From Planoprotostelium fungivorum (lineage: Eukaryota > Evosea > Variosea > Cavosteliida > Cavosteliaceae): a DNA stretch of 64,000 bases. The notes under the pieces were generated by a model that worked only from the letters and a program-made list of their open reading frames with translations, was not told the DNA's origin and searched no databases. Made by a program: the position numbers and the translations under genes. This document shows, piece after piece, positions 1 to 64,000 of the stretch; position 1 is the first letter of the stretch, and each line of letters begins with the position of its first letter. The DNA lies in the NCBI GenBank assembly GCA_003024175.1, contig MDYQ01000497.1:71659-135658 (forward strand), given 5' to 3'.

Positions 1-685
1 GCTGCATGTGAGGTCATCTGATAATGTCACCTCTTGCATGTGAGTGATTCGATTGATGAGAAACAGTTCATCTCGACTGAAGTTTCCTTGTCCAGTCTCT
101 ATCACTTTACGTATGTCCGGTTCCATGGTACCTGCCCACACCTCTTTCCTGTGATAATCGTGTGAGATGTTGGACATGATCGATGTGAAACATACCAAAC
201 CTCGCTAATGGGCTGGCCCCAAGCGCTTGGATGCCTCTCAGGGAACATGTATGGAAATTTATCGTTATAGAAGAAGAGTAGATCCCTGCCCAGATAGAGG
301 AAGGTAGGGAACGGATTGGCGAACAAAAGTTCTAAGACTACCGGAATTGAGATTATCATATACATCAGAAAGGGTCACCTGTTCGAAACATGGGTGGCCA
401 CTTTTCAATGGGTCCAATGGACGTCTTAGACCAGTCTGTCTCTCGAAGTAATGTACCCATTGGTTCTGGTTGTCTCTGCCACCAGCTGCAGCCATCGGCG
501 TATTTCGCCGTATTCTCAATTTCGAAATGTCTCTTCCCCTCCTTCTGCATCCATCTGTCCTTCAATTGCTTCGCAGTTTCATTCGTATCTGCATCTTCGG
601 TCGAAACCCTTCTCCTCTTCATGGGTGATCCACCGTCCTCTATCTCTCTCACCAGATCAGGAGAGATGCTCTCTGGATGGTACAT
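1..685 (-). CDS. PAS-type hybrid sensor histidine kinase, N-terminal part (runs off the left edge)
   Basis: The start is the ATG at 685. Exon 1 encodes a basic leader followed by DWSKTSIGPIEKWP, the phrase that opens the first PAS sensor in many bacterial, fungal and amoebal hybrid histidine kinases. A 40-bp intron (about 347-386) joins it to FANPFPTFLYLGRDLLFFYN and then ERHPSAWGQPISEVW. A second intron (about 132-176) leads to a piece with FSRDELFLINR. Together these restore a continuous PAS-like domain. The histidine-kinase and receiver domains expected by family precedent would lie to the left of base 1 and are not visible, so the kinase assignment rests on the sensor domain alone. The protein would sense a small ligand or redox state and feed a phosphorelay. 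A stand-alone PAS protein is the main alternative. Confidence 0.7.
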
Positions 686-961
686 GAGATGCTGTCTATT
701 TCTCCGCGGCGTGAGGGAATTAAATCTACGGAATCTCAGATTGAGACTCCGGCCCTAGCACTTAGTGCCCCTATATTCTATTAACCTTCCCCCTACCGAA
801 TATGCCCATCACTTTTTACACTCTCAATTCTGCCCTGTGCCCACGGACACCAACACAGGCACACCTTGAGACATAAGAGTATCTCTATACACAAACACAG
901 GGCAATAAGAAGTCATCGAACGCAAGAGTTTATAGAAGATGAGCTCGTGGAGTGCGGCGTT

Positions 962-2627
962 CTAATTGTCCAGACCTTCCATTCGAATGGTCCACATGTG
1001 CTCCGACTTCAAATCTCCGGGGCGAATATTGGCGGGCAGCTTGATGACGAGCTGTCCCTCCTTCTGAACGTACTGAAGCTGTGCCTCTCCGTCTCTGAAG
1101 CCCAACAGGCTCACCGTTGTATCAGCAGAAGCTCTGGGGTGGCTTAAGCTGAGGAAATTGTCCTGAGGCCAAGGGGTGAACGATGCGTACACGATCGTGG
1201 TGTTCTTCAAGGTGTACCTGTACATCGGTCATCTACAACGAGACAAATAATCATACGTACCACACTTGGGTGGAACCCGTGTCGTTGGCGTACTTCCAAG
1301 GGCGTGATCCATAAATAGACTCGCCGTTGACATCCAGCCACTTTCCAAGCTGAGTCAGCCTCTCCTCGTAAATGGGAGCGATGACGCCGTCGGCCGTGGG
1401 GCCCACGTTGATCAGAACGTTTCCATTTTTAGCGACACCTGCCACACGTCAATCTGACGTTCCCACAGACGCTCCATACCTCCCACGACCAACGCCAGGA
1501 TCTCGTCCATGGAGAGGTAGTCTTTGAGGGTGGCGTCGCGGTTGAAACCCCAAGAACCTCTGTCCAAGGTGAAGCAGTTCTCCCACTTGTGCTGTTGAAT
1601 GCCGTTGGGGTTGTAACGGTCGCCGCCGGTCCAGAATCCACCGTGCGTGTTGCGATCACCGCTGCCCCATCGATCGTTGACGACAACCTCATCGCGGGAG
1701 GGAGAGGAGTTGTAGAGCCAGGCGAGGTAGTCCTTCGACTCTGATGATGATCAGAATGTGATGGAAGATGTGATGGAAGATGTGATGGAGGATGTGAAGT
1801 TGGCTCACTCCAGTAGCTGTCCTTGGCTTCCCAGTCACCGTCGGCCCAGATGACCGAAGGAGAGTAGTTGTTCGAGATGTACTTGAGCTGGGGCATGAGA
1901 ACTTCATCGACGTATCTCGAAGTGGCAAAGTTGTTGGCCTTGTCTTGGAGGTAGAGGGGGTGGAACCATTCGAAGAGACTGTGGTACAGACCCATCTTGA
2001 GGCCCTCGTTACGGACGGCATCGGCCAACATCTTGGTCAGATCTTTTCCTGGGCCGTTATCGACTGAGTTCCAGTTCCCTGAGTCATGTTAGAAGACATG
2101 TAGAGGTGGATGAGATGGAGAGAGGAGAAGATGGAGAGATCTCCTCACAGGCTTCAGCAGATGGAAAGTTGGTCCATCCTTCGTGATGTTTGGATGTGAG
2201 GACGACGTGCTTGGCACCGCTCTTCTTGAAGAGTTTGGCCCAGTAGACGGGATCGAAGAGCTCTGCCTTGAACATGGGGCCGAACTCAGCGTATTTGAAG
2301 TCAGCTCCGTATGTGTCATTGTGCCATTTAGCATTGCACCCGCTCAGGTCGTTCTTCCAGTTATACCAATACCATTCGGCAGCACCACTGTATCATATTA
2401 GAATCAGATGTTGTCGATGGATGGATGTTCACTGACTCGTTGCAAGAATGGGCTGGAACAGAGAAGACTCCCCAGTGAACGAAGATTCCAATCTTGACTT
2501 CGTCGTACCAAGATGGAATGGGCCTTGCGTCAAGACTGTCCCAGTCAGGAGTGTATTCTCCAAGAGTGAAGGGCAGTGCTAAGACGATGAGCGAAGATAG
2601 CGCTAAGAGGTGACGTAGTGTGGTCAT
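962..2627 (-). CDS. Alpha-L-fucosidase, GH29, secreted or lysosomal
   Basis: The enzyme removes terminal alpha-L-fucose from glycans, probably in lysosomes or outside the cell. The start at 2627 gives a clear signal peptide (a leucine-rich stretch after MTTLRH). The GH29 signature follows: [20 protein letters not shown], then [14 protein letters not shown]. The nucleophile region is VIWADGDWE, where the Asp in WADG matches the catalytic Asp of the family. Further on are [12 protein letters not shown] and a C-terminal beta-sandwich ending EGLDN just before the stop at 962. At least five short introns interrupt the gene. One, near 1738-1806, is built of degenerate copies of an ATGTGATGGA-type word. 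Another, at about 1218-1260, carries the ATCTACAACG word described elsewhere. No catalytic motif appears lost, so the enzyme is probably active. Confidence 0.9.
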
Positions 2628-2761
2628 CTGTGCGCTGCGTGTTGTCTTGTGTTGTTGGATGTAAAAAACTACGACTGTCATTACCGCGAGGCAAAATGGA
2701 ATCTGCGAATGCGATGTGCGATTGAGAAATATCACTGGACCGTCATCACGGACATCATGTT

Positions 2762-5700
2762 CTATATATTCATCTGTGCCGAACCCATGGCCTCGTCCGT
2801 ACAGACTTGTCGCCTCATGATCTCCCCTCGACTCTTCTTCCAGTACTCTTGCACTTGTTCATCTTCGTCTTCCTTCATCAGCTGCAGTATCTTATCCATA
2901 CACTCTTTGATATATACACTCTCTTCTTCAAACTGTCTTGACAATCTCAAGAGACTTCTCATAGAACTCTCCCCCGCCGAATTATTTTCCGACACTACAC
3001 CTGTGTAGATGGTCAATAGAATGATCGTTTTTTCGTGATGTCCATCACCTTCAGGTAAGGCGTTGTGAAGAGAGTGCATGACATAGTTCAGTGTAGAGTG
3101 ATCGGTCGTGCTGATGTTGCACTCTGCCTCCCTTCCGATCGTTCGCAGGATGACTCGCATGCCGGAATCCATTCCATCTCGACTCTCTAATTCGACCGTC
3201 TAAATGTTTGTCATCATCACCGACGCACGATCGACGCATCATGATCTCACCCCCTCCCTCGTGTGTGTCGTGTGCAGCTGCAGGGAGTTCTTCACGAAAA
3301 CTTCGGGGTGCATGGTCCAATTGTCACGAGTGAGGAAGAGAACGTCGGTAGATATGATGTCTGATGTCGTGAGTGGTGCGAAATGATTTTCGACTCACGG
3401 AGTGATTTCGAGTCACTACAACGAGCCAGACCGCAGAGCTCCTCGGGAGTACAGATGACACTACCCAGATACTGATGTGATTCCTATTGTGAAATTTCAA
3501 CGAAATTTCGATGAATATTGTCACCTTTTTCTCAGACACTGTACGATACTGTAACACGACACTGATGGCTACGGCACCACTGGGAGTAAAAGCCTCAGAC
3601 AGTACATCTACAACGGCCGATATTCTGAAGAACTTTTAGAGGACCAAATATATGTGACGCCAGACTCACTTGAAGGATTGACCGGGTGCCACTCTGTCTA
3701 CGTCACACCTAGACACACAGCGTGACGCTAACTGGGGGCAGAACGCCACCACCCTCAGATTCTCCATGGACTCTCTACGTAGACTTGAGGAATTTTCTCG
3801 GAGTTTTCTCACCCCTCGTCAAAGTGGATGTGGTAGGACAGCTGGCACTGACGACTTTTCACGGAATGGTGAGCGTTGTAGATGGTCACTTGCGGCTGCT
3901 TTTTCGATGTTTTCTCCTCTTGTGATTTCTTCCTTGATTTCTTTTGTACTAGGGGTTTCAAAGATTTGAAACCGAAAGGGTCGTCTTCCTTTCCTTCTAC
4001 TTTTCTCTGAATCTTCGACACGACGGTGGACAACAGTTCCTCCTTCTCTTTGATCTGTACAAGTGAGTCGGGTGGACCAAATATTCGTGCCCCCACCCTC
4101 TTCGTGATGGAAGAGATCTCTTGCACTGCCGCTAGCACCCTTGCTTCCATCGATTCTGCGATACTGTACATACTATTCATGTGTCGATTGTGTAGCTCCA
4201 CCGCCTCGACTGGAAGATTCTCAGAAATTCTCAAGAGATTTCCAGGAGATTTCACCTTCGTCTCTCCTCACGGATGAAGACAGGCTAGAAGTGGAACCAT
4301 CGTCCACAATCGACCTTTTCAATGATTGTGAAGGAGATTCTTCTTCACTGGGTATCAGCAACAATTGATCTTCTCCTATTTCGTGTCATCTTAAAACAAT
4401 AGAATGGTTTCGGACGATTTTATTCTCACCCCTCCTGAGAAAGTCTCCCACGATGACCATCTTTTCCCGCCATTCTGCTGGATGTCAGATGAAATTTCGA
4501 CGAGAAATCACTTTTGACCGCCTGCCACGAAGAATAATCCATCAGTGTGACCTCAGAGACACCATTGACAATGCTTCTCACTACGAGATGAAACGGAATA
4601 GAAAGGCTACTTTTCGATTACTTTTCGTTGAGTTTTCGATGAATTTTCCTCACATTTCGGCGGGAACCACGCCCATGGGTTTCGTTCTCATTTTCTGACC
4701 TGAAGAAAATTCCTGAATATTTCCATCGTTGGTGGCTACGATGACACATCTGCTCGTTCATTCAGTTCGAGTTCATTCTATATGATAAAGTGAAATCATT
4801 TCTTCACCGTTCAGTCCGTGTCAAATCCGTATTTGGCGAGTTATAGATCAACATCCTCTGCAGGTGACTCGAATGGATATCTGGCATCTCTCTCCACGTC
4901 TCGTGGTGCGCTGAGACAGTCAGAATGAAGAGTCACGTGATCACGATCACCCTTATCGTCTGATACGTTAAACCTCACGGTACTACCGGGTAGAACATCT
5001 CGATCGATCTTCCGGATTATCTTTCGCATTTTAACATGTAAAAGAAATGAAAGTGTAAGTGAGAGATAGAATGTCTCTTGTCACCTGCTGATGTGACAAC
5101 AATGGAGTCGATGTACACTTGAACTTTTTCACGTGAGCCACCTGTTCAATGGTTCATTTCAGCCAATTTCCATGTATGTATGTTTCTCACCCGATCTTGG
5201 TTCTTCACTTCTCTCTGCTGAACGACAGATAGCACTTGTAATCCATTCTTCTTCTTCATGTGAGTCGTGTACACATCTCTTTACATTTTACCTCGTTCAT
5301 CACTCCTATCATCTTCTGGTACCCCACAGGTAGTGGCAGGTTGTAGATGACCAGTAATTCTTCACAAGAGTGGACGTACTCTTCGTCCCAATCTCGATCG
5401 TAGATGGGTACGATCGTTCCACCGAGGTAAGAACACACGGTGATGATGCTCGCCTCATGATCACAGAAGAGGACATGGGGTCCATCGATCAGTTTGACCT
5501 CTTCATCGCTTCAGTTTCACATCACGATCGGACGACATGATCCGATATCGATGAGTAGATTTCACCTTTGTAGACTGTCATCACATCTTTCTTGAGTTGA
5601 AATGAGATGAGCTCATGGACGTGATGTCCTTGACCCTGCATCATGCCATCGATGTCGATGTAGGCTAGTGCATACTGGTACTCATCGTCTTCCACGATAT

Positions 5701-6256
5701 CTTCTTCCGGTCTGGCGTACAAAATGTACGGGACATCGCTTGAGAAGATTAAGAGAGATAAAGAGGGTGATGATGAAGAGATCAGGATACAGAGACACAG
5801 ATGAGTCATTGATGACAGCTGCGTTCAACAAACGATAATTAGATGTACCTACACGATGGATTTGAGTTCGAGAGCCGAATGAGACAACGTGGGATGATGA
5901 TTCACCGAAAGATGAAGAGCAGACAAGTGACCAGCCCTCATCTGATATCCAACGATGACTCTCTACCACCAAGTGATCTTGTGTCTTGTAGACACACAAT
6001 AGGATCTACCATTTACCTCAGATGATAGGATACGATCGTATGTGAAAAAATCACCCCATCAATGGAAAGCCAACATCGGTTGATTTCTAAATCATCTAGT
6101 TCTTCCGTCTCATCTCTACTCGTTGTTACATCCAATTCCACATCTGCAATCATTCACATCGAAGACATCACAATCTTCACCTTCGTCCATGAGTTGCGAT
6201 TCGTCTCTTCCTAACTCTTCATCTGAACTGACGATCCTCACATCATCATCTTCCAT
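2762..6256 (-). CDS. Unrecognised large acidic protein, multi-exon (gene model tentative)
   Basis: I do not recognise this gene. Minus-strand coding pieces follow each other from an acidic start at 6256 ([18 protein letters not shown]) to a stop at 2762. An intron at about 6179-6215 joins the start to another acidic stretch with [18 protein letters not shown]. Later pieces include [57 protein letters not shown] and a lysine-rich section near 3900-4000. The last piece is helical, with [20 protein letters not shown]. The strand-like [10 protein letters not shown] and [10 protein letters not shown] would suit a beta-propeller scaffold followed by a helical tail, but that is only an impression. 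It could be two genes, with a break near 3200-3500 where the reading is weakest. The 135-bp gap to the fucosidase start leaves little room for promoter sequence. Confidence 0.45.
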
Positions 6257-6477
6257 CTCAAAAACTGTGCCTCGCCCGCGAAAAGCGCTTTGTAGTCCGA
6301 ATCAAATTTTGAAAGTTGACACCCACGAAAAAGAATAAATACAGCTTGTTCACATTCAACTGAACGAGATGTGCAAATGTTCAACAGATGTCTTTAGAGT
6401 GTGCAGATCAGTGAAACCGATCGTCACGCTCATCCAAGATACTTTCTATGCGACAGATACTACAATCCATTCACATT

Positions 6478-8050
6478 TTATTTGTTCTTCTTTACAGAGC
6501 GAACGGCACACGACCTCATGACATAAATACCCCACACGAGAGACAGAATGATTCCGAACGTCTCCCCCACGAACGGTGAAGCCACCACGGCAGGGGTGAC
6601 GCTGAATATACTGAACTCAAAGACACCATCGAAAGTCAACGATGGCAGCTTGTGCATCTTCTTCAGAGCAACAGCACCCACCCAGCTGAGAATCTTCAGC
6701 ATCACAGTAGATGTTCTCTCGACTCACGTGACGACGATGAAGCAGGCGATGACCAGAGACCAACTCAGCATGGATGTGGCCCAGGTGGCTATGAATAAGC
6801 AAACTAGGGCGACTGGTATCTGTTGACATCAGGTGACGTCACGAAGTGAGTCCTTACTCTGGCTCGTGCTGCGATGATGAACAGAGTGGATTCTCTCATT
6901 GAGGTGGACCACTGACGAACAGCGTCGCGATCGATCGTCTGAGCGTCGAGATCGTGGAAGGGGAAGAACATGAGGGGCCCAACTTTGTCATGGACAGTGA
7001 TGCGCTGCTGGCTCTTCACAGTGAAGGTCTATGGAGGTGTTAGACCACAGATGACGAAGAGACGTGTCGCTCACGTCGTCGGCATGTGTTTTGTTCTCTG
7101 CGCTGAATAATGGAACTGGAATCTCTCTGCTCTCCACGTCCTATAAAACGCATGAGAGGTAGAGCATAACGAGGGATGTCACCTCCACGTTGACATCATC
7201 TTCAATGACCTCTTCTGTCTTGTCCTGCGGTGCGAGAGAAGAATCTCTGCTGTCGGGATTGATGACTTGAGGACAGAGGACGTAGCCGTATTCGATGACG
7301 ACCACGACCGAGTGATAGATGTAACAAAATTGAGAGAGTCCTTCGAATTCTGGGCCATCCGAGAAGACGCTGGGGTGGTCGTTGCTGATGTTTAGACTCT
7401 GAGTCAGCCCCACGGGCACCTGATGAGGTGATCAATTGACGCGGACGTGGATGATGCACACCCTCTCGAATGTGACGAGAGCGGGGAGCTCTTTGTCATC
7501 CCAAGAGGTAAATTCGGCGGGACGGAAGCCTGGGTATCGATTGCGAATGAACTCCTCGATGATGGGAGATGAGTAAGACATCTGCGAGATGAATCGTATG
7601 GCGTCGCGAGAATGGATGGAATAAGGTGGTTCTAGAAGATGTCAATTGACGTTGAGAATGACAGTATCCTCACCTTGATTGGTGGTGATGCGAGAGTAAG
7701 TCTGGCCTCCTTCTTCGTCAAGGGGTTTCTCACCTTCTATGGTGATGACGAGATCTTGTGGAAAAGTTTCTGTCGGCTAATCAGCATTGGCAAAGATGGA
7801 GGCACGTACCTTCTATCGAATCGACTGCGGATTCGAAGTCAACTGCCGACCAAGCCAGGGGATTTACACGGAAAGCGCCAACAGACATTTGCAGGAGAGC
7901 ACACACGGCAATGAGACCGGCGAGATAGAGGAGAAGGTGCATGCGGGGCGTCCTCTTCCTTTCCTTCTTCGATTTGGACTCCTTTACGAGGGAAGCGTAG
8001 AAGGAAGGAGATGAGCATGCTTGGGTCACTGTCTTTAAAAAGTCCCTCAT
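6478..8050 (-). CDS. Integral membrane protein, DUF1189-like layout
   Basis: The start at 8050 gives a basic N-terminus (TQACSSPSFYASLVKESKSK), then a hydrophobic segment (LLLYLAGLIAVCALLQMSVG). A lumenal or periplasm-like region follows, carrying FPQDLVITIEGEKPLDEEGG and EPPYSIHSRDAIRFISQM. The second half has three or four more membrane spans, including IPVALVCLFIATWATSMLSW and a C-terminal pair around FEFSIFSVTPAVVASPFV and GIILSLVWGIYVM. It ends in basic RSVKKNK. This order (short cytosolic start, one span, an exposed beta-rich region with the sense 'P-x-x-L-V-I-T-I-x-x-G', then a bundle of spans) is that of DUF1189 proteins, whose function is unknown. The match is by layout and short phrases only. 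About six short introns are needed. Confidence 0.55.
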
Positions 8051-8316
8051 GTTGTGTCGGTCTTCGGCAGGTGTGGAAATGAGAAGAGATTGTCTGTCGT
8101 TCTAGCTATCCAGTTGTTGGAGGAGTGAGCATCCGGCTTTTGGATGTCGGACTCCAACTGTAGCATGGAATCCAACTCCTGCGATATACGGGACTTCACT
8201 TGGATATACCGAAGAAGAGTGAGTTGAGACGCTTTGTCGGTTGTCTGGATGCTGATCTGTGTAACACATACTGAACTCAAGACGTCCAAATTCCAAAATA
8301 TCCCTTTTGCTAGCAC
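8047..8316 (-). CDS. Possible small coiled-coil protein or 5' leader of the downstream membrane-protein gene
   Basis: An open frame of about 89 codons fills the gap between the chorismate synthase stop (8323) and the next minus-strand gene. Its stop TGA overlaps that gene's ATG as ATGA. Residues such as LLRYIQVKSRISQELDSML and LQLESDIQKPDA look like amphipathic helix. No family is recognised. It could be a genuine short gene, an upstream ORF in the membrane-protein transcript, or chance. The exact ATGA overlap is more typical of an upstream ORF than of an independent eukaryotic gene. Confidence 0.25.
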   Translation of the reverse strand: MLAKGIFWNLDVLSSVCVTQISIQTTDKASQLTLLRYIQVKSRISQELDSMLQLESDIQKPDAHSSNNWIARTTDNLFSFPHLPKTDTT

Positions 8317-8322
8317 GTCTCT

Positions 8323-9910
8323 TTATTCCTTTTGCTGTAGGTACAACCCCGCCGTTTTTCTCGCCATCTGGATCAGGGCCGCATCGGCCAGGACCAGAGC
8401 GGCCATCGTCTCCACGATGGGAATGGCCCTCGGAGTCACGCAGGGATCATGTCTACCTTTCGCTGCGAGCGTCGCCGGTTTGCCGCTGAAGTCAACCGTC
8501 TCCTGATCTCGACCGATGGTGGCCGCCGGTTTAAAAGCGACACGGAAGAATATGTGCTCTCCATTACTGATGCCACCCTGGATACCTCCCGAGAAATTCG
8601 TGTGGGTGCCCAGCTTGCCGTCTGTCCTTCTAAAGAACATGTCGTTGTGAGCGGACCCCCTCATCTTTGCCCCTTCGAAGCCAGAGCCCACCTCGAAACC
8701 TGTCGCGCTGTAGATCGGCACAAAAATTCACGACGCGAACCTTTTGTGGCGGGAATTGACAGCATGGCGTGAGCGAGCTTGGCCTCTAATTTGTCGAAGC
8801 AGGGCTCACCCAGCCCAGTGGGGACGTTTCGGATGACACAAGTGATGACGCCACCGATGGAGTCTTCGTCTGCCTTTGCGCTCTCGATGACCTACGATGT
8901 ATGTCACGATCACCGGCATCATAAGACTATGGTGGATGTCTTTGATGATGAGATGATGGTGTCACCTTCTGCATTTCGACGACGGCTTCTTTATCGGGGC
9001 AGCGGACGAGAGACTTATCGACTTCATCTCGAGTGATCGTGTTGATGTCCACTCCTTTGGTTGATACCTTTGGTCGTGATGAACACGATGATAAAGAAGA
9101 GACGGTGACGAAAAATTCTCTTCTGTAGCGACAGATAGATTTCATTCTATCATCCCATTTGATTTTCATCTCACCTCTCCTATAGCGCTGACAAAAGCTA
9201 CGATCTCCGTATTATATTGTTCTTTCAACCACTTCTCAGCGATAGCACCTGCAGCAACACGTCCTGTTCACAGATGAGATGACGAGCCATTCTTCAGTCG
9301 TGAGGTATCGATAAGGGTATAGAATCATCATTGAAGATCGCACCGATGGTCTCTCTGGCAGATGCTCTACCTCCACCGCTTCTGGCCGCCACGAGATATT
9401 TCTCTTGGTACGTGTAATCTGCATGAGAAGGCCTGGGGACTGCATTCATCTCTTTATGATCATTGTCAGATACAGAGTGGCGATTGCGTCATAACGCCCA
9501 CCTTTGTAATCGCCCGGTCTCTGATCTTGATTCGGGACGAAACATGAGATGGGAGTTCCGAGGGTGACTCCATTTTCCGTTCCAGATTGAATGGTGACGC
9601 GATCGGCCTCGGATCTCTGTGAATTGTGAATTACTGTGGTGAGGTGGACAACGATACTCACTGCAGTCGTCAAGTGACTCTGTCCTGGTCTCCTGCGGTC
9701 GAGCTGGACCTGATCGATGTCACCGATTGCATCATACGTCATCATACAGCATCTCGATCAAAAGAGGTCAATGTTTGAAGTATGGCTCACCTGAATATCA
9801 GCCTCGCTCAGTTTCAAACAGGGAGGGCAGCCATCAACGATAACACCAACACCTTTTCCATGGGATTCACCAAATGTAGAGATGCGAAAGAGAGTGCCAA
9901 ATGAACTCAT
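8323..9910 (-). CDS. aroC: Chorismate synthase
   Basis: The enzyme makes chorismate from 5-enolpyruvylshikimate-3-phosphate, the last step of the shikimate route to aromatic amino acids, and needs reduced FMN. Start at 9910: [20 protein letters not shown] is the family's first signature, with the catalytic His in GESHG. The next exon has [14 protein letters not shown], then a stretch with [13 protein letters not shown] and RPGDYKGG. The 3' exon has [19 protein letters not shown], then [18 protein letters not shown] and a Gly/Ala-rich finish with the second catalytic region ([18 protein letters not shown]). All expected motifs are present across about six exons. In fungi and oomycetes this step is often next to or fused with other shikimate steps, but no other pathway gene lies nearby. 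A heterotrophic amoeba keeping the pathway implies it does not depend wholly on prey for aromatics. Confidence 0.93.
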
Positions 9911-10078
9911 GATCTCCTGACGTGTCTTAACGATCAATGTCCTGAATACTTTTCTGAGCAAGAAGCACACGCCTCGTTGTTTTTTGGTACATGTAGATAC
10001 ACGCGAGATCCCACATCCTTAAGTTGACAGTGGACCATCATCTATACCATCTCAAGTCACACGCAATACAGTAACAAC

Positions 10079-11281
10079 ATGTCAGCGATCAACTACACAG
10101 CATGGGACACCAACATACAGAACGCCATCGTGGCACTTCCAGAGCCAGGCGCCAACCAGAAGTTCACGAGAGCTCAAGCTTTCGTCAGAACTTTTCCTGA
10201 CTGTCTCACGCGCTTCAGAACGAAGATCGAGTCACCCGAATACGCATCACAGCTCGCCATACCTTTGGCCGATTGGCAGAGGCATCCGACTTATCTGTTG
10301 AGATTCCTTCTGGCTGAGTGGGCCGATGAAGCCACGGGAAAGGTGTGTCCATTGTCAGACACCGATTGGACGTCACCGCTTTCCATCGACGTCACTTACT
10401 GATGCTGACATCAGAACCGAACGGACATCGAGGCCATCATGAACGTATCGGCAGAGAGAGTGAAAGTCTCTCAAGAGTGGAGAAGCGGTAAGACCGGTGA
10501 CAACTGGACAGAATGGGGATACAAAGACATGGACACCTTCTACAGCCAATACAAGTACGATTTACCATCCACCATCATCTCATCATGATGGTGAAATCCT
10601 GATGTACGTATAGAACACCACCGGCCGAACGCGAGGCCGTCAACCGTTGGTTCTTTCAGAGATTCTACGGAACAGATAAGGTAGTCTTCCCGTCATGCTC
10701 TCTCTCACATAATTTAGTTGGGCCGCCCTGTTCATTTCGAGCTCCTCCCCAACACCTTCGATGAGAAACTCATGTTGCACGTCATCCAGAGGAGAATGAT
10801 TAACAACGAGCACACACTGCGAGTCAGGATGCCGAGTTTGAATCCGGCCGAAGGACCTTACCACGATCCCATCATGGGCGTCACATGGGTTTTAGATGCA
10901 AGGCAGCTGTCGATGTGGGCGTCGGCCAGTCTATACAAGACCATGAACGGAATGCTATCCTACACGAAGGTGAAATTCGCAGTTACGCCTCCGATCTGAA
11001 ATCTGCGACAGACTTACACGGCCGCACACTACCCGGAGCAGGGCTACAGAGCTCTCGTGGTCAACTTGGGAAGTCTCCTGATCACCTTGTACAATCTGGC
11101 GATGAAAGTTTTGCCCGCACAGACGCGCAACACTACGTCGTGCTACGGCGGTAACGAGATACTGGGCGAGGCCGTTGGTTGGGAGAATGTTCCGGGCATG
11201 TTCAAGACGGGAGCTACCGAGTTGGACATGACGCAGGAAGAGAAGGAGAGATCTGGTGCTTTGCCTTGGGAGAGAGAGTAG
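10079..11281 (+). CDS. Unrecognised conserved-looking protein, five exons
   Basis: I do not recognise the family. The start is MSAINYTAWDTNIQNAIVAL at 10079. Introns at about 10340-10412, 10559-10614, 10681-10718 and 10969-11011 join exons into one frame that ends SGALPWERE before a stop at 11279-11281. The central part is well ordered: FELLPNTFDEKLMLHVIQRR, then PAEGPYHDPIMGVTWVLDAR, then SMWASASLYKTMNGML. No signal peptide or long hydrophobic span is visible, so it is probably a soluble cytosolic protein of about 300 residues. The upstream neighbour (chorismate synthase) is divergent, with about 170 bp between starts. That gap may be a shared promoter. Base and intron style match the neighbours, so there is no sign of recent transfer. 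Confidence 0.65.
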
Positions 11282-11680
11282 AAGTAGGATTTGTCCACAT
11301 AAAGACGATTGAATTGGAAGGCACATACACGATCGCGGGATCAAGATCGATGATGAATCGTGAACGAAGTATTAAATATCGAATTGCATATGAACTCACG
11401 TCGTTTGAAATTCAATCGAGGGAGGTGAACGATGCGACCGAATGATGAACGGTGAAGGAGCGAAATCCGGAAATAGAGCAAGATTTCATTTCGACTGAGT
11501 GATAGGCACAGTCTCCTGACGAACCACTCAATAAAGATCACCGTGGGCCCTAACTCGAGCTGGGCTGCACAATCAGACAATCAGAGGCATTGAGAAACGG
11601 CCCTTGTGAGAAACTGCCGTTGTAAATTGTCAGACAGCGAGACATTTGGCACCTTATTTGAATATCTATTGATCATCGTG
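11282..11680. other. Intergenic, no gene supported
   Basis: This stretch is the 3' flank of the unrecognised gene and the 5' flank of the beta-helix receptor kinase. Short open frames occur on both strands, but none has a recognisable motif or a plausible splice partner. No repeat or RNA gene is seen. Confidence 0.5.
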
Positions 11681-14600
11681 ATGGTGCATCCGCTGCTCAC
11701 CATCCTATTATCCACCATATTCTTCACGTCCACTACGTCATGCATCGTTACATTGAATGGAACTTCTTTTGATATGATGCCTCTCCGCCGGTGATCCATC
11801 ACCATCACATCAGCTTCCACCTGACGCTCCGCAGATTCAGCCGTGGAATAGAATTCGCAGAGGTAGAGGAACTGGACTACGGTCTTGTATTCTTTGTACC
11901 GTGTGAGGCGTGGGGAGATTATGGAGGGACTGTCTCTATCCCTGAACAAAGCATCTCAGTTCCTGTGTCGAACATGTCATGTGAGTGTTGATTCTCCTCT
12001 CTGTCTAAAAACAAACCAGGGCCGTTCACCTCATCTACCGACCAGTCCATCACTTTCGTCTTCTCTGGCACTTACGAGATCTTTGAGATCAACATCATCA
12101 AGGATGACCTCAATAACGGCACCGCATTCTGCAATGATACTCTCTCCAGTTTTCCCCTGCACATTTTCTGCTACCTTCAGGTCGATTCTGCGACTTATCG
12201 TTCCATCTTTGTGTCCGATCCATCGCTGGTCGATGTGCCTAGAAACAAATGGATGAGAGGTGCTGACATGTGACGCGATCGTGATCTGACCGTCGAACAG
12301 TTTTCGAATACGCGGATACCTTGTCCGTGAAAGAGTTGACTCTCATCTTTCCATCGGATGCAGTCTTCGATTGCGATGGTGAGATCAATCGAATCATCTC
12401 CTTCACGAAGACAAGAAACAAGATCGTTCTGAAAGGAGACAAATCCACGGTGATCAGAAACTGTGAACTCTCCGTCGAACGTCAGGATCAGGTGATGCAT
12501 CTCATCCTTCTGTCACGTATATGAATCTTTCACGAAACTCCGACACATGGACATCTCATCATGCGATCTCTATGCTCATCCGAAAAACAGATCGTGCTGC
12601 AAGACGTCCATTTCGATCGTAATTCTACGATACGACTGAATTTGATCGACGGCGCAGCCTTCACCATCATTAACAGCTCGTTCGTCAACACGACAGTCCA
12701 AATCTCCAGCCACTCTGTGTGGACACCAACGTATCGATATAACGTCATAGAGGACAGCGTCTTTCAGCAATCGGCAATCAGCGTCAACTTTACAGAAATC
12801 ACTCGCAAGACGAATCTCACCGTACGATCCAGCTCGTTCAATAACACGGTGCTCGAAGTGCTCGAGGCCATGTTCTTAAACGTATCTCGCTGCGAGTGAG
12901 TCACAGACTTTGTCTCCTCCTCTAAATCGCGTAGATTTTACAATCGATCTTTACCCCACCTGAGGACGATGTCGAAATCTTATTCGTCCCTCACTCTGTC
13001 TCGTAACATCATGGACGTGGAACAAGAGAAGAGACCAATGACAAAAGTGAATCCGGACGTTCCCATCGAATGGATGACACAAGAATTCAACGAATCATCG
13101 ACGGATGTGGCGAGAGTGGATATCGAGGAGAATAAGATCATGGTGAAGAGACTTGAAGATGAAGACGTGACGATCATCAGATCAGGCATTCCAGAATCTT
13201 ACCTCTCTTCTACATCCGAAATTTTTATTCCGTGTGCAGCCACAATAACGAGTGAGCGATTTTTCATTCATATCTGATGTTGTGTCGTCCTCATATTCAT
13301 CAGGTTTGTCTCTACGCTGGATTCGAAATTAAACATTTACGAGATCGTAGCTTGCGAGAATACTACCATCAGTGGAGACAGGTACTCTCTCTCCTCTCCT
13401 CTCTCTATGTTCAATCTTCTCTCCTCTCATGATGTTCAATCGATTGACAGATATCTCGGCATCAATGCACCGGATCCATCGCAGACGGTTTCAGTTTCCG
13501 GTGGGGGTTTCCTTCACGTCGTGAACACAATCTTCGATAGCAACAAATACGCCATCATGGCTTATTCCGTACAACTCATAGTGGAGAACTCTTTATTCCT
13601 TCGCAATTATCGATGCATCGCCCTAGCCACGAACGATCTCTTCCGAATCGAGAGGTGAAGTCCGTGTGTTGGAATCAACTGAAGAGTGACATCAGATCTA
13701 CGTTCAGCGATAATTCGATGATCATACAACAACCACCCAGCGAAGGTTTAGATCAGGGAACGATCAACATCGTCCAAATCGATCATTCTCTCTTCATCAG
13801 GTCTACCATGGCGTCCATGCAATTCTACGCGGCAAGAACGATGGTGGTGAACAACAGCCAGTGAGATCGTTTGAAATCGATGGATGGTCATAACGAGCAG
13901 ATTCATCGGTAATTATGACGATCGTGGTGGCGCGATGTCGATCTCTGCCCTTATATCGGTCGACATCTTGAATTGTGTGTTTCAGAGTAATTCTGCATTC
14001 ATCGGAGGAGGGGGAGCTCTCTATTTCTATGGTGAATTTAGCCGCTTGTCTCTAGTGAGTGATCTCACCATCATTTCATTTCTCATGATTCTCGTTCCAA
14101 TCTGTTCGTCGTCTTTGACGATCCACCGAACTGACGCTGTGTAGAAAAATGTGACGATCGATGACAATCACACGTTAAGAGAGGGTGGTGGTATCTTCTT
14201 CGATGCATCTGTCTTCAAGTTCGAGATGGAGAACGTGACGTTCGGTTACAATTCTGCCGGGTTCTTAGGTGGTGCCATGCTGATTGCAGGATACATCTCG
14301 TCTCACTTGTCGTTCGACGAATTGATCATCCATCACAACCGAGCACAGAATACCGGAGGAGGCATCGCTTTCGCCGGATTCCTCAACGACAGTCGGATCA
14401 GAAATTCTTCTCTCTTGTACAACGAAGCGAGGGTAGATGGTGCCGCCATCGCTTACATCCCGTCGTGCACGTTTGCCGTGAGCCATAAATTTTGACTCGT
14501 GAATGAATGAAGACAGGTGACGACCATAGAAAGCTGTCTCTTTGATTCGAACGTGGCCGAAAACGGGGCCGCGATCAACATCAGGACTTTTCCTCCACCG

Positions 14601-17288
14601 CTGCAGGTTGTAAGGTTCTTTGCAGCTCAAGAGATTCGCATGATGGATGTCACCATGAAGAACAATAACGCCAGTCGATTTGGAGGTGGTGTCTTTGCTT
14701 ATCAAAAGACACCCGTGAGATTGGTCATCAAGGTGAGGCAGAATCGTGCATCGATGATATCATCATAACACATCGATGAGAGACCGTCGTAACACAGATC
14801 ATCATAACACATCGATGAACTTTACACAGGATGGTCAATTCAATCGCAATCACGCAATCTACGGGAGTGGTCTCTACTTGTTTCAGTGGATGGACACACA
14901 ATTCACGTGAGTCTCTCTCTGTGTTCGATCTCACGTTTCACCGCAGAAATTGCCTCTTTGAAGAGAACGAATCGATTCAAGAGGGTACTGTCGTGTTGTC
15001 TGGAACCACAGATTACGAAGGCATGTATCACAGCCGATTCAATTTGGATCGTACTATGTTCCGTGATAACAAGGCGATGCACGGGGCCGCCCTCTTGTTC
15101 TCATACTTGCATCAATATGACATCAACATCCGCGGGAGTGAGTTCATCGGTGGTAAAGCCAACGTGGCCGGTGCCATACTTGCGAGTGAGCTGATCTTCT
15201 TGAAAAGAACATATGACTCATCAGATTCAGACTTCATCAATTCGAGTCGATTGACTGTGACGGATTCCAACTTCTACGACAACGAGGGTTCAGAAGGTGA
15301 GAGCGAGAGATATCTGGTGGTGTGACCCTGCAAACAGGAGCGAGCACTTTGTGGATGAATACAAGCTCGGATACGGATTTGGTCATGCGAGATAGTGAGA
15401 TCGTGAAGAAGAAAGAAGGCACGGGGGGTGTTGGTATCACCATGCAGGGCAACTTTTTAATGACGAGAGTCAACATGACGAGAGAGACTATGGATGTGCT
15501 CGATGGTCTCATCGTGATGAACGCATCCGTTATCGGTGGCATTTTATTGGCAGAGACGGCCAGATTAAAAGGTGAAGGACAGAAGTAGAGGAGATCGAAT
15601 GAAAGGAGACAGGAGCGAGCGACACCATCACTTGTAAGAACGAAGCGTTTCGACCGGTGCAGAACACAGAACAAGGCGTATGGTGAGGCAGCGAAACCGA
15701 TGCAAATCGTTCGTTCACTGATCAACAGGGAATGCTTACTGAGAGAGATGCCTTGGCTGGGTGAGTCGATGGTTCTCGATTCAAACTCACGCATCGATAG
15801 TCACTAAGATGTCCCGTGGAGCTACGGTCGCCGTCATTGTCATCGCCATCATGTTCTTGATGATTATCTCGGCCGTGTTCGTCGTTGCCTACATCTTCAG
15901 TCGCGGCAGAAAAGTGAATGTGGCAGCCATGATTGAAGAGATCAATTTGGGCGCCGCACAGAGGTGATTATCATCGGACGATTCGGTCGAGCTGATTTAC
16001 ATCAGATCACTCATCGATTTCTGCGAGTTTGATAACATGGAAGAGGTGAGAGAGATGATGAGTTGTGCATGTGTCAAAGCAGACGGTGACGATGAGGTAG
16101 ATCGGTAGGGGTGGCTTCGGTGTCGTGAGTCGAGCGGAGTGGCGTCAGACTTGTGTTGCGGTGAGATATTGATGGTGACGTGGAAGAGGTGATGAGAGAG
16201 AACAGGTGAAACAGATCAAGGCGGAACAAGTGTCAGAACAACAAGTGAAGGGGTTCTTACAAGAAGTGGTCATACTGCAGAGACTGAGATCACATCCAGT
16301 GAGTGATATAGAAGGAGAGAGAGTGACAGAGAGACAGAACGTGGTGATGTACATAGGCTTCTGCTTTCCACCTCAGCCTCTGGCTCTCGTCACGTGAGTA
16401 AAATACATTTCTATTCGATATTGAACTGTTGACAGGGAGTACTGCGAGGGAGGAAGTCTTTACGGTGAGGAGAGGTTAATGAAACATAAAGTGACATCGA
16501 TAGATTATCTGAAGAACAAGGGAGAAGAAATGACCGCGCAGCAAGAGAGGAACTTTATAGAAGGCATCGGTGAGAAGATGAAAACGCTCGTTTCTTCTTA
16601 CATCCTGACTCGAATGAAGCTCTCGGTCTGATTCACCTTCACTCTGAAAGGGTCATCCACAGAGATATGGCAGCAAGAAACGTGAGTCGAGAAGAGAGAC
16701 GAAGAGATTAAAAATAGACAGATACTGCTCAGCCGACATCTAGAACCCAAATTATCTGATTTCGGTGAGGTGTTAGGTGATAACGATGAATGACAGAGAC
16801 AGGTATGTCGAGGGAGCAATTGAGCACAGATTCCACCAATTGTACATATTCAGACGTGGGTCCTCTCAAATGGATGGCGCCCGAAGGTGAGCTGAGCTGG
16901 TGGAATAGACAAACTGAGATACATCCAGCGATCAACGAAAGAGAGTACAGCACAAAGAGTGACGGTGAGTGAAAGAGGAGGGAGAGAATGTAACGTGAAA
17001 CAGTTTGGAGCTATGGAGTTGTGATCTGGGAGATCATCACGAGGGGGGAGACACCTTATGCAACTCTAACGGCAGTCGAAGCTGCGATCGGTGTGACCAA
17101 TCGAGGATTGAGATTGAGAATTCCACCCGGTACAGACGCTCACCTCTACAAGTTGATGATGAGTGAGTGGATGATGACTGAGAGGAACTGATGCGAGGAC
17201 AGTGTGCTGGCAGGCGGAAGCGAACGATCGACCCAGCATGAGAGAGATATGTGATTGCCTGGATCTGTCTAATACATCTCTACCGTAG
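11681..17288 (+). CDS. Receptor tyrosine kinase with POMP-like beta-helix ectodomain
   Basis: The start at 11681 gives a signal peptide (MVHPLLTILLSTIFFTST). The long ectodomain (to about 15.75 kb) is rich in N-glycosylation sites. It carries repeats of the FxxN and GGA/GGG type known from chlamydial polymorphic outer-membrane proteins and other right-handed beta-helices: FQSNSAFIGGGGALYF, FGYNSAGFLGGAML, FDSNVAENGAAINI, FRDNKAMHGAALLF. One transmembrane span follows (VAVIVIAIMFLMIISAVFVV, about 15.83-15.89 kb), then a kinase domain. Visible kinase motifs are GRGGFGVVSRAEW, VKQIKAEQ, EYCEGGSLY, VIHRDMAARN, SDFG and GPLKWMAPE, then WSYGVVIWEIITRGETPY. The HRDxAARN loop and the PLKWMAPE segment are those of tyrosine kinases, and none of the catalytic residues is missing. 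The C-terminus ends LDLSNTSLP. Start and some ectodomain joins are less sure than the kinase part. The ligand is unknown; a carbohydrate or surface polymer is plausible. Confidence 0.82.
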
Positions 17289-17391
17289 CCTCTGAAGCTG
17301 CTCTTCTCGTTTGTCCTCCTTGTTTGTAGATCCGTGTAGAATCACGTGACCGCAGGATTTTGACAAACAGCATTTTTCATTACAACAGGAG

Positions 17392-18207
17392 ATGAACATC
17401 GGCAAGTGCAACAAGTGCGGAAAGACAGTCTATCAGCAAGAAGGTAAGATCCGATCATATATACTCGATCCAAACATGCCTCGCGCATACACTCACGTCT
17501 ATGACTGAAAATGAGAATGAACGTCGATTGACCTCGTTCAGGTCTCACGGCTGGACCTCCAGGAAAGACTCAAGCTTTCCACAAGGGATGCTTCAAATGC
17601 GTCACGTGTGGCTGGCAATTGACCCTTACTAACTACAAGGCTTGGGAAGGAAAGGCGTACTGCGCAAACCATTACCCAGGTATGAATCATCTCTGACGAC
17701 ATCGTACTGAGAGACTGAAAGTCACCGGATTCGGAGATCATACCGCCAAGCACGTCTCAGGACAACAAGATGCCGTCAGTCGCGCCGATCAGAGCGCCCT
17801 CAGTGAGTCTCTACCTTTCCATTTCGCATGCTCAAGACGAACAGACGCACCCAAGATCGACACTCACAAGAGTAATGTCGTGGTCGATTACCAAGATCAC
17901 AAGCCTGCAGTTGGTTTAGACGCCGTAGAACTCAAACATGCGAGAGGTGATATCATCGTATCCTACACAATCACATCCATCATCTTTCATCGACACTGTC
18001 GTATTGAATGTTTCGCAGAGGCACCTAAGGGAGATGTTCAAAAGTCGAACGTGCTTGGTCCTCAGGGTCATACACCCGCAGTTGGATTAGACTCCATCGA
18101 GTTGAAGAATGCTCTGGGTGAGTTGGTCTCTCATCATTTTTCGACGAAGCGTTCTGATGGCAACAGATGCCCCCAAGATCGAGCAAAACAACCAGACAAT
18201 CAGATGA
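17392..18207 (+). CDS. Single-LIM-domain protein with repeated C-terminal motif
   Basis: The start is MNIGKCNKCGKTVYQQEG at 17392. The next exon has FHKGCFKCVTCGWQLTL and then AWEGKAYCANHYP. Together these give one complete LIM zinc-binding module of the cysteine-rich-protein type. After it come two copies of a repeat of about 33 residues (KSNVV or KSNVL, a short spacer, then PAVGLDAVELK or PAVGLDSIELK) and a third, shorter end copy beginning DAPKIEQ. Small LIM proteins of this kind bind actin filaments or adaptor partners in amoebae, so a role in the cytoskeleton is likely. Each exon boundary falls between repeats, which suggests growth by exon duplication. The stop at 18205 lies only about 165 bp from the stop of the convergent S1P lyase. 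Confidence 0.8.
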
Positions 18208-18369
18208 TCATGTTGATGTTGTAAAAGTAGAATAAAAGCTACGTGTTATAGTGGGTCTATATGACAATCGAGAAGGTTCATAAAGTTCACGCTCTACGCC
18301 AAGTTTCATTCTCTGTATCATACCAAGCCAAATCTATATGATTTCTTTATGTAGGATAATGGTTCTTCA

Positions 18370-20627
18370 TTAGAAGACATCAAGACAGCCGTCGAGGTAA
18401 GCAATACCGATATCAGCGATGGTTCCCTGCGTCGTCATTAACAAAGTACACCATAAAGATAACGATAAAGATAAGGATCACGATAAGTATAACGATTTAA
18501 GATAAAAAGAAGACTCACTCTGTCGGGGAAAGAAGCGGCCATTCCGTAGACACCAGCGGAACCGTTGGGGAAGGCATTGGGATTCGCCAAAACGATGCGA
18601 ACGCTGTCCTCGAGGTCATCTATGAAGCTCTGTGCACGTCCAACGTGATGGTTCGTCAGGCAGATGTGGACGCTATCACAGTCAGCGTCTCGCTCTATCT
18701 CATCCCAACGATGATAAAATGATTGTTAACTCACCAGCTGGGGAATTGGAGGTTGTTCAAGTGCCAGCCCTTCGATGTCATGGCATCGGCCACCTTAAAT
18801 ATGTTCAACTGCGAGCTCGTCGATGCAAAAGCGACGACGGAGCTGTAGCTGTCTCCGACCAGAGACAGACTGCTGATCTTTCTGATTCTGCGTATGTCTT
18901 CAGTTTCCTCCTCTTCTCTCTCCTTCTCACCCAGCCTTGACCTCCTGAGCGGTATTCCAGATGGCGACAGACTTTCTCTTGTATTCTAACAACCTCCATC
19001 AGCGATCGTCATGATGAACATCATGATGATGATCACCTTCTTGACCGTTCGATACGAGGGCGGCCCAGCAGCAGGCGATGAGTGCACCCGGGCGAGATCC
19101 AGCGATGGTGGGAGAGGCGTACATACCTTTTTTCGTTATTTCTCTGACAGAATAACCAAATGTTATTCTCACCTCCGGGCCAGTTGGGGGCGACAAAGTA
19201 CATAGCCCTTCTCAGTTCATGGTTGGCAAACATGACGACTGAAGTGCCCTTCGTGGCGTAGCCGTACTGAAGAATGTCAGCGCGGGTGCATGATGATGGA
19301 TGGAGGTGATGTCTCACCTTGTGTGTGTCTGCCGACATGGATGTCACTCCCTTCACGCCGAAATCGAAGGCGGGAACTTGGTGGATACTATCTCGCGTCA
19401 GTCGAGAATAAAATGAAATAAAATATGTTCTCTCACCCGGAAGCTCTGACCCAAGGCAAGATGAAGCCACCGAGGCAGCAGTCGGTGTGAAATCCGACGC
19501 CGTGCTCGTCGGCGAGAGCAGCCAGATGTTCTATAGGGTCGATGACTCCATGCGGGAAGCCGGGAGCTGATCCGACGATCTGATGTCTTCAGTCGTGCAT
19601 GCGTTTCGACTCTCACCAAGATGGTGTTCTTGTTGATGAGCTTGCGAACGGCGTTGACGTCTACTTTGTAGTCGGGACCGAGAGGAGCATGGACCAACTT
19701 GATCTTGAAGTAGCTGGCTGCCTTGTCGAACGCGGCGTGACCGGTAACAGGTACGATCCTGAGGCACGATGAGCTGGATGATGGAGGTGATGTCTATATC
19801 ACATCTCGGGGTTGGCCTTCTTGTAGTAATCACGATGGGCCTTCACGGCCATGAGAATACTCTCAGTTCCTCCACTGGTGAGAGCTCCACAAGCTTCGTC
19901 TCCTCCGTGCATCATGCTCAACGTCATACGAACGATCTGCATTATCATTAGAGGATGTGATGTCTCTGTCGTCTCACCTCGGCCTCGAACTTTCTAACGG
20001 AGGGGAAGATGGTGGGGTGAAGGGCGTTGGCAGAGGAGAAGAGTGCATACACTTGGGACAACAATTTGCTGAGGTCCTTATCCGAAGAGTAGAGAGCTCC
20101 TGTTCAGAGATGAGTCAAAGAGGATGGGAAACGTTCGTACCGGAAATCTTTCCAGAAGACAAATGGTGGCTCTCTCTTTCGGCGATCTCTCTGTTAATGT
20201 TGAGTGGTTAAGAAGGTAGAAGAAGGTCACCTGAGTGTCTCTAACAGCTGCTCGTGTGGCACACCCTTTTGAGGGATCTCTCTGTATAGGGTTCCTCCCA
20301 GAGCCATCGAGTCGACCAACATCTTCTTCAATCCTCTCTTCTCGGACTCAATCTTCTCCTTGACCTGTCTCTCTATCACGATAATGTTTCTCTTCAACTC
20401 ATACCGCGGGAATGGACTTGACTGTGCTGAACAGGGCCTTCAAAGCGCTGTCCTTGATTTCTACGACGAAATCAGACATTTATCATATGCCACGACTCAC
20501 CATGTCTGTTCTTCACGACCTCGCCAGCGGTAAAAAGACCGACAAGAATGCCAGAGACCTCTAATACGATACGAGCGGGCTCTTTACCAGCAAAGAACTC
20601 GTTCAAACTGTGTCTGACTGTCTCCAT
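18370..20627 (-). CDS. Sphingosine-1-phosphate lyase
   Basis: This PLP enzyme splits sphingosine-1-phosphate (or phytosphingosine phosphate) into a fatty aldehyde and phosphoethanolamine at the ER. The N-terminus (start 20627) has one hydrophobic segment ([17 protein letters not shown]), as expected for the single ER anchor. Downstream are [18 protein letters not shown] and [19 protein letters not shown]. The cofactor lysine region reads ADTHK and then [13 protein letters not shown] across an intron, with the Schiff-base Lys expected in this motif. It is followed by [10 protein letters not shown] and [18 protein letters not shown]. The C-terminus passes [19 protein letters not shown] and ends in a short exon ([16 protein letters not shown]). 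Over ten short introns are present. An intron near 18.43-18.51 kb is made of AT-rich AGATAA-like direct repeats. All catalytic landmarks are intact. Confidence 0.9.
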
Positions 20628-21146
20628 GTTGCTCTTGGAAATATAATGATTTTATCGACTTGATATTGTTTTCTACCAGTTTTCCGGCACCTGCGGTCAC
20701 GCATGTCTATCACTCCGATTTAGACATGGCTCGCCGAGTGGCCGTTTTCAATCAAGGAGGTACGGAAGAATGAGTGGTCTCACGAGCTGAAACCGAAGTA
20801 ATGCACCTGAGCTCGCATTAAGGATGATCGTGTATGAGGACAAGAAACGTTCCTTTCGAGGCGAATTTGTAAGGTGACCAGAGGGTTGGGGCTCACTATC
20901 ACATCACTCCTCGGTGACGTCACGAATGGGGGACGACATGATTGACCCTCTCTTTCAAATGACAAATGATCGACCTTCACTAGTGTCATAACACCCACTG
21001 TTTCGCTCAAAATAATGCGGATGACATCATCGTTCACATCCTTCAACCATTTATCATCATCTACAAGTTTCTACCGAGCAGAGTGTCTCCACGACAACAA
21101 GAGCGACGGTAGCAGGGGAGGGAGAGACCAAGATCATATCATCCGA
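20628..21146. other. Intergenic: upstream region of S1P lyase, 3' flank of CEP135-like gene
   Basis: No gene is supported here. The region holds a perfect CRE/ATF-type palindrome TGACGTCA at 20915-20922, about 290 bp upstream of the S1P lyase start. A single 8-bp site is weak evidence for regulation. Confidence 0.35.
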
Positions 21147-23475
21147 TCACGACAATCCGTTCGATCTCCTGGACCTCCTTCCCTCATCGTTCGAGCTCAA
21201 TTCAGATAGACTGCTCCCGTTCTCGATCTCCATACTCTTGATCTTCGTCGTCAGCTCGGCTACCTTCTATACGTCAGCATGAGGCCCATCAGCTGCTGCT
21301 GCTGCACATGACTCACCCTCTGATCGCTACGAAACAATTCATCTTCGTAAGAGATGACCCATTTCTTCATCTTCTTTCTCTCGTCGTTCAACTTTTTGAT
21401 GACCAATTTCATCTTCTCGTTGTCTTCTTTGTAGTTCCTGACTTCTCCTTCGGTGGCATCAGATGTCGGTGTCCTGCTGCCGTTCTGGTTGATGGAGTGG
21501 CTGATGGAGTGATCGACGGAAGTTGATATAGAGTGGTTCTTCTCCTCGTACGTTTGATGCTTGTCTCTTGTGATATCAGCCAATTTACTCCTCTCCCTCT
21601 TCAATAGTTCTTCCAATTCTCTGCTCTTTGCTCTCTGTCCTCTCGTTCAATACGAGTCTTGATGATCTATCGCATCACCTGATTGTCCAGATTGATTGAC
21701 ATCATCTCTCGCGACGCATCACTTCGGTCGAGAGACTGTCTCACGTCTTGATTCTCTTTCACCAGCGATGCGTTCTGCAGAAGGTTGATGGGTGGACGTC
21801 ATCGTGCCTCACCTTTCTCCTCTCGTCAGTAAGAGAACCTTCCAAGGACAAGATGTGCTGTCGATGCATTTCGATCCTCTTATCTTTCTCGATGGATGCT
21901 TCCGTTGCTCTCTTCATCTCCATCATCTGATCTCGATTCCTCCTGGCCGCATCTGATTCGATAAATCGACGATGTTGGAACATCACATCGACGATGTGAT
22001 GGGGATGTATCGACTCACCTTGTGATTGCCTCTCAAAGTTTCTGAGGTCGACCACGTACTGATGATTCTGCTGCTCTAAATCCTCGATGTGCGTGATCAT
22101 GTCGGCCACTTCTCGATCTCGATCCTGTTGGACACATCAATCGACGTAGACGATAGAGATCCGTACGCTCAATTGATTCTGCAACTGAACGATCTGCTGA
22201 TGATAATGACCGAGAGTCAAGTCCCTCTCGTTCTTTTCTTTTCCTAGGCCCTTCACCTTTGTCAATTTCGACTTCTAAGCACGACGATTGGATCACCTGA
22301 TAGACGTGAAGTATATCTTGTCGTTCTTTCTCTTTGTTGTGGCTCATTCCTTCCCAATAAATACTCTTGGCTGTGACATCTCTTAATTCCTGTTACACGT
22401 GAATACGTCAAGCATCCTTATATTTTCGTTTGTCTCTCGCTTTCGTTATTCTGCTTGTGTTATCGTCCTTCACCTTAGATAGTGTTGCATTCGCGTGTTT
22501 TAATTCCTCGTTGTCATTCATCGTCTCTCTCTGTGCCTCCTCTATCTTGTCTCTATCCTCCAAAACTTGCGTTAATTTCTTAGCCAATTCTTCTGCTTCC
22601 ATTTTGATTCGGTTCTTATCTAAAGACTTTCATTCAGCCACTCCATCATGATCATGACTCCACCTCTTCTGTCTCGGTCGTGTGCTTGCTTCATCGATAC
22701 GATCTCGATGTTCTTCTCGTTCAATAGTTCCTGGTTCTTGCCTAACATCTCTCTCATGCTTTGGTTCTGATTGAAATGAAAAGTGAAACTTGGCGTGTCG
22801 CTCACCTCTTTGCGTAGGCTGTTGACTGATTCGTCTCTCTTGTGAAGGTCTTGCTTCAGTGTCTCTACTTGTGTTTTCGAGGCATCTAATTCGGACAGTA
22901 CTCTATCTCTCTCTCTGTCCACCTTTCTTTGTCATCAACATCACATCGACATCATGGTCGACTCTTCGCACCTCTTCTACCATCTGGCGGAATTTTGTAT
23001 CATTGTCTTGTTCACGATGATCTCTGTCGAACTTGAATCATACTCATCATCGATCACATCGAACTCACTTGAATTGATTTAATTGCGTTAAGAGATGATC
23101 TCTCTCTGTCGTGAGTCGCTGAACAGAGTTCTGCACCTCCCTCACTTGACTTTCAAACTTTTCCATCGCATTCATATATAGATCTCTCTCTTCTTGGACA
23201 CTTTTTCGCTCGCGTCAATCATACATAGACATCATCTAGAACAAGATATGATGCAATATCACTCACGTCTTGTGTTGGGCTTCCTGCTCTCTGGCTCTCT
23301 TTCTCGTCTCCTCTAATGACAAAGCCACGACACACAGCTGGTCCGTTAATTTCTTCACGAGTGTAAGAGGATCGTCCTCCCAATCATGCGATAGACCGAG
23401 GGCGGACAGCTGTTTCTTCAACATCTGAAGATCATGTCCTTCGATCACTTCACTCCGCCGGGTAGGCGCCTCCAT
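21147..23475 (-). CDS. CEP135/Bld10-like centriolar coiled-coil protein
   Basis: The start at 23475 gives a short basic leader and then LQMLKKQLSALGLSHDWEDD, followed by PLTLVKKLTDQLCVVALSLE. This has the pattern of the CEP135/TSGA10 N-terminus (LxxxLxxLGY, then PLVxKLxxDLxxTxxSL). The rest, across about ten short introns, is almost uninterrupted coiled coil rich in E, K, R and Q. It includes DRERDRVLSELDASKTQVET, reminiscent of the RDxLxxEL phrases of CEP135. The tail (MEIENGSSLSEL, then RRSRRSNGLS) is basic and serine-rich. CEP135/Bld10 stabilises the centriole cartwheel and microtubules. At about 650 residues it is shorter than human CEP135 and nearer TSGA10. Another centrosomal coiled coil is possible; only the first 60 residues are diagnostic. 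An E2F-like site lies just upstream. Confidence 0.6.
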
Positions 23476-23513
23476 TAGGCGGTGTTACGTCCTCCTCTTC
23501 GCCGTTGAATCAA

Positions 23514-23530
23514 CCGCCTTTTGGCGGGAG
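23514..23530. promoter_or_regulatory. E2F-like palindromic site in a divergent promoter
   Basis: The 131 bp between the CEP135-like gene (minus, ATG at 23475) and 6-phosphogluconolactonase (plus, ATG at 23607) contain CCGCCTTTTGGCGG, a perfect 14-bp palindrome, read on into TTTGGCGGGAG. The reverse complement CTCCCGCCAAA is the E2F/DP consensus core and matches sites in the histone promoter at 49.8-50.0 kb. It lies 39 bp from the CEP135-like start. Confidence 0.5.
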
Positions 23531-23606
23531 CAAAGTTTCAAACCATTACAACCCGCTAGGGAATAAAATGGCTTCGAGATGACGCCGCAAACAACATCGA
23601 ATCGAC

Positions 23607-24397
23607 ATGACAACATTGAAACACGAAAGACTGATTGTCGCTGGTAAAGACATCACGGACGCCGGGACACGATGGTTGGAGGAGAGGATCGTGAAAGCCA
23701 TACAAGAGAGAGGAGTGGCCATCATAGGACTGTCAGGAGGATCCACACCGGGTCCCATCTATGAGAAATTGGGTCAGTCCAATGCCATCGACTTTACCAA
23801 GTGTTACGCATTCATGGTTGATGAGAGACACATTGCAGAAGATCACAAAGACTCGAACACTCTGCTCTTACGCAACACCCTCCTCAAGGGTGGTAAGTTC
23901 TTGGAAGAGAACCTGGTTCGACCCAATACATCTCTCCCTATCGATCAGACAATTCGAGATTACGATACGAAGATGAGAGAGCTGTTCAAGAAAGGAAACC
24001 CTGACATTGTATGTTTGGGTGTGTATCGTTAATCGTGTGAGAAATCTGAACGACCTCACAGGATTGGGTCCAGATGGTCACCTCGCCTCCATCTTTCCAC
24101 CAGCCAACATCGATGCCGCCAACAGAGAAGATGCATATGTCCTCCACACAACTACTGAAAAGTTTGCCGTTTTCGATCGAATCACCGTCAACTTCATCGT
24201 CATTCGAAAGGGTAGAGAGCAGGTGAATCTCAAGTAGTTGCTTGATACTCACCATGATCTAGGTGTTCTTCATGAAGGGAGCGGACAAGGTGAAGGTGTG
24301 GGACGAGATGATCGGACAACCCAATCATCATGAAAGATGGCCAGCTCAGAAGGTGATCGAGGACGGTCACACGACTCTCATCGCCTCCACTGATTGA
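23607..24397 (+). CDS. 6-phosphogluconolactonase
   Basis: It hydrolyses 6-phosphogluconolactone in the oxidative pentose-phosphate pathway, in the cytosol. The start is MTTLKHERLIVAGKD at 23607. Family motifs follow in order: GLSGGSTPGPIYEKL, then FMVDERHIAEDHKDSN, then GLGPDGHLASIFPP (the catalytic G-x-G-x-DGH region) after an intron at about 24018-24060. A further intron at about 24222-24264 leads to VFFMKGADKVKVW and an end at ASTD (stop 24395). The total of about 235 residues is normal for the family. The single-domain form, rather than a fusion to G6PDH as in some protists, is clear because both flanking genes are unrelated. Confidence 0.92.
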
Positions 24398-24523
24398 CTA
24401 TCTTCCTCTCGACTATAAATATCGCTTGGTATTTTATTCGATTTTATTTCGATTTTTAAATTAGGCCGTGAGAGCGGTCATACCCTCTGAAGAGAGATTA
24501 AAATCAAATCAATCCACACGATT

Positions 24524-26106
24524 TCATATTCGAAGGAAGTCATCACCTGCAGTCGCCAGCTGATACAAAAATTTGTCTAAATTTGGTGGCAGACCAGCTT
24601 CCTGAAGTGCCTTGTAATCTACAATGGGCTCGCCGTTATCTCTCTCCACTTTGAGCTGTTCCAACTTGTTCAACAGGTCTTTGATCTGACACAGCGTCAT
24701 CATCGCGATCATCGTGATGATCTGTCACCTTGGTCGAGTTTCCACGGATGATGTCTGCATCAGTTGATTCTGCGTTCTCGGCCGTTGTGACGAGGAACTC
24801 ACAGATACCTCTATGGACTCCCGTCATCATGAAATCACCTGTCCATGTCATCCATCGTTCATCCACATCAATCAATTTCGTCTGCACTGATGTATATCGA
24901 TCTCACCCTTTGCGGCCGAGGAAACAGTGACGGATCGGTTGTTCACTGCCATTCGTCACAAACGCCTGACACAGACAACTCACCATCGACCAATAGATCG
25001 TATAGATCTTCCCTCTCTCTGATGGATTCATCAATAAATCCTGCGATGTAGACTTGACTGTCCTGTTCTCTCGTCACTCCCTCGTTCTCATGGTAGTCGA
25101 GATCTACGCGAAATTTCACCTGTACATCGGAGATCTCGTTATCTGAATGGTTGACGTAAGGTCGAACGATGTCCCAATTCTGTCTGTGCCACACCAAAAC
25201 GGGCAGGGCCCTTCACTCGTCATTCTTCGTCCGTTCGTCCTCTCATCACCTGCAGATCTTTTGGAGGAGTCCCAATTTCTGGGACACGACAATGAGTCTC
25301 TTCTTCATGATGAGCGCGGCCCAGATCAAGATGATGTCTTCACCAAAGATGCGGATGACATCTGATGATGATGTCAGTCGAGAGGTTGTCATTGCTTTCA
25401 CCTTTTATGGACGAAGCGAGATATGCTGCTCGGGCATCATGCGATGCGGCAGAGAACTCGCCAAAAGAGTCTCCCGCGTTGTAACTTCCCTTTGCAAATA
25501 CACTCACGTAACTGTTTGTGATGAGACTCGAATGGTCGCAGGATCACAGGGGAGGAACATGAAGACGAAGGAGGAGTGTGTGATACATGAGAAGTAGGAG
25601 AGACTCACCATTCGGCCACTTTGAGGGGAGAACCAGTGGAAAGATAGATGTGAACCATCATCTTCGTCAATTCATTGTATCGCTCGGGGTTGAAGTCCTG
25701 ATTGCCTTTAATGATGCTTGATAAGAATGGAATGGGGTAGTGTGACTCACGGTGGTCACAACAGTGGCTTGTGCCGCTTGAACTTTGTCAGTCAGACCCG
25801 AGTCTTCCTTTCTGATGTCGATGAAGGAATAGATCCATTGGTTTCCAAATCGAGAGAATGTAAATTGAAGTGGAATTGTCTCGTGCTGAAGTCCAGATCT
25901 GCATTATCATCAACCGATGAACATTGAGGTCAAGACGTTTACCTACTGACAACGACGTCTTGTACTTCTGTTGATATCTGAGGAAACGACCTTGAATGTG
26001 TTAATCTAAAGATTGAACAATGAGTAACGCACCAGACAGGTAGAACGTCGGCGTATATGTCTTTCTCGATCAATAAGACGGAAGATAGACTTCTGAGGCT
26101 GTCCAT
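24524..26106 (-). CDS. DENND10 (FAM45)-like DENN-domain protein
   Basis: The start at 26106 gives MDSLRSLSSVLLIEKD, then VLPVWC, matching the opening of DENND10. Later exons have FNPERYNELTKMMVHIYLST, then GSP. Next come VWHRQNWDIVRPYVNHSDNE and YIAGFIDESIREREDLYDLL. The C-terminus has ICEFLVTTAENAES, then LPPNLDKFLYQLATAGDD. These phrases parallel human DENND10 in the same order, including its closing 'FLYxLAxA'. DENND10 acts on late endosomes and multivesicular bodies, probably through Rab27-type GTPases. About eight introns are needed, and the length of about 340 residues agrees with the family. The protein has a degenerate DENN core and is easily missed by simple searches. Confidence 0.82.
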
Positions 26107-26184
26107 CGTGACTGGCTTCTGTCGGGTCCTCCTTGTAGTGCCGCAGTTCAACACGATTTCCCGGTTGTGATCGTCATTACCTGA

Positions 26185-28739
26185 ATGAGGCTGGGCTCTT
26201 GGACTAAACCTCTATATCGTATTCATTCGATCAATAAACCGATCCTTAGACCACACACATCACACATCCAACATCCAACCCGATTCTACACGACTTCACG
26301 AACAAAGGATTCCAAGGTCAGTGATCGCTCTTGTTTCATCATTTTGACGGAAAGTCGTTACAGATGATGGACATTGATTCATCTGGACAATTGGAGATCA
26401 ATGAACAGCTCCAATTGACGGAGAGAGAGAATAAGATGTTCGACTATCTTCAAGAAGTCAATGAATTTGGAAAAAAGAACACAGTCATGCGAGTTGCTGG
26501 TGGTTGGGTCCGTGATAAGGTGAGATGTCTGACAGAATTCATCACACATTCATCCACCCCTCTTTCTCATCTCAGATCAGTTATTGGGACGTGAGAGTGA
26601 TGACATCGACATTGCATTGGACAACTGCATGGGCAAAGAGTTCGCCGAGTTGGTGCAAGCCTACAACAACACGAAGGGTATCTCCACGAGAGGATTCAGC
26701 GTCATCCAGAGCAACCCCGAACAATCGAAACATTTAGAGACAGCCACCATGAAGATCGAAGATGTTCCTGTCGATTTCGTCAATCTCAGGGCTGAAGAGT
26801 ACACGGACAGTAGAATTCCAACTATGGTATGTCATTCTTCACACAAACACATTCAATATCCTTTCACGAGCCCTTCCTTCAATACTTTATCTCATACATT
26901 TTACATTCCATCTCACGTTTCACTCTGTCTATGACCTAGTTGACTGTCAATTTCTACCTTACGATCGAAACGATAGAATGAATGTCGATGTCACCATTCA
27001 TTGACGTTGCAGAAATTTGGCACTGCCAGCGAGGACGCACACAGAAGAGATTTGACGATCAATAGTATGTTTTATAACATCAACGAGAGGAAAATTGAAG
27101 ACATCACCGGAAGGGTAATACCAACATCATCTCACAGATCATCACAATGATCACATCGTTCTTCATCTTCATCATCACCATCTTCATCTTCATCGTCACA
27201 TCATCTTCATCATCCGACACACCATCGATGCGATGACTCATCACAACATCCACCACACAAACAACGACCACACCAAAGACAAAAGAGAATGACAGACGCA
27301 GGGCATCAACGATCTGAAGAACAAGAAGATCAGAACACCCCTCTTACCCCTCTCCACCTTCTTAGACGATCCACTCCGGGTCCTTCGTTCCGTTCGATTT
27401 GCCTCACGCTTCCGTTTCGAGTTGGACGAACAATTGATCGCTGCCGCGAAAGAGGGCAGCGTGAAGGAAGGACTTCTCAACAAAGTCAGCCGAGAGAGAT
27501 TCGGTAAAGAGATCACCGGTATGTTTCAGACGTCAGGTTCTTCTGTTCAAGACAAGAGGTGGAGAGTTTAAAATGAAATGAAATCGATTTTAAAGTGAAC
27601 GGTGTAGGTACCCCGTCTACGCTTTCAGATTGATGCAAGAGTTGGAACTACTTCCTATCATCTTTCAACTACCGAAAGATGTGGGTGAGTCGTGCGATGT
27701 CATCAGCTTCATCATGACACACGACAGTCATCAAAGAGAAGGACTTTCTATCGATAGGTGTAGACAGGATGCTGCAGCTGCAGAGAACCTTCCATCAAGT
27801 CCAAATGAGGAACGGGTGAGACAAAGGACAAGTCAAGTTGTAGAGAGAGCTCACGCTGTTTCAGGAATTTAAATGCAGAGATATCCCACGAAGAACGCAT
27901 GCACATGTACCTGTCTGCCTTCTTTACTACCCTGCACGATTACAAGTACAAGAATAACAAGGGTAAATATGAGCCCGCCTCACGCTACGCCGTATTAGAA
28001 TCGGTTAAGGTGAAGAGATAGAGGTTTCGCCTTCTTTCAACTGACGTCGTGCAGCTGTCTGGAAAAGAAGCAGACATGGTCGAGCTGATGACCGACGGTA
28101 CATACAAGATGATTCGATTTTTATCCAACTACAACCCGCCAGACGAGGAGGGTAAGTATTCGTGGAGCACCGCCCTCTTGGGAGATATTCCGAGAAAAGA
28201 ATTGGGTGAGGGGATTTTATCTGGTTTTATTCATGATGGCAGGGATATTGGTGAGGAGCTGTAGTGGTAAGCACGGTGCCTTCTATCGACACGTGACGCT
28301 GTTGGCTTTGTCCATGCAGTTGCCGTCGGGATCTCATGATGTCTTTGATGATGAACGTGAGGGTGCCGAGATGACTCGCCATTAAATCGAACAGTGCCAG
28401 AAGAACAGACGAAGAAGGTCTACGATTTCTATTCTGCCTTCGAAGACAGAGTCACAACTTTGGGTCTGTCTGATGCACACAACTTGAAGCATCTCATCAA
28501 CGTGTGTCTTTTTAGATGATGAGGCGACTGAGATCTTGCAGGGGAAAGACGTTCTCGTTCACATGAAGTTACCAGCGGGACCATGGTTGAGTCGCGTGCA
28601 AGAGCTGCAGTTAGAATGGCAATTGGAGAATCCAGAGAAGGGAGAAGAGGATTGCATTCGATATCTACTCTCTCTCAAAGAGGATCCAGAGATCGTCAAG
28701 CTCATCGACGAAGGAAGGAGAAAGAAGGCAAGACAATAG
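26185..28739 (+). CDS. CCA tRNA nucleotidyltransferase with probable mitochondrial leader
   Basis: It adds CCA to tRNA 3' ends. The polymerase core shows VMRVAGGWVRDK, then ESDDIDIALDN with the two metal-binding acids. After that come RRDLTINSMFYN, then LDDPLRVLRSVRFASRFRF. The C-terminal exon has HMKLPAGPWLSRVQELQLEW and ends DEGRRKKARQ. The domain order is that of class II eukaryotic enzymes. An upstream exon (26185-26316) encodes a basic, acid-poor leader with TRFYTTSR and joins through a 47-bp intron directly to MMDIDSS at 26364. Initiation at 26185 would give a mitochondrial form and at 26364 a cytosolic or nuclear one, as in yeast. The intron at about 27117-27296 is unusually long for this locus and built of degenerate ATCATC/TTCATC repeats. 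The gene ends about 50 bp before the next. Confidence 0.9.
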
Positions 28740-28814
28740 ATGATGACGGCTCGTGTCGCGAGGAGACGAATACATATCATCTTGTGTATGCTAGATTCAG
28801 AAAGTTCTGCACAG

Positions 28815-30616
28815 ATGATCAACGGAGCCCTCTCTAGTCACGATGTAACGAGAAACATCTTAGAGATGGTGATAAAAGAACAAGGAGATGATATAAGAAG
28901 GAGGACAGCGCTTGCCAGGCTTCGTAGTACTTGTAAGATGTGGAAAGAGATGGGTGAGTTGACCGTTCTCAGTTTCTTCTGACCAAGGGTTGCAGTAGGG
29001 GACAGAGCGATCATACAAGAATCTCTGGAAAGTTCTCCGAAAATTATGCAACTGCTGTTGGCCGACCTCCGCGTGAATCCATCAAGGGATGACAACGAAG
29101 CAATTCAACACGCATCCTACCTCCGATGTATTGATACCAAGATCGTACAGCTGCTCTTGGCAGATCCTCGTGTAGATCGGCAAATGACAACTCGGCCATC
29201 CGAAAAGCATCCCATTTTGGCCATACCAAAATCGTACGGATGATGCTTCTGGCTCACCCTCTGGTGGATCCATCGTCCCTGAACAATGAGGCCATCAGAG
29301 AAGCATGTGCACGCGGTCACATCGGGGTGGTACAGTTACTCTTAGACGACGATCGTGTGGATCCTTCAGCAGCAGACAATCATGCGATGAAGAAGGCAGT
29401 CTGTGGTGAATTTTAGATCTTGCAGATGCTACTGGCCCACTCAAAAATCGATCCATCAGTGGAGGACAACACAGTCCTCCTTAGAGCATGCAGGAGTGGT
29501 GATGTCAGCACCACCGGCCTCCTCTTGGCTGACCCTCGTGTGGACCCATCGACGGATGCCAACGAGGCCATCAGAGTTTCATCAGCGAGAGGATGCATCG
29601 AGGTAGTGCGCCTGCTCTTGTCTCATCCTCGCGTGGATCCCTCCGTCATGGACAATTGGGCCATTCGAAAGGCATCTACTCGTGGCCACATCGGAGTCGT
29701 ACGATCGCTCTTGTCCCATCCACTCGTGGATCCATCGGCAAACAACAATGAGGCCATCAATGAGAATGGACGCACGAAGACGTTACGTCTGCTCTTGGCC
29801 GATCGTCATGTGGACCCTTCTACTACAAACAACTCTGCCATTCAAGAGTCAGCCATGCGCGGTCACATAGGTATCGTGCGGTCACTCTTGTCTCACCCAC
29901 TCGTGGATCCATCGGTAGATAACAACTGCATCTTGATGACGGCAGCCTGCAATGATTACGTTCAGATTCTTCAGATGCTACTGAGCCATCCAAGTGTTGA
30001 TCCATCAGCACAGGACAACCAGCCGTTGATCAGTGCATGCAATCGCGGACACCTCCAGATCCTCCAACTCCTCTTGTCTGATCCCCGAGTGGATCCATCA
30101 GCCAGGGACAATGAGGCCATCATCAAAGCGGCCAGATGCAGCTGTCCAACGATGGTATCTATACTGTTGGCTGACGCCAGAGTCGATCCATCGGCAAGAG
30201 AAAACAAAGCTTTCAGGCAGGCCATGAAGGTACTGCTCGCAGACGAGAGGGTCAAACCATCAGTGGAACACATGAGTAGAGGTCTAGGGAAGAGAGAGAT
30301 CGAGCTGCTGCAGCTTCTGATAGACAAGTACCACGTGGATCCATCTGCACACGACAACCAAGCCATCATCGATGCGTGTGAGGAAGGAAGCGTGGAGGTA
30401 GTACAACTTCTCTTGAGCGATCCTCGAGTGGACCCATCAGCACAAGGCAATCAGGCACTCAAAATAGCACGTAAACGAAGATATCGAGCGGGGCAGGAAA
30501 TCATGCAACTACTCTTGAGCCATCCTCGTGTGAATCCTTCTTCACCAGACAGCATGAATACCAGAGAGCCTCCCCAACTAAATCCAAAAAGAACCAAGAG
30601 GATGCGGACACATTGA
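28815..30616 (+). pseudogene. F-box-like/ankyrin-like repeat gene, reading frame broken twice
   Basis: The opening MINGALSSHDVTRNILEMVI leads, via a motif near LARLRSTCKMWKEM (F-box-like), and after one intron at about 28954-28996, into about 15 repeats of some 33 residues. The repeat consensus is LLxDPRVDPSAxDNxAI, then xxAxxxGHxxVVxL, an ankyrin-like unit. Two lesions are seen. About 4 bases are missing near 29190, where VDPSA becomes VDR and the frame shifts. An in-frame TAG lies at 29416-29418, inside a repeat. From 29420 the frame is open for almost 400 codons to 30616. Either this is a recent pseudogene, or the assembly has errors, or the 3' part is used alone from an internal ATG. Such arrays are common as large families in amoebae; partners are unknown. 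Confidence 0.6.
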
Positions 30617-31114
30617 AATAGTGCAGACGTTACTATCTGATCAACTGCGGATCCATCTGCAGAATAATGTGGCCATTGATAAAGTAATATGTGAAATTGA
30701 GGAATAGATAACCTATCATCAACGAACGATAAAGTCATGATCCACTCCTCGATGCCTCCGTGCAGGCTTTAGTGAAGTGAGATGAGAGGATCGACTGACA
30801 TTTCCCTGGTGGATGATATGTGGATCTGCATCGTACATGATGAGCCCCCGTCCATTTGAATAGTTGGAGATGACATCATGCCACAGCATACCGCCATGAT
30901 ACAACCGGCATGTGATGTCTGTATTCTAACCCTCAGTTCAATAGAAATCAATCTAAACTACATTCATTCTTCCGCTTTTGATGGCTTCGCTTCTTATGTT
31001 GAAGAGGTATGACTCTTTGCAGTCAACGGGATGGCACTCATCTTGATGTCTTGAACTTGGAATGCCGCGGTCGATCTTGGTGACATCAATCCATAATGAT
31101 CTCTTTCTTCACTC
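30617..31114. other. Intergenic with decayed repeat remnants
   Basis: Just past the ankyrin-like stop the sequence still resembles weak repeat units (GGATCCATCTGC near 30650), then loses similarity. No gene is supported on either strand. Confidence 0.4.
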
Positions 31115-32322
31115 TCACTTGACGACCAGCTCCTCGCTCATGAAGCCCATCAAACTGAACAGATGCCATATGAAACATCCCTGATGATTCTTAGTATTTT
31201 GTCGATGCAACCGATGAAATGCCATCATCATCAGATGGTCCTTCTCACCACACAAATACCGTGACGAGCCTGCACGAACGATAGGACGAGAAGAACTCCC
31301 AGCAGCCAGAACGCCGCGACGCGTTGTCCGGTCACATAGAGGACGAGGGAGGCACCACAACAGATGAGACCGCAGAACTGGGCGAAACGCTTCGGAGGTC
31401 CGGGTACATAGACCGGCCTGAAATAAGATGAATCTCTTGAATGGTCTGCGATGAATTCACCTCACAGAGAGCCTCGGCACGATGAACAGCACGATGAACC
31501 ATGCTTGTGGATCGAATCTGGGTCCGGTCGAGAAACGAGCAGTTGACGTCGACTCTCACAGCACCGACGATCATGATACAGTCGAGAACAATTGAAACAA
31601 CACGAGTGTCATCCATGCGGCTGGAGATGTGATGGATGTGACAACATAATAAGAGGAGGCATAGACGATGAAAGACATCAGCCAGATGAGCTGGTAGAGA
31701 AGGGAGAATCGAATCGAAATCCATATCTTTCTACGGAATCGGCTTGACCTCTGTGGGGGTGTGTGAGACTGTGATGGAAAGTGCTTATACCTTTTCAAGG
31801 GTTCGCATGAGGTGTAAGATGGTCACGATGAAGGTGAGGTGGATGAGAGCGACGGGGAGACCGGAGATAAGATACGACCATCTTCCATTCTGTGGATAGA
31901 AGTGAACATAGACAACAGCAGATGTAAAACTCGACAGAGCCAGAATCTTTCAATACGTGAGACGAAAGTTGATGTAACAGCTCACCATCTGAACCCCTCC
32001 AATTACGGCTGCCTTCTTGTATAACAAATTTGGTTTCATTAGACGATCAGCCGATGCTCTGTGAACCATGACAAGGAATGAAGACAGAGTCCCTTGACAC
32101 CCCGCATTCAGTGCAGAAGGTAGAAACCACAGTGCCTCAGACACCACAGGTGGTAGAGATCCGTTGGATATGGCCATGGCCAGACAATATACCAATAGAC
32201 CAACGAGGGTTTTAGATCACCAGATCGGTCACATCGCGTCGCCATGGTATGGTCTCACCTGCGAAGTAGAATGTATTCAGTGGCTGACGCCATTCGTCGG
32301 ACCAACTTAGACGTGGATCCAT
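31115..32322 (-). CDS. Multispanning membrane protein with DUF4395-like C-terminal half
   Basis: The start at 32322 reads MDPRLSWSDEWRQPLN. Several hydrophobic exons follow: ALWFLPSALNAGCQGTLSSF, then YLISGLPVALIHLTFIVTIL, then LLYQLIWLMSFIVYASSYYV. The 3' half has FDPQAWFIVLFIVPRLSVRP, then PPKRFAQFCGLICCGASLVL. It ends in GICV joined across a short intron to GCFIWHLFSLMGF. The pattern 'FDPxxW, RP, PPxRFAQ, two spans, GxCxGC' is that of DUF4395 membrane proteins (function unknown), here preceded by extra spans. The join near 31.57 kb needs an intron of only about 27 bp, so the two halves might instead be separate genes. No enzymatic motif is visible apart from the two cysteines near the end. 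Confidence 0.5.
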
Positions 32323-32579
32323 GATGTTGCCGTTCTCGTTTGGTTGAGACACAGGCCTAAATCAGAGGTAACCCCTGAGGCTCGTGGTATGACGCGTTCG
32401 CGCCACTTAACTTGTCTTCCACCACCTTTAAGACGGAAACCTTCGTGGTTCATCCCTCGTCACTTTCCCAAGCGATAGAACTTTGAAATCAGATGGAAAT
32501 GACTTTATTTCAACCTCATCTACAACCAAATTTCTGTCCCAATTCATCACCGAATGCCTGGCATCAGCTAGGAGGTAAG

Positions 32580-32960
32580 AAGAGATGAAAGGCTCACCAT
32601 TTCGATTGAATGATCTCTACGTGAGTTGAAAATGCAGCCCAGTTACAAAGTGGGCTTCTATAGACGTCACGTCCTTGAAGAGGACTTGACATTGTCAAGC
32701 TCATCGACGGGGGAAGGAGAAAGAAGGTAAGACAATAGACGATGATTGCGAGGAGACGAATACACCTCTCATCTTGACACAACCGTATCCAGCCCAAAGG
32801 AGAGGAAATGACCTCTTCGTGTGAGTGGAAAAATGGAATCCGGTTACAAATTGGATCTCTATAGAGGACGTCCGTGAAGAGTCATCGAAATAGATTGGGT
32901 TCATTTATCTGCGGAACAATTCCGGAACATCTGAGAGTTAATCCGTGCAGGCGTTATGAA
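32580..32960 (+). repeat. Decayed duplicate of the CCA-gene 3' end plus internal tandem copy
   Basis: Bases about 32687-32778 match 28690-28785, the last codons, stop and 3' flank of the CCA-adding enzyme gene, with few differences. Shared words include GTCAAGCTCATCGACG, GGAAGGAGAAAGAAGG, AGACAATAGA and GCGAGGAGACGAATACA. On each side lies a related unit of about 60 bp (GTGAGTTGAAAATG near 32621 and GTGAGTGGAAAAATGG near 32821, both running into TTACAAA and CTATAGA). The tail near 32890-32960 has ankyrin-repeat-like words. It looks like a broken duplicate of the CCA/ankyrin junction. The enclosed gene at 31.1-32.3 kb would have been caught between the copies. It is not expected to code. Confidence 0.7.
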
Positions 32961-32986
32961 ATTGAACACATTCTAATAGGAACATC

Positions 32987-34171
32987 ATGACTGACGAAGC
33001 GCAAACTGTAACGACGAGAAGACCCAGAGCTACATGGCATCTGAAGCCGTGGTCCGAGCAGACAATCTGGGAGAAATTCGCCATGCTCGACGTCGGTGAG
33101 ATGGTGTAAATGATAATGCACGATGATTGAACCTTTTCATAGGGTCTCCGGAGGAGCTGGAGAAGAGAGCTGAGCCCAGGGACTATCCACCACCCGTTCA
33201 GAACAACTACGTGTCTTGGATCTTCCTAGCCTGTGCTATCTCTCCCCCCTTCCTTCTCCAGGGACTATGGTATCACCTCTACCCAGAGAGTCAGTGAGTG
33301 TATTCCGTTTAAAATTGATCTCATCGTGTCACAGCTGGCCCACCTGGGTGACATACATTGTGTACCAACTGTGGATCCAAGCCTACATCATCTTCGTGAT
33401 CAAGCACGTCAGAGGTTGGATGTCTCATTTTGGTACTCTCGATGAGGCCAATCGCCCCCGCGATGTTCCACCCGATAATCGAGTCAAGAGATTGATCATC
33501 AGCGTCTTCATCTACATCTACGCTCGTGGAATTGGTAAATTGAATCGCTTCTTTTCATGACTTACTTTGAACAGGCTGCATGCTGCTGAGTCGCCACGAT
33601 CCTTCCATAGGACCAGCCTTGGGCGAGGGCATCACTTACGCGTTCCCTCTCAAGATCGTAGCATGGCATTTGACCCTTGATTTCTGGTTCTACCTGTGGC
33701 ACAGATCTGCTCACACCGTCCCCTGGATCTGGAGGTTGCATGCTGGTCACCACAACACCAAATACCCCACACCCATCCAATCTATCCTCGCCGACGACGT
33801 CCAAGAGGTGAAATTCTCATCTGAACATCTTCCAATGTGATGGACTCCGATCTGATATGATGCAACAGATCATCGAGATTGCAGTGGTACCCGGACTAAC
33901 CGCCCTGTGCATTCCGATGACCTTCCACGAGCTCTACATCTCCATCTTGATCACTCTTTACGTGGAGGCCATGGGCCACTCTGGCATGAGAGCCGACTGG
34001 GGACACCCAGTCTTAGACCCCGTCTTACGACCTTTCAACCTGCATCTCGTCATCGAAGATCACGATCTCCATCATCGACACGGAAAGGGAGGAAAGAACT
34101 ATGGAAAGCAGAGCCGCCTGTGGGACACCCTGTTCAACACGAGAGGAGAGAGGATCGAATGTCTCAATTGA
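32987..34171 (+). CDS. Fatty acid hydroxylase/sterol desaturase superfamily protein
   Basis: This is an ER membrane di-iron enzyme. The start is MTDEAQTVTTRRPRATWHLK at 32987. Membrane spans include SWIFLACAISPPFLLQGLWY and WVTYIVYQLWIQAYIIFVI. The three histidine clusters that bind iron are all present: HRSAH, then HAGHHN, then HDLHHRH near the C-terminus, with the extra GHSGMRADWGHP. The last exon ends NYGKQSRLWDTLF, as in C-5 sterol desaturases and C-4 methyl oxidases. Introns at about 33095-33143, 33293-33333, 33535-33573 and 33807-33867 restore one frame of roughly 330 residues. The substrate (sterol, sphingoid base or fatty acid) cannot be told from sequence alone. It is intact. Confidence 0.85.
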
Positions 34172-34210
34172 GAAGAGGAACACATATGTAGAGAATAAAT
34201 GTATATGGTC

Positions 34211-37200
34211 TTAATTGTCCTCCTGCTCTTGCTGCTCTTCCAATTCCATCTTTGCGAGCATCTGCTGGGACTCGGTGAGGGCGGCTCTCAAGTGTCTCTG
34301 TAGATCGGCAGAGATCTGCTTGGGGTCGTGAATGGTCTGTGGGGCCTCCTCTGTCTAGTTTCAGTCTCTGATGATGAGATGATCTCACCGTTGTCGGAGT
34401 CGTCCTGCTTGTTCTGTTGTCTCAACCTTTTTCTTCCAATGTCATCTGTCCATCGTCAATTTGACCAAGTGATGGAGTTCAGATGATGCATGTGTGATGA
34501 TCATCCCCCTAGGCCATATATTTATACAACTCACCGAGACAAACGGCAGCGAGGGCAGTCCATCCCGTCTGATGGTTGGCACCTAGACCCTTTCCACTGT
34601 CTCCATGGAAGTACTATCCCATTCAATCCACGCTTCCAAACCCTCTCACCTCGTAGAACAGAATGAGGTCCTTCCAGTGAGGGTCCTTGGCAAACTTCTC
34701 GTTGCGATCGTGGCAGGGCCTGTGGCCTTCTTCGTCGGGTAAGAAGATGGATACGAGACGCGTGTTGAGTTGGTAAGCGGCATCGCTGAGGGTGCAGTGC
34801 TTGCCGCTGCCGGTGGGGAAATCTCCGGCTAAATTGGAACCGTAAAAGTGGTGGTACCTGGTGGGGTGAGGAGTGGCTCGTTGTAGATGGATCTACCTCT
34901 CGATGGCTTCGATGAAGAGGAAGTTCATGGGGAACCAGATGGGACCTCTCCAATTGGAGTTACCACCGAACATAGAAGTGTTTGATTCTCCCGGTACGTA
35001 CTGTACGGATAGGTTCTCTCCACACATATTGAGCTGTCTTCTGTCAATCTACAACTCGATGTGAGATTTCTGTGACTCTTCACCTGGAAAGGATTCTTCT
35101 CGTGGTATTTAGACAGTGATCGGATGCCGTAGGGCGACAAGAACTCGTTCTCATCAAAGACATACCTGTCCTCATCATCAGCACCCATCATGATGACACG
35201 TCACAAGTGTGCCTCTTCAACTCACTTCAACACCCTCTTCGCTCTGTCCTCGGTTGGAAGGGCCAACAGGTAGGCGGCACCGTTGTGGTCCCTCTCTTCC
35301 ATGAACGTGATCTAACTCCATCAACTCCTCCTCTACAAGAGTTCTCTCACCTGCTTGGCCAGATCCTCTCGATTGTCTAAGAACCATCTGGTCCTTCGGT
35401 TGAACCCTTCCAATCCCACCATCTTCTCCAGTGGAATGTTTCCCACCGCGAAGAAGGGAACAAGTCCGACGAGAGAACGGATGGACAAGTGGACCTCCTC
35501 GTTGTTTCTCTTCAATTTGTCGGTGTAGAAACCGTTGACTTCGTCCCACAATCCTGTTCCTCCGATCGTATTCATCGCATCGGCTGAGAGGGTTGAGAAT
35601 GAGCCACTTGTCTTCTTGAAATGACTCACCAATGTGGACGAAATGTTCGAAAAACTTGGAGGCTACGTCTTCGTAGACTAAATCTTCTTCTGCCAACTCG
35701 AGGGCGATCTTGAGCATGTAAACGCAGTAGAAACCTGAGAGGATCAGTCTCTGTCGTTGGCTTATCTTTTCACCCATCCAAGCTGTACCGTCAGCTTGCT
35801 CCAATTGGGCGTCGGTCAGAGGTCGACTGCGATCAAAGACTCCGATGTTACTGGGGGCGTCAATCTACAACGAGTCACGTTGGACTCACTCTAGGCCTAA
35901 GAAACCACCGGAGAAGATGTGCTGACCGTTGATGTCTTTACGGTTGACCCACCACGTGAAGTTGAGGAGCAGCTTCTGAAAAGCTCTCGCTAAGAAGACG
36001 CGATCACGTGACCCCTCCGGACCGGAGGCCTTGTATACTCTCCAGCAGGCCCACGCGTGGACTAGTTTTCTCAGAATCTTCCGTCTACAACGCTCTCACC
36101 TGGTGGATTGACGTCCGAGAAATTGAACTCGTAGGCGGGCAACGCTCCATTAGGATGCTGGTACCTGTCCCCGTCAGATTTATTCCCATGTACAATAGAC
36201 ATGTGAAGAAGGTGTCACCATTCTCTCAGCATCAAGAGCAGCTGCTGCTTGGCAAAATCGACATCGATGAGAGCAAATACGACACAGTGGAAGGCGAGAT
36301 CCCACACGGCAAACCAAGGGTACTCCCAACAGTCAGGCATGGAGATGATGTCACGCGAGTCCAAGTGCGGCCAATCGGCATTTCTTCCCTTCTGATGGCC
36401 TGCGGGGGGTCGCACCTACACCGTTCACCTCCATCTACAACGAAGGACTCACGTTGTTTGGATCTCCTTCCAACCACTCTTTGACTCGGTAGTGGTAGTA
36501 CTGCTTCGTCCAAAGCAATCCCGCGTACGCTTGCACGCTGACGTTCCTCTCTTCCTTTGTCAGAGTGGAGGGAATCTTGTCATCGTAGAAGGCCTGGCAT
36601 TCTCTGTACCTCCTGTTGATCGTCTGGGTGAAAGCTGGACCGAACACGCCGTGTTCGGGATGCACGGTGGGTGTTGACTTCTCGGCGTAAAATCTCAAAT
36701 GAACGGTAGCTGTAGAACCAGATGGAATGCGTAAGACGTGGTGACAGGCGACCTTCGTGCCTAAAAGTGTCAATCTACGACGTTGTAGACGGTTGTACCT
36801 CTCTTGTCGGGATTGACTGCGGTCTTGTCCTTCTGGATGACGTACTTGTGGAAACTGTCCTTGACGTATGGACTCTCGTTCTTACCACCCCAAATCTCGT
36901 GGTTCGATTCGTTTTCAGTGAAGATCCACTCGGCCTCCTGCTTCTTTGAGTTTCAATTGATTCTCTCCTTCACCTTCTGAAGATAATCCTTTGCTTGTGA
37001 TTCATCACCGGAGAAGGTGGTGTCGCTCTCCAAATAGTGTCTACCCAAGCTGGGTTGATCGATGATGATGCGGTTACCCTCCTGCCTCATCTCGGGCTTC
37101 TGTTCGTGACCTGTACGATTCAGCGGGAAGACATACCGTGCGCTCACCCTCGGAGGTGTAACCCCACGACCAAGAGTTCTTCGCCCACAGTGTGGGAAGC

Positions 37201-38663
37201 AGGTGACACGTGGCCTCGTCTGGACCTCTATTGGACACGTTGATCTTGATGAGTATGTCTTCAGCAGTCTCTTTCGCATAGACGACCTATCGATCGTCAA
37301 GATCACCATCGCATCATGATCATCACCTCTACGTCGAAATAACGACTGTCGTCAAAGATACCGGTGTCGAGCAATTCGTACTCGTCTTCCATACGGGAAC
37401 GCCTGGGACATCGTTACGCCCCCTTCGTCTACAACGACTCACTGTGCATTTCTTGTCACGAGGTCGGTGTAAGGGTATTCTCTCTGTGGGTACTTGTACA
37501 AGGCTTTCATGTAAGAGTGAGTGGGAGTGCTCTCCAAATAAAAGTATTGCTCCTTGACGTCCTCGCCGTGATTTCCTTCGGGTCCAGTTAAACCAAAGAG
37601 TCTCTCCTTCAGAATGGGATCCTTCTCGTTCCACAGACCGATGCTGAAGCACAATCTACACTCTGCCGACCTTCAATCTACAACGTTGTAGACGGAGCTC
37701 ACGTCGGTCGCAGATACCCAGGAGACCGTCCTCGCCCCAGCGGTAAGCTCTGCTCCTCGATTGTTCGTGGGAGAAGTAGCTCCAGCAGTTTCCATCGTGA
37801 GAGTAATCTTCTCTGACAGTTCCCCACTGTCGATCGGAGAGGTAAGGGCCCCATCTCTTCCAGTTGGCCGAGCGCAACGCTTCCTCTTGGAGTCTCTGAT
37901 GCTCTGCGAAGCGATCGAGCTGATGGAGGGTGAGATGGGATGATTGTGATGATGATGGAGGGGTGGTCGTCACCTTTCCGGGGGAGGAAGGCTTGCCGCG
38001 AACTTTCGAGAAGAGGTGCATGGTGGAGAGCGTGTGGGATTGTCTGAGAGCTCCCATCGGCTTTCTGATCTTGTCCTTCTGTTCGAATCACGTGAGCGTG
38101 GGTTTGTGATTATCATATGATGACGCGACACGTGTCGAAAGATCGAGAGGTGAAATCTTCAGAGATGGAAGGATGTGCTGATGTCTATAGAGAGACGCAC
38201 CTTGGAAGGGCCAGGAGCACCGGGGGTGATTCTTGGCTCTTCTTGTTTCACTGGCGCCTCTGTCTCTGGCACCTCATTGGCGTGCAGTCCATGTGCTGGT
38301 CCGGTGGCGAAGGCAGAAGGAAGGTGAACAAAAGATGTTTGCATGATGGGAGAATCTTTCTGACGGGGATGAGACAGTGGATGAAGGTCAATACGATCCA
38401 CCTGCTTGGGCGTGTTAGGTGCGGCTGAGTTCAGATTGGGGACCTCCACGAAGGAAGCTCTTCGATAGAGGGTTTGTCCTCTCTTGAACAAAGATGAGGG
38501 GCTCCCCATGACCTACAATCTCCGTTAAGAGGTGACAAAATGATACGTCCATTACCTTCTTAAACTCTTCGACCTGCTTCTTCAGGGCCTGAACCTCTGC
38601 ATCACGAGATCTGAGCTCTTCTAAGAGCTCATCTCTTGTCTGGTGCCCCTGCGCCTCAGACAT
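34211..38663 (-). CDS. GH63 family glucosidase (bacterial/fungal-type, cytosolic-looking)
   Basis: The core begins with [20 protein letters not shown] and [20 protein letters not shown], then [17 protein letters not shown]. Next come [15 protein letters not shown] and [14 protein letters not shown]. Later exons have [47 protein letters not shown] and [11 protein letters not shown], and the last has [17 protein letters not shown]. This is the large GH63 subgroup found in bacteria and fungi, distinct from ER processing glucosidase I. No signal peptide is seen. The start at 38663 gives a coiled-coil leader ([20 protein letters not shown]) and a proline-rich linker of about 120 residues before the enzyme, an unusual extension. 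The catalytic acid in EYPWFAVWD is present. Over 15 introns of about 37 to 45 bp are needed, many holding the word ATCTACAACG or GTCTACAACG. A charged C-terminal tail (EQQEQEDN) ends the protein. Confidence 0.85.
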
Positions 38664-39093
38664 GCTCCAGGGGATTATTTATGCGAGGTCTTTTCGGAAG
38701 GCAAAAAATCTTCTGAATCTTCGCGTGTTTCTCCCATTCATTTAAGCTAAGGGTCACATTATGTGATGCTAAGGTGCTGTACACTCACATCCTCTGCGGT
38801 TAGAACGTTCCTTATCAAGCAGCTTCTCTTCATCGTACGGTTTTCGTCTGTCTACCTTTCCGAGTGGGTCCTGTGGACCAGATTGGCAGTGATGGTGGTG
38901 AGAATGAGCATTGCATATTCAGATGCTTTCATTCTATGGATGATTCTCTCGCTGAGACGGTGGTATACCTCTGTTCAGAAATATTATCTATCGTCAAATT
39001 GAGAAGGTCGTGCGATGTGGTGTGATGATCTACAAGCAGGCGGACAGGTATCTGACAGCCGCAGACACGCCAGGCGGCCACTCATTCCCTCCG
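38664..39093. other. Divergent intergenic region between GH63 and GH81 genes
   Basis: The GH63 gene starts leftwards at 38663 and the GH81 gene starts rightwards from about 39094. A 79-codon frame at 38763-39002 (plus) is hydrophobic. It could be an upstream exon carrying the GH81 signal peptide, but no join is convincing. Otherwise nothing is seen. Confidence 0.4.
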
Positions 39094-42000
39094 ATGAAGA
39101 GGTACTTGCTGCATCTCAGTTGGATTTGGGGTGATACACGTCACACTCTCAGACAGCTCCTAATTTATACAGTGGCTTTGTCTTCTGTGGGTGATCCCGT
39201 ATCAACAAAAGAACCCTCCCTACCAAAGGTATCTGTATATTCTGTACACCCTGACCCATATTTCTCTGATGTCACTGCCTCTTTCCCTACCAACTCGTGG
39301 TGGACGAGAACATTAGCCCCATCTTCACCCATTGCAGGTCCATTTCCATTCCAGGTGAACATCACCACGACTCATTCGTTCTGATAACAATCGACAGTCT
39401 ATTCTAGGTGATCGTGGAGTGTCTATCGGTGCATCTACACCCGTATCATCCTCGCAAGGACTCCAATGGAAGCCTAACTTCGAGTTGAACATCACACTGG
39501 GAACCGATGTGCCAATCAGTCAACCTAAAGCAGAGTATTGGGACTCTTTAACACTTCGCATGCGCTGGGGGACGAACAATCGATACATGAGAGCCGTGAT
39601 GGTGCAAGGAAGTCCATTCTTCACGATAGAATACAGAGGCACTACACCAAACGTGAGGACACTGATTCACGACCCGCGATTGATGTCGATCAGATCGATT
39701 ACAGCGCAGATTGGATGAAAAGCTCATCAAACAACCGCACGACTCTGACCAACCGAGTGACGGGAGACGCATGGCAGATCTGGAACCTCCCCAAGGTGAT
39801 CATCGATCACCATCATCCACTCACGTCGAGCAGACATCCAACGTGGACGGCGTCTACCGTTTCGCTCGCGTTTCGATCAAAGAACAGATCCAATATCTAA
39901 ATTCCCGCGTCAACACTTACCCCACCGCCGTCCGGATCAATTACTCCATCTACAACGAGACAGCCAGCGTCACTTACAATTTCACCACCGTGGGAAACCC
40001 AAGAGACCTGGTCGTGCTGTCATGGCCTCATCATCGAGATGTCATGCGGAGCGACATCGTTGTAGATGGGACGATCACCATGGCAACGATGAGAGGGGAT
40101 ATGAAGAGTGTCAGTGGAAACATCTGGACGCTGATCTATCCATTACCCCCCGTCAACATGACACAAAGGGTTGAGAGCTCCTGCGAGGGCCCACTGGGAC
40201 AGATGCTCCATTCGGAGGCGGTCACTTGCCCGTCCCAAACGAATCTGACGGATTTGAGATCGTGGGGAATGGGTGTACATCGATTGGCTCGATTGGTCGA
40301 GATGACATCGTCGATGGGCATGAAGAACGAATCGGATGTTATCTTGATGAAGGTGAACACATCGACGATGTGATGTCACCTGACTTCTTCAAGTTGAAAG
40401 ATTCATACGCTCCGTGGTACGACCGGAATATCTCTGGAGGTATTTATCCGGCCTACGATGTTACGTGGAGAGGTGTCGTCATGGCAACCGATCCCCTCAG
40501 CTTCTTTTCTTCTGGACCATCCATCTACAACGATCATCCCTCCCTCTACGGTTATTTTCTCTACGGATTTTCTGTAATGATGAAAATGGATCCCACCTGG
40601 GCCGCCCCCCGCAAGTACCTCGCAGACGAGATGGTCAGAGATTACGCCAATCCATCTACAACCGACCACTTCTACCCCGTCGTACGTAGCTACGATTTCT
40701 TCCACGGGAACACTTGGGACAACTCGTTCGGTGCCGGCGGCGTCAACGTAGAGAGGAACTTTGGTGAATCACTCCACGGATATCACGCCATCAGCGTGTA
40801 CGGTGACAGCTCGGGCAATCGAGATCTCACCAATTGGGGCCGTCTCTTGGTCTCCATGGCTACAAATTCATTACGGTGAATCCTCTCTCTTCCAACCGTT
40901 CTGACGCGTTGTAGATACCGATTACTTTACAATTCGACGCAAGATCCACACTCGGAGCCTTTCCCTTCGTCTTCTCTCTACAATCGCAGCGGCCTCTTTC
41001 CTTTCGTATCGAGAATCGACAGCGGCATCTACAACGACATCAACATCGCATCGTCCGGCCTCGATCTCTCCACCCTGGTTCGACCGCTGACGGCTCTATC
41101 TCGATGGATGATTCCAATCGATTGGGCGTCTCAGTGGTGGAGTCATCGTGGTGATTACACATCGACGATGGGAGGGGAGATGAAGAATGTGATGAGCATC
41201 TTATCGATGGTGGAACCGGTGAGGGTGATGAGAGATGCTTGGGGGAGGAGTGACATCGTCGATGCCGATTGGTTCTACTTTGTCACGTCTTCTCCTTCGG
41301 CTAGTCAGGGCATGTGCAATTTCATCTATGACACCACATCGTCCACATCAATCAAATCGATCACATCGACAACGATGGACACATCGACATCCGACGCATC
41401 AACATCATCTATGTCATCCACCACATCCAACACCTCCGACACGACATCATCTTCTCTGTCCCCTCCCACATCACCATCTTCTCTGTCCCCTCCCACATCA
41501 TCATCTTCTCTGTCCCCTCCCACATCATCATCTTCTCTGTCCCCTCCCACATCATCATGGAAGATCCCATCCCCCACCCATCAACCACCCTCCAAGGTGA
41601 TTCACATCGACGATTCCATTCCCCTCATCCGAACAGATCACGCTGAGAATCGACGCACGAGATCAAATCGAAGGATCACAAGTGCAGATCATCTTATCGG
41701 AGGTCATCGGCTGCTCAGCCGCATCGATCAGCGTCTCCCTCTCTCCCCTCCACACACGCAACGTCCTCTATGTAGCACAAGTCATCCTCTCAGAGGACAA
41801 CCTCACTCCCTCTCAGGCCATGCAGAATCTCACTCGAGCGATCGATCTACAACGAGCCGGAGACGACGTCTTCTCTGTGTCTGCGGCCCGCCACGGCTTT
41901 CCCTCCTTCGCGGTGGACATCATGAGAGACGATGAGACGACGTCTGGGACGATGGAGAGCACGAGCGTGAAGAAGAGTGGGACAGACTCTCTCATGAGCG

Positions 42001-42173
42001 AAGCAGACGGGAGAACACCCAAGTTGGTCGGTGCAGCTCTCGGAGTCATCTTCATCGGAGGCATCGTGGTGGTGATCATCGTCTACGTCATCATCCTCCG
42101 AAAGAGGACGAGAAAGTGGAAGGGAATCGACGTCCACAGGACAGATCCAAAGTATTCAAAGCTCTTCTCATGA
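39094..42173 (+). CDS. GH81 endo-1,3-beta-glucanase, membrane anchored
   Basis: It should cut beta-1,3-glucan, the main fungal wall glucan. The N-terminal beta domain has SFPTNSWWTRTL and PFPFQ, as in other GH81 enzymes. The helical catalytic domain has YNDHPSLYGYFLYGFSVMMK, DHFYPVVRSYDFFHGNTW and NFGESLHGYHAISVYGDSSG, then NWGRLLVSMATN. A Ser/Thr/Pro-rich stalk with a 9-residue repeat (SLSPPTSSS) follows. An intron at about 41597-41635 leads to a small beta-rich domain (ITLRIDARDQIEGSQVQ) and one C-terminal transmembrane span (LGVIFIGGIVVVIIVYVIIL) with a basic cytosolic tail. So this is a type I surface glucanase. Of the two active-site Glu usually seen four residues apart, the second (in FGES) is present; the first position reads Arg by my alignment, with a Glu one residue earlier. 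The start is uncertain (39094, or further upstream). Confidence 0.83.
41445..41557 (+). repeat. 27-bp coding minisatellite in the GH81 stalk
   Basis: Four near-identical 27-bp units (core TCTCTGTCCCCTCCCACATC) encode the SLSPPTSSS-type stalk. The near identity of the units suggests recent expansion and likely length variation between strains. Confidence 0.85.
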
Positions 42174-42485
42174 GGAGCTCCTCTTGTGAGGAGATATCTC
42201 TTCGTCACCCCTTAGACGCCCGAAATGAGTGATTGTCAATACACCCTCGAAAACCTCCTTTTCTCATCTTGCGGGCCACCGCTTAGGGAGCCGCTTGACG
42301 AGAACGAGCGAATGTCTTTGTGTCTGGATCAGAGTGATGATATGGATGCTGTTTGTGTTGTGAGGATGAGAGATAGAGAGGGTTGGGCGAGGTGGTGTCG
42401 GTTATATGCGTAAACCGATTCGAGTCGGTTTTCGATGTCATAGCTGTCAACCACCAGAGCGCCATTTCCGAAAAGCTTCACAAAC
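42174..42485. promoter_or_regulatory. Intergenic, with near-palindrome upstream of the GH18-like receptor kinase
   Basis: The 312 bp between the GH81 stop and the next start contain AACCGATTCGAGTCGGTT at 42413-42430, an inverted repeat with one mismatched pair, about 56 bp before the ATG. A 62-codon frame at 42225-42413 has no recognisable content. The palindrome might be a regulator site; this is inference. Confidence 0.3.
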
Positions 42486-45400
42486 ATGGGCTGGCTCCCT
42501 TTGTCTTTGGGGTGTATCTTCGTCCTGTGTCTAGTCCTTCCATACAATGAAGGTCAAATTCTCATGGGGGATTTGGATGAGACCAAAGTGGGTTATAATC
42601 CAGGCTGCGATTTGATCGATGTCACAAAGGTATGGGAGAATGGATGTATCACTGCATTCATTGACTCGTTTTTCTAGATCAATTTCACACGATTTACGGA
42701 TCTGAGAGTTCGATATCTGGTCTATAACCAAACTGGTAAATCGATGACATCGGCTTCATATGGTGAGAGCGTTGACAATTATTCCATCATTGTTGATTAC
42801 TAAACATCCCAAGGGGGCGACACTTCTTCTGGTACCTACTTCCAATTGAAAAGAGAAATCTCCAAGCAGAAGGCGAAGACCCGATTGATCGTGAGTCTTC
42901 AAAGGTTTGTCACCAACTTACATTTCTAGGCGACACTTTTGTGGTCGGGTGATTCGACGGACACCGCAGCAAAGTTGAAGGACGCCACGTTCAGACGTCG
43001 GTTCATCCAAACAGCCATCCAGTATGTGCTCAAACAAAAATTCCAAGGACTATCTGTTTATTGGCCCGTCTCACCTTGGACGACAGACGATCAGGTCACC
43101 CTTCTACATCCACCAGACATCTGACATCACCCACCAGATCACCATACAGTATCTCATGCGAGATTTCCGAGCCGCTCTCAACGGTACCGACCTCCTATTA
43201 GACATCCAACTGCCCGGTCTGTCCGACAATTTGGGACCCAACGCACCGATAGCCAACATCACCGAATACGGTGCGTCCTCCCCTCTCATCCTCCTTCTCA
43301 CTCTCCACAGCCGATCGCGTGACGATCCAAACTTTGGACTACAACGGTGATTGGGCCGATTCCATCAGCCAAGGAACAGGCGTGGACAGCCCCGTAGATC
43401 AAGTGACCTCTTCCTTACGATCCTACGCAGCTCTCGAGGTCAACACGAGCAAGGTGACCCCTCTTCCATCTCAATGGACCACCTGACGTCCCCAGATTGT
43501 CTTTCACATTCCCTCCTTTGGCCTCGCCTGGGTTCTAAACAACACGAGCATCACAGGAAAGGGTGCCCTTGTCAATGGTGTGAACCACACGCTCGGCGGC
43601 TGCGTCGATTACGTGGGATCGGGGAAGCCTTCTGGAGGGGAGGTGAGTGATAGTGAAGAAGCATCGAATGAAAAGTCAAGGTGGACCAATTCATCGCATC
43701 GGGCTACTCGACGAATTATGACAGTACGAATTACATCTTTTACGCTTACAAGGGTGAGTCGTCTGCTGATGTCGCGTCTCATGATCGCAGGAGCTCAGTG
43801 GATTGGCTACGAGAACGCTCAATCGATTTACCACAAGGTGAGATAGAAGATGAGATGAGACGATATTTCCTCTCTCAATGGTCAGCCGCTGACGAGGGCA
43901 GACGCAATTGGTTCAGTCGATGGATCTGGGAGGTGTCTGTCTGCAAGAATTATCCAATTCACAGACTCTCCCCGCTCTCATCTACAACTCCCTCTATCTC
44001 GGTCCACCCACCACCAGCAGCGGATCCCTCCCCTCCACCTCTCCCTCTCCCTCCCCTCAGGATGACGAGTGAGTCACGTGACCCCACGAGTCTCACCCTT
44101 ATCAGGAAGTTATTGAAGATCGTCGTCCCCATCATTGTCGTCACTTGTATCGTTGTCATCGCTGCGGCCATCATTTTCCTCGTATTGAGGTGGAAGAGAA
44201 AGAGGGCGTACAAGTTGATTCCCAGAGAAGCTCCAGCAGAATCTGATCTGGAGTCGATCTACAGTCGAATTCCAAACAACGAATCGCCGGCGTCGCCGAA
44301 CATGGTACAGATCCATTATTTGAAGAAGTACGCTGCGGATGAACAGTGGGATACCATTCCTATTGAAGAGCTTCAGTTCTCCGAGGTCATCGGAAAAGGT
44401 GATGTACTCTATATCGTCTATTCTGTAAAGGTCTTTCATGACAAAATATTTTCCATGACAAAACGACTTGAATGACATCCATTGATAAAGAGATGCTCAC
44501 TCCTGAACAGGAGCGGGAGGAACTGTCTATAAAGGAAAGTGGAGAGGATCACAAGTGGCCATCAAGAACGTCAGAGTGGAGAGCGAATTAGAGACGGCCA
44601 ACACTCTCGGAGAGATACACATCATGAAGAGATTGAGGCCACACGTCAACGTCGTTCAGGTGGGTCAAACGTCAACTCCTCGGCTGACCCATCCAGTTCT
44701 TGGGTGTCTCTCTCAGCCCACAAGATGCTACTCTTTGCATCGTGACTCAACTGTGCGAGGGTGGATCGCTCTATACTCTATTGCATTCATCGAGAGATAT
44801 CCCCGTTCAAGTGTTGGAGAATGTCATCAAGGGAGTGTGTGCCGGTCTGTATCACCTGGTGAGTCCATCTCATCACGATGTGATCGTTGATGATGATCAG
44901 CACACGGAGGGTATCACCCACAGAGATCTGGCCGCGAGAAACATTCTATTGGATAAATCGATGGAAGGAAAAGTCTCCGGTGAGAGAGGCATCGCAGGAA
45001 AAGATTGACCGTGTCAGATTTCGGTTTGAGTAGAGTGAACACCGAAGGGGGTGAGGCACAGACACAGACGAACGTGGGACCTCTGAAGGTGAATCGAATC
45101 ACTCACATCGAGATGTTAAACTCTGCAGCATATGGCGCCAGAGTGCCTACTTCACTCTGTGTATTCTGAGAAGACAGACGGTGATTATATCATATCATAT
45201 GCTCCATACACAGTTATCCACACTCTCACCTATTTACTTGTCTTATTTCTTCTGACGATGCACAGTGTGGGCATTTGGTGTCACTCTATTCGAAATCTAT
45301 TCGAGGTGATGACTTTAGAGGAGAAAGGAGACTGAAATGAAGACAGGACGGAGCCTTACGCAAACTATTCTCCCGTGGAGACAGCAACGAGAGTGGTGGA

Positions 45401-45560
45401 CAAGATGAATCCACTGAGGCTGAGACCCACGCCGAACATGTCACCCGAGATGAAGAGGATCTTCCTCTCTTGTTTTGACGTCGAGCCCGTCTCTCGCCCC
45501 ACGTTCGGTCAGCTGAGCGCAGAGCTTGAACAGTGCACCGAGTTCTTCAGTATCAAGTGA
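42486..45560 (+). CDS. Receptor tyrosine kinase with catalytically dead GH18 (chitinase-like) ectodomain
   Basis: The start at 42486 gives a signal peptide (MGWLPLSLGCIFVLCLVLP). The ectodomain follows GH18 order: ATLLWSGDSTDTAAKLKD, then FRRRFIQTAIQYVLKQKFQG and LSVYWPVSPW at the place of the catalytic DxxDxDxE. Next come RVTIQTLDYNGDWADS, AQWIGYENAQSIYHKV and WFSRWIWEVS, the usual later barrel strands. All catalytic acids are replaced, so hydrolysis is not expected, while the fold appears kept. A transmembrane span (PIIVVTCIVVIAAAIIFLVL, about 44.12-44.19 kb) leads to a kinase with VAIKNVRVESE, ITHRDLAARNILLD, VSDFGLSRV, GPLK, MAPECL, then a closing helix with SRPTFGQLSAELEQC. The HRDLAARN loop marks a tyrosine kinase with intact catalytic residues. 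It lies 312 bp downstream of the GH81 glucanase on the same strand. Glycan sensing is inferred. Confidence 0.78.
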
Positions 45561-46074
45561 TGTCACAGTATCCAGTTAGTTGAAATAAAAGAAGTTACTG
45601 AGGGTTATTCTCATTTACAGTCTCATACACAAATGATAGCGTGGGTGTATTTACAATATTGTACGATAGGTGTCTGGGTCGCAGAGCTCTGGTCGACGAG
45701 ACGCAGCCGCGAATGAGAGAAAGGCTCCTACGCTTTCGTCTGCCATAGCATCCAATGACTTAGACAGCTTCATTGACTGCCATTCGATGTATATGATGAC
45801 TGTTCAAGGTTGCTTGTGATCTGGTAAGACCTCAGAAGACACCCAATGGACCTCCACGTTCTGAGCTACCAAGGGTAGACGATCTAAGCAAATTAGTCCA
45901 TTTCTGAATTGTACATTGCGATTTGTGGGAGGACACATAATTACGACACCAGTGGTGAGGGGACTATGATGATTTGGCTTGCAGGAGCAGAGTGGCAGCC
46001 TCGCCGTCTTGTAAATCACCCGTGACGGGAGGATTCGCACTACAACCCGTTAGGAGAATTGAGAAGGTAACAAG
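45561..46074. other. Intergenic, no gene supported
   Basis: This is the 3' flank of the receptor kinase and the promoter side of the ABCF gene. An AATAAA-like signal (GAAATAAAAGAAG near 45581) follows the stop. Open frames on either strand are short and without motifs. Confidence 0.4.
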
Positions 46075-48835
46075 ATGGTGTCCTCTAAAGTCAAAGAGGT
46101 CCTCCAAGAGACTTTCGGAAGCCATTTAGATGATACTATTCTTGATTACATCGGTGGCGCCCTCGATGATGACCAAGAAATGTCTGCGGAAGACTTTTCC
46201 GGCATGGCTTCGCCCTTCTTAATGGACGCAGGAATCGCTGCAGACGAAGACGCCGCAGAGGTTCTGTGCAGAGGTGTGATATGATCCATCCAACATCATA
46301 ACGATTGTCCATTTCTCAAACCTGACTGTGACAAAGAGATGCTGAATAAACTTCGTGTGGCCCCTGCCAAGAAGAGTGCGCCCGCCATGAAGAAACTGGC
46401 TGCACCCGTGAACCTCTCCCAACAGATCCTTGTCAAAGATGCTGAAACTCCTGATTGGGCAAAGATCGCAGAGAAACCCACCCTCGTTGATTATGACAAG
46501 TTGGACGCGTACGAAGCCAGAAGAGAGAAGAGGAGAGATGTGAGTGTTGTAGGAACACTTTCTCTATATGTGTGTTCTGTTGCACGAGCTGAAAACGATC
46601 AGGCCAAATTGGCCAAAGGAGATGCACCCCCTCGTCAGAAAGATGTTCTTGCTAACGATGCAACACGACCCACTGTCTTCCACTCGACAGGAAACACCGC
46701 TACGAACATGAACAGAGACATCCACCTGGAGAACTTTGACATTGCATTTGGCAAAGACATGCTCATCTCGAACGGACAAGTTCACCTCGCCTTCGGAAGA
46801 AAGTGCGACTCATCATCCATTCTCGAACGTCTCATACAATTCCATCGTCGATGTTAAACGAATCAGGTACGGACTCGTGGGAAGAAACGGAACTGGAAAG
46901 TCCACGCTGTTGAGACACATCTCTGGAAGAGAAATCTACGGCATCCCAGGTCACGTTCGAATCCTTCACGTAGAACAAGAGGTCAGCCACTCATCCATCT
47001 TCTCATCTTCTTCCCCATCATCACCATCATGCATAATCACGTCCCATCATCTCGAACGACATCAGAAGAAAATAACAAGACGACTTTCAAACTGAAGACA
47101 CGACAGGTAGTCGGCGACGACACCACAGCCCTCCAGGCCGTCTTAGAGTGTGACGTAGAGCGTGAAAAGTTGCTCGCCGATGAGAGAAGATTGACCGAAG
47201 AGAATTCGACCGAGAACTCTGACCGTCTGAAGAGGATCTACGAGAGGCTGCAGTACATCGACTCCGACAACGCAGAGCCAAAGGCCTCTTCTATCTTGCA
47301 CGGTCTCGGTTTCGACAACGAGATGCAGGTGATGCCACATCATGAGGTGAAGCATGACTGACGTTCGTGTCAGGGTAAAGCGACGAAAGATTTTTCTGGT
47401 GGATGGAGGATGAGAATTGCTCTGGCGCGTGCTCTCTTCTGTGCCCCTGATCTTCTCATATTGGACGAGCCCACGAATCATCTGGATCTCTTCTCTTGTC
47501 TGTGGTTGGAGAGTGAGAAGGAGATACATCGTGGAGGGCTGATCGAGGATCAGACTACTTACAGACTTGGAAGGCGACGATCTTGATGGTGTCCCATCAG
47601 AGAGAATTCCTCAACGGTGTGTGCACGGACATCATCTTACTCCACCACAAGAAATTGGAGGAGTACAAGGTGAGTGAAATGTCACAGTCATCGATTCTGA
47701 AGGAAATGTCAGGGAGATTACGATACGTTCGAGAAGGCCAGATTCGAACAGCTGAGACAACAGAGCAAGCAGTTCGAGGCACAGCAGAAGCAGAGGAAGC
47801 ACGTCCAAGCCTTCGTCGATCGTTTCAGATACAATGCGAACCGTGCGGCCTTGGTCCAATCGAGACTCAAGTCCCTCGAGAAGATGCAGATGATCGATGA
47901 AGTCCTCAACGACGCCAACATTGTCATCCGAGTGAGTCCATCATCACGAACGACACCATCATGCAACATCATGCATCATCATCTGATGGAGGACAGTTTC
48001 CAGATCCACCGAGTCTGACCCCACCCGTTCTACAATTCAACGACGCCAGCTTCGGTTACACGAAGGATCAAGTTCTATTCAAAAACTTGAACATGGGAGT
48101 CGACATGGACAGTCGCGTGGCCCTCGTAGGAGCGAACGGTGCGGGTAAGAGTACTCTCATGAACCTATTGGCCGGTGAGCTGGAGCCCACGGAAGGCCAA
48201 GTCATTCGAAACGGAAAGCTTCGATTCGCTCGGTTCTCTCAGCATTTCGTCGATCAACTCAAGTGAGGTTCAAACGACATCGCTCGCATTGACCGAGTTT
48301 CAGTTTGGACGTATCACCCGTCGAGCACTTTATGAACACGTACCAAGGTGTGACGATACAGACGGCGAGAGCACATCTCGGTGGTTTCGGTCTCTCGGGT
48401 GATATTGTCTTGCGTACCATCAACACTCTATCCGGTGGACAGAAGTGAGTGTCTCTGTCTCATCATCATGATGATGTGATCTCACGCTTTGAAAAGGTCC
48501 CGACTTGTCTTCGCCGTGTTGGCCTGGCTGAAGCCACACATCTTGCTCCTTGATGAGCCTTCGAATCACTTGGATCTGGAGACCATCGATTCTCTCTCTC
48601 AATCCCTCTTGGAGTTCAAGGGTGGTGTCCTTCTCATCAGTCACGGTGAGTGAAAGAGGATGGATGATCGAGATCCTGATGATGATTAGATGAGAGATTG
48701 ATCTCCATGGTGTGTGATACGATATGGTACTTCCACGATGGGATCGTCGAGAAGTTCCCCGGCGAGTTTGCGGATTACAAGAAGATGTTGCTGTCCCAGT
48801 TGGGAAATGCCAATCCCATGATGAAGAAGCAATAA
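46075..48835 (+). CDS. ABCF-family ATPase (GCN20/ABCF3-like)
   Basis: This is a soluble twin-ATPase ABC protein of the translation-control group. The start is [20 protein letters not shown] at 46075, with the N-terminal helical region typical of GCN20/ABCF3 ([13 protein letters not shown]). The first cassette has Walker [12 protein letters not shown], signature [15 protein letters not shown] and Walker [14 protein letters not shown]. The second has [23 protein letters not shown] and [13 protein letters not shown]. The linker carries the charged helices of the family (EEYK near 47.66 kb). There is no membrane domain. The stop is at 48833. GCN20-type proteins work with GCN1 on stalled ribosomes to activate the eIF2 kinase GCN2. 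At least ten short introns are present, and all nucleotide-binding motifs are intact. Confidence 0.92.
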
Positions 48836-49274
48836 ATCATTCGAAGGTTGCATCGATGTGTGATTCGTCCCCTCGATCGGCATAATGGCATCACATCATC
48901 AAGAGGTGATTCTTACGTTGGTTGATCGTGAGCTGTCTCTGTTGGGAACATGATGTTGAAGACGAGAGGAGCAATTCAGCAATGCTGCATCAAATGTGTG
49001 ACCTCGTTCACCTGATCGTCATCTCGTGAATAAGATGGTTCTCCACGTAGGGGATGTTGAGCCTAGTCCATTGGATGAGGCTGCCTCTGTTGAAACAGCC
49101 GCTGATATTCACACATTCCCACACACTGAGTTTCTCAAATCGAGAAAAGAGATGATACAAATATTCTTGATAACCGACAAATGTTTATATAGACAACCGA
49201 TGGAATGTGTGGTGTTAAATAACACCGTTTTGTTTTTGTGGTCCTGAAGTCAGGCTGTTGTGGCTTCTAGCTCC
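48836..49274. other. Intergenic, convergent 3' flanks
   Basis: The ABCF gene and histone H2A converge here. A 73-codon plus frame at 49026-49247 has no recognisable motif. No RNA gene is seen, and no clear histone-type 3' stem-loop was found by eye. Confidence 0.4.
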
Positions 49275-49748
49275 TTAAAAGTCCTGAGAAGAAGAAGACT
49301 CGGTTCCCTTCTTGGTCTTCTTGGGCACCAAAGAGTTGTGGATGTAGGGGAGAACTCCTCCGTTGGCGATGGTGACATCGTGCAACAGCTTGTTCAACTC
49401 CTCGTCGTTTCTGATGGCGAGCTGAATGTGTCTGGGGACGATTCTGTGCTTGCCGTTGTCTCTGGAGGCATTACCAGCGAGCTCGAGGATCTCAGCAGCG
49501 AGGTACTCCAAGACGGAGGCAAGGTAGACAGGGGCACCAGCTCCGATACGCTCAGCGTATCTGCCCTCTCTCAAGTGACGGTGAACTCTTCCGACGGGGA
49601 ACTGGAGTCCTGCCTTAGAAGATCTGGTGTGGGTGGTCTCTCCGGCCTTCTTGGTTCCAGTCTTGCGACCGGTGGGCTTGGGCTTGTTGCTCTTGGGGGT
49701 CTTTCCTCCGGTGGTGGGCTTCTCGTTGGTGGCTTCGGTGGATGACAT
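49275..49748 (-). CDS. Histone H2A, H2A.X type
   Basis: This is an intronless gene of 157 codons, unlike most neighbours. The core reads [20 protein letters not shown], then [20 protein letters not shown] and [20 protein letters not shown], all canonical H2A. The N-terminal tail ([20 protein letters not shown] onward) is about 25 to 30 residues longer than that of animal H2A. The C-terminus is SSSSQDF. The SQ-acid-hydrophobic end is the H2A.X phosphorylation site used by ATM/ATR-type kinases in DNA damage signalling. It is divergent from histone H4, with a shared 339-bp promoter carrying E2F-type sites. Confidence 0.97.
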
Positions 49749-49780
49749 CTTCTCTTCTAAAGTTGCTGTTGACTCAGGTT

Positions 49781-50399
<619 letters not shown>

Positions 50400-50584
50400 G
50401 TTCCTCACCTTCCACTTCAGCTGCTGAGCTTTCAAACAACAATGGTGTTATTCAACACCCCCACGATCTATGTATAAAACTGTCTTGAGAAACATGGACC
50501 ATCTTCGTCTTTTGCCTTAAGTGTCTCGTTGTAAATCACGTTTGTGAAGTTTCGCCGAACACAAAATCATTTAACGCAAGCAAG

Positions 50585-51440
50585 ATGGCAAGCCACGTCA
50601 CACCTCTGCTCAACAACCTTCGCAAGGGAACCGTCCCACTGAGACACTTCACCGGTGGTGCCGCACCTTCTGCAGGATTCAAGCTCCCGGATCTTCCTTA
50701 TGACCACGGAGCTCTGGCCCCTGTGATCAGTGGACAGATCATGGAACTCCACCACAAGAAGCACCATCAGGCTTACGTCACCAATCTCAATGCCGCATTG
50801 GACAAGTTCTCCTCAGCCCAGAGCAGAGGAGACACCGCAGAACTGTCTGCCTTGACAAAGTGATTGTCTATACCTTTCGTCCTTCTCATGTTCTAAACAG
50901 TGCCATCAAGTTCAACGGAGGAGGTCACGTCAACCACTCTATCTTCTGGACAAACTTGGCACCCAAGAGCCAAGGAGGAGGTGAGGCACCAAAGGGAGAG
51001 CTTGCCGAACGCATCAACAAGCATTACGGCTCCCTCGACAACTTTATCACAAAGTGAGTGAATGACAATCGATCGATGCACAACGTTCCATTATCATCGG
51101 TTGTTGACGTGGACGAATAGATTCAACGCTCAAGCGGCCGGAGTGCAAGGATCGGGCTGGGGCTGGTTGGCTTATGAGCCCTCTACCGATGCTCTGTCCA
51201 TCGTGACACTTCCCAACCAGGACCCATTGTCCACACTTGGTCTCGTTCCTCTCTTGGGCATCGACGTCTGGGTGAGCGGATGATCGACCGAGATGAAGGA
51301 CATCGAGGCTCAACGATCGACAGGAACATGCGTATTATCTGGATTACAAGAACGCACGACCGGATTATCTGAAGGCGATCTGGCAAGTGGTGAACTGGAA
51401 GAACGTGACGGAGCGCTTCGATGCTGCGAAGAAGAAGTAG
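50585..51440 (+). CDS. Manganese-type superoxide dismutase, probably mitochondrial
   Basis: It converts superoxide to hydrogen peroxide and oxygen. The start at 50585 gives an N-terminal extension ([20 protein letters not shown]) rich in Arg/Lys and without acids, resembling a mitochondrial targeting peptide. The mature part begins [19 protein letters not shown]. Metal ligands are visible: the His in [13 protein letters not shown], the His in [11 protein letters not shown], then Asp and His in [26 protein letters not shown] matches the Mn form. Introns at about 50863-50899, 51055-51119 and 51271-51323 restore one frame, with the stop at 51438. All ligands are intact. Confidence 0.95.
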
Positions 51441-51691
51441 AAGATAAAGAGACATGAGAGACTTTGTGATATGATGTTTTCATTTTCATTGAAGTGTCCA
51501 TTGTAAACGGGCAAGAGTAAATCACACAGGTGGTTCATCCATCGGGAGGAGCGTGAGCTTGCCAGTAGGAACCACCAGTGGAAAACGTGTGGAGCACATG
51601 TGAGTCTCTAGTTTTGTCTTCAGCTGAAACGAAGGCAGGCCCTCTGGACCATCAGATTACCCCGTTCGTTGTTTGTTTTACATAAGCAGCC

Positions 51692-54175
51692 ATGGCCACA
51701 CCCGTCCAACAAGGAATTGAGATGGTAAAGAAAGCTACGGAGCTGGATCGCGCACAGAAGTATAATGAGGCTGTTCTTCATTACGAGGCCTCTTTGGAAT
51801 TGTTCCAACAGGCACTTCAATGTGATTTCGAATTCACATTCGTGATAACATGATGATATGGACATTCTCAATCATCATAGATTGACTCTTTCCAGTTGAA
51901 ATGAGACCCGAGAACAAAGTATTGATCGAAACGAAAATCGAAGAGTACGATAAGAGGTGCAGTCGTTTGAAGGAACTACTCCTTCGTCACAACTACAAGA
52001 CAGCCTTAGAGCAGACGCTCCAAGGTATCGTCCCTGAACATCCAAATGCTTCACTGGAAGGCCAGCCCAGTGGAGTCCATTCGCTGAATAATTCTCTCAT
52101 CCAAAACAACAACCCTCGTCCTCTACCAAACAGACCATCTCCAAGTGAGTGTCTCTAATCACCTTCTCTCTAATCGACACATCACATGATGGAACACATT
52201 CTGACGGATCGACAGGTTACGTGCCCAATCATCTGAGACCCGGTCAAGTGAACTCGAATCCCGGAGTGGTGAGATGATGATATAGAAGATGAAACTGATG
52301 ACGAAGCAACCGACGACGAATAACTCCCAGAAGATCTTCTCGGTCAGAAATTCAGACGGAGAAGTGTGAGTGTCCAATCGTGATGCAAGTTGAAGAGAGA
52401 CAGACCCACGGCGACGTCGACCATCTACAACAATCACCTGCACAGGGTGTCAGATCCAGGTCCCCCACCTTCCCACACACAAAGCATCACCTCAGCTGCT
52501 CCTATCGTTCCTCCCAGACACAGTGATGGTGGTGTGTTTCATCGTCTTTCATCATCATGTCAGCGCATTACATCACGTATCGCATCATCAACGCATGATC
52601 TCATCACCTTCTCTCTTCAGATATTCATCACCTGACATCCTCCAGGTAAGAAATTTGGAGGGCTGGGATTTTGGGTGTTGAACAAGAAGACATCGTATCC
52701 TACCATTTTTCACGAGAAAGACAACATACATACCTTGACTCTGATAGAAACGACAGCATGCACACAGCCTTGGAACTCTTTCAGAAGGCAGAGGCGGAGC
52801 ACAATCCTGCAGTGGCAGCGCCCCTGTACAAACAAGCGGCCGAGTTGATGCTCAAGTACAAAGAGAAGGGAAGTGATTCGGAACCTTCCTCTATCTCTAC
52901 CTTCACTGAACACTCTTCTTCTACTTCCAGGGTGATTGACTCTTACAATTTCACTCTCCTTTCTCTATTCTTCACCTTCTGATCAGTACAGAGCCACAAA
53001 GAAGTGGTGATTAATTTTGATAATCGTCTGGAGATTCAATTGCACGAGATATTGGGAGGTGAATAGAAAGTGAGATGCACTGGATGTTCACATGTACAGG
53101 GGGTGGATCAGGTGCACAGATCTACCGAGCTTCTTACGGAGGTGAGTCATCTACAACGAGACATCTATTCAGACCCCGAAGGTCTGACGTTCGCCGCCAA
53201 AGTGATGAAGGGAGACATGGTACCCGAGGTGAAAGGATGACAGATCTACAGATCTAACCAGATCTATAGATGCTGGAGCCGATCAAGAGAGAGATCCAGA
53301 TCATGGAGAGCTTAGACAACGAACACATCGTAAAGTATCTGGGCCACGATATCACCGACTCTGAGATCCGTCTGTACATGTCACTGTACAGCTCCACCCT
53401 CCACGACGAGATCAACCGGAGGCGAACCCAAAAGATGCCTTACAAGGCGACCGACATCTGTAAATATATGTTTCTGGTGAGGTCTGCACGTGGATCGTGG
53501 TTGACGGAGACAGATTACAAAGGGGCTCAATTACCTCCACTCATTGAACCCACCCATCTTACACAGAGACCTTAAATCGGAGAACGTGAGAGAGGAGAGA
53601 AGGAGAGACACTGAACGACGCAGATCTTCGTTCAATTCGATTCGAGGAAAGAGATCGATCAACTGAAGATCGGAGACTTTGACTCTTCCAAGATCTTGCA
53701 AGGACAGAGGGCCACGTTCACACGCAACATGGGGACAGACGGGTTTGTCTCTCTACATCGGTCTTCACCTCAACGTCCACAGGTTCATGGCACCTGAAGT
53801 GGCCAGCAGCTCCGCCGGGAACAAGGACAAGGGGTACACGAAATACGCAGACGGTGAGGAGAGGTTCTACGGTGGAGAGTGACGCGGGCAGTGTGGTCTC
53901 TGGGGATGATCATGTACGAGCTGATGATGTTCGAGAAGCCTTACTTTGATGTGACGCCGGTCAACCGACACACGGTCGTCTTATCTGGAAAGCGTCCCAC
54001 CATCCATCCCGAGGTGAGAAGAGAGGGAGGTAGATGATGATGACGTGGACAGGTGGAGAGGAGGTACAAAGATCTGGTTCACCTGTGGCAGAAGTGCACG
54101 GAGAAGGACCCGTCTAAGAGACCGGAGACGAAGAAAATACTCAAGACGCTCAGTGAAATGCAGTTTGGGAATTGA
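51692..54175 (+). CDS. Protein kinase with two MIT-like helical domains
   Basis: The start [20 protein letters not shown] at 51692, followed by [20 protein letters not shown], is a clear MIT domain of the VPS4/spastin type. A second MIT-like stretch ([13 protein letters not shown], then [19 protein letters not shown]) precedes the kinase. A linker with [14 protein letters not shown] is of unknown type. The kinase has a glycine loop near [16 protein letters not shown], the Lys in [27 protein letters not shown] in place of DFG, GTDGFMAPE and [17 protein letters not shown]. The stop is at 54173. MIT domains bind ESCRT-III tails, so an endosomal kinase is plausible. The DFG glycine is replaced by Asp, which may alter activity. 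One intron (about 53142-53171) carries the ATCTACAACG word. Exon joins in the middle third are uncertain. Confidence 0.7.
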
Positions 54176-54315
54176 TTTCATCTGCGGACGAGTCATCGCC
54201 ATGAGACGCATCGATCTGAAACATACATTGAATATAGTCTCTGAAACACTGTCCTTCGTCTCTGGCGGCTTGTAAAACGTAGAGCCGATCTGTCGATCCT
54301 ACACAAACAAATCAG

Positions 54316-55114
54316 ATGATCCACTCTTCAGTCGGAGGAGACTTAATCACCACCACCTCTACCGCAGACAACTGGCCACCTGCGAAGAAGGGCACTGGAT
54401 TCTTGGTCCTGGGAAAGATCAACGACATCAGAAACCACCATGTTCAGGTGAGAGGAAGACAAGATGGGAAATATCGACGTCGTTCAGGACTCTTCAAAGA
54501 AGTTCCATCGTTACTTGGCAGTAACGGTGTCTGTCGATGGAATCCGAAAGAGGCAATACAACAAGAACGGTGACGAGCTGGAGACCAACTTCAACGCCGA
54601 AAAGGTCGAGAAGAAGGGATTCCTGAACAAGTATGGTGAGCGAAGCATCATTGAATCTCCACGTCATGTTCACTTTCGACAGATCACAAGGACAATGATG
54701 ATCCTAGCATGGTATCATTCGATCAATTCAGACAGCTCGCTGGTAAACCATATTTCGACTACAGCTCCGTCCATCCAGCTGCCCCTGGTGTCTTCGAATT
54801 CTGGGGCCCTGTGGCGGACATGAAATCGAGAGACTTGAAGAAAGGTGATGCATTCATCTCTACAGGATGGATGATGACACGTGCTCACGTATCATGCAGG
54901 AGACAAGATCCAGATCAAGACCATCGGAGACACCACGCTGATCGAGAGTTGTGCGAACGAATCAAAGGTGGCTGGAAGCAGCTACGGAGGAGAGGATGTT
55001 TTGGGCGGATGGACATCCAAGATGAACGCAAAGCCGAACGCCAACACGACCGGTGGAGACAAACCTCTACCCGGCTCTCAATTGGAAGGCGTAGCTGATG
55101 AAGAATGGGACTGA
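54316..55114 (+). CDS. Unrecognised soluble protein, four exons
   Basis: I do not recognise the family. The start MIHSSVGGDLITTTSTADNW at 54316 joins after a short intron to VQDSSKKFHRYLAVTVSVDG, then RKRQYNKNGDELETNFNAEK. After a second intron come FDQFRQLAGKPYFDYSSVHP and FEFWGPVADMKSRDLKKGD. After a third, DKIQIKTIGDTTLIESCANE runs to EEWD at the stop. The composition is hydrophilic and beta-rich, with no signal peptide or membrane span. At about 220 residues it looks like a small cytosolic domain protein. It ends about 45 bp from the convergent tail-anchored gene. Confidence 0.65.
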
Positions 55115-55156
55115 TGGTCCGATAAAACTGTTGTAATCTATTTCTCTTTATACAAC

Positions 55157-55724
55157 TCAGCCTCCGTTCAGTGTCTTTGCAATCTGTTCCTTCCAGTCTT
55201 TCTTCAAGTTGAAGTTGCAGTTCTCTGCTCCATCTGGGCACATGTCCTTCAGGATCTAGAGACGGTCACACAAGACGTGATTGGTCGATTTCACCTTGTC
55301 ATAATTGATCTTTGGTGGAGGTCTGAAGATGGGATCGAAGATGAAATACTGCCACAGATAATGGAGTATCAGAAAGACAATTATCAGTAGTAGACCTCGC
55401 AGAAGTGCCGCACCAAGAGTCGGTGGCTCGTATCTAGTTACCATCAAACCTCGAATCTATACGGTGCTACCTGTTCCTCCAAAACCAACTACCCTCAGAA
55501 GCTCTTGGTACTATGACAGGACCTCTCGATCTCTCTTTCGTGACATCTTCAATCTCACTTGTGTCCTTGCCCTCGTTCTTCTCTTTGATCCTCCTTCGAA
55601 TCGTGCTGTCCTGATTCTTCACATCCTCCTCCTGTTGCTTATCCGTGTCTACTTTCTGTTTCAATAGAGCGAGACTCTTCTCTAATTGTTGTATCTGAGC
55701 TTGGATCTCTTCGTTGGTGCTCAT
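55157..55724 (-). CDS. Small coiled-coil, single-span membrane protein
   Basis: No family is recognised. The start at 55724 gives a charged coiled coil (EEIQAQIQQLEKSLALLKQK), then a basic segment with SRGPVIVPRASEGSWFWRNR. After an intron at about 55421-55465 there is a hydrophobic span (LLRGLLLIIVFLILHYLWQY) and a short exposed end. A last exon adds CPDGAENCNF and ends QIAKTLNGG. The layout suggests a type II or near-tail-anchored ER protein of about 150 residues, with a cytosolic coiled coil and about 50 residues beyond the span. Confidence 0.6.
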
Positions 55725-56420
55725 CTCTCGGATCGCACCTCCTCATCTGCTCGTTGTAAGCTGTCATGATAAAATGCCGCCCAGGCGACGATAAAGTAAG
55801 TTCTTGGGGCCTCACCCATGGAAGTTGGGACTGGACTTGAGAGGAAGTTCGAAAGAGGAGAACGACGTGCCTGTGAGGTGTGGCCCACCGTCGAAATATC
55901 TGGAGGGTTTAAGACCTTACAAGAGAATTAAGCCCTGTCAGTTTTGCGTCGAAGCGATCTGTATCACAACTCAGATTGTCTCATCTCCTGCGTGTGCAAA
56001 TTGCCCGTTTGGCTATGGACAGAAACATAGATCAGAAGGATCTAGCCTCCAAGAAAGCGAAACAAACGAGACTTAAGCTGCATTCAGCTTCTCAGTAAGC
56101 TGCGGGATTTCTTGCAGTGGTAGTGAAGGATTTCAAGAATGTGGGACCACCTTGGGAGGGAGCAATAGCCATCCGTAAGGGATTGAATCGTGAATGGGTC
56201 TGTCGACGATTTATCGTTCGTATCGCGCAAGATGCAGACGGGGCGTGGGACGTAGTTGACAACTTGGAAAATTTGTAGACACGGAACGATTTGCAGATCC
56301 AACGGTTAACTCGGTATCCCTGGCGACTCGCGCGAATTTACAGGCAGAAAAGCTAACCGGCCGTCTCATTCACCCACACCCTCTCAAGCACACGGACGAG
56401 GTCATCATCAGTTCGAAAAA
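55725..56420. other. Unresolved region, possible small gene
   Basis: Several plus-strand fragments could be coding: SQLRLSHLLRVQIARLAMDR with a stop at 56093-56095, and GPPWEGAIAIRKGLNREWVC ending at 56278. I could not join them in a convincing way. No family is recognised. Confidence 0.3.
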
Positions 56421-57317
56421 ATGAAACGAGCCTCTACAGCCATCGAACAAGCAATGCCTCGAAGAGTCGGGCTAGCAAAGCCTTGCAATGGCCACTTTGA
56501 TCAGCTTCCCCAGAAGGTTCTGCTTCAGATATTTCGTTACCTCAAGGCCAAAGACTTGGCAACCTGCTCTTCAGTCTCCAAGATGTTCTACCACATGAGC
56601 AACTCTATAGAGCTGTGGGAATCACTATACAGACTCGCTTACACCTCAACATATACCTTATTCTGTAATCTGGCTAAGAAAAATCCCCGTGCCCCATCGA
56701 AAGATTGGAAGATGGAGTTTCTTCGCAAGTACACAGACAAGAAGTGCGAGGAGTGCGGATTGTCTTACAACCTCTACAACCGCTCGTCACACGTCCACAA
56801 ATCATCTGCGGTCAAACGAATTGAGGACTCCCCCAGACTAATCGAGGCGAGAAACCCACGAAAAAGAATCAAGAGCCAGTCGAAAGCCACCACCATTTCG
56901 CCCATATCAACCCCAACCACAAGCATCCCTGGTTCTCCCGCCTTCGATCTTCGCAGATCATACGACAGTGACTGCTCCTCCTTGGACTTTCACGCCATCG
57001 CCCCCATCTCGCCTGTTTCAGCTGCAGACAGCCACCAAGGCTCTCCTCTTTCAGACCGCACATGCGAGGAGTTCTCAGTCTTTGAGGATTCCTCTTGCAC
57101 AGACAACCCACTGTGGCACCAGATCTCTCAGTACGACGTGCCACAGACGACAGAATTGGAAGATTATTTCAACAATGACACGATAACAATGGGCTATAAT
57201 TCTTGGGGGAAGGAAGATGATTGGATGGACATGACGCCATGCAAGCAAAAGCTACCTTCTGCACAGTTCTCAGAGATCGATCGGTTCTTTGCCTCTTCCA
57301 TCACAGAGCTGCAATAA
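56421..57317 (+). CDS. F-box protein, intronless
   Basis: A single open frame of 298 codons. Residues about 25-70 form an F-box: FDQLPQKVLLQIFRYLKAKD, then LATCSSVSKMFYHMSNSIEL and WESLYRLAY. A putative two-cysteine motif (CEECGLSYNLY) follows. The remaining 170 residues are Ser/Pro-rich and disordered-looking, with many SP/TP sites, and no WD40 or LRR domain. The F-box would bind Skp1 in an SCF ubiquitin ligase. The substrate is unknown, and the SP-rich tail could be a regulatory or substrate-binding part. Lack of introns is unusual for this locus. Confidence 0.82.
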   Translation: MKRASTAIEQAMPRRVGLAKPCNGHFDQLPQKVLLQIFRYLKAKDLATCSSVSKMFYHMSNSIELWESLYRLAYTSTYTLFCNLAKKNPRAPSKDWKMEFLRKYTDKKCEECGLSYNLYNRSSHVHKSSAVKRIEDSPRLIEARNPRKRIKSQSKATTISPISTPTTSIPGSPAFDLRRSYDSDCSSLDFHAIAPISPVSAADSHQGSPLSDRTCEEFSVFEDSSCTDNPLWHQISQYDVPQTTELEDYFNNDTITMGYNSWGKEDDWMDMTPCKQKLPSAQFSEIDRFFASSITELQ

Positions 57318-57856
57318 CTTGTGTATAAAGTCTTCAGAAAATTGTCCTCTTCTATATCTCTTTGTACGATTGTACGGTGGACGATGGGTTTCCTCTTCTC
57401 CTGATCATAGTGACGATCATGTGTGCCTTGCCACGATAAAGGTTTTTGCAGTCAGATCAATCCTTTTAGTGTTCAGAGCTGTCTGCAACGTAAACCAGAC
57501 CGAAAGCCATGAATGGTATCCCGTCATTCTCTACCATCTCTGTATGTGAAAAGTCTATCAATTCAAATGTACGACCACTGCTACACGATTCGAGACATGT
57601 TGTCATAGTGGCCAATACAAACAAATCAAATTTGAAAGAATCCACAACAACACAGTTCATTCATTTATCTCAGTATGGAAGGTTGTGTCTACGGTCAGTA
57701 CAGGTCAGGGAATCCAGGAAATTCAGAAGGATGTCAAACATCTGTCGTGATATCCTCCTCTGTTGTATGAGATGCTCTACAACCTTCATGACTTGTCCAG
57801 AGGAGCTACGCTCACGTTTAGAGTGTTCTATACCTCACTGCTCTTCTGAAATGTCT
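57318..57856. other. Intergenic, no gene supported
   Basis: This lies downstream of the F-box gene. A minus frame at 57466-57660 and a plus frame at 57509-57922 overlap each other. Neither has recognisable motifs or splice partners. Confidence 0.4.
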
Positions 57857-58272
57857 TCATCGGGGTGGCATGACAGGCCCAAGTTGCATCGTGCTTCTCA
57901 GGAACTTGTCCAGATCGTCTGAAAGGTCTTTGGAATCACTGATGTCCTGAAAATGGTTGAAGACTGCCTCCCATGCATCCTGTCTCTTCTGATCAATTGC
58001 TACCGCTTTCAGCTTCACGAAGCTCAATCCTTTGGGGGTACTCGTCTCCGAATGCTCTTTGGAGAAGGATATCTGTTAAACTGTTCATTCTTCTCAAATT
58101 GCTTCTTAAACCTTCCCTCATCAGTGAATAGTTTGCTATTTGACTCACTGCTCATCATGCTTCCGTTGAAACTCATCCCTCGTCTTTTTAGATCATCTAT
58201 GTATTCGGTGGTGTGCGTTTGACTCGCACAAGCCATCATGGCGCTCTCTTGAATAGACATGGATCTTTGCAT
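57857..58272 (-). CDS. Possible small helical protein, two exons
   Basis: No family is recognised. The frame from the ATG at 58272 (MQRSMSIQESAMMACASQTH) runs to SPKSIRRR. A 29-bp GT-AG intron (about 58014-58042) would join it to LKAVAIDQKRQDAWEAVFNH, then SDDLDKFLRSTMQLGPVMPP and a stop at 57857. The second exon has a strong helical heptad feel. The joined protein of about 120 residues is plausible but rests on one unproven intron. Confidence 0.35.
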
Positions 58273-58446
58273 TACGTCTGAACGACTCTGCTTCTACGTA
58301 CAACAATGGACCTCCTGGAGTTGTCAATTGAGAGTCCTTCTGTCAACACTGATGTTAGATCGCGATCTGCTTGCCACGGGCACGATTATTTGGACTTTCT
58401 GAATTTCTTCTCCCCACGTGTGAGATCACAACACAACGAACATACG

Positions 58447-61400
58447 ATGGACAACCTGAGTTCAACAACTAAAAAAATCATCGCTGGAGTCGGTGTGGCC
58501 GCTGCTGCCGCTCTCGCATTCTCCTACTATGAGTACAGCTCAGCCGAGGCCAAAGGTGAAGGAGTCGCTGGTGCAACTTCTGAAAGACAACAGCCAACGA
58601 GTTGAAAGAGGCAGGAAATCGTGCCTTCAAGGCCAAAGATTATCGTGAGGCGGTAGATCTCTACACTCAAGCGGCCAAAGCCAGCAGAAAGAACAAGTGG
58701 ATCTATTACGCCAACCGCTCTGCAGCGTACCATGCTCTGCAAGAGCCAGACAATGCCCTTGCCGATGCACTGGAGGCCATCAGACTGAACGACACTTGGC
58801 CAAAGGTGTGACGAAGAGCTCACGTATCCTCTGACACTACAGGGCTACTACCGAGCCGGTCGTGCTGCCGCAGACGCAGGAGATGCAGAGGCCGCGTACT
58901 CTTACTTTTACAAATCCTCGACCTTGGAGCGTACAGACGAGCTCGTCAGACTTCTCGAAGGAACTCGTGATCGTCTGTCACGCACTTCGAAGAGCTATTC
59001 TTTCCGTTGTGCCGATCTTACCACGATGGACGCCACCAACCGCAAGATCCTCGACGATCTCGCTCGTAAATTCGGACTGAGTGACTCGATCTCTTTGGAA
59101 AGAGATCTCACCATCGCATTGCCCACCTACAAGAACAACATCGCCACGGTAGAGCCGTTCAAGACTTACGCGGCCGCATCGACCAAGGACTTTTGGATGT
59201 TCGTCTTCCGAACTTGTGCCCTGGCCATGAACAAACCGGATGTCCCAACTGGAGCCATGACCGTGTACCAATCGGTCATGATGGATGTCACGAGCAGATA
59301 CCCCAACGATCCAGACCTACTCATCTACTCTTGCGTGGCTCGTATGCAAGCTAATCCCATGTGTGTACACTTGTCTCTTCAAAATCACATATCGATCTGG
59401 TTCTGTTCACCTCGATTTGATTTCTCTCAATCAAAAGATCATCATACGTTGATTTCTCTCCATGCTGATCTACTGCAGGGACGAATCTGTGGCCGACGAT
59501 CTCATCAAGGCTGCGAGAGCGGATCCACCCAGATCCGAGATCACCGTCTTGTTTATCCTCAGTGTCATGCAACTCACTGCCTTCGAGATGCAGAATGGAA
59601 TCGGTGAGTGATGACACACGATCGCATTCCTCTCACGATGCATCTCTTTCCTCTTTTCTATGACCATCGAATAAACATCCTCTCTCCAGGGCGAGACAGT
59701 TTTAACCAAGGACAGAGGATGGAGTGATGACCAAGAAGAGAGCAGAGATCTCAAAGGCTCTCATCGCCTGCTTCGATCAGAGATCCGTGGAATTACCCAT
59801 CCTCGTATCTGTGAGTGGGAGACAATAGGGAGAGAGACTCACACGATTAGACGTGTTTGAGTCTGTGGGCTCACACCGAGAAGAGAAAGGCCGACACCTA
59901 CGAGAGACCCATTGATGAATCTTTACCCAGAATGTCTCGTCTCAAATCAGAGTACAACAAGCTCACCTCTAAATCTAGAGCTCACTTTATGAGTGGACTG
60001 TACCTGCGAGTCCTCACTGAAGTCGTCAACGATCAGTCACTCACTGTGGACGTCCGTGCCGCCCTCCTTCACTACGCAGAGGTGAGAAGATGCGCCGTTC
60101 TCTTCTCACGATGATAGGACGGAGAAGGCTTTCGAGTGTACGGACAGCTGCTGTACGCCCTCGCCATTCAATCTTACCTCTCTGGATATGCCGTGGACGT
60201 CAAACCAGAGGATAATGATACCATCGAAGAGCTGAAGGAAATGCTGGAAGCCAGGATCAAGAACGAAGGTGAGAGAAGAGGAGAGAGAGGAAGGTGAAGG
60301 AGGGCAGGTGACAAGCTGGTGGTAGACGGAGAGCTGGAGAGAGGATTCTCTATCAAGCTGGCATCAGTAGCACTGTACGAGGCACCACATCACTTGGAGG
60401 GAATCTACGATATTGTGAAGAAGATCGATCTGACCAAGTTGGATCCCTTCCTTGCCAAGCTGGTCAAGCTCACACTGCTCAACAAGGTGAGAAGAATGGG
60501 AGAGAATCTGAGATCATGAGAATATATTCTGTATACAGAAGAGATATCATGATATAGAAGATGAAAAGAAGAGAATGACAGAGACAGATGGAAGAAGGGT
60601 TCGAAGAGATGGGACTGGAGAGTGTGACACCCATCAAGGATCTGACGACACTGAGCCACAGAGATACGATGATCAGACAGAGCATTAAGACAGCCAGAGG
60701 TGTTCCTCTTCGTGTAGCGAAGATCAGTCAGAGAGATGTTCTGGAGGGTATGTTCCCTAACTTCACTTTCCCTCACATGCCTCATCACCCCACTGTCTTG
60801 GTGTGTACTCTCTATGTGTCACATATCTCTTCATGTCATTTCATATCATCTCATCCTCTGATAGGTCACATCTGCTGGCTCTGGAGTGAGTGCAGTGGAG
60901 TACTCGAGTGTATACAACACTACTGAGTTGGACGCCATCGAACTGTCACCTCGCAACGTAGTGTTTGCCAGAAGAGAGGCCAAGGACAACAACTGTACGG
61001 GTATTCACTACATGCAGGGAGAGGTGATCTCGTTGTCTCATTCCATTTCTCATGGATGGTAGGCAGCCCAGATCACAGCAAAGACCTTTGGAGGAAAGAA
61101 ATACGATTTCGCTGTGGTAGAGGACCTCAGCTTCTACTCTGACGCACGACCTACGCTGAAGGCAGTCTCTTCTGTCATGAAGCCTGGTGCTGTCATCAAA
61201 GCCACTGTGAGTATATCATCCTCCTCTGTCTCTGCTATCACATGGATGTCAGCTGAGAGAAAGTAGGTTGTTACCAAGTTCAAGACCGAAGTGATCAGGT
61301 GAGAAGAGGGAGGAGCGAGAGGTAACACTCACAGACAGATGAGAAGAACAGCAGCAGACGAGTTTCCTCACCTCTTTGATATCTCACTCACCCCCGTTGG

Positions 61401-61864
61401 CGTACCCACTGACGCCGAACTGCGCAACGTCACAGAGAAGTTGGTCCAATCGGCAGGTGAGAGTCACTCGGTTTGATTAGAGACTGACCGACACAGACAA
61501 CATGGAGATCTTGACCAGGTCGGATGTCTTCAGCTTGGTCTTTACACCCCACTGCAAGGACTTCTCTTACGAGACGATTGAGGAGCTGATCAAGGGTACT
61601 CCGTTCAAACTGCTGGGATATGAGTTGCCATTCTATGATGCTGAGCAACAGCCAAAGCCCGATTGGCTCTTGGAATACAAGGTGAGCTGATTCCTCTCGT
61701 ATATTATGTGTACTCTCGTGTGTCATTTGTACTGACGGAGATAGGTGGAATACCCAACGGACACCCACTTGATCAACGGTAAGTTCCTGACTGAGTTCTT
61801 CTCCAAGAAGTCGGAGGGAAGACTGCCCAACGACATCACATTCTACGCTCAGCTTCCCCTCTGA
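58447..61864 (+). CDS. Membrane-anchored TPR protein fused to a methyltransferase-like domain
   Basis: The start at 58447 gives a short basic N-terminus and a hydrophobic segment (IIAGVGVAAAAALAFSYYEY), resembling the signal anchor of outer-mitochondrial TPR proteins such as TOM70. A TPR block follows: ELKEAGNRAFKAKDYREAVD, YANRSAAYHALQEPDNALAD and YYRAGRAAADAGDAEAAYSY. The middle is helical and unassigned. From about 60.86 kb a Rossmann methyltransferase-like pattern appears: VTSAGSGVSAVEYSS (glycine loop), LDAIELSPRNVVFARREAKD (acidic strand end), then YDFAVVEDLSFYSD and SVMKPGAVIKA. A C-terminal part ends FYAQLPL. The methyl acceptor is unknown. Around 18 short introns are needed; the first (about 58554-58592) restores AKANELKEAG. 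The stop is 25 bp from that of eIF3D. Confidence 0.7.
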
Positions 61865-61889
61865 TGGAATAAATCAAAGTCTTTATTGT

Positions 61890-64000
61890 CTACTCTCTGT
61901 CCTCCACTTCGTCGTCAGAGGCCTCGTTGAGGTTTCGGTCGGTCATAGCATGAACGCGAATGGCCTGTCTCTCCAGATCTCTCGTGATGACAAACTTTCC
62001 GTCCTCCTGCTTCTGGAAGAAGAGAATGAGGTTCTTCACGACGGCCCAAGCGTTCTTGATGTTGATGGCCGTCTGCGAGGCGAAGTCACGGGGGCTGTAG
62101 TCTTGCACGGCCAGAATGGTGTGACCGGTGTTGTCGGTCGGGTTGCTTCTGCTGATGAATCTGATCGAGTGAGTCTCTATGCAGGTAAATGAACTCACCC
62201 GAGCTTGATAAAGTCGGTGCCCGCCAGGTGACTCTGAATGGTCCACTTGGCCAATTTGAAAGCGTTGTTGTTCACTTCGGTGGTGATGACAGTACCTCTC
62301 TGTACCTCCAGCTTCTTTCTCCATTCGACTCCGGACTTGGGCTCTGCCTCGTTGAGGGCCTTGATGGTCAGGAACACTTCTCTTCCCTCCAACATGGAGT
62401 ATCCGTCCACCTATCCCCGTCACCTCAACCTCCCCCTCCCTCTCACCTCGCAACGAGCCACGACGGTGATGTCATCTCCCAGATTCCACTTTCTGTACTT
62501 GTATCCCACCGGTGCATCACCCTCCTGACCGAACGGGCTCTTTCTGTCCATCGACTTTCGGTCACCTGTCTGTGTCAGTCCATCTCTCATTGTGCCTCAC
62601 CCTTGGACAGGATCTGCTGAACGAAAGACTTGTTGACGGAAGAGGCCTCGCGGCTGAGATTGTTGGGTGCGTTGATCGAGTTGATGTCTTCGACCACTGG
62701 ATCGAAGGATGTCTCCCCCACGGTCAGCAGATCCAAGTTGGATCCTTCTCTCTTGTCAAAGTAGATCTTTCCATCTCTCTTTGTCACTGTCACATCCCAA
62801 GAGTACCTGCTCTTCTGTAAGGATCGACGTTCATGTCATTCTCAGATGGATGTACATTTAATGGAGGAGATGAAGAGGGATGTACATTTAATGGAGGAGA
62901 TGAAGAGGGATGTACATTTAATGGAGGAGATGAAGAGGGATGTACATTTAATGGAGGAGATGAAGAGGGATGTACATTCAATGAATAGATGGAGGAGATG
63001 AAGAGGGATGTACATTCAATGAACAGATGGAGGAGATGAAGAGGGACGCACATGGATTTGGAGAGGGCCATGAGGTGAGTCAAGATGACGTCGGTGGCAA
63101 AGACGTTACCCTCGTTGGAGAGTTCCTTGAGAATGGGATCCTCTGAGGTGGTGACGGTCTCGAAGCTGCTCTTGATGTGAGCAACGGGCTTGGTGCTTCT
63201 GAGGTTGACCGAGTTGAAGGTCTTGTCGTAAGGTGCGATCTCTCCAGCGGTGGTCCTGTGTGACTCAGGTGATATTCTCAGTGAAGGACAGACTCACAGA
63301 TCCTGAGGCTGTGGCTCTTCTGTGGAAACCTTGTTGAGGTGGGTGAATTCGATGGTGGTGAGCTCAGTCCATTCTGGCTTGATGTCGATGGAGGGTTCTC
63401 TCCTGCGGATGGTCGGTCCTGCCATTTGATCGGCGTATCTGCCACGGTTGTAGTAGGCATTTCTGGCCAGCGCTTGTCTCTTTCCTCCTTGTGATTTTCC
63501 TTCTCTCGATCACTCCTTTCCTTCGCTACTCCTCGCTCACCTCCCCTCTGCTGCGTGACTTGCTGTTGGATGCCACGCTGGTGGATGTTCTTCATCTGCT
63601 GGAATCCTCTGTTCTGGAATCCCTTTCTGCCGTACAAGCGACGTCCCGGGACCTGTTTCCGATTCGTCAGAGTGGAGCGTGGATGGAGGACGAACCTTGC
63701 TGTTATCTACAGTCTGGAAAGTGGAGTCATCGTCCTCGTAAGTCCAGCTGAAGAGCGCATTTGTTGCAACATCACGCTCGCGGTATCTTGGATCTTGGAT
63801 CATTAGAGATGCTTTGCATCGTACGATCGTCTCACTTCTTCCTTGGTTTGACTGGTTCAAATCTGCAACACGTCCGAGCTTATCAGCCTTAGAGTAGGGT
63901 GCATAATAAGGTACCTCCTTGTACTGCTCAGGGACAGAAGAAGGTCCCCAACCGCCAGAATTGTAATCGATATTGGGTACTACGAATGCAACTAACCCCT
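61890..64000 (-). CDS. EIF3D: Eukaryotic translation initiation factor 3 subunit D (start beyond the right edge)
   Basis: eIF3D is the cap-binding subunit of eIF3. The visible N-terminal part reads [20 protein letters not shown], then [14 protein letters not shown], as in other eIF3D proteins. It continues with RKGFQNRGF and a Gly/Arg/Gln-rich RNA-binding region. Later come [43 protein letters not shown] and [20 protein letters not shown]. After that are DFIKLG, then [17 protein letters not shown] and an acidic tail ending DDEVEDRE. The conserved order is complete apart from the first few codons, which lie to the right of 64000 or in an exon there. The intron at about 62818-63055 is unusually long because of a minisatellite. 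Confidence 0.93.
62851..63046. repeat. Minisatellite in an eIF3D intron
   Basis: Four perfect 30-bp units (starting TGTACATTTAATGGAGGAGA) are followed by two 38-bp variants that carry an 8-bp insertion (with ATGAATAG or ATGAACAG). The array fills most of one intron on the minus strand. Perfect identity of the first four suggests recent expansion. Confidence 0.9.

Follow-up and report, generated by a model that had tools for sequence, protein, structure and literature searches.

The gene described here, found within a stretch of 64,000 nucleotides of DNA (the window), would encode a single-pass receptor kinase in which a pseudo-chitinase head binds a ligand and the kinase signals, a sequence-based reading to which we assign a probability of about 0.45. 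In such a receptor the head would fold as a TIM barrel and would bind an extracellular glycan or glycoprotein, either through the outer half of its cleft, where two Trp and one Asp survive on the +1/+2 side, or through a surface newly acquired. Ligand binding would then cluster the receptors, and the clustered kinases would phosphorylate each other and their partners, probably on tyrosine.

Gene model and membrane topology

The predicted protein is laid out as a leader, a GH18 domain, a Ser/Thr/Pro linker, a single membrane span and a kinase (Table 1). All 17 introns begin with GT and end with AG, measure 37-112 nt and, once removed, leave a single open frame of 746 codons, which begins and ends exactly where an earlier note on this DNA had placed the gene. 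The same note had described a GH18-type ectodomain with a catalytic site devoid of acids, tied to the kinase by one membrane span, and these points are borne out by the hydropathy profile and by the family searches and alignments given below. Short introns are common in the receptor gene, 12 of the 17 measuring 37-43 nt. The distribution of N-glycosylation sequons supports an extracellular position of the head: the 370-residue outer part carries eight of them (two overlapping) against 3.3 expected by shuffling (P 0.008), and the cytoplasmic part carries three against 1.7 expected by shuffling (P 0.23).

Table 1. Features of the receptor gene and the adjoining glucanase gene, in positions of the window
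Feature	Position	Strand	Remarks
GH81 endo-beta-1,3-glucanase gene	39202..42173	+	PF03639, PF17652, 4k35; 5' end of model provisional, homology up to about 40875
Receptor, whole gene	42486..45560	+	ATG at 42486, last stop-codon base at 45560; 18 exons, 17 introns, 746 aa; predicted from DNA alone
Probable signal peptide, residues 1-23	42486..42554	+	hydropathy; cleavage site inferred
GH18 ectodomain of predicted TIM-barrel type (exons 1-10; residues 34-355)	42585..43952	+	PF00704, PDB 4mnl
beta3 SxGG site	42885..42953	+	reads LIATLLWSGD: GG replaced by LL, next Trp present; spans intron 3
beta4 DxxDxDxE site, residues 140-148	43041..43067	+	reads FQGLSVYWP; 4/4 acids lost
beta6 MxYD site	43319..43354	+	QTLD in VTIQTLDYNGDW: Met replaced by Gln, Tyr by Leu; Asp213 and Trp218 equivalents kept
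beta8 site	43926..43955	+	reads LGGVCLQELS, with Gln in place of the pocket Trp (CHIT1 Trp358)
Ser/Thr/Pro-rich linker, residues 372-394	44001..44106	+	split by intron 10
Intron 10	44069..44105	+	37 nt, GTGAGT..CAG; links ectodomain exon 10 to membrane-span exon 11
Single membrane span, residues about 399-423	44119..44193	+	hydropathy up to 3.45; exon shared with kinase start
TK/TKL-type kinase domain, residues 478-740	44356..45539	+	PF07714
Catalytic loop HRDLAARN	44919..44942	+	kinase motif
P+1 loop GPLKHMAPE	45077..45143	+	kinase motif; spans intron 15
AATAAA	45584..45589	+	24 nt beyond receptor stop codon

The ectodomain is joined to the membrane-span exon across intron 10, which is taken as spliced because of its good ends and typical size; introns 8 and 12 have the same length, and the frame is kept across the join of exons 10 and 11. 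Were this intron retained, the ectodomain frame would run into a stop shortly past the linker, while another frame would offer an ATG at about 44062 (counted from the sequence) that is open into the span and the kinase. This argues against one product in that it leaves room for a headless kinase made from unspliced RNA. On this ground it might be supposed that two products, a secreted GH18-like protein and a headless membrane kinase, were wrongly joined in the model. We consider such an error very improbable, in view of the ends, size and frame-keeping of intron 10 and of the overlap that the alternative kinase would have with the ectodomain's own end. Furthermore, in the stretches inspected AATAAA occurs past the kinase only, the two others (43838-44520 and 42174-42486) containing none. 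With the 37-nt GTGAGT..CAG intron joining the exons and this placement of AATAAA, the ectodomain and the kinase most likely belong to one gene.

The chitinase-derived head and its sugar pocket

The head, about 345 residues of the receptor protein, was matched to Pfam Glyco_hydro_18 (PF00704) at residues 76-354 with an E-value of 1.5e-28 (100.9 bits against a curated cut-off of 29.6), profile positions 48-313 of 317 being covered. Comparison with the PDB gave 73 distinct sequences at E up to 10, and the matches listed (60 of 73) are all named chitinase or chitinase-like, a few of them (e.g., SPP-40 and BP40) under short names in use for chitinase-like proteins. The top match was Cycas class V chitinase A (4mnl; E 3.9e-20, residues 34-354), followed by tobacco class V chitinase (3.8e-16); chitinases and chitinase-like proteins of insects and mammals ranked below these plant enzymes. 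The Cycas origin of the chitinase A chain is given in PMC4967823. Among the PDB matches listed, the closest solved relatives of the head are plant class V chitinases. Residues before 76 are covered by PDB matches only and are poorly aligned in the multiple alignment, in which the head is identical to the Cycas chitinase at 81 of 304 aligned positions and to human chitotriosidase at 66 of 334. These similarities predict a TIM-barrel fold for the head. No second GH18-like stretch was found in the window (the next tblastn match had E 1.9). When the ectodomain was compared with viral contigs and with prokaryotic genomes, the two kinds of sequence that this search covered, 11 and 54 pattern matches were returned, respectively, none of which was a relative by tblastn.

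At the beta4 site the head reads QxxSxYxP in place of DxxDxDxE. Since FQGLSVYWP is encoded wholly within a single exon and can be aligned with the chitinase motif, represented by F[DH]GLDLD[WY]EYP in three active enzymes and by the altered FDGLDLAWLYP in YKL-40, it is not an artefact of splicing. For the remainder of the pocket the head was aligned with the Cycas chitinase, a tobacco chitinase fragment (248 of 353 residues, blank at some pocket columns), human chitotriosidase (CHIT1) and YKL-40. Ten pocket residues were compared, in CHIT1 numbering: Asp138, Glu140, Met210, Tyr212, Asp213 and Trp358, together with both Gly of the GGW loop, all named in PMC12502790; Trp218, named in PMC12042104; and Asp136, added from the DxxDxDxE motif. 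The counts were made by hand. The P values from these comparisons serve as a guide only, as the columns are few and the alignment is a single one: the head keeps two of the ten residues (Asp213 and Trp218) against eight in YKL-40 (Fisher P 0.023); on the first list, 14 columns chosen on general background about chitotriosidase, it keeps 1/14 (YKL-40 12/14), with P 0.007; without the poorly aligned N-terminal columns, 1/12 pocket columns are kept in the head against 31/62 other columns (P 0.010); and with Trp218 added the effect is weaker, at 2/15 pocket columns against 33/73 other columns common to the active enzymes (P 0.023), whereas YKL-40 is free of such bias (12/14 pocket against 59/74 other columns, P 1.0). 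The disappearance of the catalytic residues of the head might also be expected of a decaying pseudogene that had lost them by drift, but this explanation is scarcely credible for a gene with 18 open exons, 17 of 17 GT..AG introns, complete kinase residues and non-pocket columns better kept than those of the pocket.

The equivalent of Trp99 in the head is also Trp, at a position that is not constant among active enzymes: the Cycas chains among the PDB matches of the head have Gly there twice and Trp once, and as Gly also occupies it in the Cycas chain of the alignment, Trp99 stands outside every pocket list. In chitotriosidase, Trp99 and Trp218 line the +1/+2 subsites (PMC12042104). As judged from the alignment, the loss in the pocket reaches beyond the four catalytic acids; the deep -1 pocket has largely disappeared, and on the outer side two Trp and one Asp persist.

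Chitin or its oligomers had been put forward as the ligand, and the dead cleft would then still hold GlcNAc oligomers in the manner of the YKL-40-type chi-lectins. The GH18 ancestry of the head speaks for such a sensor, as do the kept equivalents of Trp99, Trp218 and Asp213 and the finding that human chitinase-like proteins devoid of catalysis bind chitin through an intact site (PMC12042104). However, the site of the head is not intact by the measure of these chi-lectins, since two of ten pocket residues are kept: the equivalents of the GG loop, Met210, Tyr212 and Trp358, all retained in YKL-40, are replaced, and the head thereby lacks the GG, Met/Tyr and beta8 Trp of active chitinases in addition to their DxxDxDxE. 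In class V chitinases the Trp mutations W364A and W361A, which we take to affect this beta8 Trp, abolished activity, catalysis and not binding being measured (PMC4967823). The case for classical chitin binding by the head is weakened by these replacements, and a chitin sensor appears unlikely.

The extensive loss of the GlcNAc pocket would also agree with a switch of ligand, by which the head came to bind a protein or some other glycan, for example mannan or a high-mannose N-glycan. The chitinase-related agglutinin 4uri, which we take to be RobpsCRA, is among the PDB matches of the head (E 7.8e-9). A precedent for such a switch is offered by RobpsCRA, the class V chitinase-related agglutinin of Robinia, which recognises high-mannose N-glycans (PMC6272470). 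The catalytic machinery of the agglutinin is reported to be conserved, unlike that of the head. The residues of the head give no indication of mannose binding, and a switched ligand is in our view possible but doubtful. For the preferred reading, a pseudo-chitinase head placed before a signalling kinase, the erased -1 pocket and the surviving outer cleft would constitute a specific prediction that is testable on a single expressed domain.

The kinase domain and the neighbouring genes

Pfam PK_Tyr_Ser-Thr (PF07714) was matched at residues 483-736 with an E-value of 1.7e-59, and the kinase motifs are complete, comprising the Gly loop (489-500), VAIK (507), HRDLAARN (602-609), DFG (622) and APE (648-650). 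The claim of a tyrosine kinase with all catalytic residues thus stands as far as the residues are concerned; the tyrosine type is supported by motifs and by the C-lobe matches, and over the whole domain B-Raf scores best per domain. Compared per domain among the PDB matches listed, the whole kinase scored 142.8 bits with B-Raf, 140.1 with CTR1, 130.8 with a reconstructed Src-Abl ancestor and 108 with EGFR; a tandem EGFR chain tops this list only through the summing of two domains, and B-Raf makes up most of its 60 entries. With the C-lobe part alone (155 residues), tyrosine kinases account for all of the best 60 of 1391 matches, which represent nine kinds of kinase and are mostly BTK and RET entries.

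Motifs diagnostic of tyrosine kinases have been described as DL(R/A)A(A/R)N in subdomain VI, XP(I/V)(K/R)W(T/M)APE in subdomain VIII and GXR(L/M) in subdomain X (PMC3937382). The receptor kinase carries DLAARN in the first of these; in the second, GPLKHMAPE agrees at Pro, Lys, Met and APE, with Leu for Ile/Val and His for Trp; and in the third, PLRL at 698-701 provides the Arg-Leu and lacks the Gly. The position of PKA Thr201 is occupied by Pro in the alignment, and the absence of Ser/Thr from this position is a published sign of tyrosine acceptance, the same source describing TKL kinases as biochemically Ser/Thr kinases (PMC1420674). A capacity for tyrosine is argued for by DLAARN, the Pro of the P+1 loop, the Pro at the Thr201 position and the C-lobe matches (best 60 of 1391), whereas the rank of B-Raf per domain, the Ser/Thr biochemistry of TKL kinases and the change of the P+1 Trp to His argue against the tyrosine type. 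By its motifs and matches the kinase would be a TK/TKL-intermediate and is probably tyrosine-active. A second similar receptor-type kinase, with HRDMAARN and VGPLKWMAPE, is located at about 15.8-17.2 kb of the window, and this suggests that the genome may hold a family of such receptors.

Upstream of the receptor, on the same strand, a GH81 gene ends 312 bp before the receptor ATG. Its product was matched to PF03639 (3.3e-11), PF17652 (1.1e-28) and PDB 4k35 (3.7e-19), so that both the N- and the C-terminal GH81 domains are represented. In the gene model these are followed by a Ser/Thr/Pro linker and, towards the C-terminus, by a hydrophobic span (42027-42107) recognised by inspection. Acids of 4k35 are matched in the alignment by the Asp of YNDHP and by both Glu of VERNFGES. 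The catalytic acids of 4k35 we take to be Asp475, Glu553 and Glu557 (positions counted by hand); as these align with Asp and Glu, the glucanase is probably active. Beta-1,3-glucan is a main fungal-wall polymer, and the GH81 neighbour adds a fungal-wall context to the receptor. Since a span-bearing glucanase gene adjoins the receptor, fungal-wall material would, in a phagotrophic host, be the best-placed candidate ligand; in eukaryotes, adjacent genes are only weakly indicative of a common function. A more elaborate proposal, which we hold to be distinctly unlikely, is that a non-plant protist independently made a chitinase-headed receptor of tyrosine type that pairs with this membrane-anchored glucanase to cut and sense. 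At the cell surface the glucanase would open the walls of fungi, and the half-cleft of the receptor, its enzyme pocket lost and its outer aromatic side kept, would read the wall material so bared.

Downstream of the receptor lies an exon of an ABC ATPase, and an Arpin-like exon was observed in the window, the G+C content of which is 45-53% in 2-kb steps. Together with the short introns of the receptor gene, this exon and the G+C content would be compatible with an amoebozoan host, none of these signs being decisive. No tRNA was detected in the window by ARAGORN, and Rfam at gathering thresholds gave no match in it. The Pfam search covered the receptor and 50 open frames, out of the 516 with at least 60 codons in the window, and genes in other frames may escape it.

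Comparison with known receptors and chitinase relatives

The likeness to tobacco CHRK1 that the earlier note had drawn is supported at the level of layout: CHRK1 and the plant GH18 receptor-like kinases share a GH18 ectodomain, a span and a cytoplasmic kinase with the receptor, which is here a gene model. Among plants, 91 sequences of GH18 receptor kinases have been reported (PMC5485988), soybean having one such gene (PMC6272470). CHRK1 is described as class V chitinase-related and inactive through a missing Glu (PMC10573068), and another review gives the CHRK1-type ectodomain as predicted to be enzymatic (PMC5485988). Whereas CHRK1 is described as missing a Glu, the receptor has lost all four acids together with the greater part of its pocket. 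The kinases of plant lectin-RLKs carry DIKPAN and GT(F/I/L)GYIAPE (PMC12355970), whereas the receptor has DLAARN and GPLKHMAPE at these places. Since its kinase is without these motifs given for plant lectin-RLKs, the fusion probably arose separately from the plant type. The titles and abstract openings searched in open-licence literature described no GH18-kinase fusion outside plants, which is not proof of absence. If the separate origin is true, one receptor design would have been arrived at twice, in plants (the CHRK1 type) and probably in this organism with a different class of kinase, by placing an enzyme for a fungal-wall polymer, stripped of its catalysis, before a kinase. The two lines would then offer a clean example of convergence in the evolution of receptors from pseudoenzymes.

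Among chitinase relatives, YKL-40 (CHI3L1) and other chitinase-like proteins resemble the receptor in combining the GH18 fold family, without catalysis, with a signalling role; YKL-40 differs in lacking a kinase, as judged from its PDB chain, and in its largely retained pocket. RobpsCRA is a class V chitinase relative serving as a lectin, in the description of which no kinase is mentioned, unlike the receptor described here, which has one (PMC6272470).

Among amoebozoans, the TKL receptor kinases of Dictyostelium (VSK1-3, DRK and GDT) share with the receptor a signal peptide, a single span and a TKL kinase; their ectodomains are described as GDT-specific, Dictyostelium-specific or TIG, with no GH18 among those named (PMC1420674, PMC3135261). 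One of them, the single-pass VSK3, impairs phagosome maturation when lost (PMC3135261). In Acanthamoeba, seven tyrosine kinases with predicted membrane spans have been reported, and these amoebozoan proteins resemble the receptor in joining a membrane span to a kinase of tyrosine type; the word chitin is absent from the main text of that paper (PMC4053784). In the case of Protostelium aurantium, a fungus-feeding amoeba, mannoprotein-rich Candida albicans is partly shielded from initial recognition (PMC11237637), which indicates that amoebae of this kind have need to recognise the surface of a fungus. If the host of the present gene is a phagotroph, food recognition would be the likeliest use of the receptor, as the ancestry of its head, the neighbouring glucanase gene and the precedent of VSK3 point to recognition of food or fungus, and the way in which a fungus-eating or phagotrophic protist recognises food at its surface would thereby become testable. 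Plant GH18 receptor kinases are the known form of this design, and the receptor described here would represent a variant of it with a different kinase class and a broader loss of the pocket.

Possible retention of intron 10 in the GH18 receptor

In the GH18 receptor, a kinase with a dead-chitinase ectodomain, intron 10 joins the ectodomain exon to that of the membrane span. If this intron were kept, the ectodomain would terminate shortly past the Ser/Thr/Pro linker, and a frame with an ATG start at about 44062 would run into the membrane span (44062-44105, forward strand, covers this ATG through to the intron's end). The ectodomain truncated by such retention might possibly act as a soluble decoy.

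The GH81 neighbour and other features

As judged from its sequence, the GH81 endo-beta-1,3-glucanase upstream of the receptor has apparently retained its catalytic acids.

Features annotated in the window
Feature	Position	Strand	Evidence or remarks
Alpha-L-fucosidase exons (GH29)	1432-2858	-	Pfam PF01120
Chorismate synthase, shikimate pathway	8326-8727	-	PF01264, 7e-40
Second receptor-type kinase	about 15815-17170	+	Membrane-span-like stretch, GGFGVV, HRDMAARN, VGPLKWMAPE
Glucosamine-6-phosphate isomerase / 6-phosphogluconolactonase family (either one)	23583-24029	+	PF01182, 3.3e-24
Ankyrin repeat array	29417-30613	+	DPS motif recurs; one open frame of 399 codons
GH81 endo-beta-1,3-glucanase with C-terminal hydrophobic span	39202-42173	+	Adjoins GH18 receptor
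Arpin-like exon	54452-54820	+	PF10574, 1.8e-6; gives a slight clue to the lineage of the host

The second receptor-type kinase

Upstream of the second receptor-type kinase, the open frame 14145-14492 contains a match to PF02415 (Chlamydia PMP repeat, 2.6e-5). Contrary to the GH18 receptor, which has His at the corresponding position, the second kinase carries Trp in its VGPLKWMAPE motif.
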